From NCBI GenBank assembly GCA_017399105.1, contig JAFQEJ010000053.1, positions 1-64,000 of the forward strand: 64,000 bases of DNA, given 5' to 3'. The notes beneath the pieces were generated by a model that saw only the letters and a list, made by a program, of their open reading frames with translations, made no database searches and was not told the origin of the DNA. Origin of the DNA: Clostridia bacterium. GTDB lineage: Bacteria; Bacillota; Clostridia; Oscillospirales; CAG-272. This document shows positions 1 to 64,000 of the stretch, piece by piece. Position numbers and translations under genes: made by a program. Every line of letters starts with the position of its first letter. The first letter of the stretch is position 1.

Positions 1-235
1 CTTGTGTGGTTTTTCTTCCCTTGGTCATATGGATTTCTCCTTTGGCGCGACTTCGCTCCTTAAATTCTTTATGACCATTATACCACATTATCCAAACTTC
101 GAGTGTGCGTTTTGCTAAATTTCCGTATTTTCTGCATACCTCTCGTTGACTGCCTTTTCCTGATAGATATTCCTCTACTGCTTGTACCTTCAACTCTGTA
201 CTATATTCTTTGTTTTTGTGCAATCTTCTTTGCAT
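1..235 (-). CDS. IS3-family transposase OrfA, N-terminal part (cut by window edge)
   Basis: Reading leftward from ATG at 235, the frame stays open to the window edge (78 codons). It encodes a basic helix-turn-helix domain of the kind found at the N-terminus of IS3/IS150-group OrfA proteins: a first helix pair with the stretch EYSTELKVQAVEEYLSGKG, then a second start-like region MTKGRKTT that is common in clostridial IS3 OrfA. OrfA binds the insertion sequence ends, and OrfB, the DDE catalytic part, would lie beyond the window. The ribosome binding site AAGGGG sits within one arm of an inverted repeat (292-302 / 241-251). The element is inserted just downstream of the aminopeptidase gene on the same strand, so read-through from that operon could enter it. 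The IS type is inferred from the HTH sequence. Whether the copy is complete cannot be seen. Confidence 0.75.
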   Translation of the reverse strand, partial: MQRRLHKNKEYSTELKVQAVEEYLSGKGSQREVCRKYGNLAKRTLEVWIMWYNGHKEFKERSRAKGEIHMTKGRKTTQ

Positions 236-240
236 ATAAA

Positions 241-302
241 TAATCCCCTTAAAGTTGTCTTGAAATTCTTTTATTTTTCAAGTGTCTGCTCTAAGGGGAT
301 TA
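241..302 (-). promoter_or_regulatory. Inverted repeat sequestering the transposase ribosome binding site
   Basis: TAATCCCCTTA (241-251) and TAAGGGGATTA (292-302) are perfect 11-bp complements. A second, inner repeat CTTGAAA/TTTCAAG (259-265 and 276-282) lies in the 40-nt loop. In the transposase mRNA (minus strand) the proximal arm contains the AAGGGG ribosome binding site. The outer arm overlaps an extended -10 element (TGATATAAT, 299-307 on minus). Transcripts started there would lack the outer arm, while read-through transcripts would fold it. This may also be the terminal region of the insertion sequence. Confidence 0.6.
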
Positions 303-335
303 TATCAAATGTGCAGCTTTTTGTATGCCTTCAAA

Positions 336-1577
336 TCAGAATGCGAAGTTACCGTCAATAAAAACAGGAATGTCTTTTCCGTCGTGAGTAGTACCGATAA
401 TTGAAAGATCTGCGGTGCCAACCATAAAATCAATGTGTGTGATCGACTGATTGAGCCCCAGTTTCTTCTGTTCATCCTCATCAAGCATTTCTCCGCCATT
501 AACACAGGTGGGATATGCAGAACCGTAGGCAAGATGGCAGGATGCATTTTCATCAAAGAGAGTATTATAGAAAAGAATTTCTGTATTGCGTATCGGAGAA
601 TCAAAGGGAACGAGTGCGACCTCACCGAGATAGGATGAACCTTCATCGACGGTTGTTGATCTCTTCAAATATTCCTCACCAATATCAGCGTGAAGACCGA
701 CAATCTTTCCATCCTTGAACTCCATGTAGAAACGATCGACAAGATTTCCGTCCAACGCAAGCGGCATGGCAGAATAAACGCGGCCATTTACACCGTCATA
801 TTGAGGTGCGGTGAAAATTTCTTCGGTGGGGATGTTGGCAACAAATTCCACACCGGATTTGGATTTTTCGCTTCCGCCTGCCCAAATATGATTTTCAGGA
901 AGTGTAATAACAAGATCGGTGCCGAGACTGTTGGTATAGTGAAGCGTCTTGAAGTTGTATTCATTCAGCATATTAGCCCGGCGCGCTGTTGCCTCAATAT
1001 GTTCCTTCCAGCGCTCGACCGCTTTACCGTCCCCGGTAATACGGCATACCTTAAAAATCGCATCCCAGAGAGCATCAATCGCATCCTCACCTTTCAGAGC
1101 AGGGAATACCTTTTCCGCCCATGCTTTTGTGGGATGAGCACCGATCGACCACTGAAATTGTCCGGCAGTCATTGCATCATAGAAAGCTTTTGTAGGCTGA
1201 CCTGCAGTACGCTGCCAGGTTTGAATTCTATTGGGATCAATCCCTTTAAGCATTTCTGGATCCGCTCCAATGATGGAGAGCACAGGCGCATTGCGCTCAA
1301 GCAGCCAATCGAGCTTAGATTTCATAAAAGAAGGGTATTCACCAAAAACTGTTTCGTCCGCGTAGAGATATTTCTGGCGCGTGATAAAGTCATCACTCCA
1401 CTCCATAATAACTTCCTTTGCACCGCACTCGTAGCAAGCGGCAACACACTTTCTTGCAAGCGGCGCACATTCGATGGGAGAAGAAATGCGAGGAGTCTGC
1501 CCTTTTTGTACATTCATGCCAATCTCAACCAAAAGATGGGCAAATTCATTCAGTTTGTTTTCAAAATTTTCTACCAT
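336..1577 (-). CDS. M29-family aminopeptidase
   Basis: A 413-residue metallo-aminopeptidase of the M29 family (AmpS/AmpT/PepS), which removes N-terminal residues from peptides in the cytoplasm with two divalent metal ions. The metal ligands known from the family are all visible: Glu in IPTEEIFTAP, Glu in LGEVALVPF, His in ENASCHLAYG, and the His-x-Asp pair in THIDFMVG near residues 381-383. The length is typical for M29. I chose ATG 1577 rather than the upstream ATG at 1601 because AAGGAG (1584-1589) lies 6 nt before it. The gene follows the SufB-type gene by 16 nt and is probably the last member of that operon. It is the target-side neighbour of the insertion sequence at 1-304, which lies just past its stop codon. 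Confidence 0.9.
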   Translation of the reverse strand: MVENFENKLNEFAHLLVEIGMNVQKGQTPRISSPIECAPLARKCVAACYECGAKEVIMEWSDDFITRQKYLYADETVFGEYPSFMKSKLDWLLERNAPVLSIIGADPEMLKGIDPNRIQTWQRTAGQPTKAFYDAMTAGQFQWSIGAHPTKAWAEKVFPALKGEDAIDALWDAIFKVCRITGDGKAVERWKEHIEATARRANMLNEYNFKTLHYTNSLGTDLVITLPENHIWAGGSEKSKSGVEFVANIPTEEIFTAPQYDGVNGRVYSAMPLALDGNLVDRFYMEFKDGKIVGLHADIGEEYLKRSTTVDEGSSYLGEVALVPFDSPIRNTEILFYNTLFDENASCHLAYGSAYPTCVNGGEMLDEDEQKKLGLNQSITHIDFMVGTADLSIIGTTHDGKDIPVFIDGNFAF

Positions 1578-1593
1578 GATAATCTCCTTATAA

Positions 1594-2511
1594 TCAGCCA
1601 AGGAAGCCTTCTACAATCTTAGCTTCAGCCTCTTTTTCGGTCAGACCAAGCGTGCGAAGCTTGAGAATCTGCTCACCTGCAATTTTTCCGATTGCAGCCT
1701 CGTGAATCAGTGCAGCGTCTCCGTGATTCGCTGTCAGTGCAGGTGCCGCGGTTACTGTGCCGTGGTCAGCAATAATAGCATCACACTCGGAATGTCCGGA
1801 GCAGGGACCATTTCCGATCATTTTGGAGGTGTACTCCTGATGCGAATTACCTCTTGCAACCGCACGGGAAATTAAATCGGTGCCGGCACCTTCACCGTTC
1901 ATTGTTACCTCGAAATCGGTGCGTGCCCACTGATCATATTCAGTCAGAATTCGCTCGCGAATTAACAGCTTCGCATTCGAGGAAAGCTCGGCTCTTGTAT
2001 TTCTTGTGGATTTATCGACGCCGCCGATCTGTGCAGTATCCATTTCAAGTACCGCACCCTCATCAAGATAAACCTCGGTGACCGGATCAATGGTACGAAG
2101 TCCGCTTCCTTTGCCTGTTCCCACATGCTTCTCGACATAGATTACATGAGAATTCTTGCCAAGATAAAAACGGTGAATTCCGCTGTGACGTGCCGCTTCG
2201 CCGGTTTCGGTATGAACACCGCAGCCTGCCATGATCAGTACATCCGCATCTTCGCCGATGTAGAAATCATTGTAAACCAGATCATCCACATCTCCGTGGG
2301 TGATACAGGCAGGAATCGAAACAGACTCGCCCCTGGTTCCAGGGAGAATGCGAATCTCCAGACCGGGAGCTCCCTCTTTGTTTTCAATCTTTATATGCTC
2401 GGTTGACTGTCTGCCGGCACATCCGCCGTTTTCGCGAATGTTGTAGGCACCTTCATATTTTCCGTTCCAGTTGGAAATCATACCGAGGAGCTTTTCTGTG
2501 ATGCTGTTCAT
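1594..2511 (-). CDS. SufB/SufD-family Fe-S cluster assembly scaffold
   Basis: A 305-residue beta-helix protein of the SufB/SufD family, which works with the SufC ATPase to build Fe-S clusters. The C-terminal signature HEAAIGKI, close to the canonical HEATVGKI, and the beta-helix stretch with ANHGDAALIHEAA are present. It is much shorter than SufB of the full SUF operon (about 470 residues) and resembles the minimal two-gene SUF (SMS-type) proteins. Start ATG 2511 overlaps the sufC stop codon (ATGA), with AGGAGG about 10 nt upstream. The in-frame ATG at 2538 lies inside sufC and has no ribosome binding site. Translational coupling with sufC supports a SufC-SufB complex. No SufS or SufU is seen in the window, so the sulfur donor must be encoded elsewhere. 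Confidence 0.85.
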   Translation of the reverse strand: MNSITEKLLGMISNWNGKYEGAYNIRENGGCAGRQSTEHIKIENKEGAPGLEIRILPGTRGESVSIPACITHGDVDDLVYNDFYIGEDADVLIMAGCGVHTETGEAARHSGIHRFYLGKNSHVIYVEKHVGTGKGSGLRTIDPVTEVYLDEGAVLEMDTAQIGGVDKSTRNTRAELSSNAKLLIRERILTEYDQWARTDFEVTMNGEGAGTDLISRAVARGNSHQEYTSKMIGNGPCSGHSECDAIIADHGTVTAAPALTANHGDAALIHEAAIGKIAGEQILKLRTLGLTEKEAEAKIVEGFLG

Positions 2512-3236
2512 TTCAGATATACCTCCTTTTTCGCGCATGTTGTACAGTCTGCAGAGCTTCCCAGCAGCTTCGGCAGAATTTCGTCCGCACTGCCTTTGTC
2601 CTTCAGCTTGCCATCTGCAATAACTACAATCTCATCCGCGATTTTGAGAATACGCTCCTGATGAGAAATGATCACAAGTGTACCCTTGAGAGAAGAGCGC
2701 ATACTCTCAAATACATCAATCAGACTTGTAAAGCTCCAAAGGTCAATACCCGCTTCAGGTTCATCGAAAATCGTAAGCTTCGTATGTCTTGCAAGAACAG
2801 AAGCAATCTCGATGCGCTTGATTTCTCCGCCGGACAGAGTAGAATCAACCTCACGATCGATGTACTCACGAGCACAGAGACCTACGCGGCTGAGAATCGC
2901 ACAAAGACCGTCTTCCTTAAGAGTGCCGCCCGAAGCAAGCTCAATCAGCTGACGTACGGTAATGCCCTTGAAGCGAACCGGTTGTTGGAATGCAAAGCTA
3001 ATGCCACGCTTAGCGCGCTCAGTAACATCAAGCTTCGTGATATCCTCGCCGCCGAGGAAAATGCTGCCAGAATCGGGAGTCTCAAGACCTGCAATGACTT
3101 TTGCCAGCGTGGTTTTTCCGCCGCCGTTGGGACCTGTGATAACTACAAGCTTATTTTCAGGTACTTCAAGAGAAAGCCCCTTTAAAACATTTACGCCGCC
3201 CGGCGCACTCCATTTTATATCCTTGATTTCAAGCAT
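2508..3236 (-). CDS. sufC: Fe-S cluster assembly ATPase SufC
   Basis: A 242-residue ABC-type ATPase that powers the SufB/SufD scaffold in the cytoplasm. All ATPase motifs are visible: Walker A GPNGGGKTT (about residues 35-43), the Q-loop in AFQQPVRFKG, the signature LSGGEIKRIEIAS, Walker B LTIFDEPEAGID and the H-loop IISHQE. The EAGID variant after Walker B and the FAFQQP segment are typical of SufC rather than of ABC transporters, and there is no permease gene beside it. The start has AAAGGA about 9 nt upstream. Its stop overlaps the start of the SufB-type gene. The 50-nt gap to the preceding GH109-like gene allows co-transcription from the promoter at 4604-4632. Confidence 0.92.
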   Translation of the reverse strand: MLEIKDIKWSAPGGVNVLKGLSLEVPENKLVVITGPNGGGKTTLAKVIAGLETPDSGSIFLGGEDITKLDVTERAKRGISFAFQQPVRFKGITVRQLIELASGGTLKEDGLCAILSRVGLCAREYIDREVDSTLSGGEIKRIEIASVLARHTKLTIFDEPEAGIDLWSFTSLIDVFESMRSSLKGTLVIISHQERILKIADEIVVIADGKLKDKGSADEILPKLLGSSADCTTCAKKEVYLK

Positions 3237-3286
3237 GAATATATATTCCTTTCAACTTAATCCTTTTGAAATTTAATAAATGGATG

Positions 3287-4528
3287 TTATGATTCAAAGC
3301 AATCGAAGCATACTTCCTCGAGACAATATTTGCTTCTCATATAAGGTTCACGACTGCACCATCTGCCATTGGTAAAATCGGGAATTGCCACAGGTGAGCT
3401 TCCCATCGCAATCGAATTTTCACTCAGCGCAGTAATGCTCATCCAGCTTGCCATATCATATACATCGATCGGTACCCGACTTCCGCGCTTGACTGAATCA
3501 AAGAAGGCAGAGAGTACGAGATAATCGATACCGCCGTGACCGCCAACTGCCTGATAATCACGCCACAGAGGATGTTCGTGATCGGGCATATATTCTTCAA
3601 GGCTGCGATATCGGTGAGCGTAGCTGGGATTGCTGTCAGTACCGTCAAGCAGAATACCGCGAGTATCTTCACACCAGATTCCGCGAGTCCCCTGGACAAG
3701 ATTGCCTCTCGAATAGGGGCGCGGCAAGGAAGTATCGTGGGTCAGTGTGATAGTCTCACCGTTTGCGCATTTGATCATGGTGGTTACCACATCCCCCAGA
3801 GCAAACTTAGCATTTGCATTTTCAAAATCTTCACCGCGGTTTCGCTTAATCCAATCATTTATACCAACCGACTTTGAAGCCATGGAAGTCAGTGTCAGCA
3901 TGCGGTTTCCTCGGTTGATATTCAAATATTTCGCGATCGGACCAAGCTCGTGAGTGGGATAAAGCTCACCATTGCGGGAAAGATAATTGCGTAGTCTGTA
4001 ATGGCGGTTTTCATTTCCAAGTGCTACTTCATCGCGAAGGTCATGTCTGTATCCACCCTCACAGTGAACAATCTCACCGAACAAGCCTTTTTTGATCATG
4101 TTCAGTATGGTCAATTCCTCGCGGCCGTAACAGCAATTTTCAAGCATCATACAGGGAACACCGGTCTTCTCAAAAGTATGCACCAACTGCCAGCATTGAT
4201 CGATTGAATAGGCACCGCCAACTTCGCTTCCTACATATTTACCGGCCTCCATAGCGGCAATGCAGATCTCAACATGAGCTTCCCATGCAGAAGGCGTTAT
4301 GACAGCATCCAGTTCGTCTATAGAAAGGATATCTCTGTAATCACAGGAGGCTGCAGGAGTAATTCCGCGCATTTGTATCACAAAGTTTTTTGCGCATTCT
4401 GTACGGTCCTCATAAAGATCGCAGACTGCGATTACATCAATGTCGGGCATATGCTCAAGAATCATTCGAAGCAGAAAAAGTCCGCGGCTGCCACAGCCGA
4501 TCACCGCAATTTTTACACGTTCTTTCAT
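3287..4528 (-). CDS. Gfo/Idh/MocA-fold protein, GH109-like NAD-dependent glycosidase
   Basis: A 413-residue protein with an N-terminal Rossmann domain (IAVIGCGSRG near residue 7) and a C-terminal dehydrogenase-like sheet domain. Several segments match the GH109 branch of this family (NAD-dependent alpha-N-acetylgalactosaminidases): SEVGGAYSIDQCW, MLENCCYGREE, GGYRHDLR, NGELYPTHELGP and INRGNRM. In that family the sugar is transiently oxidised at C3, the glycosidic bond is eliminated, and NAD is regenerated. A plain sugar or inositol dehydrogenase remains possible, since the family is defined by overall sequence rather than by one residue. It has no signal peptide, so it would act in the cytoplasm. 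It is divergent from a GH36-like gene across about 180 bp with face-away promoters, which suggests a shared glycan-use role. Confidence 0.75.
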   Translation of the reverse strand: MKERVKIAVIGCGSRGLFLLRMILEHMPDIDVIAVCDLYEDRTECAKNFVIQMRGITPAASCDYRDILSIDELDAVITPSAWEAHVEICIAAMEAGKYVGSEVGGAYSIDQCWQLVHTFEKTGVPCMMLENCCYGREELTILNMIKKGLFGEIVHCEGGYRHDLRDEVALGNENRHYRLRNYLSRNGELYPTHELGPIAKYLNINRGNRMLTLTSMASKSVGINDWIKRNRGEDFENANAKFALGDVVTTMIKCANGETITLTHDTSLPRPYSRGNLVQGTRGIWCEDTRGILLDGTDSNPSYAHRYRSLEEYMPDHEHPLWRDYQAVGGHGGIDYLVLSAFFDSVKRGSRVPIDVYDMASWMSITALSENSIAMGSSPVAIPDFTNGRWCSREPYMRSKYCLEEVCFDCFES

Positions 4529-4603
4529 GATCTTAATTCCTTTAATGCAATTATAATAAATTAAAACATAATCTTCTATGTCATAATTTCACATTCATAT
4601 ATC

Positions 4604-4632
4604 ATTATACCACTTTTTTTGAAAGAAGTAAA
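4604..4632 (-). promoter_or_regulatory. Sigma-A promoter for the GH109-like / suf block
   Basis: On the minus strand TTTACT (4627-4632), a 17-bp spacer, then TATAAT (4604-4609) preceded by TGG, which gives an extended -10. It lies about 75 bp before the start codon of the minus-strand gene at 4528. Confidence 0.7.
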
Positions 4633-4650
4633 CAAATATCATAAAATGCC

Positions 4651-4679
4651 TTGCAATATTTTCAAAATTCAGCTATAAT
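4651..4679 (+). promoter_or_regulatory. Sigma-A promoter for the GH36-like gene
   Basis: TTGCAA (4651-4656), a 17-bp spacer and TATAAT (4674-4679). The start codon at 4708 follows after a short leader holding an AGAGGAAAGAGAG ribosome binding site. The promoter faces away from the one at 4604-4632. Confidence 0.75.
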
Positions 4680-4707
4680 ACGAAAAAAGAGGAAAGAGAG
4701 AATCAAA

Positions 4708-6279
4708 ATGAAAGAGCTTACAGCCAATACACTGCGCATGCCAAATCTGATCATGATCGAATGTGAGGATGCCGTATACAAAGAAATCGCTGCTTCCACT
4801 GTCTGTATGGAAGATATCACAATCGAGATTGTGCAGGGAAAGAACCTTGCGATCAGTATATCATCCCCCAACAAAGCGGTCAAACGCGTCAGACTTCGTT
4901 GGAACTGTCCGACAGAACGAAATGTACGCATTATGGGTGATCACTGGGAGAGATCATATGGTGATCTTGAATTTCGCGGCATTGTAGCCGAACGGGCGCT
5001 GCCTTGGTATTATGTTGCTTCTGATGGATATAATGTTACCTGTTCCGGTGTGCTGACCGGAGCCAATAGCTTTTGCTTCTGGAATGTGGATGTCGCCGGT
5101 GTTACGCTCACGATGGACTGCCGTAGCGGCGGAGTCGGTGTCAAGCTCGGAGATCGCAAGCTGCTGCTCGCAGAGGTGATTTATGATTCCTATGCCGCTG
5201 TATCTGAATATGAGGCATCCCGTGACTTCTGCAAACAACTGGCACATGACAGTGGTATATTCCCCGACGTACCCGTTTACGGTGCGAATAACTGGTATTA
5301 CGCATACGGAAGATCTTCCCACGAGGAAATCCTCGCCGATGCCGCTTACCTTGCCAAACTGACCGACGGTATCGAAAATCGTCCCTATATGGTTATCGAT
5401 GATGGCTGGGAAAAGAATCGCGGCTGTATCGGTCCCTGGCGTGAAGGAAATCAAGGCTTTCCCGATATGAAACGCCTTGCAGAAGAAATTACGGCAATGA
5501 ATGTACTTCCCGGCATATGGTTCCGTCCCCTGTTCAATCCCGATACTCCTGCTGAGTGGCGTCTTGATCGCGATACACAATTCGCGGATCCTTCCATGCC
5601 GGAAGTGCTCACTTATATCGAAGAAGACGTCAAGTGTTTCTGTGATTGGGGATATAAACTGATTAAATATGATTTCTCCACCTGTGATATTCTTGGCAGA
5701 TGGGGAGGCGCGATGGGCAGCGATATCACAGATGATGGCTGGCGATTCCATGATGATACAAAGACCACTGCTGAGATTATAAAAAATCTGTACGCAACAA
5801 TTTATAACGCATCCAAAGGACGTGCATATATCCTCGGCTGCAACTGCATAGGACATCTCGGTGTCGGATATATGCATTTGAACCGTACCGGAGATGATAC
5901 AAGCGGCATCGTATGGGAGCGTACACGCCGTATGGGTATGAATAACCTCGCATTCCGAATGTGTCAGCACGGCAGCTTCTTCCACATCGATGCTGACTGT
6001 GCGGGAATTACAGAAAATATCGAATGGACTCTTAATCGCCAGTGGCTGAAGCTTCTTTCAGAGAGCGGCACCCCTCTCTTTGTCTCTAACCGTCCAAACA
6101 CACTGACAAAGGAACAGGAAGCAGAACTGTCAAAAGCATATCATGCCGCATCTGTTGAACGCGAATGCGCGATTCCTCTCGGTCTGCTCAATACAACCGC
6201 ACCGAACCGTTGGATCATCGGTGGAGAAGAAGTGGAATTTTACTTTGATGACGACTTTGGCGCAATAGGAAAAATGTAA
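4708..6279 (+). CDS. GH36-like glycoside hydrolase (clan GH-D)
   Basis: A 523-residue protein with a (beta/alpha)8 barrel of the GH36/GH27/GH31 superfamily. The barrel opens with VYGANNWYYAYG and MVIDDGWEKN. The clan nucleophile is the Asp in LIKYDFST (residue 322), and a likely acid/base Asp is in NRTGDDTS (residues 396-397). GH36 members include alpha-galactosidases and alpha-N-acetylgalactosaminidases. The sequence does not settle which sugar is cleaved. The usual N-terminal beta-sandwich is short, as in the smaller GH36-like proteins. No signal peptide is seen, so the substrate would be an imported oligosaccharide. ATG 4708 was chosen over the upstream ATG at 4651, which overlaps the -35 element. 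The gene is divergent from the GH109-like gene and followed by a terminator at 6296. Confidence 0.8.
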   Translation: MKELTANTLRMPNLIMIECEDAVYKEIAASTVCMEDITIEIVQGKNLAISISSPNKAVKRVRLRWNCPTERNVRIMGDHWERSYGDLEFRGIVAERALPWYYVASDGYNVTCSGVLTGANSFCFWNVDVAGVTLTMDCRSGGVGVKLGDRKLLLAEVIYDSYAAVSEYEASRDFCKQLAHDSGIFPDVPVYGANNWYYAYGRSSHEEILADAAYLAKLTDGIENRPYMVIDDGWEKNRGCIGPWREGNQGFPDMKRLAEEITAMNVLPGIWFRPLFNPDTPAEWRLDRDTQFADPSMPEVLTYIEEDVKCFCDWGYKLIKYDFSTCDILGRWGGAMGSDITDDGWRFHDDTKTTAEIIKNLYATIYNASKGRAYILGCNCIGHLGVGYMHLNRTGDDTSGIVWERTRRMGMNNLAFRMCQHGSFFHIDADCAGITENIEWTLNRQWLKLLSESGTPLFVSNRPNTLTKEQEAELSKAYHAASVERECAIPLGLLNTTAPNRWIIGGEEVEFYFDDDFGAIGKM

Positions 6280-6295
6280 ATATATAATTTATATG

Positions 6296-6333
6296 AAGGA
6301 CTGACGCATTTGCAATTCGTCAGTCCTTTGATT
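6296..6333 (+). terminator. Rho-independent terminator after the GH36-like gene
   Basis: AAGGACTGACG (6296-6306) pairs with CGTCAGTCCTT (6318-6328), followed by a modest T-rich tail. It ends the GH36-like transcript before the next promoter. Confidence 0.75.
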
Positions 6334-6347
6334 TTACATGATTAAGG

Positions 6348-6404
6348 TTAATATTGGTTAATAATCCGATTAATATTGACAGCAATATTGGAGTGAGATA
6401 TAAT
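6348..6404 (+). promoter_or_regulatory. Consensus promoter with 9-bp direct repeats (putative operator)
   Basis: The promoter has a perfect -35 TTGACA (6376-6381), a 17-bp spacer and a perfect -10 TATAAT (6399-6404). The 9-mer TTAATATTG occurs at 6348-6356 and again at 6370-6378, 22 bp apart (two helical turns). The second copy overlaps the -35. A palindromic CAATATTG lies in the spacer. A repressor or activator binding here is my inference. The start codon of the lipoprotein gene follows at 6437. Confidence 0.75.
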
Positions 6405-6436
6405 TAAATCATAAAGATACAAATAAGGAGACTATC

Positions 6437-9400
6437 ATGAGGATAAAGATAACGGCTCTGATGTCGATAATGATTATAATGCTGATCATGTCTGCATGTG
6501 AAAAGCAAGCATCGGATGGCACTGCAGAAAACGCCACTCAGGAATTACAGACAGAGGTAGAAGAGACGCTTGTTACTGATGGTGAATTTCTCTTCACCAT
6601 TGTTCGATCCGATACTGCAGGCGAAAAAATGGTAGAAGCTTCCCGCATTATCCAAAGAGCAGTTGAAGCATCCTACGGTGTGAAGCCAACTCTTGCAACC
6701 GACTGGGACGGCAGGGATGATTTCAGCGAAAGATATGAAATTCTCGTCGGTAAAACCAATCGTTCTCTCAGCAAACTTGCCGCATCTGAGTTAGGAGAAA
6801 ACAGCTATATCTTCTTACGAGATGGAAAAAAGATCGCGATTTACGGTGATAATGACATCATGATAACCAAAGGTGTACAGGCGTTTGTCGATCAGTATTT
6901 GCAGGGAGATGCACTGCCTCAGATTATCAGAGAATACGGAGATTGCAGAGCAAAGGCGGTCGATCTTTCGGATCCCAATAGAATCTATTCGACCGATACG
7001 GTTATCTTCAGCACCAATTCCATGAATCTTGACAGCGAATATATTGTACGCAATTCCGCCGCTGCAAATGATTTCATCCGTTTTGCCGATGCAGCAGCTG
7101 AAATGGTATATCTTTTTGACATAACCAATATGGTACAACCGACTATTACACTGTATATGAGTCAGGAATATCGCATTGAAGCCTCCGATTCGGAAAACGG
7201 TCCATGGATAAAGATCGAAACCAAAAGTGTTGGCGGAACCGAGACTCCGGTTACGATTTCTCCGCTCTCGCTTGGATATGACAGTTGGATCTATGTCCGT
7301 CTGACAGATCCCACAACCGAAGACGGCGGAGGTGCTGCTGTGGGCAGGATAACAATAACAAGCTTGAGAGAAATGTCAGAGCAGGATTTAGCCGAGCATG
7401 CCTATTATCTTGACGATGAGACAAAGGAAATCATCAAGAATCTGTCTTCAGATCCTCAAACAGTAGAGCTCGAGGGCTATGAGATTCATGAAGACGGTGG
7501 CTTGATTTATAACCCCATTTCGGATGAACAGGCTGCTGATATCGGAAAATACAACGGTGCGGAGGCATTTACCGGAAGTATTCAACTTGGCGATAAGACT
7601 CTTACCTATTCAATTCCCAAGTTGGTAACCGCCTATGATGCTGTTCCGCTTACCTATACGCTGACTACTGAAAGCGATATTAAAGAGTCAAATCCCCTCC
7701 ATCTTTCTGTAACAGGACAGGAGGACGCTGAAAGAGAAAATGGAAATTTGTATTATGATCTGAATTTCCCGGGACTTGTTGATATCGATTTTGCATATGA
7801 AGGTTATGTTGCCGGATATAAGGATGACAGCAAGAAACCTAATCTGTCCCTCGATTTTAAATCCGATCGAATGGCAGGTGAATATCCCGATTACGCCACA
7901 TCTGAGCTTCGTCTTTCCGGCACGGTAGAGGAAGCAGACTACATCTGGTTTAAATTCAATTACATTAACAGCGGTAATACTGTACTTGACGGTGACGGAA
8001 ACGGTACCTTCTGCTTTGAACCCTTCCTATATAAGAAAAACGGCAGCAGCTGGGAGCAGTATTCAACAGTATCCAACATGTATTACCGCATCGTGGATGA
8101 AGTATATCCGGGCGAAAGCGGTACCCTATGGGTAACCTTCCAGCATCAAATGCCCGCCGGTGAATATATGCTGAAGATTAACTGTGAGGTTCGCAACGAG
8201 ATTGACAATCCCGAGATATTCGGCAGAACCATATGGGGCGGAGAAGTGATGTCCTACTCAACCATGGAATTTACAGTAGGCGGAAGTGAGATCACCGAAC
8301 CCAAGACGATAGAAAAAGTCACCGATGACAAGGTCAAGCGAAATGCATGGATTCACTACTATGAGGAGTTCCAGTCATCTTACGTTTCATTCCTCAAGCA
8401 GGATGCAGGCAGTGTGACAGATACCCTCTATATCCAGCTTTCACACTGGTGCAATCAGGTTGTCATCAAGCTGATTGACGGAAATAAAGATGGTTTTGAA
8501 GCGGTATCGATCCCCATTCAGGTTGAAAGTGATTCGCTTTCAATCATCCTCGATGAAGACCATCAAAATTATGTGGTTCTCGAAGACGGTACCCGATTCC
8601 CGGTAATCATGACGCAGTCTATGGCTGATATGCGCGTTAATATTACACAAAGCCCCGATACAGCCGCAGATATTACCAAATATCTCTGTGAAATGAAGGA
8701 TATTGGAATCAATGTCGTCAATACAACCGCCGGCTTTGCATATGACAATGTAGTTGGTGGTCCTGCATTCCAGCATTCCGTGGATGTCATGCGCGAATTG
8801 GGACTGAAGGTGGAAGGATTTGTTTCATATCCCTATCTTTCTTCCGGTAATCTCGCACAAGCTGCTCGAATTTTAAAAAGCGATATTACCTTGAGCAAAC
8901 CTGGAATATCCCCGATTGATATCGCAAATGCCGCAATGGCTGAATACCAGTTCATGCGTTGGGGGGATTCCTATTGGGTGAACGGAAACACCACTGTCCT
9001 CTCTGTTGAAGACACCCGAGGCGGCTCCCATTATACCGAGCAAGATCACACGGTTCGAGATACACCGATCGATAACGAATCGATTGAGTGTTTCCGTATT
9101 TATCTGAAGAGTCTCTATGGAACGATAGATAATCTGAATGAAGCTTGGGGAAGCGAATACAAAAATTTTTATGAAATTACAGTAGGAGATGTAGGCGGTG
9201 TACCGATCGACCGCTTCACTGCGGCTACCATTGACTATGATATTTACTGTTCCTATCGCCGTACAGTAAACTATAAAACGATGCTTGATGAGATTTCGGA
9301 TGTAATTCCGGGCGCAAAACTCGATCTCCGTCTTGAGGGATCTCAGTGGCTTGCAAAAATCGATCCTTTAAGTATCAATATGCGCGATCGCCATGTACTT

Positions 9401-9952
9401 GCAAACCAGTATCAAGGCGCGCTTATTCCCGAACTTCTTTCTCATTCGGAAACTTTATATTGCTTCTCAAACTATTGCTGGGATGTATTCAGACCCAGCG
9501 AGGTTGGTCGAATGACAAAATCTGCTTTGGAAGATTACGGCATCGTTTCATCTATGCTGCCGCTGTTCAATCGTATGAGACCGCCTGTAATCAATTCAAA
9601 ATACGGTAAAGATTTCACCAATATGTATAATATCACCGGAGAGAATACAAAGGTTGTCATGATCAATACCACCGTCTCTCTTTATGAATGGTGGAAGGCG
9701 ACCTATGAAAACGGAGGTATTCCCGGAATCCTCTGGAGCGATTATCTCTGCGACGGATATGCTACCGCTACTCAGCGCCGTGAGATAGAATTCTTCATTA
9801 ATAAACTAAAGGCTACTATTGACACACCGGAAGGGCAAAAATGGGCAACTGAATTTGAGCATGATGAGAATATTCTCATAAAATCGAACGGAGTCTATGC
9901 CTATGATTCAGAATTCGTAAAATCACAGATCAAAGCATATTATAAGAAGTGA
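6437..9952 (+). CDS. Large lipoprotein with a GH42/GH-A-like glycosidase domain
   Basis: An 1171-residue exported lipoprotein. The signal peptide ends in the lipobox IMSAC, with the lipid-bearing Cys at residue 21. Residues of about 50-170 resemble the small alpha/beta domain that precedes the barrel in GH67 and GH20 enzymes (IIQRAVEASYGV, YEILVGKTNR). Residues of about 180-310 look like a beta-sandwich carbohydrate-binding module (coagulation factor 5/8-like). The middle is beta-rich. The C-terminal 400 residues look like a clan GH-A barrel: IECFRIYLKSLYGTIDNLNE followed by AWGSEY is the pattern seen in GH42 beta-galactosidases. I cannot assign the catalytic Glu pair. LSVEDTRGG sits where the acid/base Asn-Glu would be expected but differs from it. 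The protein would act on the outer cell surface, and the preceding promoter is very strong. Function as a glycosidase is likely but not proven. Confidence 0.6.
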   Translation: MRIKITALMSIMIIMLIMSACEKQASDGTAENATQELQTEVEETLVTDGEFLFTIVRSDTAGEKMVEASRIIQRAVEASYGVKPTLATDWDGRDDFSERYEILVGKTNRSLSKLAASELGENSYIFLRDGKKIAIYGDNDIMITKGVQAFVDQYLQGDALPQIIREYGDCRAKAVDLSDPNRIYSTDTVIFSTNSMNLDSEYIVRNSAAANDFIRFADAAAEMVYLFDITNMVQPTITLYMSQEYRIEASDSENGPWIKIETKSVGGTETPVTISPLSLGYDSWIYVRLTDPTTEDGGGAAVGRITITSLREMSEQDLAEHAYYLDDETKEIIKNLSSDPQTVELEGYEIHEDGGLIYNPISDEQAADIGKYNGAEAFTGSIQLGDKTLTYSIPKLVTAYDAVPLTYTLTTESDIKESNPLHLSVTGQEDAERENGNLYYDLNFPGLVDIDFAYEGYVAGYKDDSKKPNLSLDFKSDRMAGEYPDYATSELRLSGTVEEADYIWFKFNYINSGNTVLDGDGNGTFCFEPFLYKKNGSSWEQYSTVSNMYYRIVDEVYPGESGTLWVTFQHQMPAGEYMLKINCEVRNEIDNPEIFGRTIWGGEVMSYSTMEFTVGGSEITEPKTIEKVTDDKVKRNAWIHYYEEFQSSYVSFLKQDAGSVTDTLYIQLSHWCNQVVIKLIDGNKDGFEAVSIPIQVESDSLSIILDEDHQNYVVLEDGTRFPVIMTQSMADMRVNITQSPDTAADITKYLCEMKDIGINVVNTTAGFAYDNVVGGPAFQHSVDVMRELGLKVEGFVSYPYLSSGNLAQAARILKSDITLSKPGISPIDIANAAMAEYQFMRWGDSYWVNGNTTVLSVEDTRGGSHYTEQDHTVRDTPIDNESIECFRIYLKSLYGTIDNLNEAWGSEYKNFYEITVGDVGGVPIDRFTAATIDYDIYCSYRRTVNYKTMLDEISDVIPGAKLDLRLEGSQWLAKIDPLSINMRDRHVLANQYQGALIPELLSHSETLYCFSNYCWDVFRPSEVGRMTKSALEDYGIVSSMLPLFNRMRPPVINSKYGKDFTNMYNITGENTKVVMINTTVSLYEWWKATYENGGIPGILWSDYLCDGYATATQRREIEFFINKLKATIDTPEGQKWATEFEHDENILIKSNGVYAYDSEFVKSQIKAYYKK

Positions 9953-9957
9953 AAAAC

Positions 9958-9997
9958 AAACAGTGCTGTCGTATTCAAATACGCAGCACTGTTTTTA
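9958..9997. terminator. Bidirectional terminator
   Basis: CAGTGCTG (9961-9968) pairs with CAGCACTG (9984-9991), extended inward by CGTATT/AATACG. A T run follows on the plus strand and a T-rich flank on the minus strand. It separates the converging lipoprotein gene and the kdgK operon. Confidence 0.85.
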
Positions 9998-10013
9998 TTG
10001 GCGTTGTTCTTTG

Positions 10014-11036
10014 TTATCTCTGAACTCGTCCCGATCCGTCTCCGCCCGAGAGCTTCTCGACTTCAGCTACCGATACACGGTTGAAGTCCCCCTCGATCGA
10101 ATGCTTCAGCGCAGAAGCCGCAACAGCAAATTCAATCGCATCCTGTGTAGATTTTCCATTCAGAAGGGAGTAGATCAATCCCGCACCGAAGGAATCGCCA
10201 CCGCCAACGCGGTCAACAATGTGCAGATGATAGGACTTGGAGAAGCAATAGTTCTCACCGTCATAGAGCATGCCTGCCCAGTCATTGTCGCTTGCTGAAA
10301 TGGAGGTGCGAAGTGTAATAGCAACCTTATCGAAGCCGAACTTATCAGCCAGCTGCTTTGCAACCGACTTGTAGCCCTCATGATTCAGCTTGCCGCCGTA
10401 AATGTCTGTTCCTTCAGCTTCAATGCCGAATACATCCTTTGCATCCTCTTCGTTGGAAATGCAGACATCCACATACTGGCAGAGATCGGTCATCGCTTCT
10501 CTTGCCTGATCTCTGGTCCAAAGCTTGCCTCGGTAGTTGAGGTCACAGGAAATTTTTACACCTTTTGCCTTAGCTGCAATACAAGCCTGACGGCAAATTT
10601 CTACCAGATTAGCGCCTAGCGCAGGTGTAATACCGGTGAAATGGAACCAGTCAGCCCCCTCAAAAATAGCATCCCAGTCAAAATCCTCAGCTTTTGCTTC
10701 CTGAATCGCAGAATGAGCACGGTCATAAATGCAGACAGAGCCGCGCTGTGCCGCTCCTTTTTCGAGATAGTAGATACCTACGCGATCACCGCCGCGAACG
10801 ATATTCGATGTGTCAACGCCGAAATAGCGAAGAGAATCTACCGCAGCCTGTCCAATTGCGTGCTTGGGAAGCTTGGTTACATATGCGGAATCAATGCCAA
10901 AATTTGCGAGCGAAACAGCAACATTAGCTTCACCGCCGCCAAAAGTAGCCTGCATTTGATCATTCTGGAAGAAGCGATAATAGCCATTGGGAGCAAGGCG
11001 AAGCATGATTTCGCCGAATGTAATAACTTTACTCAT
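10014..11036 (-). CDS. kdgK: 2-keto-3-deoxygluconate kinase (PfkB family)
   Basis: A 340-residue PfkB-type sugar kinase. It would phosphorylate 2-keto-3-deoxygluconate with ATP, giving KDPG, the substrate of the neighbouring aldolase. The N-terminal signature is FGGGEANVAVSLANFG. The C-terminal motif is DRVGGGDSFGAGL, with the catalytic Asp near residue 281 and the anion-hole glycines intact. The operon position directly after kdgA, with a 3-nt gap and GGAGGG before the start, and behind uxuA and uxuB, makes the KDG assignment strong. PfkB sequence alone would leave ribokinase or fructokinase open. It is the last gene of the hexuronate operon, ended by the terminator at 9958-9997. Confidence 0.88.
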   Translation of the reverse strand: MSKVITFGEIMLRLAPNGYYRFFQNDQMQATFGGGEANVAVSLANFGIDSAYVTKLPKHAIGQAAVDSLRYFGVDTSNIVRGGDRVGIYYLEKGAAQRGSVCIYDRAHSAIQEAKAEDFDWDAIFEGADWFHFTGITPALGANLVEICRQACIAAKAKGVKISCDLNYRGKLWTRDQAREAMTDLCQYVDVCISNEEDAKDVFGIEAEGTDIYGGKLNHEGYKSVAKQLADKFGFDKVAITLRTSISASDNDWAGMLYDGENYCFSKSYHLHIVDRVGGGDSFGAGLIYSLLNGKSTQDAIEFAVAASALKHSIEGDFNRVSVAEVEKLSGGDGSGRVQR

Positions 11037-11039
11037 GAT

Positions 11040-11591
11040 TTAACCCTCCATTTTCTCAAGTGCCTCTTTGACAAAGAAGCTGCCGCCGATAGCTGCAATC
11101 TTGTCGAAGGCTAGGAATTCATCAATATTGCTTCTGTCAACGCCGCCGGTAGGAATGAATTTGACCTGCGGGAAGGGAGCAGAAAGTGCTTTCAGCGCTT
11201 TCAGTCCACCATAAACATTAGCAGGGAAGAACTTGACAGTCGTGATACCCAGCTCCAGCGCCATCATAATCTCGGTAGGTGTGACACAGCCGGGATAGTA
11301 GGGGATATTTCTTTCATTGCAGATTTTTGCAACAGCAACTGAAAGACCGGGAGAAACGATAAACTGTGCACCGGCGGCAAGCGCGGCTTCACACTGCTCA
11401 GCATTGATGACGGTGCCTGCACCAATGCTCATATCGGGATAATTCTTGCAGGCATATGCAATTGCTTCAGCAGCGCAGGCTGTGCGGAAGGTGATTTCAG
11501 CACAATTAATACCGCTGTTCTTAAGTGCAGTGAGGATTTTATCGGTTTCAGATAATTCTTTGATAACAACAACAGGAATAAACTTTTCCAT
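11040..11591 (-). CDS. kdgA: KDPG aldolase (2-dehydro-3-deoxyphosphogluconate aldolase)
   Basis: A 183-residue class I aldolase that splits KDPG into pyruvate and glyceraldehyde-3-phosphate, the last step of hexuronate breakdown. The family residues are visible: Glu in CAEITFRT, the Schiff-base Lys in ITTVKFFPAN, and the phosphate-binding FIPTGGV. It is slightly shorter than the E. coli Eda protein (about 213) but matches many Firmicutes forms. Two starts are possible: ATG 11591, used here, and TTG 11597, two codons upstream. AAAGGACGG lies within reach of both. Its stop is 3 nt before kdgK. Confidence 0.9.
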   Translation of the reverse strand: MEKFIPVVVIKELSETDKILTALKNSGINCAEITFRTACAAEAIAYACKNYPDMSIGAGTVINAEQCEAALAAGAQFIVSPGLSVAVAKICNERNIPYYPGCVTPTEIMMALELGITTVKFFPANVYGGLKALKALSAPFPQVKFIPTGGVDRSNIDEFLAFDKIAAIGGSFFVKEALEKMEG

Positions 11592-11615
11592 GATCAATAA
11601 CCGTCCTTTATTTAT

Positions 11616-12467
11616 TTATACGCCTGAGTATGCGGAGAAACCGCCGTCGATCGGCAATACCACGCCGGTGATAAAGCCTGCAGCCTCATTGTTCAACAGG
11701 AAGAGCAGACCGCCCTCAAGCTCATTGGTCTCACCGAAGCGTCCCATAGGGGTAGCTGCCAGGATTTTACCGGTACGAGCAGTGGGGGTACCGTCATCAT
11801 TCCAGAGCAGCTTTGCGTTCTGCTTGGTTGAGAAGAAGCCGGGAGCAATGGCATTAACGCGGATACCGACTTTGGAAAAATGTACTGCCAGCCACTGAGT
11901 AAAGTTGGAAATGGCAGCTTTAGCGCCCGAGTACGCAGGAATCTTAGTGAGAGGAGTGTATGCATTCATAGAAGAGATATTCAGAATGTTACAGCCTTCA
12001 CGCCCCACCATCTGTCGCGCAAAAGCCTGAGAGGGAATCAGCGTTCCGAGGAAGTTGAGATTAAATACAAATCCTACACCGTCAGCATCCAGATCAAAGA
12101 AAGACTTTGTCTCAGCATCAATATCTCCGAGTTCAAAGTATTCTTTATCGGTAGTCGCTCTGGGATTGTTTCCACCGGCACCGTTAACAAGAATGTCGCA
12201 GGCACCGAGATCAGCCATAACCTGATCAGCTACCGCAAAGCAGATTTCGCGGTCAAGAACGTTGCAGGAATAAGCCTTGGCAATACCGCCTTCAGCGGTG
12301 ATTTCATCAGCAAAGCTCTTTGCAGCTTCTTCATTAATATCAAGCAGTGCAACCTTAGCACCGGCACGAGCCAGAACCTTTGCGAAATGGCTGCAGAGTA
12401 CGCCGCCGGCACCGGTAACAACTGCTACCTTACCGGTAAGGTCTGTGTTAAGCACATTGGAAATCAT
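11616..12467 (-). CDS. uxuB: SDR-type D-mannonate oxidoreductase / fructuronate reductase
   Basis: A 283-residue short-chain dehydrogenase. It would interconvert D-fructuronate and D-mannonate using NAD(P)H. The NAD-binding motif VTGAGGVLC is near residue 18, the NNAG equivalent is VNGAGG, and the catalytic Ser and Tyr-x-x-x-Lys appear in ISSMNAY and YSGAKAA. The insertion around GGNNPRATTDKEYFELGD and the C-terminal PIDGGFSAYSGV match the SDR-type fructuronate reductases of Firmicutes (B. subtilis YjmF/UxuB), which are unrelated to the long-chain E. coli UxuB. GGAGG lies upstream of the ATG. It sits between uxuA and kdgA, which supports the role. Confidence 0.87.
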   Translation of the reverse strand: MISNVLNTDLTGKVAVVTGAGGVLCSHFAKVLARAGAKVALLDINEEAAKSFADEITAEGGIAKAYSCNVLDREICFAVADQVMADLGACDILVNGAGGNNPRATTDKEYFELGDIDAETKSFFDLDADGVGFVFNLNFLGTLIPSQAFARQMVGREGCNILNISSMNAYTPLTKIPAYSGAKAAISNFTQWLAVHFSKVGIRVNAIAPGFFSTKQNAKLLWNDDGTPTARTGKILAATPMGRFGETNELEGGLLFLLNNEAAGFITGVVLPIDGGFSAYSGV

Positions 12468-12482
12468 TATTTTATCCTCCGT

Positions 12483-13541
12483 TTATTTATTATCTGCAAA
12501 GCGTTCACACGCTTCGAAAAGTCCGTTCAGATAGGTGGCGCCGAGAGCTCTGTCATGTAGTCCGTAGCCGGGCTTGCCTGTCTCTCCCCAAATCATTCTT
12601 CCGTGGTCGGGACGGACATAGCCGTCAAAGTTGTTTTCAGCCAGTGCTTTTACAATTTCAAAAACATCCAGCGAACCGCAGGAAGAAAGATGTGCACGCT
12701 CCTCAAAGGAACCGTCTTCCATAATTTTTATGTTTCGGATGTGCATAAATGCAATGCGATCCATAGCAGCATACTTGCGAACCATGGCAACAACATCATT
12801 GCTTGCCGCACAGCCGAGACTTCCCGTACAGAGACAGAGCGAGTTTGCAGGACTGTCGACAATGGCAAGGAAGCGGTCAAGATTTGCTTCATTGGTGATA
12901 ACTCTGGGCAGACCAAAGATCGGATAGGGCGGATCGTCGGGATGAATTGCCATGCGTACACCACATTCCTCAGCAACGGGAATAACCTTTTTCAGGAATT
13001 TCTCGAGATTCTTCCAGAGTCCCTCTTCACCGATTTCACTGTATGCAGTAATCAGCTCGCGAATCTCTTCCTGTGTATAACTTGCATCCCAGCCGGGGAG
13101 ATGAATGTCATCTTTCAGCGGGTCGAGTCCCTTCATCTGATCCCAGTACATGACAAGGCTTGTGGAACCGTCAGCAGCCTGTTTATCGAGCTGAGTACGT
13201 GTCCAGTCAAAGACCGGCATGAAATTATAGGTTACACACTTCACACCGTATTTCGCGCAGCGGCGGACATTTTCGCAGTAAACATCAAGCAGATGATCCA
13301 CGTCGCCGCGCCCCAGCTTGATGTCCTCGTGCACGGGAATTGATTCCACCACATCAAAGACGAGATGATTCTCCTCGCACTGAGCCTTCATTTTAGCAAG
13401 GCTTTCCTCAGGCCAGACTTCACCGGGCTTTACATCATATACTGCTGAAACGATGGAACGCATGCCGGGAATCTGTGAAATGTACTGCAGAGAAACCGGA
13501 TCGCTTTCACCATACCAGCGAAAGGACATTTTCATTTTCAT
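12483..13541 (-). CDS. uxuA: Mannonate dehydratase
   Basis: A 352-residue TIM-barrel enzyme that dehydrates D-mannonate to 2-keto-3-deoxygluconate with Fe(II) or Mn(II). The N-terminus [14 protein letters not shown], the metal-site regions [10 protein letters not shown] and CTGSLG, MHIRNI, and the C-terminal [14 protein letters not shown] are hallmark UxuA sequences. ATG 13541 was chosen because GGAGG lies 7 nt upstream. The upstream ATG at 13559 lacks one. It is the first gene of the four-gene hexuronate operon (uxuA, uxuB, kdgA, kdgK), which makes a complete route from fructuronate to pyruvate and glyceraldehyde-3-phosphate. A uronate isomerase (uxaC) is not in the window. Expression is probably controlled by the divergent AraC-type gene. 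Confidence 0.95.
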
Positions 13542-13588
13542 ATTGAGACCTCCAAACAAGAAAATATAATTATTCCATTATAGATAAT

Positions 13589-13617
13589 ATTATAACATAG
13601 AAAAAATGCAATGATAA
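13589..13617 (-). promoter_or_regulatory. Promoter of the uxuA operon
   Basis: On the minus strand, -35 TTATCA (13612-13617) and -10 TATAAT (13589-13594) with a 17-bp spacer. The -35 is a 4/6 match and lies inside one copy of the direct repeat, as expected for an activator-dependent promoter. Confidence 0.65.
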
Positions 13618-13652
13618 TTGCGTTTTTTGCTTGACATATTGTGATAATTGCG
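13612..13652. promoter_or_regulatory. Direct-repeat operator between uxuA and the AraC-type gene
   Basis: The 11-mer TGATAATTGCG occurs exactly at 13612-13622 and 13642-13652, 30 bp apart (close to three helical turns). One copy overlaps the -35 of the uxuA operon. The other lies between the -35 and -10 of the regulator gene. A partly overlapping inverted repeat GCAAT/ATTGC spans 13608-13621. Directly repeated sites are what AraC-type regulators bind, so autoregulation plus control of uxuA is the likely reading. Confidence 0.6.
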
Positions 13653-13659
13653 GTAATAT
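13631..13659 (+). promoter_or_regulatory. Promoter of the AraC-type regulator
   Basis: TTGACA (13631-13636), a 17-bp spacer and TAATAT (13654-13659). One direct-repeat copy (13642-13652) fills the spacer, so bound regulator would block this promoter. Confidence 0.7.
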
Positions 13660-13685
13660 AGAAGAAAGAAGAGGAGATGAGAAAA

Positions 13686-14573
13686 ATGCAGGCAAGCTCT
13701 CAGCGATTTGATCCACGTCAAACAATGCATCGCCAGAATTATGAAATATTCCATTACCGTGAACCGCGTCCCGATCTTGTAGAGGTTCATCATCATGATT
13801 TTTATGAGGTTTATTTTTTCCTCGGCGGTAAAGTCGAATATTGGGTTGAAGGTCGTGTATTCCATCTTGAACCGGCAGATCTGCTGTTGATTGGCCCCAT
13901 GGAGCTTCACCGTCCGATTCTGCATCCTGAAAGTAATCTGTATGACCGCATTGTCTTGTGGATTGATAAAACATATCTCGAAAAGCTTTCTCTCGGTAAC
14001 AACATCTCACTTGATCGTTGTTTTGACAATTCATTGCCTACACATACAAATCTGCTCAGACTTACATCATCTCAAAAGCAAAATGTTACTTTAAGACTTG
14101 AAGAACTTGTGCGTGAGAGTTACAGCAATGAATACGGAAGTGTCCTCATGTCAGAAGGGATATTACTGCAGTTTCTTGTAGAGCTGAACAGAATTGCCTT
14201 GCAAAGCGATGCTGACGAATCAAAGTCCGAGTCCTCGCCGCTGGTCGGTCGAGTGCTGTCCTATATAAACGAGCATTATCAAGAAGAGCTGACACTAGAA
14301 GGAATTGCCCAGCATTTCTATGTAAGTAAATATCATCTGTCGCACGAATTCCGAAGTGCTGTGGGATGCGGTGTATACAGATATATTATTCTGAAGCGCT
14401 TGCTTGTCGCAAGACAAATGCTTATGAATGGAAGCGCACCGGTAGAAGTTTGTACCTCCTGCGGATTCAGAGATTACACAAATTTTTACCGAGCATTCAA
14501 ATCGGAATATGGAGTCAGCCCCAGAGAATGTCTCCAGAACGAGGGTTACAATACAGTTATAGAAGAATCGTAA
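13686..14573 (+). CDS. AraC-family transcriptional regulator
   Basis: A 295-residue one-component regulator. The N-terminal cupin sensor domain has the metal- or sugar-facing stretch VEVHHHDFYEVYFF and a DLLLIGPMELHRP segment. The C-terminal AraC/XylS DNA-binding domain has two helix-turn-helix motifs, the first in LEGIAQHFYVSKYHLSHEF and the second ending in CGFRDYTNFYRAFKSEYG. ATG 13686 was chosen because GGAG lies 9 nt upstream. The ATG at 13677 directly abuts it. It is divergent from the uxuA operon and shares with it the direct-repeat region 13612-13652, so it is the probable hexuronate-responsive regulator. The inducer is not visible. Confidence 0.88.
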   Translation: MQASSQRFDPRQTMHRQNYEIFHYREPRPDLVEVHHHDFYEVYFFLGGKVEYWVEGRVFHLEPADLLLIGPMELHRPILHPESNLYDRIVLWIDKTYLEKLSLGNNISLDRCFDNSLPTHTNLLRLTSSQKQNVTLRLEELVRESYSNEYGSVLMSEGILLQFLVELNRIALQSDADESKSESSPLVGRVLSYINEHYQEELTLEGIAQHFYVSKYHLSHEFRSAVGCGVYRYIILKRLLVARQMLMNGSAPVEVCTSCGFRDYTNFYRAFKSEYGVSPRECLQNEGYNTVIEES

Positions 14574-14618
14574 TTCCGAATGTTCCGTATTGAGCTTCAA
14601 ATATATATAACAAAATTC

Positions 14619-14660
14619 ACCCATAATACGAAGCAGAACGCTTCGTATTATGGGTCTTTT
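14619..14660. terminator. Bidirectional terminator
   Basis: A perfect 16-bp stem, ACCCATAATACGAAGC (14619-14634) with its complement at 14640-14655, a 5-nt loop, and CTTTT after it on the plus strand. It lies between the converging AraC-type gene and the SRAP gene. Confidence 0.85.
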
Positions 14661-14668
14661 GTGGAAAA

Positions 14669-15244
14669 TTATACAGCTTTTTTTACAAGCGGAGGCGGTT
14701 CGCGATGCAGAAAAATCCGTGCGAAAGTTTCATCGGTCATCCAGGGGATTAAATCATTCCGCGACAGAATCAGCGGCATACGATGGTGTACCTCAGACAT
14801 AGAAGCATTTGCTTGAGTCGTAATCACAGCAAAATGTCCGCTGTCATGATCTTCACACCAAACGCCCGCCATGTATAGCATGATTGATTCTTCACATCTG
14901 AAATAAAATTTTGTTTTGTTTCGATCCCGTGTCCATTCATAAAATCCGGTTGACGGGATCACACAGCGCCGATATCGAAATGCATCAGAAAACATTGGCT
15001 TATGTTCAATAGATTCTGCTCTTGCATTGATAATGACAGAGCTCGGTTTGTCTCCCAGCGGAAAACCCCATTTCAGAATGTCAACACCGCTCTTTGCCGG
15101 AGCAGTTATAACGGGGACTCGATCGCAGGGGAAGATTTCACCTGTTTTAAAATCAAGATTGTCATACTTTTCCCGAGCTGCCTTCAACAATTTGTACATG
15201 GCAGCTTCGTCGGCTTCGGTAAAAATCGTGTATCTTCCGCACAT
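14669..15244 (-). CDS. SRAP-domain abasic-site protein (HMCES/YedK family)
   Basis: A 191-residue SOS-response-associated peptidase-family protein. Members crosslink to abasic sites in single-stranded DNA through the N-terminal Cys and shield them from cleavage. The active residues are present: Cys2 in MCGRYTIF, Asn in VIINARAES, Glu in STGFYEWTRD, and His in VHHRMPLIL. The family needs removal of Met1 to expose Cys2, and the protein starts MCGR as expected. AAGGAG precedes the start. The stop of the SGNH hydrolase gene lies 14 nt upstream, so it is probably in a three-gene operon with that gene and a methyltransferase. No LexA-type operator was evident in front of it. Confidence 0.93.
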   Translation of the reverse strand: MCGRYTIFTEADEAAMYKLLKAAREKYDNLDFKTGEIFPCDRVPVITAPAKSGVDILKWGFPLGDKPSSVIINARAESIEHKPMFSDAFRYRRCVIPSTGFYEWTRDRNKTKFYFRCEESIMLYMAGVWCEDHDSGHFAVITTQANASMSEVHHRMPLILSRNDLIPWMTDETFARIFLHREPPPLVKKAV

Positions 15245-15258
15245 AGAGAACTCCTTGT

Positions 15259-15876
15259 TTATTCCTCGTCGATCAGAGAGGAAACAGCATCTACATAATA
15301 ATCAGCGATGTATTCAGCACCTGCATCGGTAGGATGTACACCGTCTGCAGCCCAATAACGGGGCTCTTCATAAAGGGTGGCGGCAGCATACAGACCATCA
15401 AGCGGGATATATACATCGGCAAATTCACGTGCAAGTCTGCGTGTAACAAAGATTTTCTCGTTCAGATCCTCACGGTACGACTCGCGTTCGGGAACATCCA
15501 GTAAGAATGCTTCGAGAATTACAATCTTTGCACTTGTCTTTTCCTTGATCTCGGTCAGTACCTTGCGGTAGTTAGCTTCGAATTGCTCTGCGGTTGTGGG
15601 ATCATTGCTGTCGAAACGGCGCCATGTATCGTTGACACCAATGAGAATCGAAACGATGTCGGGCTGAATGTCGATAAAATCGCCCTGGAGTCTTGCGACA
15701 AGATCGCAGGTGCGATTGCCACTGATACCAAGATTTACAAATTCGAAGTCCATATCGGGATACATATTTTCAAGATATTCAGCAGCAAATTTCGGATATC
15801 CATTGCCAAGATTGTGGATGTCGGCACGGTTTCTGCCCATATCTGTGATGCTGTCACCCTGGAATAAAATTTTCAT
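15259..15876 (-). CDS. SGNH/GDSL-family hydrolase
   Basis: A 205-residue cytoplasmic SGNH hydrolase, probably an esterase or carbohydrate deacetylase. The four SGNH blocks are visible: FQGDSITDMGR with the nucleophile Ser near residue 9, NLGISGNR, IGVNDTW, and DGVHPTDAG with the catalytic Asp and His. ATG 15876 was chosen because AAGGAG is 9 nt upstream and because it places the GDS block at the normal N-terminal position. The longer in-frame start at 15948 lies within the previous gene. Its substrate is not deducible. It is encoded between the methyltransferase and SRAP genes. Confidence 0.85.
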   Translation of the reverse strand: MKILFQGDSITDMGRNRADIHNLGNGYPKFAAEYLENMYPDMDFEFVNLGISGNRTCDLVARLQGDFIDIQPDIVSILIGVNDTWRRFDSNDPTTAEQFEANYRKVLTEIKEKTSAKIVILEAFLLDVPERESYREDLNEKIFVTRRLAREFADVYIPLDGLYAAATLYEEPRYWAADGVHPTDAGAEYIADYYVDAVSSLIDEE

Positions 15877-15895
15877 ATTGATAATCTCCTTCATA

Positions 15896-16498
15896 TTATG
15901 AATTAAAAGCAACAAATATATACGCTTTTTCGGTTTCAATAACTTCATGCAGTCTCAGTCGCGAAGCTCTCAGACATGCTCTGATTTCATCCGGAGAGTC
16001 GGGATAAAGCTTGACTGTATAATCTCCCATATCGAGCATATCCGAAGTATCCTTTGAAATCGACAGGACAAATCTGCCTCCCGGCTTCAGAAGTCCCGCT
16101 GCGGCAGAGCAGGCACGCAGTTTATCCTGAATGTGCATGAAGGTCAGTGTAGAAAAAACAATGTCAAATGTACCCTCGGGAATTTCGAGCGGAAAATGGC
16201 AGCAGTCAAGCGTCACATTTTCATATGCCGCAAGATTTTCGCTTGCCAACAGCAGTGTTTCATCCGATATATCAATTCCGGTATAAGCACCGCATCCCCG
16301 ATCCAGCACGCGCAGTGCCTGTCTTCCGCTGCCGCATCCGATTTCGAGCACATCTTTGCCGTCAATCTCACCCATGGCGTCAAGGAAGGGAACTCCGTCC
16401 CAGCCATCCATGTATTCCTGCAGCATCGGCGGATCGTTTACAGGATCATTACCCGAAAGCGCCAGCCTGTCATAGTGTTCGTTAACCTGAAGTTGCAT
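15896..16498 (-). CDS. Class I SAM-dependent methyltransferase
   Basis: A 200-residue Rossmann-fold methyltransferase. Motif I VLEIGCGSGRQ near residue 49 binds S-adenosylmethionine, the acidic residue follows in YTGIDISDE, and motif IV-VI appear as FDIVFSTLTFMHI and LLKPGGRFVLSIS. The sequence is the general UbiE/Methyltransf_11 type, and the substrate (small molecule or other) cannot be told. AAGGTG precedes ATG 16498. It is the first of three closely spaced minus-strand genes. Confidence 0.82.
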   Translation of the reverse strand: MQLQVNEHYDRLALSGNDPVNDPPMLQEYMDGWDGVPFLDAMGEIDGKDVLEIGCGSGRQALRVLDRGCGAYTGIDISDETLLLASENLAAYENVTLDCCHFPLEIPEGTFDIVFSTLTFMHIQDKLRACSAAAGLLKPGGRFVLSISKDTSDMLDMGDYTVKLYPDSPDEIRACLRASRLRLHEVIETEKAYIFVAFNS

Positions 16499-16559
16499 AT
16501 GTCACCTTAATAAGTTGCGGGATACGGCTTGCATCACCGTATCCCGCCGTAGAAAATAA

Positions 16560-19343
16560 TTACTGAATCAGAATGGTTGCAATGCTGTTTGCTTTGATGG
16601 GAGCCTCAATGACGCCGTCCTTGATCTCGCACTCAGCGATGATGGTCTCGTTGATGTCAGCAAGATAAGCTTTGGCAGCGGGAACAGCGGTGGCAATCTT
16701 AACGGTTCCGTCTTCACCCGACAGATCGGCAACACGAATAAGAAGTGCATCCGAATCCTCCGCCAACTTGACAGCACTGGTCATAACGCTTCCGTCCACA
16801 GAGAGAAGCTTGCCAGTAAGCGGGAGTTTACCTTCATGCTTCGTGCCTGCGGTGAAGCTGACAGGATGTACATAGGTTTCAGCAATTCGGCGAGCGCAGC
16901 AGCCGCAGACAGAACCTACACCTACGCGGATGTGATGCTTGCCGTACTCCGGATAAGGATCGGGCTCGTAAGAACCGCGGATGAGATTGACAGCACCGGA
17001 ATTGTCATTGCCGCGGAATCCGTACTTGGTGTCGGTGACAACCAGCAGCGAACGTCCGTTTGCATTCTTAACCTGCATGTAGCTGTTAGCAGGAACATCG
17101 TGAGGAATGTCCGCACGGTCGATGGTGGAATAAGGAATGTTGTACTTGTAACCGTCAGCAGTATAAGCAACAGGCATATAGAAGTTGAGCTGAGGAACGA
17201 AGGTTGCATGAGAGCCGATTTCGTGCCAGTCAACATCAAATGTAAAGTCGATAAGCTGTGAGTTCTTATGAAGAACAGCGGTTACTTTGACAGAAGAGCG
17301 CTCAAAGGGGATCTCATAAACGAGAACGCTTCTGAGAGCCTGAACGCTGTAGTCGATCAGCTTGACTCTGCCGCTCTCATTGAGATTTTCAACATACATG
17401 TAAGGACCTGTTCTCCAGGAGGACATACCATGACGTGTATTTTCCTTGATGAAGCGGACAGCGCAGGAAGGACGATCCTCTGAAACCAGCACGTCACCGG
17501 TGGCTTTATCGATCATCGACTTGCAGAGCATCGTTTTAGAATCGAAGACAGCCTTGATCTTTTCATTTTCGAGAACCATGTCGTAATCGCCGTAAACATC
17601 GCAGGAGCCTGCGGTGATATCGGGAAGCATGCCTGCCTGAGAGATTTCGCGATCCTTCAGTACATAGGTGGTGTAACCGAATGCGGGAACCTTTGCATCA
17701 ATCAGGATTTTGGTGAATTGATGTCCCCAGTAATGCTGACCGCCGGCAACGATCTGATGAGCAACAACGTTACCGTCAACATCGGTGATTTCAACTCTGC
17801 CCCAGTCACCGGTATAGTCCCAGATTGTAACTTCAACGGGCTCTGCACGGTCATACATGGTGGAATTGAAGAGGTGAATTGCTCTGACTTTACCGCGTCC
17901 GCGCTCGGTCTGCGGGAAGTTGTAATTCATGCCGTGAGCAACACCGAAACCTACGCCGCCGCCCTCGGAATTGGTCTTCTTATCATCGTCAAAGGGAATC
18001 ATGGTTGTGTCGATAGCAGCAGCCAGATCATACATAGCGGTATTCGCATTGGTATTGATGTTGGCAAGAGCGACCTGAGACTGACCGAGCGCATACTCTC
18101 TTGTCTCGATGATACCCGAACCGGGAAGAATGTCATGGAAATGGTTGAAGAGGATGTTTCTCCAAGCGTCTTCATAAAGACCATTCTTCTTAGTGCCGTC
18201 GGCGAGCTTGTTTGCGGCAGCGGAAAGAAATTCGGATTCATAAATGCGATCTTCACTGATGCGGTTGCTCATCTTGATTCTCGACTGAGAGGTGTAGCAG
18301 CCTGTGAAGACGAAATTAAGCTCACGATCAAGGGTAGGAAGGGTATCGCGAACCTTTTCCAGTCTGCCGAAGAAGCCATGAATAGTACCAAATGTGAGCT
18401 TCGGATAAAGCGGCCAGGAGTTCATATCCATGATGTTTTCAACGTCGCGTCTGGTAGGTCCGCCGCCGTGGTCACCGACTCCGTAAAGTCTCAGTACAGT
18501 ATTGAAGTCGTACTTACCTACAATATCGGGGCAGTCGGTAAAGAAGAAATGATCGATGACGCCGTTATAACCATGACGATCACGGAATACAAGCAGCTGC
18601 TTGCCCGAAGGGGACTTCCAGTTATAGAGATAACCTTCATCGTTTGCACGGCAGTGATAATAGTAATCAACACCGCCGTTCTGGCAGATCTCGGGAACGC
18701 TCAGGTTATGACCGAAGGTGTCAGGCTCAAAGTCGAGTCTCAGCGACTTGGGATCAATGTCAAAGAGCTTCGAGAGATAGCGCTTAGTATACAGAATGTG
18801 ACGTGACAGCGACTCGCCGTTAGGCATGTTCTTATCGGTTTCAACCCATGTAGAAGCGGTAACCTCCCATCTGCCCTCGTGAATACGAGCCTTGATCTCC
18901 TCGATCATTTCGGGAGCGTGCTGCTCAATGATTCTGTAAACAGAAGCCTGTGACTGGGAGAATGTGAAGGTGGGATACTCCTTCATCAGATTGAGAATGG
19001 TGCGGAAGGTATCAACGGTAACCGAAACGGTTTCCTGATAACCCCACATCCAGTTCATGTCGATGTGAGCATGAGAAGCGCAGAGCACTTCAATTTCCTT
19101 GGCAGCAGGCGCCAGTTCGGCGAGCATAGCCTCGATTTCAAGCGCATCAGCCTTGACAACAGTACCGTTATCAGCCTGTTTAGCCATCAGAAGGTCGCAG
19201 GCAGCATCAAGCTTTTCGTCGTAAATACCGCCCTTGATCTTGGAAAGATTCTCCAGATAAGCAATCTCAGCCGTAATGCGGGAGAACCAGTAATTGGAGC
19301 GACAAACCTTCTTCAGTTCGTCAGTTTTTGCATGAAGATTCAT
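16560..19343 (-). CDS. GH38 alpha-mannosidase
   Basis: A 927-residue cytoplasmic alpha-mannosidase of family GH38. The zinc site begins with CASHAHIDMNWMWG (His-x-Asp). The nucleophile Asp lies in RLDFEPDTFGHN. A further conserved segment is GVGDHGGGPTRRD. The linker FNHFHDILPGSGI and the long C-terminal beta domains are typical of the family, and the length (900-1000) fits. It releases alpha-mannose from oligosaccharides or glycerol glycosides. There is no signal peptide, so imported fragments are the likely substrate. ATG 19343 is chosen over 19364 because GGAGG lies 7 nt before it. The preceding gene is a flavodoxin-like protein about 100 bp upstream. A GC-rich hairpin (16517-16547) follows. 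Confidence 0.95.
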   Translation of the reverse strand: MNLHAKTDELKKVCRSNYWFSRITAEIAYLENLSKIKGGIYDEKLDAACDLLMAKQADNGTVVKADALEIEAMLAELAPAAKEIEVLCASHAHIDMNWMWGYQETVSVTVDTFRTILNLMKEYPTFTFSQSQASVYRIIEQHAPEMIEEIKARIHEGRWEVTASTWVETDKNMPNGESLSRHILYTKRYLSKLFDIDPKSLRLDFEPDTFGHNLSVPEICQNGGVDYYYHCRANDEGYLYNWKSPSGKQLLVFRDRHGYNGVIDHFFFTDCPDIVGKYDFNTVLRLYGVGDHGGGPTRRDVENIMDMNSWPLYPKLTFGTIHGFFGRLEKVRDTLPTLDRELNFVFTGCYTSQSRIKMSNRISEDRIYESEFLSAAANKLADGTKKNGLYEDAWRNILFNHFHDILPGSGIIETREYALGQSQVALANINTNANTAMYDLAAAIDTTMIPFDDDKKTNSEGGGVGFGVAHGMNYNFPQTERGRGKVRAIHLFNSTMYDRAEPVEVTIWDYTGDWGRVEITDVDGNVVAHQIVAGGQHYWGHQFTKILIDAKVPAFGYTTYVLKDREISQAGMLPDITAGSCDVYGDYDMVLENEKIKAVFDSKTMLCKSMIDKATGDVLVSEDRPSCAVRFIKENTRHGMSSWRTGPYMYVENLNESGRVKLIDYSVQALRSVLVYEIPFERSSVKVTAVLHKNSQLIDFTFDVDWHEIGSHATFVPQLNFYMPVAYTADGYKYNIPYSTIDRADIPHDVPANSYMQVKNANGRSLLVVTDTKYGFRGNDNSGAVNLIRGSYEPDPYPEYGKHHIRVGVGSVCGCCARRIAETYVHPVSFTAGTKHEGKLPLTGKLLSVDGSVMTSAVKLAEDSDALLIRVADLSGEDGTVKIATAVPAAKAYLADINETIIAECEIKDGVIEAPIKANSIATILIQ

Positions 19344-19445
19344 AAGTATTCCTCCGTGCCGCACAGTGTGCGTGGTGAAAAATAAAATAGGATTATTGCA
19401 TAAACGGCCTGACAGAAAGCTCCGCCCGGCCGATTATATCATTGA

Positions 19446-19868
19446 TTATTTTGTGACCTCAGCGACGACGCCGTTGATCCAGTCTGTGACCGCTTTCTGC
19501 TCATCCTCTTTGAAGCTCTTGAGGAAAGCAAAGGGAAGACCGCCCTTGATGTAAAGAGGCTCACCGACAACATTGGCGCCGGCTTCGCGGATATAGCCCG
19601 CAACAGCCTCGCCTGCTTCCTTGGGGCCGTCAATAACGAGCGCAACATTGGCAGCGCGTGCGGTGGTCAGTTCGCGGCAGAAAAGTCTGAACTTATCGGG
19701 AATATCCTTGCCAAGAGAAGCGAGGATAACAACCAGCTTTTCCTTTTCGCAGTTGTAAGCGGGGGGAATTGTATCGGGAGTAGAACCGACGATACCGCCG
19801 ATCAGAGCGGATGCAGCCAGAATCTTACCCTTGGATGTGAAATGGAGAACTCTTGCTTTAATAGCCAT
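19446..19868 (-). CDS. Flavodoxin-like protein
   Basis: A 140-residue alpha/beta protein. The N-terminal strand and loop KARVLHFTSKGKIL sits where flavodoxins bind the FMN phosphate, and LVVILASLGKDIPDKFRLFC resembles the third strand and following helix of short flavodoxin-family proteins. The assignment rests on this resemblance only, and a flavin-independent role is possible. GGAGG precedes the start. It is upstream of, and co-oriented with, the alpha-mannosidase gene, and the promoter at 19902-19910 could drive both. Confidence 0.5.
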   Translation of the reverse strand: MAIKARVLHFTSKGKILAASALIGGIVGSTPDTIPPAYNCEKEKLVVILASLGKDIPDKFRLFCRELTTARAANVALVIDGPKEAGEAVAGYIREAGANVVGEPLYIKGGLPFAFLKSFKEDEQKAVTDWINGVVAEVTK

Positions 19869-19901
19869 AATGATAACCTCCGAGAAAATTATTACAATAC
19901 T

Positions 19902-19910
19902 ATTATAACA
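19902..19910 (-). promoter_or_regulatory. Extended -10 promoter element, minus strand
   Basis: On the minus strand TGTTATAAT, that is TG-N-TATAAT, about 35 bp before the flavodoxin-like start codon. There is no good -35 at 17 bp, as is usual for extended -10 promoters. Confidence 0.55.
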
Positions 19911-20011
19911 TAAATGGATAAAAAATAAAGAAAAAAGAAAAAATAAAATAATTTCGTCGCTTTTGACAATAATTCAGCTGAGAAATTGGTTATATTTTTT
20001 AAAGCATGGGT

Positions 20012-20040
20012 TTGCCAATAGCACAAAAATGTGATATAAT
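20012..20040 (+). promoter_or_regulatory. Promoter of the Tet(M)/EF-G-like gene
   Basis: TTGCCA (20012-20017), a 17-bp spacer and TATAAT (20035-20040) preceded by TGA, an extended -10. The leader to ATG 20079 is short and has no attenuator-type leader peptide of the kind seen before classical tet(M). Confidence 0.75.
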
Positions 20041-20078
20041 AAATCAAATGGATAAAACGGTATGAAAGAGGGCGCAAG

Positions 20079-22082
20079 ATGGCATCTGCAAACACAAATA
20101 TCATCAATATCGGAATATTCGCGCATGTGGATGCCGGAAAAACAACGCTGACAGAGCAACTACTCAAAACCTGCGGCAGAATCAGACAGGTGGGAAGCGT
20201 CGATTCCGGAACTGCGCAGACTGATTTTCTCACGGTCGAGCGCGAACGCGGCATTTCTGTTGTTGCTGCCGCTACCGATATCGAATGGAAGAATTACCAC
20301 ATCAATATTATCGATACACCCGGGCATATTGACTTTGCAGGTGAAACAGAGCGCGCCATGATTGCACTTGATGGCGCTGTTCTCGTTGTATCAGCAGTAG
20401 AAGGGGTGCAGTCACATACGGAAAATTTGTGGAAAGCATTTGATGCACTGAATATTCCCTGCGTCGTTTTTATTAATAAAATTGACAGAGCCGGCAGTGA
20501 CACAGAATCGGTGATTGAAGCCTTACGCGAGCTTGATGGATTTGTTCCCCATGTCATTACCGAGGCAGTTTCTCAGGAGGACAGAAATTGTTCTGTGCAG
20601 CTGACAGAATACAACAACGAGGAGCTCATCGAATTTCTCGCAGATTATAATGATGACATCGCAGATGCCTATCTTGAGGGAAAAAGTCTTTCAGGTGAAA
20701 AGCTTATAAATGTACTGAAAGAAGCGGTATATGAGAGAAAAATTACCCCTGTTCTCTGCGGCTCATCTCTTATGGCAGCAGGAATTGAAGAGCTGCTTGA
20801 TGCGATTACAAGATATCTTCCTTCTGCAGAAAGGAAACAGAGCAATCAGCTGTCAGGCTTAATATTCAAAATCGAACATGACAAAACCATGGGAAAAGTC
20901 GCACATGTTCGTCTGTACGGCGGAGAGATTAAAAATCGTGATGCTGTGACCATTAATGAGGATGTCAACTCAGAAGGTGAGGCACTTCCTCCCGAGAAGG
21001 TAACACAGATCCGCAAATTCAACGGATCTCGCTATGTAGATATCGGATCGGTTAAAGCCGGAGATATTGCGGCACTCTGCGGTCTTGACCGAGCCCGCGC
21101 ATTTGATACAATCGGCGAATACAGATTGAGCGGGGTCTACAGGCTGGCAAATCCTTATATGACCGTTCGTGTTTCTCCCAAAACAGAAGCCGAGTTGACA
21201 AAGCTTGTTGCAGCAATAAAGGAACTGTCGGATGAAGATCCGCTGATCAATTATAAATGGGAGAAAACAGAGCGAGAAATCAACATCAATATTACCGGGG
21301 AAATACAGCGTGAGATTATCGATGTGCTTCTTCGGGAGCGATACGGAATCGAAGCAATCTTTTCCGATCCGTCGGTAATCTATAAAGAAACTCCTGCCGG
21401 AAAAGGTGAAGGCTATGAAGCATATACCATGCCGAAGCCCTGCTGGGCTGTTGTAAGACTCGGAATCGAGCCCCTGCCACGAGGAAGCGGCGTACAGTAT
21501 GATGGAGGCAGCGTCCCCCACAACAAGCTTTTCTATAAATATCAGTCGCATATTAAAACCTCCCTCTTCGATTCTCTGGAGCAGGGGAATTACGGTTGGG
21601 AGCTGACCGACATGAAGGTAACCCTTGTGGATGGCGAGCACCATACGATTCATACTCACCCTCTTGATTTCTTCGTAGCAACACCCATGGCGCTGATGGA
21701 CGGAATTAATCGTATCGGAACAATCCTGCTTGAGCCGATGCTGAATGTAAAAATCACGGCAGGTGACGAATTTCTCGGCAAGCTTATCTCGGATATTACT
21801 GTAATGCGGGGAGAATTCGACGATCCGATCATCAAAAAGGGAAGCTGTATCATCCATTGCCGCATGCCGGTTTCAACAACGCTCGATTGGCCGGTAAAAA
21901 TCGCTGCTATGACCGGAGGCAGAGCCATCTATTCAGCGACCTTCGGCGGCTACCGTGAGTGCTCTCTGGAGCTTGGAACGACTGCAAAACGCCGCGGCAT
22001 CAATCCGCTTGACCGGGCAAAGTGGATTCTTTATGCAAGAGGCGCCATCCAGCTTGAGGGCGGCGGCATCAGAGCAAAGTAA
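20079..22082 (+). CDS. Tet(M)/EF-G-like translational GTPase
   Basis: A 667-residue ribosome-binding GTPase of the ribosomal-protection (Tet(M)/Tet(O)/OtrA) branch of EF-G. The GTPase motifs are intact: P-loop HVDAGKTTLTE, switch I with ERERGISVVAA, DTPGHIDFAGE, NKIDRAG and the G5 region GSSLMAAGIEEL. Domains III-V follow, with PLPRGSGVQY, LEQGNYGWELTDMKVTL and the C-terminal segment FGGYRECSLELG. Classical Tet(M) uses a domain-IV loop (YSPVST) to push tetracycline off the 30S subunit. Here the equivalent position reads HTIHTH, so tetracycline protection cannot be assumed. Length and architecture match Tet(M) (639) better than EF-G (about 690). It is chromosomal and flanked by metabolic genes with no mobile element. 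It may be an intrinsic resistance or stress translation factor. Confidence 0.82.
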   Translation: MASANTNIINIGIFAHVDAGKTTLTEQLLKTCGRIRQVGSVDSGTAQTDFLTVERERGISVVAAATDIEWKNYHINIIDTPGHIDFAGETERAMIALDGAVLVVSAVEGVQSHTENLWKAFDALNIPCVVFINKIDRAGSDTESVIEALRELDGFVPHVITEAVSQEDRNCSVQLTEYNNEELIEFLADYNDDIADAYLEGKSLSGEKLINVLKEAVYERKITPVLCGSSLMAAGIEELLDAITRYLPSAERKQSNQLSGLIFKIEHDKTMGKVAHVRLYGGEIKNRDAVTINEDVNSEGEALPPEKVTQIRKFNGSRYVDIGSVKAGDIAALCGLDRARAFDTIGEYRLSGVYRLANPYMTVRVSPKTEAELTKLVAAIKELSDEDPLINYKWEKTEREININITGEIQREIIDVLLRERYGIEAIFSDPSVIYKETPAGKGEGYEAYTMPKPCWAVVRLGIEPLPRGSGVQYDGGSVPHNKLFYKYQSHIKTSLFDSLEQGNYGWELTDMKVTLVDGEHHTIHTHPLDFFVATPMALMDGINRIGTILLEPMLNVKITAGDEFLGKLISDITVMRGEFDDPIIKKGSCIIHCRMPVSTTLDWPVKIAAMTGGRAIYSATFGGYRECSLELGTTAKRRGINPLDRAKWILYARGAIQLEGGGIRAK

Positions 22083-22102
22083 AATACAATGAGGTATTAA
22101 TC

Positions 22103-22717
22103 ATGTCAAAAATCAAATGGAAAGGTGGCACGATTCTTGCACCAGTACCGCCGTCACTTGTATCCTGTGGCAGCATGGAATCCCCCAATATGCTTACCGT
22201 CGCATGGACCGGTATCGTCAATTCCGATCCCCCCATGACTTATGTTTCGATCCGACCATCACGTTATTCCTATGATATCATTAAGGAAAGCGGCGAATTT
22301 GCTATAAATCTCCCCAGCTCGCATATTATACGATCGATTGATTTCTGCGGTGTGCGTTCGGGAAGAGATGTGAATAAGTTTGAAGCATGTCATCTCACAC
22401 CCGAGAAGGCAACAACTGTCTCCTGCCCGATGGTAGCCGAAAGTCCTTTATCGCTTGAATGCCGAGTTACACAGATTATCCCTCTCGGCTCTCATGACAT
22501 GTTTCTTGCAGAGATTGTCGCAGTTAATGTTTCAGAAACACTGATTGATGATGCCGGAAAGCTTCATCTGGAAAAAGCCGCACTCGCTGCCTATTCTCAC
22601 GGGGAATATTTTGCACTCGGAAAGAAAATCGGCAGCTTTGGCTATTCGGTGAAAAAGAAGAAGGGAATATCTAAGACTCAAAAAAGCAAAAACAGTCCAC
22701 AAAAAAGCATAAAATGA
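22103..22717 (+). CDS. Flavin reductase-like domain protein
   Basis: A 204-residue protein of the flavin reductase-like (DIM6/NTAB) family, which binds FMN in a split-barrel fold. The family region LAPVPPSLVSCGSMES, then NMLTVAWTGIVNSDPPMTYVSIRPSRYS, SGEFAINLPS and DFCGVRSGRDVNKFE are recognisable. A basic, low-complexity C-terminal tail (KKKKGISKTQKSKNSPQKS) is unusual and may bind nucleic acid or be disordered. GAGG lies upstream of the start. It follows the Tet(M)-like gene by 20 nt, so the two are probably co-transcribed. The electron acceptor is unknown. Confidence 0.82.
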   Translation: MSKIKWKGGTILAPVPPSLVSCGSMESPNMLTVAWTGIVNSDPPMTYVSIRPSRYSYDIIKESGEFAINLPSSHIIRSIDFCGVRSGRDVNKFEACHLTPEKATTVSCPMVAESPLSLECRVTQIIPLGSHDMFLAEIVAVNVSETLIDDAGKLHLEKAALAAYSHGEYFALGKKIGSFGYSVKKKKGISKTQKSKNSPQKSIK

Positions 22718-22831
22718 CATTTACATTTAAGCACTACTCTGATAAACTGATTACATGGAAAACGATAGAAAATGTTGTCTCTTTTGTGAAATATGAAATA
22801 CAAACTCTATGAATAAAGAGGAGAATTTATC

Positions 22832-23887
22832 ATGAAAATCAAACACGGTATTATCGGTCTTGGTGGAATGGGAAGCTGGCACTGCGACAATGTAAAAGCA
22901 CATTTGTCCGATCGCATGGAGGTTGTGGCAGCCTACGACATTCGTCCCGAAGTGAAGGATCATGCGGAAAACAAGGGACTGAAGTTCTATGAAAATCTTG
23001 ATGATTTCCTTGCTTCGGATATCGATCTCGTCACAATCGCCACACCGAACAACTTCCATATGCCGCTCACCGTAGCTGCTCTTAATGCAGGCAAGCATGT
23101 TATCTGCGAGAAACCGATTGCTATGAATGCAGGTGAGCTTGAAACCATGATTGCCGCAGCAAAAGCAAACGGTAAAGTATTCGCCTGCCATCAGAACAGA
23201 CGCTGGGACAGAGATTTCAGAATCATCAAGTCTCTTGTCGATGACGGTTCTCTCGGAAAGCCCTATTTCATTGAGAGCCGCGTACAGGGGTCGAGAAGAA
23301 GTCTCGTCGGATGGCGCGATTATGCAGTCAATGGCGGCGGTATGGTTTACGACTGGGGTATTCATCTGATTGACCAGATTATGTGGATGATCGATTCTCC
23401 TGTTGTTCAGATTGCTCCCAATCTTCATAAAGTCTTCTCCCGCGAGGTGGACGATAACTTCAAGGTACTCTTTACCTTTGAAAACGGAGTTTCGGCTCTT
23501 GTTGAAGTTTCTACCAACTGCTTCATTAACCAGCCCAGATGGCATGTATCATTTGAAGAGGGTACCGCCATTGTTGAAGACTGGGACTGCCACGGAAAGA
23601 TTGTCAAGCTCTCCGACTCCGGTGAAATGAGCTGGGATAATGACATAGTCTATACTTCCGCAGGTCCCACAAGAACCATGGCTCCCCGTCCCGTACATAC
23701 CACAAAGCAGCTTGAGCTTCCCAAAGTCAACACAGACTGGGCAGACTATTATCGCAACATCGTTGATGTAATCGCAGGCGATGCCGAACTGATCGTCAAG
23801 CCCGAGCAGACTCTGCGGGTCATGCGTGTGATCGATGCTATCTTTGAATGTGATCGCACAGGTGAACCGATCAAGTGCCGTATTTAA
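22832..23887 (+). CDS. Gfo/Idh/MocA-family oxidoreductase
   Basis: A 351-residue NAD(P)-dependent sugar oxidoreductase. The Rossmann motif GIIGLGGMG is near residue 6, and the family's catalytic Lys is in CEKPIAM (about residue 92). The C-terminal domain contains GGGMVYDWGIHLIDQIMWM, the His-bearing segment that lines the substrate site. It starts a three-gene cluster with a ThuA-like protein (23-nt gap) and a second Gfo/Idh enzyme, both in the same direction. In rhizobial trehalose use, ThuB of this family oxidises disaccharides to 3-keto sugars beside ThuA, so a keto-sugar role is plausible. The substrate is not identifiable from sequence. Confidence 0.85.
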   Translation: MKIKHGIIGLGGMGSWHCDNVKAHLSDRMEVVAAYDIRPEVKDHAENKGLKFYENLDDFLASDIDLVTIATPNNFHMPLTVAALNAGKHVICEKPIAMNAGELETMIAAAKANGKVFACHQNRRWDRDFRIIKSLVDDGSLGKPYFIESRVQGSRRSLVGWRDYAVNGGGMVYDWGIHLIDQIMWMIDSPVVQIAPNLHKVFSREVDDNFKVLFTFENGVSALVEVSTNCFINQPRWHVSFEEGTAIVEDWDCHGKIVKLSDSGEMSWDNDIVYTSAGPTRTMAPRPVHTTKQLELPKVNTDWADYYRNIVDVIAGDAELIVKPEQTLRVMRVIDAIFECDRTGEPIKCRI

Positions 23888-23910
23888 ACAGTTTCAGGAG
23901 GTTTACAATC

Positions 23911-24633
23911 ATGAGTAAAGCTTTGATTTTCCAGGGGGGATGGGACGGACATGAACCGAAGCTTACCTCCGCGCGCTTTGCTGCTATGCTCGAGAAAAAC
24001 AGTATTGCAGCCGAGGTTTATGACAATCAGGAATGTCTTGCTGATCTTGACAAGCTGCTTGAGTATGATCTCATTGTCGCATGTTGGACGATGGGAACCA
24101 TCGACGGTCAGTATTCAAGAAATGTAGCTCAGGCTGTCGGACGCGGTGTCGGTCTCGCAGGCTGCCACGGCGGCATGTGCGATGCCTTCCGTCAGGATAC
24201 AGAGTGGCAGTTCATGACAGGCGGTCAGTGGGTAAGCCATCCCGGAGGTGACGGTATTGAGTATACCGTCAACATCTGTCACGGATCTTCTCCCATCACC
24301 GAAGGACTTGAGGATTTCCCGGTAAAGAGCGAGCATTATTATCTGCACATTGACCCCTCCATTGAGGTGCTGGCAACCACACGTTTCCCGCTGATCAGCT
24401 ATTATCACGCTTCCAATAAGCCTGTGGATATGCCTGTCGCATGGACGAAATATTGGGGACTTGGCCGCGTGTTCTATACCTCGCTCGGTCACCACGACGA
24501 TGTGTTTGATAACTCACCGAACGCCGCAATCCTGATGGAACGTGGTATGCTCTGGGCTGCCGGCGGAAAGGCACATGCTGAAAAGCATGGACTTACCGTT
24601 GATAAATATCTGAACAATGCGAAGATGTATTAA
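23911..24633 (+). CDS. ThuA-like domain protein
   Basis: A 240-residue protein of the ThuA family (glutamine amidotransferase-like fold). Family regions are visible: ALIFQGGWDGHEP at the N-terminus, GRGVGLAGCHGGMCDAF, TGGQWVSHPGG, and the C-terminal WGLGRVFYTSLGHHDDVF. A reactive Cys lies in GCHGG, next to a conserved His. ThuA family members work with Gfo/Idh enzymes in the handling of 3-keto sugars (ThuA/ThuB of trehalose use). The exact reaction here is inference. ATG 23911 has AGGAGG 8 nt upstream. The in-frame upstream start overlaps the previous gene. It sits between two Gfo/Idh genes. Confidence 0.85.
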   Translation: MSKALIFQGGWDGHEPKLTSARFAAMLEKNSIAAEVYDNQECLADLDKLLEYDLIVACWTMGTIDGQYSRNVAQAVGRGVGLAGCHGGMCDAFRQDTEWQFMTGGQWVSHPGGDGIEYTVNICHGSSPITEGLEDFPVKSEHYYLHIDPSIEVLATTRFPLISYYHASNKPVDMPVAWTKYWGLGRVFYTSLGHHDDVFDNSPNAAILMERGMLWAAGGKAHAEKHGLTVDKYLNNAKMY

Positions 24634-24651
24634 TAATTGGGGGTTACAGCT

Positions 24652-25749
24652 ATGAAAAGAATCGGTATTGTCGGTATCGGTGCCATCAGCGGCATCTACC
24701 TTGAAAATATCACCAATATGTTCAAAGAAATCGAAATCATCGGTGTCTGCGATCTGATCCGTGAGCGCGCTGAGAATGCCGTAAAAAAGTACAACATTCC
24801 CAAGCTTTACGAAAATATGCATGAACTCTTTGCAGATTCTGAAGTCGATATCGTCCTTAATCTTACCCGTCCTTATGAGCACTATGAAGTCAGCCGTGCA
24901 GCTCTTCTTGCCGGCAAGCCTGTATACAGCGAAAAGCCGCTCGGCGCATCTCTTGAAGAAGGCAAGAAGCTGGCTGAGCTTGCAGAAGAGAAGGGACTTT
25001 GGATCGCCGGTGCACCCGATACATATATGGGCGCTGGTATCCAGACCTGCCGCAAGCTGATCGATGAAGGTGCTATCGGAACAATCGTAGGAGCAACCGC
25101 ATGCTTTGCCTGCCGCGGACATGAGAGCTGGCATCCCGATCCTGCATTTTATTATAAATATGGCGGCGGTCCCATGCTCGATATGGGTCCCTACTATATT
25201 ACAGCTCTGATCAATCTCCTTGGCGGTGTCAAGCGTCTGAACGGTATGACCCGCAAAACATTTCCCACGAGAACCATCACCAGCCAGCCTTTTAACGGAA
25301 CGGTTGTCGATGTTGATGTTCCTACAACCATTTTCGGTGTGATGGAATTTGAGTCGGGTGCAATCGGATCGATTATGACCTCCTTTGATGTTCGTGCACA
25401 TCATATGCCCATCATCGAGATCTACGGTTCCGAGGGTACACTCTGGGTACCCGATCCCAATGGCTTTGGCGGTCCTGTCAAGCTGCTCAAGGCAGGAGAA
25501 GGCGAAGTGGAGATCCCTGTTGAGTTCCCCTATCCCGGCAACTCCCGCGCGCTTGGTCTTGCAGAAATGGCAAGTGCTCTTGAAAAGGGACGCAGACCCC
25601 GCGCAAGTTATAAACAGACTCTCCATGTTCTCGAGATCATGACCGGCTTCCAGCGTGCATTTGAGACAGGTGAAACAATCACTCTTGACTCCAAGTACAC
25701 AAGAGAAGCACCCATGAAAGCAGATATGCCTGCGGGAATTCTTGACTAA
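24652..25749 (+). CDS. Gfo/Idh/MocA-family oxidoreductase
   Basis: A 365-residue NAD(P)-dependent oxidoreductase, the third gene of the Gfo/Idh-ThuA-Gfo/Idh cluster. It has the Rossmann motif GIVGIGAISG, EKPLGASLEEG with the catalytic-type Lys, and GGGPMLDMGPYYITALINL in the C-terminal domain. It is clearly different in sequence from the first Gfo/Idh enzyme (351 residues), so the two are probably not redundant. They may catalyse opposite redox steps on a glycoside. ATG 24652 follows GGGGG at 8 nt, and the in-frame TTG at 24637 was not chosen. A terminator follows at 25761-25796. Confidence 0.85.
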   Translation: MKRIGIVGIGAISGIYLENITNMFKEIEIIGVCDLIRERAENAVKKYNIPKLYENMHELFADSEVDIVLNLTRPYEHYEVSRAALLAGKPVYSEKPLGASLEEGKKLAELAEEKGLWIAGAPDTYMGAGIQTCRKLIDEGAIGTIVGATACFACRGHESWHPDPAFYYKYGGGPMLDMGPYYITALINLLGGVKRLNGMTRKTFPTRTITSQPFNGTVVDVDVPTTIFGVMEFESGAIGSIMTSFDVRAHHMPIIEIYGSEGTLWVPDPNGFGGPVKLLKAGEGEVEIPVEFPYPGNSRALGLAEMASALEKGRRPRASYKQTLHVLEIMTGFQRAFETGETITLDSKYTREAPMKADMPAGILD

Positions 25750-25760
25750 AGAAAATAAGA

Positions 25761-25796
25761 AAAAGAGATGGTATCACTTGCGGTATCATCTCTTTT
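25761..25796 (+). terminator. Terminator overlapping a downstream promoter
   Basis: AAAAGAGATG (25761-25770) pairs perfectly with CATCTCTTTT (25787-25796), extended inward by four more pairs with two G-U wobbles. The TTTT at the end serves as the tail. A -35 element for the next gene lies in the loop and right arm. Confidence 0.7.
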
Positions 25797-25806
25797 GTGA
25801 TACAAT
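25778..25806 (+). promoter_or_regulatory. Putative promoter of the CapA-like lipoprotein gene
   Basis: TTGCGG (25778-25783), a 17-bp spacer and TACAAT (25801-25806). It lies within the terminator of the previous gene and 33 nt before ATG 25839. Both hexamers are imperfect (4/6 and 5/6). Confidence 0.5.
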
Positions 25807-25838
25807 ATGGTTGAATAAATCCTAAGAGAGGCATCTGT

Positions 25839-27146
25839 ATGAGAGTTAGATTAAAATTACTGCCTGCAATTGCCGTGATGCTGCTTGTTTTTTTCGTATC
25901 CTGCAGCTCCGAGCAGGGGGATAAAGAGATCATAGATACATCATTGCGCATATCTGTACCTGCAATTGAAGAAACTGTAGCCCCCATCGAAACAGAGCTG
26001 ACTGTAACAGAAGCCGAGGTCGGCACTGTCCCCGTACAGGAAACCGAGCTTCCCGAAACAACCGACGCTCCCGAGCCCACACCAATTACCGAGGTGAGAC
26101 TCAGCTTCGCCGCGGCAGGTGATAATGTCATTCATCCCAATATTTATATGGAAGCAGCGCGAAGAGCAGTTGAGGGCGGAAGAGCCTACAATTTTAAGCC
26201 GATCTATGAGGATGTCGCCGAGTTAATCTCTCAAGCAGATATCGCATTCATCAACCAGGAGACACTCACTGCAGGTGAATCCTACGGCTATTCGGGCTAT
26301 CCCAGATTCAATTCACCGCAGGATCTCGCTTATGATCTGATTGAGCTTGGCTTCGATATCGTCAACATCGCCAATAATCACATGGCAGATAAAGGTACAC
26401 AGGGACTTGCAGATACGATCACCTTCTGGAAATCGCTCCCTGTCATGATGATCGGCGGTTATGATAATGCGGAAGATTACGACAATGTCCGAATCTATGA
26501 GGAGCAGGGCATCACTATAGCTATGCTCTCCTATACCTACGGAACAAACGGTCTTTCTATTTCTTCATCATCACCTATAAAAATTCCATATATCAAGGAT
26601 GAAGATATCATCCGACAGGTTGCACTTGCCAAGGAAGCAGCCGACCTTGTATTCGTGTCGGTTCACTGGGGAGAAGAAAATTGGTTCAAGCCCACAGAAG
26701 AGCAGAGAAGAGTTGCCAATCTCATGGCTGAACAGGGGGTAGATGTGATTATCGGTCACCATCCGCATGTTCTCCAACCGATTGAATGGATCGAGCGTCC
26801 AGACGGAGAGCGAACGTTATGTATCTATTCCCTGGGAAATATTATCTCCACCATGATGCAGGGGCAAAACATGGTCGGCGGCTTTATGACCTTTGATATC
26901 GTCAAGAATGAAGACGGTGCCCATATTGAAAATCCTATCTTTATCCCCACCGTATTCTTCTACGGCAAGAACTATTTCAGCACCCATATATACTATATGA
27001 AAGACTTCAATGAAGATCTTGCGGCGATTCACGGCACTCAGGTATACGGATATCTCGACACCTATGAAGAACTTATCAGCTATGTGGAAAAGAACATCGC
27101 CGAAGATTTTCTGCCCGAAATTTACACATCATATCAAGGAGAATAA
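25839..27146 (+). CDS. CapA/PgsA-family lipoprotein (metallophosphatase-like)
   Basis: A 435-residue exported lipoprotein. The signal peptide ends in the lipobox FVSC, with Cys at residue 23. A Thr/Glu/Pro-rich linker (about residues 30-85) tethers a PGA_cap domain: FAAAGDNVIHPNI, FINQETLTAG, FDIVNIANNHMADKG, VSVHWGEEN and IGHHPHVLQPIEW. The His, Asn and Asp residues follow the calcineurin-like metallophosphoesterase pattern. Relatives take part in poly-gamma-glutamate capsule synthesis or act as surface hydrolases. No capB/capC partners are in the window, so capsule synthesis should not be assumed. Its stop is directly before the HAD gene start. Confidence 0.85.
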   Translation: MRVRLKLLPAIAVMLLVFFVSCSSEQGDKEIIDTSLRISVPAIEETVAPIETELTVTEAEVGTVPVQETELPETTDAPEPTPITEVRLSFAAAGDNVIHPNIYMEAARRAVEGGRAYNFKPIYEDVAELISQADIAFINQETLTAGESYGYSGYPRFNSPQDLAYDLIELGFDIVNIANNHMADKGTQGLADTITFWKSLPVMMIGGYDNAEDYDNVRIYEEQGITIAMLSYTYGTNGLSISSSSPIKIPYIKDEDIIRQVALAKEAADLVFVSVHWGEENWFKPTEEQRRVANLMAEQGVDVIIGHHPHVLQPIEWIERPDGERTLCIYSLGNIISTMMQGQNMVGGFMTFDIVKNEDGAHIENPIFIPTVFFYGKNYFSTHIYYMKDFNEDLAAIHGTQVYGYLDTYEELISYVEKNIAEDFLPEIYTSYQGE

Positions 27147-27147
27147 C

Positions 27148-27906
27148 ATGAAAATTATCGCAAGCGACTTTGACGGTACACTCATTCACCACGGTGTCAT
27201 ATCTGACGCAGACCGCGCTGCAATTAACCGTTTTCGCGCAGAAGGGAATATCTTCCTTGTAATCACAGGCCGTGGTTATCCGTCAATTTACCGCGAAATG
27301 AAAGCAAGAAATATGCATTACGACTACCTGATCGGTCATAATGGCTGTACTATATATGATAAGTACGGTGATCTTTGCTATGAAGCCAAAGCGGACGGGA
27401 CAATTCTTCCTGAATTGCTCTCTATGTTCATAGAGCATAACGGGCACAGCTCTGCATTCGGACGTCAGCTTCACCGTTATGAAATATCGGAATCTCCCAA
27501 AGAGCCTCATATGGAAACGAGCTATATCCGCTTTGAAGAAGTGAAGAACTATCCCTGCTTTAATCAGGCTGATGCTTATTTTGACAGCGAAGAAATTGCT
27601 GTTTCGCTCAGCCGAGAAATAGATCGCTGCTTTGAAGGGAAAATCACATCTCATGTGAACGGAATCAATATCAACTCGGTGCCTTACGGTGTCAGCAAAT
27701 CCAGCGGTCTTGAAGCAATCTGCAGTCTTACAGGCGTCGCTCACGAAGACTGTATCGCCATTGGCGACGATTTCAACGATATTGAAATGATCCGCGATTT
27801 CAACGGCGTAACACTGCCAAACGGCCGCGATGCAGTAAAAAACACTGCTCGAAAGGTCGTTGCCGGAATCTTCGAGCTTGTGGAAGAAATGATCGGAAAG
27901 GAATAA
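27148..27906 (+). CDS. HAD-superfamily phosphatase (Cof type)
   Basis: A 252-residue cytoplasmic phosphatase of HAD subfamily IIB. Motif I is ASDFDGTL at residues 5-12, with Asp7 the likely nucleophile and Asp9 the acid. Motif II lies in LVITGRGYPS. The C-terminal motif IV is AIGDDFNDIEMI. A cap domain lies between. Substrates of this class are sugar phosphates or flavin precursors, and none can be chosen. ATG 27148 has AAGGAG 6 nt upstream and begins right after the CapA-like stop codon, so the two are probably co-transcribed together with the following PHP gene. Confidence 0.88.
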   Translation: MKIIASDFDGTLIHHGVISDADRAAINRFRAEGNIFLVITGRGYPSIYREMKARNMHYDYLIGHNGCTIYDKYGDLCYEAKADGTILPELLSMFIEHNGHSSAFGRQLHRYEISESPKEPHMETSYIRFEEVKNYPCFNQADAYFDSEEIAVSLSREIDRCFEGKITSHVNGININSVPYGVSKSSGLEAICSLTGVAHEDCIAIGDDFNDIEMIRDFNGVTLPNGRDAVKNTARKVVAGIFELVEEMIGKE

Positions 27907-27910
27907 AAAA

Positions 27911-28741
27911 ATGCGTTACATCATTGATCACGACCTGCATAATCACAGTTATCTTTCACCCTGTTCACGGGGCGACTCGCGTCAAACAAGAGAAGCCATC
28001 TTTGCTTATGGTATGACGAACGGCTACAAGCTTCTCGCTCTCACCGATCATGGATGGGACGATAAGGTAGATGACAAAGGCGCCCGTGGCTGGCATGCCA
28101 ATACCATGAATCATCTCCGTGAGAATCTTCCGCTTCCTCAGGCAAAAGATCTGAAATTCATCCTCGGCTGTGAAATCGATATGAACCGCCACGGTATCAT
28201 CGGACTTTCACCCGAAGAACAGGAGAATTTTGAATATTTCATCATCTCTGTCAGCCACCTTAATCTGACTCACTTTACCATTGATCCCGAGCAGGTAGGT
28301 TCAGACGCAGCTTCACGCAAGGAATATTACAAAATGCGTCTCCATATGGTGCTCGATAATGATAGCCTCCCCTTCCATAAAATCGGACTCGCGCACTTTA
28401 CCACAGGAAATATATGCAACGCAGATCTTTTCGGATGTATTTCACTCTTCACTGACGAAGAACTGCGAGAAATCTTCAGCAAGGTTGCTGCGAGAGGGAT
28501 GGGTGTTGAGCTGAATTTTCCCGCAATCAGTTATAATGACGAGCAGCTTGCCGTTATCCTTCGTCCCTTCAGAACTGCAAAGGAATGCGGATGCAAATTC
28601 TATCTCGGCGGCGACTCACATAATCCCGAGCCCTTCCGTACAAGAAAGCAAAATTTTGAAAAGATTATCGAACTGCTCGAGCTCGAGGAAAGCGACAAGT
28701 GGGAATTTGTAATCCGCATGATCGAATCATTGGGTGAATAA
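27911..28741 (+). CDS. PHP-domain phosphoesterase
   Basis: A 276-residue metal-dependent phosphoesterase of the PHP family, as in histidinol phosphatase HisK and YcdX-like enzymes. The metal-binding residues are recognisable: HDLHNHSYLSPCSRG at the N-terminus, ALTDHGWDD, the Glu in LGCEIDMNRHG, VSHLN, GLAHF, and the final GGDSHNPEPF. No histidine biosynthesis genes are near, so a specific histidinol phosphatase call is not supported. It follows the HAD gene by 4 nt. A multi-hairpin element begins within 3 nt of its stop. Confidence 0.82.
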   Translation: MRYIIDHDLHNHSYLSPCSRGDSRQTREAIFAYGMTNGYKLLALTDHGWDDKVDDKGARGWHANTMNHLRENLPLPQAKDLKFILGCEIDMNRHGIIGLSPEEQENFEYFIISVSHLNLTHFTIDPEQVGSDAASRKEYYKMRLHMVLDNDSLPFHKIGLAHFTTGNICNADLFGCISLFTDEELREIFSKVAARGMGVELNFPAISYNDEQLAVILRPFRTAKECGCKFYLGGDSHNPEPFRTRKQNFEKIIELLELEESDKWEFVIRMIESLGE

Positions 28742-28743
28742 AA

Positions 28744-28903
28744 AAGGGACTGTCGCATGCAAATGCGACAGTCCCTTGAATATTGATTTTGACGGTCAAA
28801 GACCGCCATTCCAGGGCGTTTTACGCCCTGGAACCAATCAATATACGCCACAAAATCGAAAATTTTGTGGCTTGGCTGTTGCAAATTTTCATTTGCAACA
28901 GCC
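28744..28903. repeat. Five-hairpin palindromic element
   Basis: Almost all 160 nt are involved in self-complementary arms. The arms are 28744-28758 with 28763-28777, 28793-28797 with 28801-28805, 28809-28819 with 28823-28833, 28848-28856 with 28862-28870, and 28874-28886 with 28891-28903. In addition ATATTGATT (28780-28788) pairs with AATCAATAT (28836-28844) and encloses hairpins two and three as a three-way junction. It lies between converging genes (PHP and DUF1836) and surely ends transcription from at least one side through the 15-bp first stem. The number and tight packing of arms exceed what a terminator needs. It may be a MITE- or REP-like interspersed repeat or a structured RNA. Confidence 0.65.
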
Positions 28904-28906
28904 CCT

Positions 28907-29440
28907 TTATTGATTATTCTGTTCTTCTCTGATTTTTTTCAGAATTTTCACCGATTTTTCAAGATATATCTTATGAACAGTAGCAACAACCGTATTGCGA
29001 AGCATGGTTTTCATCTCATAATTCTTCACGCTGATTTGCTGGGAATTGTCTTTTAAGCCGAATGTAAGTGTCAGAATATCCTCGAACTCTCGACAGAAAT
29101 AACTGTATGCATCGACACCGGTATAGCTTGTTTTCTGCATGTCGATCATCAACTGGATATCTTCCAGCGAAAGAACACTCTTTGCAATGGCGATGTAGAT
29201 CAGATATGCAATCTGCTCACGGCTGTATTGCTTCTTGATGGGATTAGCAATCAACTTGCGTTTAACATAATTGCTGATCATAGAGCTCGTGATGGTGATA
29301 CCGTCAAGAGGCGCCAAAATACCTGAAATGTATTTGGTAGTCTGTTCGAGAAACAATCCCACATCGGGAATTTCATTGTATTTAGGCAGTCTGAAATCGG
29401 CAATGCCGATAATCATTTCGTCTCTTAATTTATTTTCCAT
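28907..29440 (-). CDS. DUF1836-domain protein
   Basis: A 177-residue cytoplasmic protein that matches the DUF1836 family of Firmicutes. It has an N-terminal helical region resembling a helix-turn-helix (ITSSMISNYVKRKLI, then QYSREQIAYLIYIAIAK), followed by an all-helical C-terminus. A MerR-like DNA-binding role has been suggested for such proteins, but no function is established. ATG 29440 has GGAG 10 nt upstream. The ATG at 29449 is too close to it. It is divergent from degV, with separate promoters at 29499-29527 and 29557-29585. Confidence 0.75.
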   Translation of the reverse strand: MENKLRDEMIIGIADFRLPKYNEIPDVGLFLEQTTKYISGILAPLDGITITSSMISNYVKRKLIANPIKKQYSREQIAYLIYIAIAKSVLSLEDIQLMIDMQKTSYTGVDAYSYFCREFEDILTLTFGLKDNSQQISVKNYEMKTMLRNTVVATVHKIYLEKSVKILKKIREEQNNQ

Positions 29441-29498
29441 AATAAACATACTCCGATTTAATTTGGGATAATAATATAAAATACATGATAATGATTAT

Positions 29499-29527
29499 AT
29501 TATATATCAAATTATTATAAAAAGCAA
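29499..29527 (-). promoter_or_regulatory. Promoter of the DUF1836 gene
   Basis: On the minus strand TTGCTT (29522-29527), a 17-bp spacer and TATAAT (29499-29504), with a second overlapping TATAAT 5 bp downstream. Confidence 0.65.
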
Positions 29528-29556
29528 GAATCTTTTTATCGGTTATCAAATAACTC

Positions 29557-29585
29557 TTGACGGGATAATAAAAACAATGTATAAT
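29557..29585 (+). promoter_or_regulatory. Promoter of the DegV-family gene
   Basis: TTGACG (29557-29562), a 17-bp spacer and TATAAT (29580-29585), 42 nt before ATG 29627. Confidence 0.75.
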
Positions 29586-29626
29586 ATAGAGGTCAAATCG
29601 AAAAAATACTTTGAACGGAGACAATT

Positions 29627-30460
29627 ATGAGCTTTAAAATCGTTGCCGATTCTTCATCGAACCTTTATTATGTTGATAAATACGACTATTCCTTTGTGCC
29701 GCTTAAAATCAATTGCGAGGGGCACGAATTTGTTGATACCCCCTCGCTCGATATTGCTGAAATGAACAGAGTTCTATATGAAACGAAAAGCCGTTCGGGT
29801 ACCTCCTGCCCCAATTCGCAGGAATGGCTTGATGCGTTCAACGGTGCGTCTGAGGTGTTCGCTGTCACAATAACAAGCAAACTTTCGGGCAGCTATGCAG
29901 CAGCAAAGGTGGCTGCGGATGAATACAAAGCAGTAAACGCAGCCGTCAAGATCTGCGTATTTGATTCACTGTCCACAGGTCCGGAGATGTGTCTGATTAT
30001 TGAAAAAATTATTGAATGTGATAAAAAAGGAATGTCCTTCGAGGAAACCGAAGCTGTTGTTCGTGAATATATAAAGCATACTCATTTGCTGTTTTCGCTG
30101 AAATCTATGAATAACCTTGCCAGAAACGGCCGCATTTCGATGGCAAAGGCGAAGATTGCAGGTGTACTTGGAATCCGCGCCATCGGTATTGCATCAGAGA
30201 TCGGAACGCTCGAAATGCTTCATAAATGCAGAGGCGAAGCGAAAAATCTTGAAACCATTCTGCAGTCAATGATCGATACCGGATATGAAGGCGCCAGAGC
30301 AATCATCAGCCACTGCTTCAACATTGAGGCAGCTGAAAAATTAAAAGCTTTAATTGTCGAAAAATTTCGTAAAGCAAAGGTTGAAATAACTAAAACCGGC
30401 GGACTTTGCAGCTTTTATGCAGAAGATGGCGGTTTGCTTATCGGATACGAATGTAAATAA
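29627..30460 (+). CDS. DegV-family fatty-acid-binding protein
   Basis: A 277-residue DegV-family protein. Members bind a fatty acid between two alpha/beta domains, and some (FakB) present it to the kinase FakA. The family landmarks are IVADSSSNLY at the N-terminus, the TSCPNSQEW segment (canonical Thr-Ser-Gln-Pro-Ser), ITSKLSGSYAAA, FDSLSTG and SLKSMNNLARNGRIS. No fakA is in the window. It stands alone between a promoter at 29557 and a bidirectional terminator at 30466. Confidence 0.9.
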   Translation: MSFKIVADSSSNLYYVDKYDYSFVPLKINCEGHEFVDTPSLDIAEMNRVLYETKSRSGTSCPNSQEWLDAFNGASEVFAVTITSKLSGSYAAAKVAADEYKAVNAAVKICVFDSLSTGPEMCLIIEKIIECDKKGMSFEETEAVVREYIKHTHLLFSLKSMNNLARNGRISMAKAKIAGVLGIRAIGIASEIGTLEMLHKCRGEAKNLETILQSMIDTGYEGARAIISHCFNIEAAEKLKALIVEKFRKAKVEITKTGGLCSFYAEDGGLLIGYECK

Positions 30461-30465
30461 AGAAC

Positions 30466-30506
30466 ATATGGGCATGAAGAGTGAAAAACGTCATGCCCAT
30501 ATAGTT
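30466..30506. terminator. Bidirectional terminator
   Basis: ATATGGGCATGA (30466-30477) pairs with TCATGCCCATAT (30491-30502), followed by GTTTTATTT on the plus strand. It lies between the converging degV and GH127 genes. Confidence 0.85.
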
Positions 30507-32393
30507 TTATTTACCGTATTCTTTTGTCTTCATCCAGATTGCCATTTTGGATTTCTCATCCCATGTTTTTCCTGCTGAGGAGCAATCGCATACTGTCAGT
30601 ACCCCTCCATCTGCAGTAGGAAGATTGAGCGTAACAAGTGTATCGAAATCTGCCCCATCAGAGAGGAAAGCATCAACATACTTATTCTTGTCGCAGAGTA
30701 TTTCTCGTGCTTCATCCACATTATCATGCAGCCTTGCATCACGCGCCATAACGAGGGGACCGCGTCTGATGGCACAGTGATTTGCCGCGTCCGAATCATC
30801 GGGGAGCGATACTGATTTGATCATTTTCGTTCGCATATCAAGATCGATCTCTATGCGTGCAGGTGTAGTCCAAACACGCAGAATTTTCAGATAACTGTTG
30901 TTTTTCACGCGCTCAACGGGGACTCCGTCGATTGAAACGGTTGTCTCAGCACTCCAACGCGGAATACGCAGATAAAGTGCCGTTGGCTGTTCTGATTCAC
31001 AGGTCACACCGATTACAATTCTGCCCGATTTCGGATAATCGGTATCAATAATCATCGCAAAAGGATGTCCGTCGGGAGAGTAGGTATTAATTCTCGCCTT
31101 TGAGTAGAAATTCACCACGATGCCTTTTGCGGCAGACATCACTGCATTTTTAAAATATACCGCCGGACCAGCAGAACCGATGCAGGCACAGCATCCGTAG
31201 AAACGGTTTCCTTCAATCGTTTTCTGACCGCCGACTGAACGTCCGCGAATACCTGCTCTTGTTGGTGTATAGCTATCGAAAGGAAGACCGCCATTATGCT
31301 GAACATCTTCAGTGTTGATCGATCCGCGAATAGCATTCAATGCTGCGGTTTCAATCTGATCCGCGAACACACTGTCACCGGTTAGAGCCAGCATTGCTGA
31401 ACAGAGCTTCATCCATGTGACAGTCACGCAGGTTTCCTGCATAATATCATCGATTTTGGAGGAGAACTGCATCATTTTTGCATTGTTGAAGAATTCGCCC
31501 TCGCATCCTGCGCTGCCGATGATGGTAACCTCGGTTTTAATGATTGAATTTACGAAATTCAACACAGCGATACGATATTTTTCAACCCGTGAAACGCGGT
31601 AAAATTCGAGAATGCCCTCAAAGTAGGACATAATCTCATATGCCTTTCTGACAGGAAGCTGATAGGGGGCAAGATTGTTTTCATAAGCGGTTTCCCAGAG
31701 ATTCAACCCGTCACAGCCGCCGCAGTTGACAAGATAGGAGGAAAAATCCAGGTATTTGTTCTTGCCGGTGGTATTGTAAAGCCGCATCATCGGTTCAAGA
31801 ATCGAGCTGGAGTTGACACCGCCCCAGAAGTTTGATGTTTTGACAATGGGGAGCTTACCTTGATTTTCATATCCGATTCGTGAGATGATGTAGTCCGCAT
31901 GACGCGATATCGCTTCAATAATGCGTTTTTTTAACACTTCATCGCGACAGATTTCCCAGTAGTATTGGAATCCCAGCATGACATATTTACGTCCCCAAAG
32001 ATCCCAACCCGAAAATTCAACCTCTTTTGAATAGGTGGAGAAGCGTCCGTCCTCATCCTGTGCGCTCAGCATATCGATGATCGTATCAGTCAGTGTTGCA
32101 TAAAGCTGCTCATCATTGGTGACCTGATAGGTAAAGCAAGCGCCGCGCATCATTTTGCCCCAATACTCACATCTCCATCCTCTGTCGTGATCATCGGGAG
32201 TGCCGCGAAACTGCTCTACAAAGAGAGCCCAGAGCGGTGCATCAAGAAGCTGTTTTTTCTTGATGAAATTAACCGTATCCATGTATACGCCTTCGTAAGT
32301 GTAGTGTGTGCAGGGAAGCTCGAAAAGTTTGTCTGTAGCGCGTCTGCTATAATAGGGACTGCCTTTTTTTGTTACATCCTCAATAATGCTCAA
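30507..32393 (-). CDS. GH127/DUF1680-family glycoside hydrolase
   Basis: A 628-residue (alpha/alpha)6-barrel enzyme of the GH127 group (beta-L-arabinofuranosidases and relatives). The catalytic site uses a zinc-bound Cys as nucleophile and a Glu. The relevant stretches are IMQETCVTVTWMKL (Glu and a zinc Cys) and NRFYGCCACIGSAG (the Cys pair). No signal peptide is seen, so the substrate is an imported oligosaccharide. The start is a TTG at 32393, 8 nt after GGAGG. The longer in-frame ATG starts at 32408 and 32447 are less likely, as the first lies upstream of that ribosome binding site and the second lies next to the -10 element. Arabinofuranoside is the best guess, but related families cleave other sugars. 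Confidence 0.82.
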   Translation of the reverse strand: MSIIEDVTKKGSPYYSRRATDKLFELPCTHYTYEGVYMDTVNFIKKKQLLDAPLWALFVEQFRGTPDDHDRGWRCEYWGKMMRGACFTYQVTNDEQLYATLTDTIIDMLSAQDEDGRFSTYSKEVEFSGWDLWGRKYVMLGFQYYWEICRDEVLKKRIIEAISRHADYIISRIGYENQGKLPIVKTSNFWGGVNSSSILEPMMRLYNTTGKNKYLDFSSYLVNCGGCDGLNLWETAYENNLAPYQLPVRKAYEIMSYFEGILEFYRVSRVEKYRIAVLNFVNSIIKTEVTIIGSAGCEGEFFNNAKMMQFSSKIDDIMQETCVTVTWMKLCSAMLALTGDSVFADQIETAALNAIRGSINTEDVQHNGGLPFDSYTPTRAGIRGRSVGGQKTIEGNRFYGCCACIGSAGPAVYFKNAVMSAAKGIVVNFYSKARINTYSPDGHPFAMIIDTDYPKSGRIVIGVTCESEQPTALYLRIPRWSAETTVSIDGVPVERVKNNSYLKILRVWTTPARIEIDLDMRTKMIKSVSLPDDSDAANHCAIRRGPLVMARDARLHDNVDEAREILCDKNKYVDAFLSDGADFDTLVTLNLPTADGGVLTVCDCSSAGKTWDEKSKMAIWMKTKEYGK

Positions 32394-32447
32394 AGTCAAC
32401 ACCTCCATTATCAAAGGTGAAATTACTCTTTCACCGTATCTACCCAC

Positions 32448-32476
32448 ATAATATCATAAAATTACCCATAGGTCAA
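32448..32476 (-). promoter_or_regulatory. Promoter of the GH127 gene
   Basis: On the minus strand TTGACC (32471-32476), a 17-bp spacer and TATTAT (32448-32453). Its position supports the start at 32393 over those further upstream. Confidence 0.7.
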
Positions 32477-32504
32477 TACTTTTCTATCGATTGCTTTCAC
32501 GCTC

Positions 32505-32533
32505 TTGATTTTACAAGATAAATGTGGTATACT
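32505..32533 (+). promoter_or_regulatory. Promoter of the gpsA-like gene
   Basis: TTGATT (32505-32510), a 17-bp spacer and TATACT (32528-32533), about 55 nt before the TTG start at 32588. Probably drives the following plus-strand genes to 37173. Confidence 0.7.
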
Positions 32534-32587
32534 AATACTGTATAAATATTTTTTATCTTAATTTTGAAAGGCTGTTGTTAAAGAATC

Positions 32588-33544
32588 TTGAAAATATCTG
32601 TAATCGGCTGCGGGCGATGGGGCAGCTTTATCTGCTGGTACCTCGACCGTATCGGCCACCAACTGATGCTTTACGGCAGAGAAACATCACAACATTTTAA
32701 TACCTTCAGAAAGAGCCGTACAAACGGAATGGTAACATTTTCGGAGAAAGTATACCTTACAACTTCACTGGAAGAAACGGTTACATCAGAAGTGATCATC
32801 ATTTCGGTTAATTCTCAGGGTCTGCGTGCCTTGATGCAGGAGCTTGCGGTCTATGATCTCAGCGGAAAAATCATTGTGCTCTGCATGAAGGGGATCGAAA
32901 TCGATACCGGTGCCAGACTCAGTGAAATCGTAGCAGAATATACAAATGAACAGGTAAAATGCGCTGTCTGGCTGGGGCCCGGTCACGTCGAAGAATTCTG
33001 TGCCGGTATTCCGAACTGCATGGTTATCGACTCTGCCGATAATGAAACAAAACATATACTTGTTGATTCATTTTCGGGGGATCTGATTCGCTTTTATTAC
33101 GGAACCGATCTCATTGGAAACGAAGTCGGCGCTGCTGCAAAAAATGTAATCGGCATCGCCGCAGGTATGCTCGACGGTTTGAAGCTTTCTTCATTGAAAG
33201 GAGCGCTCATGAGCCGTGCAACTCGTGAAGTTGCGCGCCTAATCTGTGCAATGGGCGGTTCCGAGTTTTCCGCATACGGCCTCTGTCATCTCGGAGATTA
33301 TGAAGCCACGGTATTCTCGAAATACAGCCATAACAGACGCTTTGGTGAAGGCATTATTCTCGGTGAGCGGTACAATGAGCTTGCAGAAGGGTATTATACA
33401 GCGAAAGCCATCATGGCACTGGCAGATCGCTATCGAGTGGAGCTTCCCATATGCAGCGCAGTATATCGCGTGCTGTATGAGAATGCGGTTCCTGCCCAAG
33501 CGCTGGATGAGCTTTTTGCAAGAAGCTTGAAAAATGAATTTTAA
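32588..33544 (+). CDS. Glycerol-3-phosphate dehydrogenase-like protein (GpsA family)
   Basis: A 318-residue NAD(P)-dependent dehydrogenase of the GpsA family, which makes sn-glycerol-3-phosphate for phospholipids from dihydroxyacetone phosphate. Motifs are IGCGRWGSF (Rossmann), VLCMKGIE with the conserved Lys, the catalytic Lys in EVGAAAKNVIGIAAGM, RATREVARL, and LGDYEATVFSKYSHNRRFG. One deviation is the substrate-loop segment, normally SGPSFA, which reads LGPGHVEE here. The start is TTG at 32588, and the nearest AAAGG is far upstream (about 16 nt), so translation may be weak or the start may be slightly different. Given the altered loop, a second GpsA with another substrate is possible. Confidence 0.75.
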   Translation: MKISVIGCGRWGSFICWYLDRIGHQLMLYGRETSQHFNTFRKSRTNGMVTFSEKVYLTTSLEETVTSEVIIISVNSQGLRALMQELAVYDLSGKIIVLCMKGIEIDTGARLSEIVAEYTNEQVKCAVWLGPGHVEEFCAGIPNCMVIDSADNETKHILVDSFSGDLIRFYYGTDLIGNEVGAAAKNVIGIAAGMLDGLKLSSLKGALMSRATREVARLICAMGGSEFSAYGLCHLGDYEATVFSKYSHNRRFGEGIILGERYNELAEGYYTAKAIMALADRYRVELPICSAVYRVLYENAVPAQALDELFARSLKNEF

Positions 33545-33575
33545 AATATTAATCATCATATAAGGAGAAAATACT

Positions 33576-34739
33576 ATGTCTGATGCATATATGTCACGCG
33601 GCGTTTCTGCCTCCAAGGATGAGGTACATCGCGCAATATCCAACCTTGAGAAGGGCGAATTCGGCGGTGCCTTCTGTAAGCTGATTCCCGATCCCTGCGG
33701 CGATGCCAACTGGGTAGCGGCTATGCACGCTGACGGTGCCGGAACAAAATCCTCACTCGCATACATCAAAGCTAAGGAAACAGGATCCTATCAACCCTTT
33801 TTTGATATCGCACAGGATTCCATGGTTATGAATCTGGACGACCTTTTATGCGTTGGCGCAATCGAAGGCTTTGTCATGTCAAATACAATCGGAAGAAATG
33901 CTCACCGTGTGGACGGTAATGCGATCAAGGCTGTCATCGACGGCTACAGTGCATTCGCAGAAAATATGAAGCAGTTCGGTGTCAATATCACCCTTTCCGG
34001 CGGTGAAACTGCTGACGTGGGAGATCTTGTCGCCACCATAATTGCAGACTCCACCTTTTTCGTTCGTATCCTCAGAAGTGATGTGATTAACTGCGACAAT
34101 ATCAAAGCAGGCGATGTAATTGTTGGTCTGTCCTCCACAGGAAAGGCATCCTACGAGACCAGATACAACGCAGGTATGGGTTCAAACGGTCTTACGGCAG
34201 CGCGTCATCTGCTCCTCTGTGATTATTACGCAGAAAAGTATCCGGAAACCTATTCGCCTACCATCGACCGCTCCAAGGTTTACTGTGGTAAATATCGTAT
34301 TGAAGATATTCTCCCCGGTACCGAGGTCACTGTTGGTGATGCAATTCTTTCTCCCACGAGAACTTATGCACCCATTATCCGTGACATCCTTACACAGAAG
34401 AGAGAAGCTGTTCACGGCATGATCCACTGCACTGGCGGCGGTCAGGTGAAATGCAGAAACTTTGGTATCAATATGCACTATATCAAGGATAATCTCTTTG
34501 AAGTTCCTCCGCTCTTCGCAGCGATTGCTGAAAACGGTGATATTTCCGAGCGCGAAATGTACCAGGACTTCAACATGGGTCACCGAATGGAGATCTATTG
34601 CTCTGAGGAGGATGCAGCTCTCATGATCAAAGCTGCGGCAAAGTACAATGTCGATGCAAAGATCATCGGCTACACCGAAGCATCGCCCGATGGCAACCGC
34701 GTTACAGTAAAGGCAAACGGAAAAACCTTCGAATATTAA
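33576..34739 (+). CDS. PurM-like (AIR synthase superfamily) protein
   Basis: A 387-residue ATP-using enzyme of the PurM/AIR synthase superfamily. Superfamily landmarks are HADGAGTKSSLAY, DSMVMNLDDLLCVGA (canonical PurM: VNDIL near the ATP site), LSGGETADVGDL and CTGGGQVKCRNF. These follow the PurM order, but the spacing and the C-terminal half differ from true purine-pathway PurM (about 345 residues). No other purine genes are near. It could be the cell's AIR synthase or a paralogue with another acyl-phosphate-forming role. AAGGAG precedes ATG 33576. It follows the GpsA-like gene by 31 nt and precedes a ribokinase-like gene by 95 nt. Confidence 0.75.
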   Translation: MSDAYMSRGVSASKDEVHRAISNLEKGEFGGAFCKLIPDPCGDANWVAAMHADGAGTKSSLAYIKAKETGSYQPFFDIAQDSMVMNLDDLLCVGAIEGFVMSNTIGRNAHRVDGNAIKAVIDGYSAFAENMKQFGVNITLSGGETADVGDLVATIIADSTFFVRILRSDVINCDNIKAGDVIVGLSSTGKASYETRYNAGMGSNGLTAARHLLLCDYYAEKYPETYSPTIDRSKVYCGKYRIEDILPGTEVTVGDAILSPTRTYAPIIRDILTQKREAVHGMIHCTGGGQVKCRNFGINMHYIKDNLFEVPPLFAAIAENGDISEREMYQDFNMGHRMEIYCSEEDAALMIKAAAKYNVDAKIIGYTEASPDGNRVTVKANGKTFEY

Positions 34740-34834
34740 TTTAGAACAGCATGCATGCACCTTATCCCTGCACGGCTCACCTTCCGCCAAAGGACGAGCT
34801 GTAGAAATTTCGGCGGAGAAATGGGAGAGATGTT

Positions 34835-35773
34835 ATGAAATCTAGAATACTGGTGATCAGCGCTGCCGAAATGGAGCTTCTCATGCTCTGTGACCGCATT
34901 CCTTCAGCCGGTGAAACGATCAGAGGCAAGGGATATGAATATATTCCGGGCGGAAAGGGAACCAATGCTGCCGTAACTCTTTCAAGATTAGGCGGTGACT
35001 GTGTGTTCTGCTCTTGCCTTGGAGATGACGAAAACGGAGCAAAGCTTCGCCGCTATTACAACGAATGCGGCGTCGATACGCGCTTTTTGGCAACCGACAG
35101 GAATGCCAAAACAGGCTTTACGGCTGCCATCTGTGAAAAGAATGACAACCTGCGAGCACTTACCTTCAGAGGAGCATCCGATCTTCTTACAAGAGAGCAT
35201 ATCGAAGAAGCCTTTACCTGCTATCCCGATGCAGTCTATGTGCAGACAGTTCTTGAGTCTCGTTTGCTTGCTAAAGCTACCCGTTTCGCTGTTCAGCAGA
35301 AAATTCCCGTTTTCATCGATGCTTCGGGTATCGGAAAAGAATATCCTTTTGAGGAACTTGAAAGCATCGAAATCTTCCAAACAAGTGCTCAGGATGCCTA
35401 CCGTATCACCGGCATCATGCCGACCGATATGGAGAATTGCATGAAATCGGCAATGGCACTGGAGTCCCGCGTTAAAGCAAAATTCTATGTGATCCGCATT
35501 CCGGGACGCGGAGCATTTATCTATGATGGCAGATATTATCAGATGCAGCCCACCTACGATGTGGATCGTGCCGACACAGCCGAAGCCGCAGATGCATTTA
35601 ACGCATCGCTTGCACTCAATTATTTGACCACCCATGATATCAAGAATGCATGCAGTTTTGCAAGTGCAGTGGGAGAAGTGACAACCGATATGCACGAATC
35701 ACTCGATCCGATTCCTGAACTCCGTAAAGTGCGCGAATATATTTTATCGTTCAAACCCAGCATCAAGATGTAA
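34835..35773 (+). CDS. Ribokinase-like PfkB protein with degraded active-site motifs
   Basis: A 312-residue protein of the PfkB/ribokinase fold. The N-terminal substrate signature is present (IPGGKGTNAAVTLSRLG), as is the strand-turn RIPGRGAFIYDG. The C-terminal catalytic motif, canonically DTxGAGDAF, reads DTAEAADAF (residues 247-255): the base Asp (residue 253) is kept, but the two anion-hole glycines are Glu and Ala. The upstream NxxE motif region (canonical PNETE) reads TSAQD. Both changes should weaken phosphate transfer, so this may be a non-kinase sugar-binding protein or a very divergent kinase. GGGAGAG precedes the start. It lies in the run GpsA-like, PurM-like, this gene, hydrolase, RuvX. 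Confidence 0.75.
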   Translation: MKSRILVISAAEMELLMLCDRIPSAGETIRGKGYEYIPGGKGTNAAVTLSRLGGDCVFCSCLGDDENGAKLRRYYNECGVDTRFLATDRNAKTGFTAAICEKNDNLRALTFRGASDLLTREHIEEAFTCYPDAVYVQTVLESRLLAKATRFAVQQKIPVFIDASGIGKEYPFEELESIEIFQTSAQDAYRITGIMPTDMENCMKSAMALESRVKAKFYVIRIPGRGAFIYDGRYYQMQPTYDVDRADTAEAADAFNASLALNYLTTHDIKNACSFASAVGEVTTDMHESLDPIPELRKVREYILSFKPSIKM

Positions 35774-35782
35774 GGAGAACAC

Positions 35783-36763
35783 ATGGCATATACAAAATCT
35801 ACCGGTACCTTTCTGTCGGGGGATCAGAAAACGAACTGTGCTTATTATGTCTATACCCCCGAGGTGAATCCAAAAGCGATTGTTCAGATCTGCCACGGAA
35901 TGTGCGAGTACATGGAGCGGTACGAGCATGTTGCGGAATTTCTGACCGAGCAAGGATATGTTGTCTGCGGAGAAGATCATCTTGGCCACGGAAATACAGC
36001 TGCAACACCCGAGGATTACGGATATTTTGGCAGTGAGGGTTATGAAGGTCTTATCAGGAATGTCGAAAATCTTCGTCAGATTATGCGTAAGCGTTATCGC
36101 TCGCTTCCCTATATCCTGCTAGGCCACAGCATGGGGTCCTTTATTGTAAGGCAGTATGCGGTAGATTACAAAGACAGCATAGACGCTCTTGTCATCTGCG
36201 GTACCAGCAGTGGTGCACAGCCTTTAAACGCAGGTATTCTGCTGACCGGTCTGCTATCCAAAATCCGAGGTGAGCGTTATCGGAGCAGCTTCGTCAGAAA
36301 TATATCCTTCAAAGGTTATAATGACCGTTTCAAATCGGAAAATGATCCCTATTCCTGGCTTACCAGAAGCAAAGAATGCCGTGTATCCTACGCTTCCGAT
36401 TCAAAATCAGGTTTTACCTTTACTTTAAACGGTTATAACGCGATGTTCCGCTTGCTGAAATCGGTCAGCTCTGAGGAATGGGCAAATGAGGTGCCCAAAA
36501 GTCTGCCGATTTATATCATCAGCGGCGATGAGGACCCGGTCGGCGACTACGGTGAAGGTGTCAAGACTGTCTATGACCGTCTGATTGCGGCAGAAATCTG
36601 TAATCTCAAAATTAAGCTTTATGAAGGCGCACGTCATGAACTGTTTAATGAAATCAACCGCGAGGAAGTCTTTGCTGATCTGCTTGAATGGCTGAATGAA
36701 ACGGTTGACGGAGTAAGAGAAGCACGGATTCAGAATAATTTCATGTACGGAGGCGGACAATGA
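35783..36763 (+). CDS. Alpha/beta hydrolase (monoacylglycerol lipase-like)
   Basis: A 326-residue serine hydrolase of the S33-like/monoacylglycerol lipase group. The oxyanion region is IVQICHGMCEYMERY, the nucleophile elbow is LLGHSMGSF, the acid is in ISGDEDPVGDY and the catalytic His is in YEGARHELFNE. There is no signal peptide, so it is cytoplasmic, and lysophospholipids or monoglycerides are likely substrates. AAGGAG lies 6 nt before the ATG. The stop overlaps the ruvX start (ATGA), which implies coupled translation. Confidence 0.87.
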   Translation: MAYTKSTGTFLSGDQKTNCAYYVYTPEVNPKAIVQICHGMCEYMERYEHVAEFLTEQGYVVCGEDHLGHGNTAATPEDYGYFGSEGYEGLIRNVENLRQIMRKRYRSLPYILLGHSMGSFIVRQYAVDYKDSIDALVICGTSSGAQPLNAGILLTGLLSKIRGERYRSSFVRNISFKGYNDRFKSENDPYSWLTRSKECRVSYASDSKSGFTFTLNGYNAMFRLLKSVSSEEWANEVPKSLPIYIISGDEDPVGDYGEGVKTVYDRLIAAEICNLKIKLYEGARHELFNEINREEVFADLLEWLNETVDGVREARIQNNFMYGGGQ

Positions 36764-37173
36764 AAAAAATACTTGCAGTCGATCTGGGAGATGTCCGCAC
36801 AGGCCTTGCTGTCAGCGACGCTCTTGGCTTTTTGGCAAACGGGATCGGCACAATTACCGAATATTCACGCGACAAGCTTGCCGAACGCATTAAGAACATT
36901 GCAGAAGAGCATCAGGTAGCTAAAATTATCGTGGGAAATCCTATTAATATGAATGGTACCAGAGGTGAAAAATCCGAGCGTGCCGAAGCTTTTGCAGATC
37001 AGCTTCGCGATCTGACAGGTCTTGAGATTGTTCTTTATGATGAACGCTGTACAACTATGGTTGCTCATACTATCATGAATGAGACCAACACAAGGGGAAA
37101 AAAGCGAAAAGCAACTGTCGACACGCTGTCGGCTCAGATTATTCTGCAGAATTATCTTGATTCACACAAATAA
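36760..37173 (+). CDS. ruvX: Putative pre-16S rRNA nuclease / Holliday junction resolvase (YqgF)
   Basis: A 137-residue RNase H-fold protein of the YqgF/RuvX family, involved in processing the 5' end of 16S rRNA. The acidic active-site regions are AVDLGDVRTGLAVSD, IVGNPINMNGTRGEKSE, LYDERCTTMVA and ATVDTLSAQIILQNYL, with Asp or Glu residues in the standard places. The length is typical (about 140). The start overlaps the stop of the hydrolase gene, and a terminator follows at once. It is normally encoded beside alaS or mltG in Firmicutes, so the neighbour set here is different. Confidence 0.93.
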   Translation: MKKILAVDLGDVRTGLAVSDALGFLANGIGTITEYSRDKLAERIKNIAEEHQVAKIIVGNPINMNGTRGEKSERAEAFADQLRDLTGLEIVLYDERCTTMVAHTIMNETNTRGKKRKATVDTLSAQIILQNYLDSHK

Positions 37174-37175
37174 AA

Positions 37176-37220
37176 AATCGGGCTGTTTCAAACATGAAGT
37201 TGAGACAGCCCGATTAGATT
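37176..37220. terminator. Bidirectional terminator
   Basis: AATCGGGCTGT (37176-37186) pairs with ACAGCCCGATT (37205-37215). A runs precede and T-rich sequence follows. It lies between the converging ruvX and EamA-type genes. Confidence 0.85.
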
Positions 37221-37226
37221 TTATTA

Positions 37227-38129
37227 TCAGAATAAGAACAGGAATGTGGAAGCAAAAGAAAGAATGAGACCGATTAAATGCTTCTTACTCGGATATTCTT
37301 TAAAGCCGACAGCACCGACAACGGCAGTAAGAACCACACTTCCGCCGGTTGACATAGGATAAAGCACCGAAGCAGGAACATGCGCCGCACCGATCAACTG
37401 AAGGAGATAAGACGAACCGTTTAAAATTGCACTGACACATACGACAGTCACAATGAAAGCGGTCAGCTTTTTAGTCAAAGGCTGATCAAGCGGCTTAACT
37501 TTTTTAACTGTGCAAATGATGATTAGTAAAATGCCGGCAATAATTCCGCTGATTCCGTTCGAAAGAATTGTAAAGCTGGTGGCAGATACCGTAGCAAGCT
37601 CTGAAACCTGATGAACCTTGGAGGTGATGCTGACGAAACCGTTCAGCGTGAACACCACCATGCAGAGAAAAATAAACAGCAAGGTTTTATTGCTCGATTT
37701 ATTTTTACTGCTTGTGGAAAGAACAGGGAATACCATTGATACAACAAGCAGAATCACTCCGATAATACGAGGAATACTGATGCCTTCATCAAGGAAAATG
37801 ATACCGAAAAAATAGGGAAGCAGCATGCCGCCGAGCATCAGAAACATGGTGTAGATCGAAAAATCACCGAGCGCAAAGATTTTAAATCCGATCATGGTGT
37901 AGCAGCAATATAAAACCGAAACAATCGCCGCCATTAATGCAGAGAAGGGGGTAACTTCAAGCTTGAATCCGTTGAAGATAAAAAATATTACAGAAATTGC
38001 AAGGCTGCTGAGTGAAATAAAAAGAAGTGATGCGGTGATAGAATTACCCAGTTTTGACTGAAACAGTTTACTCATGGAGAGATTCAGTGCCATCAGCACC
38101 ACAGCAATGAGAATAAGAATGTAGTACAT
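37227..38129 (-). CDS. EamA-like drug/metabolite transporter-superfamily permease
   Basis: A 300-residue integral membrane protein with about ten hydrophobic segments in two related halves, as in the DMT (EamA) superfamily. The two halves meet after a basic loop (STSSKNKSSNKT, about residue 145). A further charged loop KKVKPLDQPLTKK lies in the second half, and the pattern near the end PASVLYPMSTGGSVVLTAVVG fits EamA proteins, followed by FKEYPSKKHLIG. The exported or imported substrate is unknown. ATG 38129 has AAGGAG 5 nt upstream. The in-frame start at 38189 lies upstream of the -10 element at 38158. A strong promoter precedes it. Confidence 0.8.
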   Translation of the reverse strand: MYYILILIAVVLMALNLSMSKLFQSKLGNSITASLLFISLSSLAISVIFFIFNGFKLEVTPFSALMAAIVSVLYCCYTMIGFKIFALGDFSIYTMFLMLGGMLLPYFFGIIFLDEGISIPRIIGVILLVVSMVFPVLSTSSKNKSSNKTLLFIFLCMVVFTLNGFVSITSKVHQVSELATVSATSFTILSNGISGIIAGILLIIICTVKKVKPLDQPLTKKLTAFIVTVVCVSAILNGSSYLLQLIGAAHVPASVLYPMSTGGSVVLTAVVGAVGFKEYPSKKHLIGLILSFASTFLFLF

Positions 38130-38157
38130 AAGAACTCCTTGAAGATTTATCTTAAAA

Positions 38158-38186
38158 ATGATATCATATAATAAACTAAATGTCAA
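38158..38186 (-). promoter_or_regulatory. Promoter of the EamA-type gene
   Basis: On the minus strand TTGACA (38181-38186), a 17-bp spacer and TATCAT (38158-38163). Confidence 0.75.
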
Positions 38187-38242
38187 CAAATTCTAAATGA
38201 TTAAAAAAGATTAATTTATGATAAAAATTTATCAAATAAGTA

Positions 38243-38273
38243 TTGACTCTCCACCATACTGTAATGATAAACT
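38243..38273 (+). promoter_or_regulatory. MerR-type promoter with a 19-bp spacer
   Basis: TTGACT (38243-38248), a 19-bp spacer and TAAACT (38268-38273). The sequence TTGACTCTCC and the over-long spacer are the classical layout of promoters activated by MerR-family proteins (as at bmr and mer), which twist the DNA to realign the hexamers. The MerR gene itself starts at 38324, so autoactivation is likely. Confidence 0.7.
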
Positions 38274-38323
38274 GATACTACGGAAGAAGGCGCCCTTCCT
38301 AAACGCCGAAAAGGAGATTACTC

Positions 38324-39850
38324 ATGTATAAGATAGGTGAACTGTCTGCTCTTTGCAGCATTCCGGTGAAGACCCTGCGTTTTTATGACAATGAAGGTAT
38401 ACTGATACCCGAAAAAATTGATCCCTTTACCGGTTATCGTTATTACTCGGCATCGCAGCTCTCACAATGTCTGCGCATTATCACACTGAAAGATCTCGGC
38501 TTCACGCTGGGAGAAATCAGAGAACTGATCAAAGCACCGATTAAAACAGAAGCTATTCTTCAAAATAAGATTCAGGAACTGAAGGAAATCGCCAATAAAA
38601 CTCAAAGACAGATTGGTGTTCTTGAAATGATGACACATGAGCTTCGCGAAAACAGCCATCACTTGATGCATCTGGTTCAAGCAAAGGGAGAGACGATGAA
38701 AGCTGCCTGTATTACCGGAATATTCAAGAATCGTGCAGAAGTTAAACACGAGCTTGATCAGCTCCGTGAATCTATTCCACAGAGCATCCGCGGTAATCGA
38801 AGTCTCATCATAGCATATGAGCTTGATTATGCAGATGAGAACATTCACTGCTCGATATGCTGTGAAATTACCGGTAATCTCCCTATCGAAAGTGAAATTC
38901 AAGTCCGATTGATTCCGTTGAATGGCGATTATGCATCCGTCACAGGCAGTAAAGACCAGCTTGCCGAATCCTATCGTTCACTTCTGAGACAGATGGCAGG
39001 CGCATCCCTCACTGCATCAGGCGCATTCTATGAAATCTGCTATGATGACGGATCAATCGAATTGAAAATCCCGATTTATCAAACGAATATGAACGAAAAA
39101 AATGAGGATAGCATAATGAATAACAATACTATATTTGAAAATGATCCCGATGTGATCGGCAAATGGAAAATCTACGACAAACTTCCGAGTCCTGAAATGT
39201 TCTCGCCTTTAAAATCCAAATGCAGTGACAAAGATGATGTATGGTTAAAGGAAATCTATTTTCTTCCCGGTGGTGAAGGCTATTGGATCTTCAACGGGTG
39301 GACGAAAGGAAAACTAATTGAAGCATACGGTTATCCGAAAAAGAAGGCGGAATATGAATACACAATAGAAAAACACAATGACAAACAATTCCTCTTTCTT
39401 CGTCTGCAGTCCGGATGTGACATCATGCCGGAATACCTTATCTATGAAAAGGTATCAGACCGCGCCTATACAAAAGAAGATATACGCGTAAAAGATAATG
39501 TTGAGATTCTCTTTGAAAGTGACGATCAAGTTCTCGGAAACTGGTATGCCTACGATTTTGTCCCCGACATCGATGAATTTGATTCTTCAAAAAGAAACTG
39601 GCAAGGTGATCTTTTCTTTAAGAAAATCACTTTTCAAGAAGATGGAAGTGCTGACTGCCTGATGGGAGAAAAAACGATCCCTTACAGACAAAACTGGACC
39701 AGAGGCACACTGCTCGATAAAAGAAATCAGATTGCCGAAGCGTACACTCTGATGAATATTGACGGCAGGGAATACCTCTTCGTCGAATGGAAGAGCGGCG
39801 ACTATATCTTTGCAAAGCGTGCACCGCTGTATTACGTATTTATCAGATAA
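38324..39850 (+). CDS. MerR-family regulator with duplicated C-terminal sensor domain
   Basis: A 508-residue protein. Residues 1-70 are a MerR winged helix-turn-helix (IGELSALCSIPVKTLRFYDNE, then DPFTGYRYYSASQL). A coiled-coil of about 80-120 follows. Residues of about 125-255 are GyrI/BmrR-like, the usual drug-sensing module. Two repeats of about 110 residues follow, at 274 (DPDVIGKWKIYDKLP) and 400 (DDQVLGNWYAYDFVP). Each is a beta-rich stretch with Trp-rich landmarks (FNGWTKGKL / RQNWTRGTL) that suggests a lipocalin-like fold. An internal ATG (39116, residue 265) has GAGGA 7 nt upstream, exactly at the junction, so the repeats may also be made alone. MerR proteins with BmrR-like sensors are about 270 residues, so the extra half is unusual. 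It likely activates its own 19-bp-spacer promoter. Confidence 0.8.
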   Translation: MYKIGELSALCSIPVKTLRFYDNEGILIPEKIDPFTGYRYYSASQLSQCLRIITLKDLGFTLGEIRELIKAPIKTEAILQNKIQELKEIANKTQRQIGVLEMMTHELRENSHHLMHLVQAKGETMKAACITGIFKNRAEVKHELDQLRESIPQSIRGNRSLIIAYELDYADENIHCSICCEITGNLPIESEIQVRLIPLNGDYASVTGSKDQLAESYRSLLRQMAGASLTASGAFYEICYDDGSIELKIPIYQTNMNEKNEDSIMNNNTIFENDPDVIGKWKIYDKLPSPEMFSPLKSKCSDKDDVWLKEIYFLPGGEGYWIFNGWTKGKLIEAYGYPKKKAEYEYTIEKHNDKQFLFLRLQSGCDIMPEYLIYEKVSDRAYTKEDIRVKDNVEILFESDDQVLGNWYAYDFVPDIDEFDSSKRNWQGDLFFKKITFQEDGSADCLMGEKTIPYRQNWTRGTLLDKRNQIAEAYTLMNIDGREYLFVEWKSGDYIFAKRAPLYYVFIR

Positions 39851-39854
39851 AAAT

Positions 39855-39893
39855 ATCCCCTCGATTACATTGAAGTAATCGAGGGGATTCTGC
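39855..39893. terminator. Bidirectional terminator
   Basis: ATCCCCTCGATTAC (39855-39868) pairs with GTAATCGAGGGGAT (39875-39888), a 14-bp stem. It lies between the converging MerR gene and the DUF4358 gene. Confidence 0.85.
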
Positions 39894-39901
39894 GATCAAC
39901 T

Positions 39902-40396
39902 TTAATTCTGTTTCAGTGCTGCCTCGAATGCTTCATATACCGCAGATGATTCTGCTTCATCAAGCATTGCGTAGGTTATATAGAGACCGGCGACCTTTAC
40001 TTCAGCACCGGTTACATTGGGGGCATCCTCTTCTACATAAGAAAGTGCAAGTTTATCTCCGGCACGACGAGCAATATACTCTTCAACAGCAGTTATTATT
40101 GTTTCAACATCAGCCTCAGCAGCGGCTTTAAAAATACCGTATTCATCAAAGGTAGCACCTGCAGCGGGGACGCATACCACGAATTCCGAACATTTATCGG
40201 TAGGGATTTGCATGCTCGAGTTGACATAATCAGCAGTCATCTCGGTAAGTGCCGAACCGTTCTCAATCAAAGGCTTGTAAGCTGCGGAAATATCGGCAGC
40301 AGCAACATCGGTCTTATAAGTATTCCCCTCACCGCAGGAACCAAACATAACAGCAGTGAGAATGGTAAGAATCAGAATAGCTGTCAATTTTTTCAT
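39902..40396 (-). CDS. DUF4358 lipoprotein
   Basis: A 164-residue exported lipoprotein: signal peptide with lipobox MFGSC and Cys at residue 21, then a small alpha/beta domain. Landmarks CSEFVVCVPAAGATFDEYGIFKA and the repeated ADVETIITAVEEYI match the DUF4358 family, common in Clostridia but of unknown function. A good ribosome binding site (AAGAGAG) precedes the start. It follows an SGNH hydrolase gene by 17 nt. In Clostridia such lipoproteins are often near acyl-modification genes of the envelope, which would fit that neighbour. This is inference. Confidence 0.75.
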   Translation of the reverse strand: MKKLTAILILTILTAVMFGSCGEGNTYKTDVAAADISAAYKPLIENGSALTEMTADYVNSSMQIPTDKCSEFVVCVPAAGATFDEYGIFKAAAEADVETIITAVEEYIARRAGDKLALSYVEEDAPNVTGAEVKVAGLYITYAMLDEAESSAVYEAFEAALKQN

Positions 40397-40413
40397 GATT
40401 GTTCTCTCTTTCT

Positions 40414-41454
40414 TTACTCAACATAAGCATGTGTACGGATATATTTGATTACAAGTGCCGCGCTGACCTCATTGAGATGGAGTCCGTCACCGTTTTGATA
40501 TTCCTCAGGGAGATACCCCTCGGCATCCATGAGAACCGAAGCTGTATTCAGATATCTGAGCCCCAGCTCCTTCGCGATCTCAACCACCCAGGTATTTGCC
40601 GCATTGATTTTTTCGTTGTTGATGGATTTCTGATACTGATAGGATCGTGCAACAGGGAAAATCGACTGAAGCATGATTATAGTATCGGGAGATGCTTTCT
40701 GAATATCTTTAATCAGATTTGTGTACTCCTTCTTGAAGGTTTCTTCGTCAAGATAGGAAATTCCGTTGACACCGAGCGTAATAATCATATAATTCGGCTT
40801 TTTCTTTGCCGCAGCATCTTTAATCAGAATCTCGGTATTATCATCGGGATAAAGTATCTTTGCAAATGACTGCTTATCAAGTGTAAGCGTTCCGCTTGTC
40901 GGTGTCCAAACCTGCTTTGTCTGCTTGCCGCCGTCAAGAACTTCATAATATTTGAGTCCGTAAGTGGTGGAATCACCAAGGAAGATGATTTGCTTTACAT
41001 ATGCTTCACCGGCATCGGTAGTTTCTGTTAGTACAACACCGGGATATTGTTCTGCCAGTGCATCAGGAGCTGTAACAACAGGTGTCCAGGTGGAAGTTTC
41101 CGGTGCTGATTCTGCCGCACTTTCACCGACAGTCTCGTCGGATGTAACTGCTGTTGTTATATCGCCGATAATATCATCAATACTGGTAACCGGACGGATA
41201 TCCTCCACAGTCTCGGGGGCTTCCGTCTCAGGAGCTGATGTTGCCGGAGGATCGGTTATAACAGCAATTCCTCCATCTGTTGTAATGCTGCTGTCTGTCT
41301 GAATCGAACCCGCATCTTCCTTTGTATCGCGCGTGAATATGTATACTAAAATTGCCGTGAGAAGAATAACAAGCAGTGTGATGCCGAAAACAACAGCCTG
41401 CTTTGCACCGAGTGAGAGCTCGTCATCTTCACGATTGTTACGATCATAATTCAT
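40414..41454 (-). CDS. Membrane-anchored SGNH hydrolase
   Basis: A 346-residue protein with one N-terminal transmembrane helix (about residues 19-41, AVVFGITLLVILLTAILVY). A Thr/Ser/Glu-rich linker of about 90 residues follows, then an extracellular SGNH hydrolase domain: IIFLGDSTTYGLK (nucleophile Ser), IITLGVNGISYL (block III) and GDGLHLNEVSA (catalytic Asp and His). It could remove or transfer acyl groups on the cell wall or surface glycans. AAGGAAAAGG precedes the start. It is the middle gene of a three-gene minus-strand run with a four-helix membrane protein and the DUF4358 lipoprotein, driven by the promoter at 42004. Confidence 0.83.
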   Translation of the reverse strand: MNYDRNNREDDELSLGAKQAVVFGITLLVILLTAILVYIFTRDTKEDAGSIQTDSSITTDGGIAVITDPPATSAPETEAPETVEDIRPVTSIDDIIGDITTAVTSDETVGESAAESAPETSTWTPVVTAPDALAEQYPGVVLTETTDAGEAYVKQIIFLGDSTTYGLKYYEVLDGGKQTKQVWTPTSGTLTLDKQSFAKILYPDDNTEILIKDAAAKKKPNYMIITLGVNGISYLDEETFKKEYTNLIKDIQKASPDTIIMLQSIFPVARSYQYQKSINNEKINAANTWVVEIAKELGLRYLNTASVLMDAEGYLPEEYQNGDGLHLNEVSAALVIKYIRTHAYVE

Positions 41455-41480
41455 ATAGCTTAGCCTTTTCCTTTACAGTC

Positions 41481-41915
41481 TTATTTTTTTAACATGGAAG
41501 AATATTTTTCGTCCTCGCTTGCTCTGTTTTTCATGGCGTTTTTAATCAGCATTCCGATAAAGAATATGACAAAATAAAGAACGCTCAGCAAGAGTAAGAA
41601 AAGCAGCACCATCGAAGGTGAGAATGTGTCAAGCTGACTGCCGAAAATCCATACGATGATACCGTAAGAAATGATAAAACCGAGAAAATGCAGAGTAACC
41701 TTGAGCACCGTATTCAGCGACTTCAGCTTAAAAATACAGTTGAGCATCGCTAGCGACAGTGAGAGCATAAAAAGCATGCCGACCGTATTCATGGTAAGAG
41801 CCGCGATAAAATCAGAATTAGTAGCGGCGGTACTGCCAATGATCAAAAAGAGAAATACATATGCGGTAAACAACGTACATGTGGGATAAATAAACGTATT
41901 CAAAAATTTTTTCAT
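41481..41915 (-). CDS. Four-helix membrane protein of unknown function
   Basis: A 144-residue polytopic protein with four hydrophobic segments (about residues 7-29, 42-64, 73-95 and 103-127) and a basic, charged C-terminus. The size and topology resemble DUF3021-type proteins, but I cannot confirm a family. The start has only a weak ribosome binding site. The 5' leader from the promoter at 42004 is long (about 80 nt) and contains a short inverted repeat (CCGTA/TACGG, 41928-41953). It is the first gene of the SGNH/DUF4358 run. Confidence 0.65.
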   Translation of the reverse strand: MKKFLNTFIYPTCTLFTAYVFLFLIIGSTAATNSDFIAALTMNTVGMLFMLSLSLAMLNCIFKLKSLNTVLKVTLHFLGFIISYGIIVWIFGSQLDTFSPSMVLLFLLLLSVLYFVIFFIGMLIKNAMKNRASEDEKYSSMLKK

Positions 41916-42003
41916 GAAAGCCTACACATCCGTAAACAGAAATTGTACGGACAGCAGCTCATTCGCTGAATATGGGAATCTGCCGCTAAACCATACTTTG
42001 TTC

Positions 42004-42031
42004 ATTATACCACAAATTTGTTTTTAATCAA
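42004..42031 (-). promoter_or_regulatory. Promoter of the SGNH/DUF4358 run
   Basis: On the minus strand TTGATT (42026-42031), a 16-bp spacer and TATAAT (42004-42009) preceded by TGG, an extended -10. Confidence 0.65.
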
Positions 42032-42085
42032 GGATATTAAAAAAAATATACATAAAGTTAAAAAATTCCCATAGCTGCATCGGTA

Positions 42086-43090
42086 TTAATCCGGAGCATT
42101 CGAGTCGACGATAGAATTGGTTGAGTAGTATTCATTCGCTTCGCTGTCCTTGACCACGCTCGCTTTTTGAAGCCTGAGAAAGTCTGTCAGCGCATACATG
42201 TCGATCCAGATCTGGTTGTTTCCGTCCTTCTGTGACTTGTCAAAAATGAGCTGCAGTCCATAATGGAGATGAGGAGTGCTGATATTGTTTGTATTTTCCT
42301 TTGTACTGTATCCGGTCATTCCGAGATAACCGATCACTTCTCCTGCATTGACGATTTTACCTTCATGCATATCGGTGTATGGATGATTCTTTCTCAGATG
42401 CGCATAGTAGTAATAGCGTTTTCCGTCAAAACTGCGGATTCCGATTCGCCATCCGCCATAGGGATTCCATCCGATCGCTTCCACATAACCCGATTCTACA
42501 GCAATCACCGGCGTGCCCACACTTCCCATCAGATCATGTCCCAGATGCTCCCGCTTAAAGCCAAAGGAACGGGATGCGCCGAAATCATCATAATGATTGT
42601 AGTAATATCCCTCCGCTATCGGAGAGAATACCTTGAGTCCATATTTTTTCTCTCCGCTGACCGTCTCATATTCACCGACAAAACCCCCAACAACAGCCTC
42701 CATTGACTCATAATAGTAAGAATAAAGCTTCAGACCTGCAGAAATTTCAGACATCGTTTCACCTGCCCTCAGACGGTCGGTCAATGCAGTAAAAGATGAT
42801 GTATTATAAGAGTCGAAATTGTTGCCGTTTTTACTGCATAAATATGCGAGAATCTCGCTCATTGAAGCATGCGCATCGGTGCCGTATGAATCTACATCAT
42901 ATTTATATGCATCTTTTAGTGCCTGAGTACTCACATTAAAATCGACCCACTTGATATATGTATCCGATGAAGCTGCCTGTGCCATCTGTGTAAAAGCGCT
43001 ATATCTCTGATAAATTACGTCGATTATAACAAGCATCATAGGAATAATCACAAAGAAAACAATCTGAAGAGGAAATTTTCTCTTTTTCAC
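42086..43090 (-). CDS. M23-family murein peptidase, membrane anchored
   Basis: A 334-residue protein with an N-terminal transmembrane helix (about residues 7-27), a linker, and a C-terminal LytM/M23 zinc endopeptidase domain that would cut peptidoglycan peptides outside the cell. The metal ligands are His and Asp in HLGHDLMGS, and the His-x-His of STPHLHYGL. Further domain landmarks are ESGYVEAIGWN and AGEVIGYLGMTG. I chose the GTG at 43090 because AAGGAG lies 7 nt before it and it places the basic KKRK just before the helix. The upstream ATG at 43126 has no comparable site. It is divergent from the nusB operon. Confidence 0.87.
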   Translation of the reverse strand: MKKRKFPLQIVFFVIIPMMLVIIDVIYQRYSAFTQMAQAASSDTYIKWVDFNVSTQALKDAYKYDVDSYGTDAHASMSEILAYLCSKNGNNFDSYNTSSFTALTDRLRAGETMSEISAGLKLYSYYYESMEAVVGGFVGEYETVSGEKKYGLKVFSPIAEGYYYNHYDDFGASRSFGFKREHLGHDLMGSVGTPVIAVESGYVEAIGWNPYGGWRIGIRSFDGKRYYYYAHLRKNHPYTDMHEGKIVNAGEVIGYLGMTGYSTKENTNNISTPHLHYGLQLIFDKSQKDGNNQIWIDMYALTDFLRLQKASVVKDSEANEYYSTNSIVDSNAPD

Positions 43091-43133
43091 GGCGCAGCTC
43101 CTTAATAAAAATGGATTATTATTCATTCTCGTG

Positions 43134-43162
43134 TTGACTTTTAGGCTGAAAAATTATATAAT
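43134..43162 (+). promoter_or_regulatory. Promoter of the nusB housekeeping array
   Basis: TTGACT (43134-43139), a 17-bp spacer and TATAAT (43157-43162), 54 nt before the nusB start. No other strong promoter was found until about 59638. Confidence 0.8.
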
Positions 43163-43215
43163 ATTATGGTATATATGTTTCAATCACTTTTATGAATATA
43201 TGAATGGAGAACAAG

Positions 43216-43632
43216 ATGAACAGACATCAGGCAAGGGAAGCGCTTCTCACACTCGTTTTTGAAAAAGGCTTTTTGGCAGACGGTGAAAATGCTGACTTCG
43301 CCGACGAATTTGATATCATGACAGCAAACCGCGAAATCGAGACAAATGACTACATGCGTGACTGTTATATCGGCATCATGTCTCACGCGGCAGAGCTTGA
43401 GGGAAAGCTTGCACAGTCAGCCATCGGCTGGAAAACCGAGCGTATGTCCCGTATGTCCCGCTCTATCCTTACCATCGCCGCATACGAAATGCTCTATATG
43501 GAGGATGTACCTTATTCAGTAGCTATCAACGAGGCGGTAGAGCTGGCAAAAACCTACGACCACGATGATGCCCCTCGTTTTATCAACGGTGTCCTCAATA
43601 AGATTGCCGAAAAGGAAGGACTCAAGAACTGA
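43216..43632 (+). CDS. nusB: Transcription antitermination factor NusB
   Basis: A 138-residue all-helical protein that binds boxA RNA with NusE (ribosomal protein S10) to prevent termination in rRNA operons. Landmarks are NRHQAREALLTLVFE at the N-terminus and SRSILTIAAYEMLY with PYSVAINEAVELAKTYD in the C-terminal half. The ATG at 43216 has GGAG 6 nt upstream, and the in-frame ATG at 43204 was not chosen. The stop overlaps the next start by one base (TGATG). It leads a run of 16 plus-strand genes. Confidence 0.95.
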   Translation: MNRHQAREALLTLVFEKGFLADGENADFADEFDIMTANREIETNDYMRDCYIGIMSHAAELEGKLAQSAIGWKTERMSRMSRSILTIAAYEMLYMEDVPYSVAINEAVELAKTYDHDDAPRFINGVLNKIAEKEGLKN

Positions 43633-44549
43633 TGGCTTGCTTCCTCGGTATCGACACGAGTAATTATACTACATCGGCTGCTGTTATGGTCGACGGTGAG
43701 ATCAAAAAGAATATCAAGCTTCCTGTGAAGGTTGCTGACGGTGCCAGAGGAATCAGACAGAGTGATGCTGTTTTTTCTCATGTGAAAAATCTCCCCGCTG
43801 TCATCGAAGCAGTTGGAGAGCTTCATCCTGATGCAATCGGTTATTCCGCCTATCCGCGGGATAATGAAGGCTCTTATATGCCATGCTTTCTCGCAGGTGA
43901 AGCCACAGCAAGATCGCTCGCTTCGATTCTCGGCATCCTCGCATATCCTTTTTCCCATCAGGCAGGTCACGTAGCGGCAGCAGTTTATTCCAGCGGCAAA
44001 CCCGAACTTTATAACGCGCCATTTATCGCGTTCCACGTATCAGGAGGAACTACCGATATGCTTCTTGTTGAGGCTAAAAACCGTATCACCCGTATCGGCG
44101 GTACAAAGGATTTAAACGCAGGGCAGGCTGTTGATCGCACAGGCATATTGCTCGGACTTGATTTTCCCTGCGGACCGGCACTCGAAGCGCTTTGTGAAGT
44201 CAAGAAGCCGATCAAATGCGGTGCAGTGTCGGTAAAGGGGCTGGAATGCAACCTGTCGGGGCTTGAAAATAAAATCAAGGATCGAATCGCCGCAGGTCAC
44301 AGTCATGCTGAAATTGCCGCATTTCTTTTCTCATACATCATCAAAACGCTTGACCGCATGACCGAAAATGCGCTGGAAGTATACGGAAAAATTCCGCTAC
44401 TCTTCGCAGGCGGTGTCATGAGCAATCGCATAATCAAAGACTATTTCAGCAGCAAATACGGTGCTCATTTTGCAGAACCGGCATTTTCCTGTGATAATGC
44501 CGCGGGAATTGCCTATCTTTGCAGCGAAAGATTCAAGGAGCTGTCATGA
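43632..44549 (+). CDS. TsaD/Kae1-like ASKHA-fold protein
   Basis: A 305-residue member of the TsaD/Kae1 family, the enzyme that forms N6-threonylcarbamoyladenosine in tRNA with TsaB and TsaE. The ATP-binding regions are ASKHA-type: FLGIDTSNYTTSAAVM, IAFHVSGGTTDMLLVE, LNAGQAVDRTGILLGLDFP, LLFAGGVMSNR and FSCDNAAGIAYLC. The metal site is His-x-x-x-His in SHQAGHVAAAV. It is shorter than TsaD (about 340) and the canonical SGGHT is SGGTT. A paralogue of this kind often sits beside xseA in Clostridia, next to a full-length tsaD elsewhere. Its role may therefore be separate from t6A synthesis. It is coupled to nusB and, by ATGA overlap, to xseA. Confidence 0.72.
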   Translation: MACFLGIDTSNYTTSAAVMVDGEIKKNIKLPVKVADGARGIRQSDAVFSHVKNLPAVIEAVGELHPDAIGYSAYPRDNEGSYMPCFLAGEATARSLASILGILAYPFSHQAGHVAAAVYSSGKPELYNAPFIAFHVSGGTTDMLLVEAKNRITRIGGTKDLNAGQAVDRTGILLGLDFPCGPALEALCEVKKPIKCGAVSVKGLECNLSGLENKIKDRIAAGHSHAEIAAFLFSYIIKTLDRMTENALEVYGKIPLLFAGGVMSNRIIKDYFSSKYGAHFAEPAFSCDNAAGIAYLCSERFKELS

Positions 44550-45772
44550 GCGAAAAACAGATTCTGACGATTACAGAATTAAATGAGTACATCAAACTGA
44601 TTCTTGATAATACACCGCGTCTTAACGATGTCTGGGTCAAGGGCGAAATTTCCAATTTCACCAATCACTACAAAACCGGACATTTTTATCTCACACTGAA
44701 GGATCAGGGTTCGCTGATCAAAGCGGTCATGTTCAAATCGCGCGCTTCACAGCTTAAATTCATCCCGGAAAACGGTATGAAGGTAATTGCGCGGGGAAGA
44801 GTGGCTTCTTTTGTCCGTGACGGTCAGTATCAACTCTATATCGATGAGCTTGAACCCGATGGTGTCGGTGTACTCTATATCGCATTTGAACAGCTCAAAA
44901 ATAAGCTTGCCGCAGAAGGACTGTTTCGTGAAGATCTGAAGCGGCCGCTTCCCAAGATTCCTACACGAATCGGTATCGTCACTTCGCCTACCGGAGCCGC
45001 AATCCGTGATATTATCAATATACTCGGCAGACGCTTTCCTTATGCAAAGGTTATCCTCTATCCATCGCTGGTTCAGGGAGATGATGCACCTCCGCAGATT
45101 GTGGCGGGAATCCGCTATTTTAATGAGCACAAGCTGGCGGATGTACTGATCGTCGGACGGGGCGGCGGTTCGATTGAGGACCTCTGGGCATTCAATGATG
45201 AAAATGTAGCAAGAGCTGTCCGCGCCTCCCAAATTCCGGTTATCTCCGCAGTCGGACACGAGACCGACTTCACAATCTGCGATTTTGCAGCCGACAGAAG
45301 AGCGCCGACTCCCTCCGCAGCAGCAGAGCTTGCCGTTCCGGATACACCCGAGCTGAAGCGCAAAATCGGGAATATCATCGGCAGAATGGACCTTCTGATT
45401 TCAAGCAATATTAAACATGCAAGAACGAGACTGGCTCTGAATGCTGAAAAACAGGTACTGCGCTCCCCCGGAGTTTTCGTCGACGAAAAGCGCATGGCAG
45501 TTGTCGCATCTGCATCACAGCTTGATTCTGCAATGAAACTGAAACTTACCGACGATAGAGCGAGATTTGCTCAAACGGTTGCAAAGCTGCAGGCCCTTGA
45601 TCCTATGGCGGTAATCTCGCGCGGTTATTCCGCCGTGTTCAAGGAAGACGGCACGCTGATAAAAAGCGCATCACAGCTTGAGATCGGAGAGTCGATCAGC
45701 TTTAAAACATCAGACGGCAGCGTAAAAGCCGAGGTTATCGAAAAGCAGTTTAACAGGAAATCAAATCCCTAA
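44546..45772 (+). CDS. xseA: Exodeoxyribonuclease VII large subunit
   Basis: A 408-residue protein. The N-terminal OB-fold reads ITELNEYIKLILD, then VWVKGEISNFTNH and GHFYLTLKD. The catalytic domain follows with GIVTSPTGAAIRDI and VGRGGGSIEDLWAFNDE, then AVGHETDFTICDFAADRRAPTPSAAAE. A helical C-terminal half binds XseB subunits. Together they degrade single-stranded DNA. AAGGAG precedes the ATG at 44546, which overlaps the preceding stop. The in-frame start at 44519 falls inside that gene. xseB follows at 13 nt. Confidence 0.96.
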   Translation: MSEKQILTITELNEYIKLILDNTPRLNDVWVKGEISNFTNHYKTGHFYLTLKDQGSLIKAVMFKSRASQLKFIPENGMKVIARGRVASFVRDGQYQLYIDELEPDGVGVLYIAFEQLKNKLAAEGLFREDLKRPLPKIPTRIGIVTSPTGAAIRDIINILGRRFPYAKVILYPSLVQGDDAPPQIVAGIRYFNEHKLADVLIVGRGGGSIEDLWAFNDENVARAVRASQIPVISAVGHETDFTICDFAADRRAPTPSAAAELAVPDTPELKRKIGNIIGRMDLLISSNIKHARTRLALNAEKQVLRSPGVFVDEKRMAVVASASQLDSAMKLKLTDDRARFAQTVAKLQALDPMAVISRGYSAVFKEDGTLIKSASQLEIGESISFKTSDGSVKAEVIEKQFNRKSNP

Positions 45773-45785
45773 CGGAGAAAATATT

Positions 45786-46031
45786 ATGGATGAAAATAAA
45801 AACATGAATTTTGAAACTGCCCTCGCAAGACTTGAACAGATTGTCAAGCTTCTCGAGAGCGGAAATGCCCCTCTCGATGATTCACTTGCATTGTTTGAGG
45901 AGGGAGTTGCGTTGGTTAAGCTCTGCAATTCCAAGCTGGATAATGTGGAGCGACGCATTAAAATCCTCGTCAACAACGGTGACGGAATGGAAGAGCAGGA
46001 TTTTATCAAAGAAAGCGGTGAAGCGAAATGA
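45786..46031 (+). CDS. xseB: Exodeoxyribonuclease VII small subunit
   Basis: An 81-residue helical-hairpin subunit. It starts with NFETALARLEQIVKLLESGNAPLDDSLALFEEG, a signature of XseB. Several copies bind one XseA. GGAG precedes the ATG, and its stop overlaps the ispA start. The length is normal for the family (70-85). Confidence 0.95.
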   Translation: MDENKNMNFETALARLEQIVKLLESGNAPLDDSLALFEEGVALVKLCNSKLDNVERRIKILVNNGDGMEEQDFIKESGEAK

Positions 46032-46912
46032 CAGAGTTTCTGAAATCTCGTATAGCCGAAGACAAAGCTATCGTCGAAGCTGCGTTAAAAGAATACCTCG
46101 CTTATACCGATCCGGGGTTTGCAGTGCTGTTCGATTCCATGCGATACAGTGTAGATGCCGGCGGAAAAAGAATCCGTCCGTTTCTCGTCTTTGAATTTTG
46201 CCGTCTCTTCGGTGGAAAAATTGAAGCTGCCATCCCCTTTGCATGTGCAATTGAGATGATTCACACCTATTCGCTCATCCATGATGACCTCCCCTGTATG
46301 GATAACGACGATCTTCGCCGCGGTAAGCCTACAAATCATAAGGTATATGGTGAAGCGACAGCACTCCTGGCAGGTGATGCACTGCTTACATATGCATTGG
46401 AGACTGCCGCGACAAATGACAAGGTTTCTTCCGCCTGTACACTTGAAGCGGTTAAACTGCTTACAAGAGCGGCAGGTCCCCGTGGAATGATCGGTGGGCA
46501 GCAGCTTGATCTCATCGGCGAAAAGGAAAAATATCAGCTTCCAACCCTTCGCCGCATGCAGGAGTTGAAAACCGGTGAGCTGATCCGTGCTGCCTGCCTT
46601 CTCGGTGTCATTGCAGCCTGCGGTGATGACGCAGCAAAAATCGCAGCTCAGGGATATGCCGGCGGTATCGGTCCCGCATTTCAGATTATCGACGATATGC
46701 TCGATGTCACAAGTGATGCGGAAACCCTCGGAAAGAATGTGGGAATGGATGCAGTCTGCGGAAAGACTACCTTTATGACCTACATGACACTCGATGAAGC
46801 ATATTCAGCCGCAAAGATCTTGACCGAATCTGCCGTTGCATCAGTGAAAAACTATAATAAATCGGATATTTTATGTGAGTTTGCCGAATATTTATTAAAC
46901 AGAAAGAATTGA
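46028..46912 (+). CDS. ispA: Polyprenyl diphosphate synthase (farnesyl/geranyl type)
   Basis: A 294-residue all-helical prenyltransferase that joins isopentenyl diphosphate to allylic diphosphates. The first Asp-rich motif is HDDLPCMDNDDLRRG (DDxxxxD form as in bacterial FPP synthases), and the second is FQIIDDMLDVT. The region GKRIRPFLV binds isopentenyl diphosphate. The two residues inserted in the first motif mark the short-chain type II FPP synthases. It follows xseB with an ATGA overlap, the usual Firmicutes order. It feeds isoprenoid synthesis for undecaprenyl carriers. Confidence 0.93.
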   Translation: MTEFLKSRIAEDKAIVEAALKEYLAYTDPGFAVLFDSMRYSVDAGGKRIRPFLVFEFCRLFGGKIEAAIPFACAIEMIHTYSLIHDDLPCMDNDDLRRGKPTNHKVYGEATALLAGDALLTYALETAATNDKVSSACTLEAVKLLTRAAGPRGMIGGQQLDLIGEKEKYQLPTLRRMQELKTGELIRAACLLGVIAACGDDAAKIAAQGYAGGIGPAFQIIDDMLDVTSDAETLGKNVGMDAVCGKTTFMTYMTLDEAYSAAKILTESAVASVKNYNKSDILCEFAEYLLNRKN

Positions 46913-46919
46913 TACAGAA

Positions 46920-47372
46920 ATGAATCATGTAACCGAATTATTTTCCAACTTTATTTTAATCTGTGCTGTTATTGCATGGTTTTCGGCACAGGCTATCAAG
47001 CTGGTCATAGGTTTGGTACAGCACCGCTCATTCAATTTCACAATTCTATATTCCGCAGGAGGAATGCCCAGCTCTCACTCCTCCACAGTGTGCGCCACAG
47101 CTTGTTCTACCGCGCTGACCTGTGGACTCGCTTCGCCTGAATTTGCGCTTGCGGTTATCTTCGCGTTTGTTGTTATGTATGATGCTGCGGGAGTCAGACG
47201 AGCGGCGGGGGAGCAGGCAAAAATCCTCAACAGAATTGTGGCTGATCTCGAAGCTGGCCAAACCAGATATATGACAAAGAATCTGAAGGAGCTCCTCGGG
47301 CATACACCGCTTGAGGTATTTGTCGGCGCGCTTCTCGGCATTCTTATCCCCTTTCTTGTGAGAATGATATGA
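46920..47372 (+). CDS. Divergent PAP2-family membrane protein
   Basis: A 150-residue membrane protein of the divergent PAP2 family (YuiD-like). The phosphatase-type signature AGGMPSSHSSTVCA near residue 45 carries the His and Ser of the PAP2 site, and VVMYDAAGVRRAAGEQA follows. Hydrophobic segments flank both. It may act as an undecaprenyl- or phosphatidate-type phosphatase, but activity has not been clearly shown for this subfamily. It sits between ispA and tlyA, a conserved order in Firmicutes. The ribosome binding site is weak, and the stop overlaps the tlyA start. Confidence 0.82.
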   Translation: MNHVTELFSNFILICAVIAWFSAQAIKLVIGLVQHRSFNFTILYSAGGMPSSHSSTVCATACSTALTCGLASPEFALAVIFAFVVMYDAAGVRRAAGEQAKILNRIVADLEAGQTRYMTKNLKELLGHTPLEVFVGALLGILIPFLVRMI

Positions 47373-48145
47373 GACTCGACATCAGAATGACCGAGCTCGG
47401 TCTCGCCGGCAGCCGCAATAAAGCAAAGGCAATGATCGAGGAAGGATTTGTATCCGTAAACGGAGCTGTTGTCACAAAGCCTTCGATGGAGATAGCTGAT
47501 ACTGAAAATATCGAGGTCGCAGACGGAACCCTCGCTTATGTAGGGCGCGGCGGATTAAAGCTTGAGGCGGCACTTGATGCGTTTTCCATCGATGTAAGCG
47601 GAGTTCGGGCAGTCGATGTAGGATCCTCAACCGGAGGCTTTACAGACTGTATGCTGAAGCGCGGTGCTTCCTGTGTATATGCAATCGATTCAGGTCGGGG
47701 ACAGCTGCATCCCAGCCTCGCTTCTGATACACGTGTGCATGTTCATGAAGGATTTAACGCTCGGAATATGACCACTGAATTAACAGATGGAACGGTTGAT
47801 CTTGCGGTATGTGATGTATCATTTATATCACAGACGCTGCTCCATAAAGCAATTGCAGATGTTCTGAAAGATGAGGGCATCTTTGTTAGTCTCATCAAAC
47901 CGCAATTTGAAGCGGGAAGAGCACATCTGAATAAAAACGGCATTGTAAGGGATAAAAAAGTAATGCTTCATACCATTGAGTCTGTCGTCGATTCCGCAAA
48001 AAACGCAGGAATGCAGCTTCGCGGTGTGATCCCCTCTCCAATTAAAGGCGGAGACGGAAACACAGAATTTCTTGCTTTCTTTATAAAATCCGCTGTCGTT
48101 TCCGCACCAGATATTGACCTGAACAAAGCCATCGCAACTCTTTGA
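47369..48145 (+). CDS. tlyA: TlyA-family rRNA methyltransferase / hemolysin-like
   Basis: A 258-residue protein with an N-terminal S4 RNA-binding domain (RLDIRMTELGLAGSRNKAKAMIEEGFV) and a FtsJ-like SAM methyltransferase domain beginning AVDVGSSTGGFTDCMLKRGA. KPQFEAGRAHLNKNGIVRD is a family signature. TlyA methylates the 2'-OH of cytidines in 16S and 23S rRNA in mycobacteria. In Firmicutes the target is inferred. It overlaps the PAP2 stop and is followed by nadK, matching the tlyA-nadK-argR-recN order. Confidence 0.92.
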   Translation: MRLDIRMTELGLAGSRNKAKAMIEEGFVSVNGAVVTKPSMEIADTENIEVADGTLAYVGRGGLKLEAALDAFSIDVSGVRAVDVGSSTGGFTDCMLKRGASCVYAIDSGRGQLHPSLASDTRVHVHEGFNARNMTTELTDGTVDLAVCDVSFISQTLLHKAIADVLKDEGIFVSLIKPQFEAGRAHLNKNGIVRDKKVMLHTIESVVDSAKNAGMQLRGVIPSPIKGGDGNTEFLAFFIKSAVVSAPDIDLNKAIATL

Positions 48146-48159
48146 TAGAAGGTGAATTA

Positions 48160-49017
48160 TTGAGAACCATTCTTCTGGTAACAAGTCTTCATAAGGATCC
48201 ATCCCTTTATTATACGAGAGAAGTCTCGCTGATTCTTGCCAGAGCCGGATGCACCATTCTCGCCGGAGAAGCCTGTCGTCCACTAGAGTGCAGGTATTTA
48301 AAAATTATTGATCTGAATGACAGAGAACAATATGCATCTGCAGATTTTGTTGTCGTTCTGGGGGGTGACGGCACCATTATCAAAGCCGCACGCCGTGCAG
48401 CTTATCTCGGCGTTCCGGTGCTGAGTATCAATCTCGGCAGAATCGGTTATCTCGCGGAGCTTGAGTGCGATCAGATCCATATGATTCCTGAAATATTAGA
48501 CGGTAAATGTACGCTTGGTGAGCGTATGATGCTCGATGCACAGGTTATGCGGGATGGCAAAGCAATCAGTAAAATCTTTACCGCATTGAATGATATAGTT
48601 GTATCAAACGGAACAGTCAGCCGACTTGTGGAATTTGAAATGACCTGCGATGACTGTTTTGTATCGGGATATCGCGCCGACGGTGTTATTGCTTCCACAC
48701 CGACAGGATCTACTGCCTATTCCATGAGCGCAGGCGGAGCGATCGTCGATCCTAAACTTGAGTGTATTTGTATCACTCCTGTTTGTCCCCATGCTCTCGG
48801 TGCACGACCGCTGATATTTGATGCGGCTTCGGTTATTGAGCTGACCAACATCAGCGAACTGAACGACAGCATATACATGACGGTAGACGGAAGAGAAAAT
48901 ATACGACTTGCACTCGGCGACACTGTACGTATATTAAAATCCCCGCTCACAACAAAATTTATGAAGGTCAAGCACGACACGTTCTACAGTGTGCTTCATA
49001 CAAAAATTTCAGAATAG
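48160..49017 (+). CDS. nadK: NAD kinase
   Basis: A 285-residue kinase that makes NADP from NAD. Signatures are VVLGGDGTIIKAARRA with the GGDG motif, INLGRIGYLAELE and ASTPTGSTAYSMSAGG. The start is a TTG at 48160, 5 nt after GAAGGTG. An in-frame TTG at 48142 overlaps the tlyA stop and has no site. It is translationally close to tlyA and 20 nt before argR. Confidence 0.95.
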   Translation: MRTILLVTSLHKDPSLYYTREVSLILARAGCTILAGEACRPLECRYLKIIDLNDREQYASADFVVVLGGDGTIIKAARRAAYLGVPVLSINLGRIGYLAELECDQIHMIPEILDGKCTLGERMMLDAQVMRDGKAISKIFTALNDIVVSNGTVSRLVEFEMTCDDCFVSGYRADGVIASTPTGSTAYSMSAGGAIVDPKLECICITPVCPHALGARPLIFDAASVIELTNISELNDSIYMTVDGRENIRLALGDTVRILKSPLTTKFMKVKHDTFYSVLHTKISE

Positions 49018-49037
49018 ACCGAACATAAGGATTAAAC

Positions 49038-49496
49038 ATGAAAACAAAGAGACAAAAGAAGATCCTCGAGATCATCTCGGAGCACAGCATCGAAACACAG
49101 GATGAGCTGATCAGCAAACTCAGAGAATCCGGTTACGACGTGACCCAGGCAACCGTCTCCCGTGATATCAAGGAGCTGAAGCTGATTAAGGCAGCTACCG
49201 ATGACAACACCTATCAATATGTCGTCTCTCAGCCTCAGAATGATGATCTGCGTGTACTTTCAAAATACCGCAGCCTGCTGCGTGATACGGTGACAAACAT
49301 CGATCATGCCTGCAATCTTGTTGTTATTAAAACCTTCTCGGGAATGGCACAGGGCGCCGCTGCTGCTCTGGATGCCATGTCTGTCAGTGAGGTTGTGGGA
49401 AGCATTGCCGGTGACGACACCATTCTCGCTGTTATGCGCAGTGAAGCGGAAGCTGCCGAATTCACCGTAAAGCTCGGTGAGATCATTGGCAAATGA
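49038..49496 (+). CDS. argR: Arginine repressor ArgR/AhrC
   Basis: A 152-residue hexameric repressor and activator of arginine metabolism. The N-terminal winged helix reads KRQKKILEIISEHSIETQDEL and the recognition region YDVTQATVSRDIKELKLIK. The C-terminal arginine-binding and oligomerisation domain ends with VVGSIAGDDTILAVMRSE, whose GDDT residues contact arginine. In Firmicutes it commonly precedes recN, as here (15 nt). Confidence 0.95.
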   Translation: MKTKRQKKILEIISEHSIETQDELISKLRESGYDVTQATVSRDIKELKLIKAATDDNTYQYVVSQPQNDDLRVLSKYRSLLRDTVTNIDHACNLVVIKTFSGMAQGAAAALDAMSVSEVVGSIAGDDTILAVMRSEAEAAEFTVKLGEIIGK

Positions 49497-49511
49497 GAGG
49501 CGGTGTGTTCA

Positions 49512-51212
49512 ATGTTAACTTCACTACACATCGAAAATATCGCTGTCATCAAATGTGCGGATATCGATTTCACACAAGGATTTACTGTGCTTACGGGAGA
49601 AACAGGTGCAGGTAAGTCTATCATCATTGACTCGATCAATCTGCTTCTTGGTGCTCGCGGTGCAAAAGAGTTGATACGCACAGGCGAGAGCAGTGCACTT
49701 GTCTCTGCATGCTTTACAGATTTTAGCGCAGCAGTACTTGACGAACTCGTTAATCTTGGAATCAGTCCGGATGAAGACGGAATGCTCTATCTTCAGCGTA
49801 CACTCAATGCTGACGGAAAAGGGCAGACACGTCTTAACGGCAGGGTTATTCCCTCCTCGCTGCAGCGTGATATCGGCAGACTGCTCATGAGCATTCACGG
49901 TCAGCATGATAACCAGGCGTTGTTGGTACCTGCCAATCACATCGGTATTCTTGATAGCTTTGCTGATCTTGAAAATATTATTTCCGATTACAAAATATCA
50001 TACGACAGCATGCAAGCAATACTTGCCGAAATTACATCTCTTACAAAAAACGAACAGGAAAAGGCGCGTCTTTCCGAGCTTCTCGCATATCAGATCAAAG
50101 ATATCGACGCAGCAAAACTCAAGTCCGGTGAAGAAGAGCTTCTCACCGCACAGAGAAAGCGTATTCAGAATCTTGAAAAGATCACAAAAAATACAAATCT
50201 TGTCTACCGCGCACTCTATCGCAACGAAAAGGGTGCATCTGCCAGTGAGCTGATTAAGCGTGCGCAGGCGTCCCTTGATAATTTAGTGGAAGAAATTCCC
50301 GAAGCAGCAGCATATTCTTCACGACTGGAGGAGGTCATCTGCGAGCTGGAGGATATCGCCGAAAGTGTTCGCGCTTGCGCAGATGCGGATGTGGATGATC
50401 CAACCGCACTTCTTAACCGTATAGAAAGCAGACTCGATACCATCTCGAAACTACAGAGAAAATATGGTGCGACAGTGGAGGATATTCTCGCCTACCGTGA
50501 AAAATCCATGCGAGAACTTCAGGCAATCGAGGGGGCGGAAGAGCGGCTTGATGAATTGAACAAGGAGCTGGCGAAGGTGCGTGCAGTTGTCATGGAGAAG
50601 GCTTCGGTCATCCATGATAAGCGCGTTGAATCGGCGAAGCTTCTTGAGCACCGAGTGATGGAAGAGCTTGCATTCCTTGAGATGGGAAAAGTAAAGTTCG
50701 AAGCTTCCATTTCTTCCATAAAGGAAGATGAGCCCGAAGCGTGTAATAAGCTCGGCGTTGATGCGGTGGAATTTCTCATAGCCACAAATGCAGGCGATCC
50801 TCCGAAGCCACTTGCCAAAATAGCTTCCGGCGGTGAGCTGTCACGTATCATGCTGGCACTCAAAAATGTACTTGCGGATAAGGAGAGCACCGGAACATCC
50901 ATTTTTGATGAAGTAGATGTCGGCGTATCCGGCAAAACCGCTCAGAAAATCGGTATTCTGCTGAAGAACACCTCAGCCTCCACGCAGGTAATCTGTATCA
51001 CGCATTCCGCACAGATTGCCGCACTTGCAGATTCTCACCTTCTCATCACAAAGCGAGAGAAGGAAGGAAGAGTTGAAACCTCGGTTGCAGCACTCGGAAG
51101 AGAGCAGCGCATATCAGAAATTGCCCGCATTATGGGCGGTGCTACCATTACAGACAATCTGATGAAAACCGCCGGCGAAATGCTCGACGCCTCTCAGAAT
51201 GAAAAAAAATAA
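49512..51212 (+). CDS. recN: DNA repair protein RecN
   Basis: A 566-residue SMC-like ATPase for double-strand-break repair. Walker A is TGETGAGKSIIIDSINLLLG (residues of about 29-48), the ABC signature is ASGGELSRIMLALK and Walker B is TSIFDEVDVGVSGKTAQ. A coiled-coil region lies between. The start is ATG 49512, 8 nt after AGGCGG, in preference to the GTG at 49503. The order argR-recN is typical. The next gene, tyrS, starts 23 nt later. Confidence 0.95.
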   Translation: MLTSLHIENIAVIKCADIDFTQGFTVLTGETGAGKSIIIDSINLLLGARGAKELIRTGESSALVSACFTDFSAAVLDELVNLGISPDEDGMLYLQRTLNADGKGQTRLNGRVIPSSLQRDIGRLLMSIHGQHDNQALLVPANHIGILDSFADLENIISDYKISYDSMQAILAEITSLTKNEQEKARLSELLAYQIKDIDAAKLKSGEEELLTAQRKRIQNLEKITKNTNLVYRALYRNEKGASASELIKRAQASLDNLVEEIPEAAAYSSRLEEVICELEDIAESVRACADADVDDPTALLNRIESRLDTISKLQRKYGATVEDILAYREKSMRELQAIEGAEERLDELNKELAKVRAVVMEKASVIHDKRVESAKLLEHRVMEELAFLEMGKVKFEASISSIKEDEPEACNKLGVDAVEFLIATNAGDPPKPLAKIASGGELSRIMLALKNVLADKESTGTSIFDEVDVGVSGKTAQKIGILLKNTSASTQVICITHSAQIAALADSHLLITKREKEGRVETSVAALGREQRISEIARIMGGATITDNLMKTAGEMLDASQNEKK

Positions 51213-51235
51213 CAGATATATAAAGGAGTATTACC

Positions 51236-52459
51236 ATGGGACTTTACCAGGAATTTCTCGACCGCGGCCTCATCGCCCAGTCGACCAACGAAGAAGAAGT
51301 AGCGAAAATGCTTGACGGCGAGCCGATAACCTTCTACATCGGCTTTGACCCTACTGCAGACAGCCTTCATGTCGGTCACTTTATGCAGATGAAGATTATG
51401 GCACACATGCAGCAGGCAGGTCACAGACCTATTGCCATCTTCGGCGGCGGTACCGCAATGATCGGCGACCCTTCCGGCAAGACTGATATGCGCAAGATGA
51501 TGACCAAGGAGACCATCGCGCACAACATCGAATGCTTCAAGCAGCAAATGGCAAAATTCATCGATATCTCTGATGGAAAAGCACTTTTTGTCAACAACGG
51601 CGACTGGCTGCTCAACCTCAATTATGTAGATTTTCTTCGCGACGTAGGTGTTCATTTCTCTGTTAATCGCATGCTTACAGCAGAATGCTACAAGAAACGT
51701 CTTGAGACCGGTTTGACCTTCCTCGAATTCAACTACATGCTCATGCAGAGCTACGACTTCTACAAGCTGCATCAGGATTACGGCTGTAAGCTCGAGCTTG
51801 GCGGCGATGATCAGTGGTCAAACATCATCGGCGGTGTTGAGCTTGTCAGAAGAAAAACAGGTCACGATGTATACGGTATGACCTTCAAGCTCCTCACCAA
51901 CAGCGAGGGCAAGAAGATGGGTAAAACCGAAAAGGGTGCTGTGTGGCTTGATCCCCAAAAGACACCTCCTTATGAATTCTTCCAGTACTGGCGTAATATT
52001 GGCGACGCTGATGTCATAAACTGCATGAAGATGCTCACTTTCCTTTCACTTGACGAGATCAACGAATACGCCAAGCTGGAAGGCAGTGACATCAACCGCG
52101 CCAAGGAAACTCTGGCATATGAAGTCACTAAGCTTATTCATGGTGAAGCGGAAGCAAATCGCGCCCTCGAAACCGCAAGACAGGTCTTTGTTGCCGGCGG
52201 TATTTCTGCCGATATGCCTACAACCGAGCTTTCAGCTGACGATTTCATCGACGGTAAGGTAAGCGTGGTCGACATGCTTATTAAAGCAAAGCTTGCCCCC
52301 TCCAAGGGAGAAGCAAAGCGCCTTATCCAGCAGGGCGGCGTTGCTGTTAACGACAAGAAGGTAGAAAAGTTTGACGATACTCTTACTGCAGAGGATTTTG
52401 CATCCGATGTAATCGTCAAGAAGGGAAAGAAGATTTATCACAGATTTATCTTTAGCTGA
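51236..52459 (+). CDS. tyrS: Tyrosyl-tRNA synthetase
   Basis: A 407-residue class I synthetase. The HIGH-type motif is [12 protein letters not shown]. The KMSKS equivalent is [15 protein letters not shown], a form usual in this TyrRS subtype. [15 protein letters not shown] and [13 protein letters not shown] line the tyrosine pocket. The C-terminal S4 domain is [25 protein letters not shown] lies upstream. Unlike most Firmicutes tyrS genes it has no T-box leader, since the intergenic space is 23 nt. Confidence 0.97.
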
Positions 52460-52495
52460 TATCAATTGCAACATTTTTCGGAAGGAGCAGCCTGC

Positions 52496-53413
52496 ATGAT
52501 TATTCATGAAAAAATTGAACATCATTTGCAAGAGCTAGAAGCATGTGGAAGAATCACCGTTAAATTCGGCGTGCCGCTTTCAGAATATTGCACGTTTCGT
52601 ATCGGAGGCATCGCAGATATAGCGGTGCATCCGACCGACGAGGCTGCTCTGACCGATGTTCTTTCATATTTTTCAAAAAACGAGATCCCCTTTGTCATTA
52701 TTGGCAACGGAAGCAATGTACTTTTTGCTGATGAGGGGGTCAGCGGAGCTGTTGTCTTTACAGATAAGTTGTCTGCTATAAACTGCAGCGGTACTGTGAT
52801 TACAGCAGGCGCAGGTGCTCCGTTGACTCTGACATCATCGATTGCCGGTCGAAATGGTCTTGCCGGATTGGAATTTGCTTACGGAATTCCCGGTTCCATT
52901 GGCGGTGCTGTCTTTATGAATGCAGGAGCTTACGGCGGCGAAATGTCAGATGTTGTTGTCGAAACAAGATGTTATAACGCAAAGACAGGAAAAATCATTA
53001 CAGTCAAAGGTGACGAACATGCTTTTGGATATCGTGAATCCTGCTTTAAGAAAAACAGCATGACAATACTGTCAACAACAATACAGCTTAAAGAGAGCGA
53101 CCCTTCAGAAATTAAACTAAAAATGAATGAATACATGCGTGCAAGAAGTGAAAAACAGCCTTTGGAATATCCAAATGCAGGCAGTGTATTCAAGCGTTAT
53201 CCCGGATATTATACCGGAAAATTAATTGAAGATTTAGGTCTGAAGGGATACCGTATCGGCGGCGCGGAGATTTCTCAAAAGCATGCCGGCTTTATCGTCA
53301 ATCGCGATCATGCTACTGCGGACGATGTTTTGGAATTAATCGCCTACATCAAAGAACAGATAAAAAAAGCACACGGAATCGAGCTTGAATGTGAGATCCG
53401 TTATATCGTTTAA
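52496..53413 (+). CDS. murB: UDP-N-acetylenolpyruvoylglucosamine reductase
   Basis: A 305-residue FAD enzyme that reduces UDP-GlcNAc-enolpyruvate to UDP-MurNAc in peptidoglycan precursor synthesis. FAD-binding landmarks are PFVIIGNGSNVLFADEGV and GIPGSIGGAVFMNAGAYGGE. The catalytic Ser lies in NAGSVFKRYP and the proton-relay part in KGYRIGGAEISQKHAGFIVN. The Tyr-containing C-terminal extension of type I MurB is absent, so it is a type II enzyme. ATG 52496 has GGAAGGAG 8 nt upstream. It precedes rapZ by 19 nt. Confidence 0.95.
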   Translation: MIIHEKIEHHLQELEACGRITVKFGVPLSEYCTFRIGGIADIAVHPTDEAALTDVLSYFSKNEIPFVIIGNGSNVLFADEGVSGAVVFTDKLSAINCSGTVITAGAGAPLTLTSSIAGRNGLAGLEFAYGIPGSIGGAVFMNAGAYGGEMSDVVVETRCYNAKTGKIITVKGDEHAFGYRESCFKKNSMTILSTTIQLKESDPSEIKLKMNEYMRARSEKQPLEYPNAGSVFKRYPGYYTGKLIEDLGLKGYRIGGAEISQKHAGFIVNRDHATADDVLELIAYIKEQIKKAHGIELECEIRYIV

Positions 53414-53432
53414 AATACCGAGAGGGAAGTAT

Positions 53433-54308
53433 ATGGAGTTTATCGTACTGACAGGATTATCCGGAGCAGGCAAATCTCAGGCGGAAAATGTTCTTGAGGA
53501 TCTCGGCTACTATTGCATCGACAACATGCCGGTACTGCTGATTCCGAAATTTGTTGAGATTTACACCCAAACACCGGGAAAATCCTCTAATGTCGCATTT
53601 ATCATTGATACACGCGGCGAAAATGAATTTGATACCATGCTCACCGAGATTCAGCATCTGAAATCGTCCGGGTATAATTGCCGCACGTTCTTTCTCGACT
53701 GTGAGACCAAGGTTATCATTAATCGCTACAAAGAAACGCGCAGAATCCATCCTCTCGTTACCGTAAAAAATATCTCTATGAGCGAAGCGGTTGAAACAGA
53801 ACGCAGATTGCTTTCCGGAGTCAAGGAGAGCGCGGATTTTGTCATTGATACGTCCTATCTCACCGTAGCACAGCTTCGCGAAAAAATCTCTGCTATCCTG
53901 CTTTCGGATACAAACAAGCACATTGTTGTAACATGCATGTCTTTTGGATTTAAGTATGGAATTGCAGGAGAGGCTGATCTTGTATTCGATGTGCGCTGTA
54001 TGCCGAATCCGTTCTATATTGAAGAACTGAAAAACAAAACAGGTCTTGACAAAGAAGTTTACGAATATGTATTTTCTTTTAAGAAGACCACCGATTTTAT
54101 TCAAAAGCTCTTTGATATGATCGATTATCTCCTTCCCCTTTATATCGAAGAGGGAAAATCACAGCTCACAATTGCAATTGGCTGTACCGGCGGAAAGCAT
54201 CGCTCGGTTGCCATTGCAGAAGCACTCAATGCTCATCTGAAAGAGCTGGAAATCAATACTCTCGCTGTGCATAGAGATATTATCAAAAAAACGTTGACAG
54301 ATAAATGA
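53433..54308 (+). CDS. rapZ: RNase adapter / nucleotide-binding protein RapZ (YvcJ)
   Basis: A 291-residue P-loop protein. Walker A is TGLSGAGKSQAE near residue 8. ENVLEDLGYYCIDNMPVLL and the C-terminal AIGCTGGKHRSVAIAEAL are family signatures. In E. coli, RapZ controls glmS mRNA through sRNA. In B. subtilis YvcJ affects competence. ATG 53433 has GAGAGGGAAG upstream. It lies 16 nt before whiA. The usual partner yvcK is absent between them. Confidence 0.93.
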   Translation: MEFIVLTGLSGAGKSQAENVLEDLGYYCIDNMPVLLIPKFVEIYTQTPGKSSNVAFIIDTRGENEFDTMLTEIQHLKSSGYNCRTFFLDCETKVIINRYKETRRIHPLVTVKNISMSEAVETERRLLSGVKESADFVIDTSYLTVAQLREKISAILLSDTNKHIVVTCMSFGFKYGIAGEADLVFDVRCMPNPFYIEELKNKTGLDKEVYEYVFSFKKTTDFIQKLFDMIDYLLPLYIEEGKSQLTIAIGCTGGKHRSVAIAEALNAHLKELEINTLAVHRDIIKKTLTDK

Positions 54309-54324
54309 TCGGAGGCAAAGTATT

Positions 54325-55245
54325 TTGTCTTATTCCAAGGAATTGAAGAGTGAGCTCTGTGTTTCGGTAAAAACAACCTTCAAATCGAAATGCTGCCGTA
54401 GTGCACTTCTTACGGGCCTCCTCCTCTTTACCAATACATTTACCCACGAAAAAATAAAAAGCATAACCGAATCAGAATCGGTTGCCAAGCTGACAATCAA
54501 GTTGCTGAAAGAGTTCGGATTAACACCTAACCTTTACGAAACAGAAAAGAAAAATGACGGCGAAATTTATTTAAATTATAAAATTACCGTTCCTGTAAGA
54601 CGCGAGGTTGAATCACTGATTAAAGAATTGGGATATGGCTCAGACGAACCGCTCGATCACATCAAGCGCGAACTGATTACATGCGATAAGTGCAGTCATG
54701 CGCTGATTATGGGAGCATTTCTTGCCGGCGGCTTTGTTAATCCTCCTGAAAATGCCTATCATCTGGAGATTACAACGTCCAATGAAGCGCTTTGCCGCGA
54801 CTTTGCCGATTATCTCAGTGAGTGTGGACTTCCTGCTAAGGTTACAACAAGAAAGAGCAGTAGCCTCGTTTATTATAAAGAAAGCGCCGGAATTGAAGAT
54901 TTCCTTTCCTACATAGGATCGCAGAAGGCGCTCTTTGATCTGATGAATGTAAAAATCTTCCGCGATCTGCGAAATAATGCCAACCGTGCAGCTAACTGCG
55001 ATGCTGCTAATATTGACAAGGTTATTTCGGCATCCAAGCTGCATATAGAATCGATAAAAATGCTGATCGAAGACGGTAGAATAGAACTGCTTTCAAGTGA
55101 TCTTCGCATGACTGCAATGCTTCGCCTTGAAAATAGCGAAGCTACCCTAGCCGAACTTGCCGCTCTTCACGATCCGCCTATAACCAAATCGGGCGTCAAT
55201 CATCGGCTTAAGAAAATAATAGAATTTGCAAACGGACAAAAATAA
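54325..55245 (+). CDS. whiA: WhiA-family transcriptional regulator
   Basis: A 306-residue regulator with an N-terminal LAGLIDADG-type homing-endonuclease-like domain (AFLAGGFVNPPENAYHLEI) and a C-terminal helix-turn-helix (TLAELAALHDPPITKSGVNHRLKKI). In Firmicutes WhiA affects cell division and metabolism. The start is TTG at 54325, with GGAGG 9 nt upstream. It directly follows rapZ as in other Firmicutes, and dnaE follows at 58 nt. Confidence 0.94.
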   Translation: MSYSKELKSELCVSVKTTFKSKCCRSALLTGLLLFTNTFTHEKIKSITESESVAKLTIKLLKEFGLTPNLYETEKKNDGEIYLNYKITVPVRREVESLIKELGYGSDEPLDHIKRELITCDKCSHALIMGAFLAGGFVNPPENAYHLEITTSNEALCRDFADYLSECGLPAKVTTRKSSSLVYYKESAGIEDFLSYIGSQKALFDLMNVKIFRDLRNNANRAANCDAANIDKVISASKLHIESIKMLIEDGRIELLSSDLRMTAMLRLENSEATLAELAALHDPPITKSGVNHRLKKIIEFANGQK

Positions 55246-55303
55246 ACAACAACGCCCGGAAAGGCGATTATAGGAGAGCTTGCCCCAGCAAGTCAAGATA
55301 ATA

Positions 55304-58300
55304 ATGTCGGATTTTGTTCATCTTCATCTTCATAGTGAATATAGCCTCCTTGACGGTGCCTGCCGAATCAAAGATATCGCAGCCGCCGCCAAAGCTCAGG
55401 GGCACAGCGCCGTTGCAATCACCGATCACGGCGCCATGTACGGCGTCGTCGATTTTTATAAAGCATGTACAGAGGCAGGTGTCAAGCCTATCATCGGCTG
55501 TGAGGTATATGTGGCTCCCCGTACCCGATTTGACAAAACGCATGAGAAGGATACTAAGCCAAATCACCTTGTGCTTCTTGTAAAGAACGAGATTGGTTAC
55601 AAAAATCTGACCTATATGGTATCTGCAGGCTTCACTGAGGGCTTCTATAACCGCCCACGCATCGACATTGAGCTGTTGAAGGAGCACAGTGAAGGCTTAA
55701 TTGCGCTCTCTGCATGCCTTGGCGGGTATATTCCTCAGCAAATTCTGAAAGGAAATCTCGAGGAAGCAAAGCGCCACGCACTTGAGATGAAGGGGATTTT
55801 CGGTGTAGGGAACTATTATCTAGAGCTTCAGGATCACGGAATAGAAGGGCAGGATCAGGTCAATCTCGCACTTGCATCTATGTCAGAAGAGCTCGATGTC
55901 CCGCTTGTTGCTACCAATGATGTGCACTATATTCGCCGTGCCGATGCCGATACACAGGCGATTCTCATGTGTATCCAAACCAATACACAGATATCCGACG
56001 GTCGCCCGCTCGGCTTCGAAACCGACGAGTTTTATTATAAATCAACCGAGGAAATGACCGCGCTCTTCGGAAAATACAAGGGTGCCATCGATAACACTGT
56101 CAAAATCGCTGAAATGTGCCAATACGATTTTGATTTTAAAACGCTTTATAAGCCAAAATACGAAGCTCCGGACGGCAAAACCTCCAAGGCGTACCTGCGC
56201 GAACTTACACTGAAGGGACTCGACGAAAAAATCGAAGCGGGTTTAATCAAGTTAGATGATAACAGAAAGCGTGAGGATTATAAGCTTCGCGTCGAATATG
56301 AGCTGATGGTCATAGCCAACATGGGTTACTGTGATTATTATCTCATTGTCTGGGATTTTATCAACTACGCCAAAACCAACAATATTCCCACAGGCCCCGG
56401 CAGAGGATCGGGTGCAGGAAGCCTTGTGGCATATCTGATCGGAATAACCGAGATCGACTCCATCAAGTATGATCTTCTTTTCGAGCGCTTTCTCAATCCG
56501 GAGCGAGTCAGTATGCCCGATTTTGATACCGACTTCTGTTATGACCGACGTGATGAAGTCATACGATATGTTGCAGAAAAGTACGGCTCGGATCATGTAG
56601 CCCAGATTATCACATTTGGTACAATGGCAGCCAGAGCTGCTGTAAGAGATGTGGGACGCGCTCTCGGTATGCCGATATCTGAGGTTGATACCGTTGCAAA
56701 GCTGATTCCGCAGAAGCTGGGTGTCACCATTGCCGATGCCCTTGAAACCAAAGAACTGCGTGAGCTTTATGATTCCGATGTGAAGGTGAAAAATCTGATC
56801 GATATCGCCTTGGCCGTTGAAGGAATGCCGCGCCATGCATCTACACATGCAGCCGGTGTTGTAATTACCGATCGTCCGATCTGCGAATATGTCCCCCTTG
56901 CCTGCAACAACGATACAGTTGTTACTCAATTTGATATGGATACCGTCGCGGCACTCGGACTGCTGAAGTTCGATTTTCTCGCACTGCGTTATCTTACCAT
57001 TATATCTGATACCGAAAAGCTGATTCGAAAGCGTCAGCGTGATTTTGATATTCAAAAAATTCCGACAGATGATGAGGAAACCTTCCGTCTGGTCAGCGAA
57101 GGCAAAACAGACGGCGTATTTCAGCTTGAATCGAGCGGTATGAAACAAATGCTCACGCTCTTCCGACCGCAGAGCATTGAAGATATCATGATTGCGATTG
57201 CTCTCTATCGTCCCGGTCCGATGGACTCGATTCCGAAATTTGTTGAGAACCGCGCCGACCGATCGAAGATCAAATATAAAATCGATAAAATCAAGGAAAT
57301 TCTCGACCCGACCTGCGGCTGCATTATTTATCAGGAGCAGGTTATGCAGATCTTCCGCCGGGTGGCTAACTATTCATACGGAAGAGCGGATATTGTTCGC
57401 AAAGCCATGTCTAAAAAGAATTCCGAAGTTCTTGAAAAGGAACGCGATGCATTCCTGAAGGGCGCCAAGAGTAACTGCGTCGATGTCGAAGCTGCCTCCG
57501 AGCTGTTTGATGAGATGGCAGGCTTTGCAAAGTATGCCTTTAATAAGAGCCATGCTGCTGCTTATGGACTCGTTTCATATCGTACAGCCTATCTTAAAAC
57601 CCACTATACCGCTGAGTATTTTGCATCTTTGCTCAGCTCAGTGCTCGGAAATTCCACAAAGATGTCCGAATATATCTCGGAAGCATCTCATTACGGAATC
57701 AGCACACTGCCGCCGGACATTAACGAAAGTGATCGCGGCTTCTCAGTTGTGTCGGGAAATATCAGATTCGGTCTTCTCGCACTGAAAAACGTGGGAGGAA
57801 ACTTCATCGATGCTGTTATTACCGAGCGGAAACGCCGTCCCTTTGATTCCTTTAATGATTTCGTATCCCGCATGGCGGGGCGCGATCTTAATAAACGTCA
57901 GGCAGAAGCACTCATCACCTGCGGTGCCTTCGACAGTCTTGGTGTTTTCAGAAGCCGTCTTATGGCAGTTTATGAGAAAATCATCGATGCCGAGTCGGGT
58001 AAGCTTCGAAGTAACATTTCAGGGCAGGTTGATCTCTTCGCAAGCGGGAGTATATCTTCCAATAAGCCCGAGCAATACGATTATCCCAATATCCCCGAGT
58101 TCTCTTTTAAAGAAAAGCTTACGCTGGAAAAACAAAGTTCCGGTCTGTATTTCTCGGGGCATATTCTCGATGATTATACCGAAAGCATTGCGGCAGCAGG
58201 TGTCATGCCGATTTCTCAGATTATCGCAGCTTTCAGCGATGGTTCGGAAACATACGGCACAATCAAGGACAAGCAGGTTGTCAGCATTGCGGGACTTGTC

Positions 58301-58861
58301 ATCAGAAGGATTAATAAAACTACCAAAAATGGCGATGCTATGGCTTTTGTTACGCTGGAAGACCGCTTCGGCGAGATCGAACTGATTGTATTCCCGAAGG
58401 TGCTTGATGCTTACAGTGAGCTGTTTGTTTATGATGAACCGTTGTTGATCAAGGGTGAAGTAAACACCGGCGGAAGCGACGATGTAAAGCTGATCGTTCG
58501 CTCTGCAGAACCGCTCCTCGACAATGCATCCTTCAAAAAGAGAAGCGCTCAGTCTGCTGTTCATACTCAAAATCAGCAAAGATCAACAGATGAGCAGACC
58601 GGATACCGTCAGCAAACGCCTGTGCAGCCTCAGCAGCCAAAGCTTCCGACACTTTATATCAAGCTTCCTGACATGAAAGGCGATGTTTTTAACCATGTCG
58701 TCAACCTTCTGGAGATTTTTGAAGGTGTCATACCTGTTGTATTTTATGATCAGTCAACAGAGAAGTATATTAAAGCAAACACACTCTCTTGTGATCTCAC
58801 CGAGTATGTATTCAAACAGCTCGAGTTGACAGCAGGAAGAGGTAATGTTGTTGTAAAATAA
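55304..58861 (+). CDS. dnaE: DNA polymerase III alpha subunit (DnaE)
   Basis: A 1185-residue replicative polymerase. The N-terminal PHP domain keeps its metal residues (VHLHLHSEYSLLDG, ITDHGAMYG, GCEVYVAP and VATNDVHYI), suggesting proofreading-type activity. The palm has GPGRGSGAGSLVAYLIGIT and the acidic pair in MPDFDTDFCY. The YRPGPMDSIPKF and KKNSEVLEKERDAF stretches form fingers. A Gln-rich linker (QQRSTDEQTGYRQQTPVQPQQ) follows an OB fold near the C-terminus. ATG 55304 gives the canonical MSDFVHLHLH start, but its ribosome binding site is weak. A TTG at 55280 has AGGAG only 3 nt upstream. A short hairpin CTTGC/GCAAG lies between. Confidence 0.96.
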   Translation: MSDFVHLHLHSEYSLLDGACRIKDIAAAAKAQGHSAVAITDHGAMYGVVDFYKACTEAGVKPIIGCEVYVAPRTRFDKTHEKDTKPNHLVLLVKNEIGYKNLTYMVSAGFTEGFYNRPRIDIELLKEHSEGLIALSACLGGYIPQQILKGNLEEAKRHALEMKGIFGVGNYYLELQDHGIEGQDQVNLALASMSEELDVPLVATNDVHYIRRADADTQAILMCIQTNTQISDGRPLGFETDEFYYKSTEEMTALFGKYKGAIDNTVKIAEMCQYDFDFKTLYKPKYEAPDGKTSKAYLRELTLKGLDEKIEAGLIKLDDNRKREDYKLRVEYELMVIANMGYCDYYLIVWDFINYAKTNNIPTGPGRGSGAGSLVAYLIGITEIDSIKYDLLFERFLNPERVSMPDFDTDFCYDRRDEVIRYVAEKYGSDHVAQIITFGTMAARAAVRDVGRALGMPISEVDTVAKLIPQKLGVTIADALETKELRELYDSDVKVKNLIDIALAVEGMPRHASTHAAGVVITDRPICEYVPLACNNDTVVTQFDMDTVAALGLLKFDFLALRYLTIISDTEKLIRKRQRDFDIQKIPTDDEETFRLVSEGKTDGVFQLESSGMKQMLTLFRPQSIEDIMIAIALYRPGPMDSIPKFVENRADRSKIKYKIDKIKEILDPTCGCIIYQEQVMQIFRRVANYSYGRADIVRKAMSKKNSEVLEKERDAFLKGAKSNCVDVEAASELFDEMAGFAKYAFNKSHAAAYGLVSYRTAYLKTHYTAEYFASLLSSVLGNSTKMSEYISEASHYGISTLPPDINESDRGFSVVSGNIRFGLLALKNVGGNFIDAVITERKRRPFDSFNDFVSRMAGRDLNKRQAEALITCGAFDSLGVFRSRLMAVYEKIIDAESGKLRSNISGQVDLFASGSISSNKPEQYDYPNIPEFSFKEKLTLEKQSSGLYFSGHILDDYTESIAAAGVMPISQIIAAFSDGSETYGTIKDKQVVSIAGLVIRRINKTTKNGDAMAFVTLEDRFGEIELIVFPKVLDAYSELFVYDEPLLIKGEVNTGGSDDVKLIVRSAEPLLDNASFKKRSAQSAVHTQNQQRSTDEQTGYRQQTPVQPQQPKLPTLYIKLPDMKGDVFNHVVNLLEIFEGVIPVVFYDQSTEKYIKANTLSCDLTEYVFKQLELTAGRGNVVVK

Positions 58862-58871
58862 AGGTGGTATT

Positions 58872-59546
58872 ATGAAAAAACAAAGCACTCCCGAGTACGG
58901 AAAGGTAAAGCTGTTCGCAAAAATTACCTCACCTGTATTTTCTGCACTCTTCTATGTTTTTGTCGTGTTCTTCCTTGTGCTGATTATTTTGTCACTGATT
59001 CTTGCCATCGTGAATGTAACACCGGACAAGCTTCTTTTACCGCCTTTTATGCATCTTGTGCATGAAAACGGACAGCATACGGGCTACAATCTTTATGTCG
59101 GCAACGGTATCAGAATCTTTGCAGAAAAGGATGTTGTCACGCTTGCTGCCATGAAAAAGGTTATTTATTCGGGAATTATTGTTCTCGGATCTTTCTGCCT
59201 TGCAGCTGCTCCTTTCTGCCGCTTTATGGCAAGACTGTTTAAAAACCTCGGTGCCGGTATGGTATTCGCAGCGAAGAATCCACGCTACATATACTATATT
59301 GGGCTCGATGTGATGCTTGGAGTCACGCTCTATCGCTTTGTCTCTCGGTTTTATAACTACAATCTGGTTAAGCATTTTGCAGCCGATGCAAGCAATGTTC
59401 ACCTTTCTTTGAGTGTTGACTACAGCGGTATTCTTATCGGACTGTTGATCCTGCTGTTTGGGTGCATTTATGGCTATGCCTGCGGTGTTTTCAAGCAGAT
59501 ATCCGAAAAAGAAGAAACAAAATCCAATCTGCCGAAGGAACAATGA
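58872..59546 (+). CDS. Four-helix membrane protein (DUF2975-like)
   Basis: A 224-residue membrane protein with four hydrophobic segments (about residues 17-43, 89-113, 135-153 and 183-203). The final helix and tail, LIGLLILLFGCIYGYACGVFKQISEKEE, resemble the end of DUF2975 proteins, which are often regulated by Xre-type partners. The family match is tentative. AAGGTGG precedes the start, 10 nt after dnaE, so it is the last gene of the long housekeeping run. Confidence 0.65.
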   Translation: MKKQSTPEYGKVKLFAKITSPVFSALFYVFVVFFLVLIILSLILAIVNVTPDKLLLPPFMHLVHENGQHTGYNLYVGNGIRIFAEKDVVTLAAMKKVIYSGIIVLGSFCLAAAPFCRFMARLFKNLGAGMVFAAKNPRYIYYIGLDVMLGVTLYRFVSRFYNYNLVKHFAADASNVHLSLSVDYSGILIGLLILLFGCIYGYACGVFKQISEKEETKSNLPKEQ

Positions 59547-59685
59547 AACTTTTTTCGATTATCGTCGTCTGATGGTCAGAAAGAGAATTGAAAGGCAAAG
59601 TTATCCTCTGATTCATAACAGATTCAAAATTGCATAGTATAATGAGGATAAGGCATACATCATACGCAAATACTTGGAGTGAATT

Positions 59686-62454
59686 ATGGATAAAAAACCA
59701 AACGGAAGAGAAACCGACTGGGGCAATGAAGTCGCCGGTGCACTGAAGTTCGCCGGACGTATGATTCTGAAGTTTTTCTCGCTGATCATCACCGTTATCA
59801 TGACGATTCTTCTGATCGGTCTGATAACCGTTGTCATTGTCGGCGGTGCTTTTGCAATCTACATCTCCAGCTTTGTCGATGCTTCGGTGGACGATTTTGA
59901 TAAGCTCAGTACCAGCCAGAATCTTACCACGCGTATCTACTACATGGATTACGAGGATCCGACAAACCGCATCAACGGAGTACCTGTCGAGATCGAGGAT
60001 CAGCGTCTGGACAGTGGAGAAAACAGCTTATGGGCATCCTATCAGTCCATGCCCAAGAATCTGGTTAATGCCTTCATCGCCGTCGAAGATAAGCGATTCT
60101 GGCAGCACAGCGGTGTTGACTGGAGAAGAACCGCTTCCGCAACTTTCTATTTTCTAATCGGAAAAAGCTCACACGGCGGCTCTACCATCACTCAGCAGTT
60201 GATCAAAAATGTCACCGAAGAGGACGACAACACCATTCAGAGAAAGGTGCAGGAGATATTCCGCGCACTGAACCTGGAGAAAATCAAGGATAAAACCGAA
60301 ATTCTTGAGCTGTATTTAAACAATATCTTCTTATCTCAGCGATGCTACGGTGTTCAAGCTGCAGCATATAAATACTTCGGCAAAGATGTAAGCGAACTCA
60401 CTCTTATAGAATGCGCCGCCATTGCAGGCATTACGCAGTTCCCGCCACATTGGGATCCTTATATCAATCCCGATAATAACGCACGACGCCGTAATGCAAT
60501 TCTCGAGTTGATGCTTGAGCAGGAGCTGATTACCCAGCAGGAGTTTGACTCTGCCTACGGTAAAGATCTTGACTTGAATATGCAGGGCGGCACCATTGAG
60601 CAGCAGGGTACAACATCATGGTATACCGACCAGGTCATTGAGGACGCAATTACACTGCTCGGAGAAACTTATGGCTATACCGAACAGATTGCGCTGAATA
60701 TGATCTACTCGGGCGGTCTGCAGATCTATACCGCAATGGATCCCGAGATTCAGAATATTCTCGAGGAAATCTATGTCGACGACTCCAACTTCCCCTATGT
60801 GGAAGGCTTGATTCAGCCCGAATCCGCTTTTGTCATCATTGATCCCAGCACCGGTGATGTACTTGGTATTGCGGGAGGCCGCGGCGAAAAAGAAGCTGCA
60901 CGATTGCTTAACTACGCAACGATGACCACGCGTTCTCCGGGATCCTCGCTGAAGCCAATCTCTGTTTATGCCCCCGCACTGGAGTACGGATATATTACTT
61001 ATGGCTCTGTACTCGATGACTCACCGCTCAACTTCGGCGATACTATTATTGACGAAGAAACGGGCAAGGAAGTATATGAAAATCCGGTAGCGTGGCCGAA
61101 AAACCTGCCTGCCGTATACCGTGGACTGACTACCATCAACAGCGCGGTAACCCGATCTGTAAACACGGTATCGCTTCGGACTCTGCAGAGGCTTGGTCTT
61201 GATCTCTCATTTGACTTTGTCAAAAATAAGCTTCATATCGACAGCTTTATCGAAAGTGCAACCCTTGCAAACGGAATCGGTATCACGGATAAAGATTACG
61301 CTGCTCTTGCTCTCGGAGCGATGAACTACGGTCTCACCGTTCAGGAGATCACTGCCGCATACTCAATCTTTGTCAATGACGGCGTCTACACAAAGCCAAG
61401 AACCATAATAAAAATCCTCGATTCCGAGGGAGAGGTTCTCATTGACAATGATGTGGAAAGCAGTATTGTCATGAGCGCGGCAAATGCTTCTATCATGACA
61501 AAAATGCTGCAGAATGTAGTTACAGTCGGTACCGCAACTGCAATTACACTGGATGAAACAATCGATGTTGCCGGAAAAACAGGTACAACAAGTTCGGACA
61601 ATGACAAGTGGTTCGTGGGATACACTCCCTATTATGTTGGCGGTATCTGGTTCGGATACTCCATGCAGAAATCACTGAGCAGCTTCCCGACAAGCACCTG
61701 CGTTACCATTTGGGATAAGGTTATGACCCGTGTGCATCAGCGAATCATCGATAAAGCTGCGGCAGAAGGCACAGAGCTTGAATCCTTCGAATTAACCAGC
61801 GATGTAGTAAAAGCAACCTACTGTATGGATTCGGGTAAACTCATAACCGATGCCTGCAAAGCCGATCCGCGCGGCAATCGCGCTGAGGTGGGATATTTTA
61901 CCCGTTCTACTGTTCCTACACAGACCTGTGATTGCCATGTCTTAGTTGAATATTGTTCCACCGGACACGGAATCGCATCCGAAATGTGCCCGGACAGCGA
62001 TATCGTTAAAGTTGGATTAATCCAGGCTATCCGTGATTTCCCCGTACAGGTTCCGATTGTGGACGCTCAGTATATTTACCGTCCTTTGCTTTCGGGTGTT
62101 CTTCCATATTCCGATTCGAAATTCCCCTTCTTCCAGAATCTCCTCGAGGAAGGACATTTTGCAGGAATATCCGAGAATGTTGAATATCAGTACAACCGTT
62201 ATTGTCCGACTCATTATGATCCGAATGCGGCTGTTCAGGAAACTACAGGCAGTGAGACGCTCGATCCCGATTTCGATTATGATCCTGCATTCCCGCCGGA
62301 GACAAACGAATTCGGAGAGATTGTTTTACCTCCTGTAGTAACACCTCCGGATCCGGTGGATTCTGATACTGACGATACTGACAAATATGAGACAGAGCCA
62401 GAAGAAAGCTATGACACCGAGGCTGAAACACTGCCGGATGATTATATCTGGTAA
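59686..62454 (+). CDS. Class A penicillin-binding protein (PBP1A type)
   Basis: A 922-residue bifunctional peptidoglycan synthase. An N-terminal transmembrane helix (about residues 28-62) is followed by a GT51 transglycosylase domain with the catalytic Glu in VEDKRFWQHSGVDW and GGSTITQQLIKN. The transpeptidase domain has the active Ser-x-x-Lys in PGSSLKPIS, SVNT (SxN motif) and GKTGTTSSDNDKW (KTG motif). The C-terminus has a Cys-rich part (CDCHVLVEYCSTGHG) and a long acidic Pro/Asp/Glu tail. GGAG precedes ATG. A -10 TATAAT (59638-59643) without a good -35 lies upstream. A hairpin at 62469 ends the transcript. Confidence 0.94.
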   Translation: MDKKPNGRETDWGNEVAGALKFAGRMILKFFSLIITVIMTILLIGLITVVIVGGAFAIYISSFVDASVDDFDKLSTSQNLTTRIYYMDYEDPTNRINGVPVEIEDQRLDSGENSLWASYQSMPKNLVNAFIAVEDKRFWQHSGVDWRRTASATFYFLIGKSSHGGSTITQQLIKNVTEEDDNTIQRKVQEIFRALNLEKIKDKTEILELYLNNIFLSQRCYGVQAAAYKYFGKDVSELTLIECAAIAGITQFPPHWDPYINPDNNARRRNAILELMLEQELITQQEFDSAYGKDLDLNMQGGTIEQQGTTSWYTDQVIEDAITLLGETYGYTEQIALNMIYSGGLQIYTAMDPEIQNILEEIYVDDSNFPYVEGLIQPESAFVIIDPSTGDVLGIAGGRGEKEAARLLNYATMTTRSPGSSLKPISVYAPALEYGYITYGSVLDDSPLNFGDTIIDEETGKEVYENPVAWPKNLPAVYRGLTTINSAVTRSVNTVSLRTLQRLGLDLSFDFVKNKLHIDSFIESATLANGIGITDKDYAALALGAMNYGLTVQEITAAYSIFVNDGVYTKPRTIIKILDSEGEVLIDNDVESSIVMSAANASIMTKMLQNVVTVGTATAITLDETIDVAGKTGTTSSDNDKWFVGYTPYYVGGIWFGYSMQKSLSSFPTSTCVTIWDKVMTRVHQRIIDKAAAEGTELESFELTSDVVKATYCMDSGKLITDACKADPRGNRAEVGYFTRSTVPTQTCDCHVLVEYCSTGHGIASEMCPDSDIVKVGLIQAIRDFPVQVPIVDAQYIYRPLLSGVLPYSDSKFPFFQNLLEEGHFAGISENVEYQYNRYCPTHYDPNAAVQETTGSETLDPDFDYDPAFPPETNEFGEIVLPPVVTPPDPVDSDTDDTDKYETEPEESYDTEAETLPDDYIW

Positions 62455-62468
62455 CCGAATAAACGACC

Positions 62469-62502
62469 ATATCACCTCATATTTTATATGGGGTGATATT
62501 TT
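62469..62502 (+). promoter_or_regulatory. Hairpin: terminator of PBP1A that buries the tspO-like ribosome binding site
   Basis: ATATCACCTCATAT (62469-62482) pairs with ATATGGGGTGATAT (62486-62499), 14 pairs with one U-G, a 3-nt loop and a TTTT tail. The right arm contains GGGGTG, the only good ribosome binding site for the ATG at 62503. It can serve both as terminator and as translational switch. Confidence 0.65.
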
Positions 62503-63036
62503 ATGTCAGTATTAAAAAGAATTGGCTGCTGTGATTTACGAAGGAGATTGCATATAGAGCTCAGATGTATAAACCGAAAAAAATCGATTCTGTCAGCAAT
62601 TTTATTCGTGGTTATCGGTATTGCTGATGCAATAATATGCGGTAATTTCTATATATACGAAATGCTGATACTTCCGAAATCTGCGCCCGGAAGGTGGCTG
62701 TTCATTCTTGTTTGGACATTTATATATGCAATATTGGGATTCACCTTTCAAATTGTTCTTGCCGAAAAGAACAGGCATTGCTCTTTGCCTCGCGTTAGAG
62801 GATGCATTCTGTTTGTTTGCATGATGATATTCAATTTGATCTGGTGCCCGCTGTTTTTCGGAGCAAGCGCATTTTTTTCCGCATTTTTAAATATTTTGAT
62901 CATGATACTGCTCGTATTTTTTACCGCTATATATTTTTGGCAGGTTTCTATTATCGCATCAATTGCGCAATTTGTGCTGGAAATATGGTTGATATACTGT
63001 GCATTTCTGAATCTTGGTATAATATTAATAAATTAA
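62503..63036 (+). CDS. TspO/MBR-family membrane protein
   Basis: A 177-residue membrane protein with about five helices, as in the TspO/translocator protein family that binds porphyrins and other hydrophobic ligands. Landmarks are LPKSAPGRWLFILVWTFIYAILG (family: PPSWVFGPVWTILY) and MIFNLIWCPLFFGASAFFSAF (family: NxxWSPIFF). The N-terminal 28 residues (basic, with two Cys) precede the first helix, which is longer than usual, so translation might start further in, but no better site is evident. Its ribosome binding site lies inside the hairpin at 62469-62499. Confidence 0.8.
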   Translation: MSVLKRIGCCDLRRRLHIELRCINRKKSILSAILFVVIGIADAIICGNFYIYEMLILPKSAPGRWLFILVWTFIYAILGFTFQIVLAEKNRHCSLPRVRGCILFVCMMIFNLIWCPLFFGASAFFSAFLNILIMILLVFFTAIYFWQVSIIASIAQFVLEIWLIYCAFLNLGIILIN

Positions 63037-63074
63037 ATAACTTAACAGGGAAACATTTAGTTAACATTATATAC

Positions 63075-63104
63075 TTGATTTGTTAATTGGTGATAGTGTA
63101 TACT
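63075..63104 (+). promoter_or_regulatory. Promoter of the DUF4430 lipoprotein gene
   Basis: TTGATT (63075-63080), an 18-bp spacer and TATACT (63099-63104), 32 nt before ATG 63137. Confidence 0.6.
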
Positions 63105-63136
63105 CTTTTTACAATCAAATGGGAGGTTGTAAACAT

Positions 63137-63592
63137 ATGAAAATCAAGAAAGTACTTACTGCCTTACTTGCCGCAATGCTTCTTCTCGGCACACTCGCTT
63201 CATGCGCAGGTGAATCCACTGCAATCACAGTCCAGTTGGCTATCTACGCTACCAATGCTGAGGGCGAAGAGGATGTCATTTACGACGGTCCCGTTGAGGT
63301 AGATGTCGAGTCTCCTACTGTACTTTCCGCAGTGCTTGAAGCTGCCGCTCAGAATGGTTTTGATGTAACACTCAAGAGCAATGATATGTCGGTTGCAAGC
63401 TTTAAGGAGTACGGTGACAAGACAGACGAGAATGGTATTGCTTACTATTGGGATTACACCAAGAACGGCGCTATTCCGGATGCTGAGACCGGCGGAAAAG
63501 CAGGTGCTGACGCGATCGTAGATGGTGATGTTATTGTTTATGAGTATCTCACCATGGACCTTAGCGCAGGCGACGACACCGCAGCTGAGTAA
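63137..63592 (+). CDS. DUF4430-domain lipoprotein
   Basis: A 151-residue exported lipoprotein: signal peptide with lipobox LASC (Cys near residue 23), then a DUF4430-type domain (cobalamin-binding intrinsic-factor-like, transcobalamin C-terminal fold). Landmarks: VLSAVLEAAAQNGFDV, YYWDYTKNGAIPDAETGGKAGADAIVDGDVIVYEY. Such domains are found on surface and pilin-like proteins. A ligand is not known. GGGAGG precedes ATG 63137. It has its own promoter and a terminator at 63613. Confidence 0.78.
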   Translation: MKIKKVLTALLAAMLLLGTLASCAGESTAITVQLAIYATNAEGEEDVIYDGPVEVDVESPTVLSAVLEAAAQNGFDVTLKSNDMSVASFKEYGDKTDENGIAYYWDYTKNGAIPDAETGGKAGADAIVDGDVIVYEYLTMDLSAGDDTAAE

Positions 63593-63612
63593 TTAAATAA
63601 TGCTTAGCATTC

Positions 63613-63645
63613 AGACGTCTTCCGAAGGGAGGACGTCTATTTTTT
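63613..63645 (+). terminator. Rho-independent terminator
   Basis: AGACGTCTTCC (63613-63623) pairs with GGAGGACGTCT (63628-63638; one mismatch), then ATTTTTT. Confidence 0.8.
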
Positions 63646-63646
63646 G

Positions 63647-63675
63647 TTGACCAAATTTGAACGGCATGATATAAT
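63647..63675 (+). promoter_or_regulatory. Promoter of the CCA-adding enzyme gene
   Basis: TTGACC (63647-63652), a 17-bp spacer and TATAAT (63670-63675) preceded by TGA, an extended -10. Confidence 0.75.
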
Positions 63676-63696
63676 GTATCGGAAGGGGGAGATCTT

Positions 63697-64000
63697 ATGA
63701 CAAAAACAATGTCACTGCCGCAAGCCGTATTGCACGCACTCGAAACTTTGCATAACAGCGGCTATGAAGCTTATGTAGTCGGGGGATGTGTCCGCGATCA
63801 TCTGATGGGAAAGATACCGCATGATTATGATATCTGTACTTCCGCGATGCCATGTGAAACGATTGAAGTTTTTTCCGGATACCGAACGATAGAAACGGGA
63901 CTAAAGCATGGTACGGTTACCGTCCTGATAGGTGATACATCTTTGGAGATTACGACTTTTCGCACAGAGGGAGAATACAGCGACTCTCGTCATCCGGATA
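63697..64000 (+). CDS. cca: CCA tRNA nucleotidyltransferase, N-terminal part (cut by window edge)
   Basis: The first 101 codons of a class II nucleotidyltransferase that adds or repairs the 3'-CCA of tRNA. The signatures are YVVGGCVRDHLMG, HDYDICTSA with the metal-binding Asp pair, TGLKHGTVTVL and EITTFRTEGEYSDSRHP. These are the N-terminal catalytic motifs. Whether it is a full CCA enzyme or an A- or CC-adding form cannot be told from this part. AAGGGGGAG precedes ATG 63697. Confidence 0.93.
   Translation, partial: MTKTMSLPQAVLHALETLHNSGYEAYVVGGCVRDHLMGKIPHDYDICTSAMPCETIEVFSGYRTIETGLKHGTVTVLIGDTSLEITTFRTEGEYSDSRHPD

Follow-up and report, generated by a model that had tools for sequence, protein, structure and literature searches.

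Two products from one MerR-type gene are known from TipA. This gene has two start codons and gives two isoforms, TipAL and TipAS, the short form being predominant and thiopeptide-binding (PMC7762955). Sensor, activator and neutralizer are combined in one gene, as described in the same source (PMC7762955). For AlbA, AlbAL and AlbAS are distinguished, and the short form is assumed by analogy with TipA (PMC6078987).

The gene described here lies in a stretch of 64,000 nucleotides from a Clostridia bacterium (assembly GCA_017399105.1, contig JAFQEJ010000053.1), which is called the window. The original prediction read it as a MerR plus GyrI-like regulator fused to a duplicated sensor, with an internal start at ATG 39116 that would give a stand-alone ligand-binding protein. 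The family to which the gene belongs looks TipA-like: one autoregulated gene would give a regulator and a sensor-only binding protein, the sensor being unrelated to that of TipA.

Domain organization of the regulator

The gene and its adjacent elements are listed below.

38243-38273, plus strand: putative own promoter with a 19-bp spacer, -35 TTGACT at 38243-38248 and -10 TAAACT at 38268-38273 (recognized by sequence only)
38311-38316, plus strand: AAGGAG Shine-Dalgarno (SD) sequence of the main start ATG 38324 (-8.7 kcal/mol; 7 nt before the ATG)
38324-39850, plus strand: full-length regulator gene, a single open reading frame of 508 residues (58.9 kDa)
38327-38533, plus strand: MerR helix-turn-helix (HTH), residues 2-70 (Pfam PF13411, E 4e-16)
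38537-38650, plus strand: long helix of residues 72-109, interpreted as the coiled coil of MerR proteins (DSSP on the model)
38669-39082, plus strand: GyrI-like domain, approximate, residues 116-253 with the first strand at 116-119 (AlphaFold model, Foldseek)
39113-39454, plus strand: repeat 1, residues 264-377, predicted β-barrel (blastp, profile, model)
39491-39847, plus strand: repeat 2, residues 390-508, predicted eight-stranded β-barrel (profile, model)
39855-39888, no strand assigned: perfect inverted repeat of 14 bp with a 6-nt loop, terminator-like, directly beyond the stop codon

The 508-residue protein starts with the MerR HTH and the coiled coil, followed by the GyrI-like domain and two repeats of about 115 residues each. 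The AlphaFold model was calculated from 81 sequences (mean pLDDT 92) and comprises the HTH, the helix, a mixed α/β domain and two all-β repeats. Pfam matches only the MerR HTH of the window protein with confidence. PF06445 (GyrI-like) is absent from the Pfam matches of this protein, and a GyrI-like match at E 0.01 is present in just one of 81 family members (the best 80 of 299 loci plus the window). A sequence search against the PDB gave matches in the MerR part, of which the two BrlR entries extend to residue 221.

Foldseek aligns the HTH, the coil and the middle part with EcmrR (6xl5, 2e-15), followed by BmrR and BrlR (range to 1e-11). The middle domain alone resembles the drug-binding domain of BmrR as well as CtaZ and CtR107. 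Entries matching by fold are 6xl5, 1bow, 7zhe and 3e0h. Given the matches to EcmrR, BmrR, BrlR and CtaZ and the model pLDDT of 92, the original reading of this part as MerR plus GyrI-like regulator is right by fold.

The inverted repeat at 39855-39888 sits between convergent genes. It scored as terminator-like on the minus strand, i.e. for the neighboring DUF4358 gene.

Fold and occurrence of the C-terminal repeats

The proposed duplication is genuine. Repeats 1 and 2 share 26% identity (blastp, E 4e-11) within the profile bounds listed above, and repeat 2 carries the motifs GxW, WT(K/R)G and EWKSGDY. The tandem repeat was also modelled on its own (pLDDT 92), and this model contains the strands of two barrels with the conserved GxW in the first strand. 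GxW is a hallmark of lipocalins. The structure prediction proposed for each repeat gave a β-barrel in both cases, and the repeats are predicted to be lipocalin-like barrels with eight strands.

The top row of VIA-align for the repeats is a DL-peptidase domain (Z 7.7); lipocalin-family and avidin chains reach up to Z 7.2 and fatty-acid-binding proteins about 6, in a list that mainly probes repeat 2 and in which, according to the tool's own note, such values (Z below 8) may mean a common arrangement only. Foldseek matches of the repeats are weak, the best (9e-4) being a DUF3598 protein with an rmsd of 18.8; lipocalins follow at E 0.1 or worse. Searches of the repeats against Pfam and NCBIfam gave no convincing family. 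Matches to DUF5107 and NOV5WD8W are weak and were judged to be chance.

One motif pattern was scanned over a genome collection of 84,980 species. It gave 299 loci encoding relatives, the best 80 of which were fetched. Among these and the window protein, Pfam MerR_1 is found in 44 of 81 proteins and a BlaR1/M56 peptidase match in two of 81. The repeat forms the C-terminus of BlaR1/M56-type proteins of Clostridium carboxidivorans and C. brassicae (L057, L071), possibly as an extracytoplasmic sensor. Elusimicrobia is the title of 16 of the 37 MerR-less loci among the best 80 of 299. Many of the MerR-less proteins combine a signal or membrane segment at the N-terminus (crude hydropathy rule) with two or three repeats, and a few are truncated at contig ends. 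Secreted-looking Elusimicrobia proteins built of two to three repeat copies are encoded by L032-L034, L038, L040, L042, L044 and others. L129 is a free-standing tandem-barrel gene of 239 aa with neither MerR nor a hydrophobic segment. Stand-alone homologues, for which the original prediction suggested a search, thus exist in the form of L129 and of the numerous repeat proteins that have a signal or membrane segment.

The tandem module is present at E 1e-15 in 60 of 395 genomes of the window's family, and a tandem-profile search of the taxonomic class added only a small number of genes (7 of 391 genomes). The genome of the window itself has one more match, a MerR gene of 366 aa (G000:C37) that lacks the GyrI-like domain and has no ATG within the junction stretch examined. 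Two other arrangements were observed. At L010/L115 and L013/L122 (genome G086; frames of 560 and 592 aa), the repeat precedes a subtilase-like domain recognized by eye. L160 (genome G854) is a class A gene (see below) of 640 aa with three repeats in place of two.

A total of 126 open reading frames combining MerR and repeats were obtained from 184 sequences, and 77 were retained at less than 85% identity. Classes were set by architecture and by a tree of the HTH and coil. Class A has HTH, GyrI-like domain and two repeats (n = 22), class B has a middle segment of about 70 aa (n = 17) and class C has HTH and two repeats (n = 16). Class D also has HTH and two repeats and forms a separate clade (support 97, n = 21); one short gene belongs to the A clade. 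The tree is based on few columns, with 71 of 142 inner branches open and 23 changes of the junction-start trait described below, and thus backs this grouping in outline only.

Promoter, leader and neighboring genes

The 19-bp MerR spacer claimed for the promoter is present (TTGACT-19 bp-TAAACT). Promoter-like sites, defined by a spacer of 19/20 bp and a score of at least 9 of 12, lie upstream of 20/22 class A, 15/17 class B, 16/16 class C and 19/21 class D genes and of 25/28 MerR genes with a TipAS domain. Such a site precedes 20 of 37 other MerR genes as well and is therefore not specific.

Many leaders of classes B and C (e.g. L069, L083, L070, L017) contain a AAGGTACCTT-type palindrome that follows the -10 element at a distance of a few bases. 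Variants such as AAGACGTCTT preserve its symmetry. The class A counterpart is a hairpin (mean z -1.8, 20 genes), which is weak in the window (38282-38299); with a z of -0.23 versus this class A mean, there is no clear 5' UTR hairpin in the window. The leader palindrome may form a hairpin at the 5' end of the mRNA or serve as an additional operator.

The set of neighbors consists of 55 of 76 listed proteins and two from the window. No widely shared neighbor family was found in this set, as no Pfam family is present in more than 5 of the 57 proteins. The commonest are HTH_3 (5/57) and AraC-type HTH (4/57). This diversity is consistent with a solitary unit.

A conserved start signal at the sensor junction

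In a first scan of all in-frame starts of 44 genes, a strong SD-ATG was observed at a near-constant distance from the HTH. In the relatives, this internal start sits after the coiled coil at the junction of HTH-coil and sensor (residue about 100-119) and was missed by the original prediction. The junction signal is defined as an in-frame ATG with an SD of -8 kcal/mol or lower at residues 95-135. This zone and cut-off were picked after the 44 genes had been inspected, and the SD energies assume a Bacillus-type anti-SD in place of each genome's own 16S 3' end.

The signal is present in 19/22 class A genes (the window counted via ATG 38696), 9/17 class B genes and 13/16 class C genes. This corresponds to 41/55 including the window and 40/54 without it. 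Class D has the signal in 1/21 genes and the short A-clade gene lacks it (0/1). As a positive control, 26 of 30 MerR genes with a TipAS domain show the signal. Among the other MerR genes (minimum length 180 aa), it is present in 2 of 38, which is about chance level. Four short genes (<180 aa) and two repeat-bearing genes were excluded from the control counts. Barrel-free MerR-GyrI genes are nearly absent from the controls because the 30 loci from a PF06445 search left a single MerR reading frame after removal of near-copies. Classes A, B and C together differ from the other MerR genes with a Fisher p of 6e-12 and from class D with 2e-8, values that are not strict probabilities since the genes are related and not independent.

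Classes A-C and the A clade include 16 genes outside the 44 inspected ones, and 11 of these carry the signal (A 5/5, B 3/6, C 3/4, A-clade gene 0/1). The number expected from the remainder of the same genes is 0.04-0.09 strong ATGs per zone per gene. A plain SD rule (GGAG, GAGG, AGGA or GGGG 4-10 nt before the ATG) gives 18/22 for class A, 9/17 for B, 14/16 for C and 1/21 for D, with 28/30 TipAS-domain genes and 3/38 other MerR genes as controls.

The SD core spans all three codon phases, with hits in phases 0/1/2 of 13/4/3 (A), 5/1/4 (B) and 7/6/1 (C). The family looks TipA-like because the junction start is conserved and the SD core occurs in all three phases. The observed SDs are also stronger than those of synonymous-codon shuffles, with a mean dE of -1.6 for class A (Wilcoxon p 1e-3), -3.1 for class B (p 1e-3) and -1.9 for the pooled short genes of C and D (p 1e-4). 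In the class A alignment, the ATG occupies one column in 18/22 genes, and a strong ATG is at most three columns away in 18/22. The internal SD of class A is stronger than the main SD in 13/18 genes (median -9.3 vs -6.25, p 0.01), as would be expected if the short product were made in excess. In classes B (4/9) and C (8/13) the internal SD is not stronger than the main SD.

Start codons in the window gene

Three internal ATGs of the window gene are relevant here.

38666-38668, plus strand: codon 115, the closest ATG to the conserved start of the family and three columns away from it; no SD (-1.2 kcal/mol)
38687-38698, plus strand: GGAG, 5-nt spacer and in-frame ATG 38696 (codon 125), -8.4 kcal/mol; would give 384 aa (44.7 kDa)
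39104-39118, plus strand: GAGGA (39104-39108) and ATG 39116 (codon 265), SD energy -6.1 kcal/mol; hypothetical product of 244 aa (29.1 kDa)

An internal start of the TipA type is not found in the window gene, the SD of the homologous ATG 38666 being as weak as listed. ATG 38696 was rejected as the homologue of the family start, as the class A alignment places the family ATG beside window codon 114-115. It lies ten codons beyond 38666, and a start there would drop the first GyrI-like strand of the model. The SD at codon 125 is not above synonymous shuffles (p 0.65). ATG 38696 is a possible relocated internal start, and the window copy is a divergent member of the family that may have lost or moved its second start.

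The start chosen by the original prediction, ATG 39116, does have GAGGA 7 nt upstream, but it is neither remarkable against the background nor conserved. The background was taken from 44 mechanical reading frames of at least 200 aa in the window. An equal or better SD precedes 65 of their 387 internal in-frame ATGs, and 31 of the 44 frames contain at least one such ATG. None of the 21 other class A genes in the alignment of 22 has an ATG in the column of 39116. Within three codons of this column, an in-frame ATG occurs in 3 of 18 other class A genes scanned (-5.0, -1.2 and -6.4 kcal/mol). L160 has an ATG three columns past it. ATG 39116 as a conserved start is ruled out by the background counts and the class A alignment and is probably not the start that matters. 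The predicted folding energy of the mRNA (70 nt) is -2.2 kcal/mol around 39116, compared with -15.6 for the main start and -16.1 for ATG 38696, and this open context makes use of ATG 39116 possible.

For the window gene, the absence of any short product is an evenly balanced proposition. A short product starting at 38696 is conceivable but doubtful, and one starting at 39116 is improbable.

Proposed model and alternatives

We regard it as fairly probable that these genes encode a self-activating, ligand-responsive MerR regulator and that in many relatives the ribosome-binding site at the junction also yields a sensor-only protein. The model builds on the domains, the promoter-like site, the conservation of the internal start relative to the controls and the lack of a widely shared neighbor gene. 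The GyrI-like domain and the two lipocalin-like barrels would form the sensor. Ligand would bind to the full-length dimer, and the regulator would then untwist its own promoter with the 19-bp spacer, resulting in autoactivation. The mRNA would give more regulator and, in relatives with the junction start only, the sensor-only protein. The latter would soak up ligand, as in TipAL/TipAS. The idea of a regulator that also yields a stand-alone binder finds support in sequence signals of the family, at a start other than the one originally proposed (residue about 100-119), and is not clear for the window gene.

Alternatively, the protein could be a single-product regulator similar to EcmrR or BmrR with two added barrels, the SD-ATGs being a by-product of a conserved Glu/Gly-rich peptide at the end of the coil. 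A recurring EGExKM peptide supplies part of the SD signal in class A, and synonymous p-values below 0.05 for single genes are reached by only 4/22 class A, 4/14 class B and 8/26 short genes, so a cause at the protein level is possible. The class A peptide by itself leads to SD-like DNA, as the means of its synonymous shuffles range from -3.9 to -11.2 kcal/mol. Clade D shares the type of promoter and lacks the internal start, and the window copy combines a good main SD with the lack of an SD at the homologous ATG. The position of the SD core in three codon phases argues against this explanation, as do the different peptides of classes B and C (GGTF, EVEF, SEGTV, LRENAI) and the contrast between 2/38 other MerR genes and 41/55 genes of classes A-C. 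On balance, a single-product regulator is rather unlikely.

Two further explanations concern the window itself. A start at 39116 could give a barrel-only protein of 244 aa in the source organism, or the site could be a relic of gene fusion. The GAGGA at 7 nt and the open mRNA context would agree with this, the class A alignment places ATG 39116 inside an insertion of two residues between the domains, and L129 is an example of a free-standing tandem-barrel gene. Against it stand the 65 of 387 window ATGs with a matching or better SD and the lack of an ATG in this column in 21/21 relatives; we consider it very unlikely. It is also unlikely, if slightly less so, that the chief target of the regulator is the divergent gene of an EamA-type transporter (37227-38129, minus strand), with pump control as by BmrR and autoregulation as a secondary effect. 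The divergent orientation and the identity of the transporter (PF00892, E 1e-6) fit such a role. The EamA-type gene, however, has a 17-bp promoter-like site of its own at 38186-38158, and the families with at least two matches among the 57 neighbor proteins, in which the window genes are included, do not comprise EamA.

Starting from the self-activating regulator with a junction start, a more general reading can tentatively be proposed. HTH, coil and the in-frame ribosome-binding site with its ATG might form a portable cassette into which unrelated binders are swapped, giving self-titrating sensor and sink genes. If so, the binders swapped would be TipAS helices, the GyrI-like domain plus barrels, and barrels alone. 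The barrel family would then be a large unrecognized set of antibiotic- or metabolite-binding systems, chiefly of gut Clostridia. As a second family with the dual-product design, the barrel genes would provide a sequence signature for locating further genes of this kind, and gut bacteria would become a source of candidate ligand binders with unknown specificity.

Comparison with known systems

The repeats of the window protein resemble lipocalin/calycin barrels in the predicted eight-stranded barrel and the GxW in the first strand (best lipocalin-family Z 7.2). They differ in that identity is about 10%, Z stays under 8 and no sequence family matches. BlaR1/MecR1-type M56 proteins and the other repeat carriers have the same repeat at the C-terminus, but they look extracytoplasmic or membrane-bound and are not MerR proteins.

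EcmrR, BmrR and BrlR share HTH, coil and GyrI-like fold with the window protein (Foldseek 2e-15 to 1e-11). Their chains have about 270 residues and end with the GyrI-like domain. To our knowledge, they have no barrel repeats.

AlbA of Klebsiella oxytoca is likewise a MerR regulator with a drug-binding part made of tandem repeats (PMC6078987). The repeats of AlbA, however, are TipAS-like α-helical domains (PMC6078987).

Among the matches listed for literature on MerR, GyrI-like proteins, TipA and internal starts, no description of the MerR-barrel family was found. With Pfam matches considered up to E 5, PF07739 is absent from the window protein, and it is also missing from the 22 families listed for the 81 members. 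As it has no TipAS domain, the MerR-barrel family is not filed as TipA.

The TipA class (TipAL/TipAS of Streptomyces lividans; SkgA) has the same layout of MerR HTH and coil with a C-terminal ligand domain. It also shares a MerR-type promoter-like site of its own and an internal in-frame start that is similarly spaced from the HTH (26/30 TipAS-domain genes). The sensor is different, consisting in the MerR-barrel family of the GyrI-like domain and β-barrels instead of the TipAS domain, and the window copy lacks an SD at the homologous ATG. The original prediction held that a one-component regulator with an additional stand-alone binding protein would be new. Streptomyces TipAL/TipAS is already known as such a case (PMC7762955, PMC6078987); the dual product thus has a precedent, and what is new is the type of sensor. 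Finding the TipA design in a second family, there with an unrelated barrel sensor, would speak for its generality.
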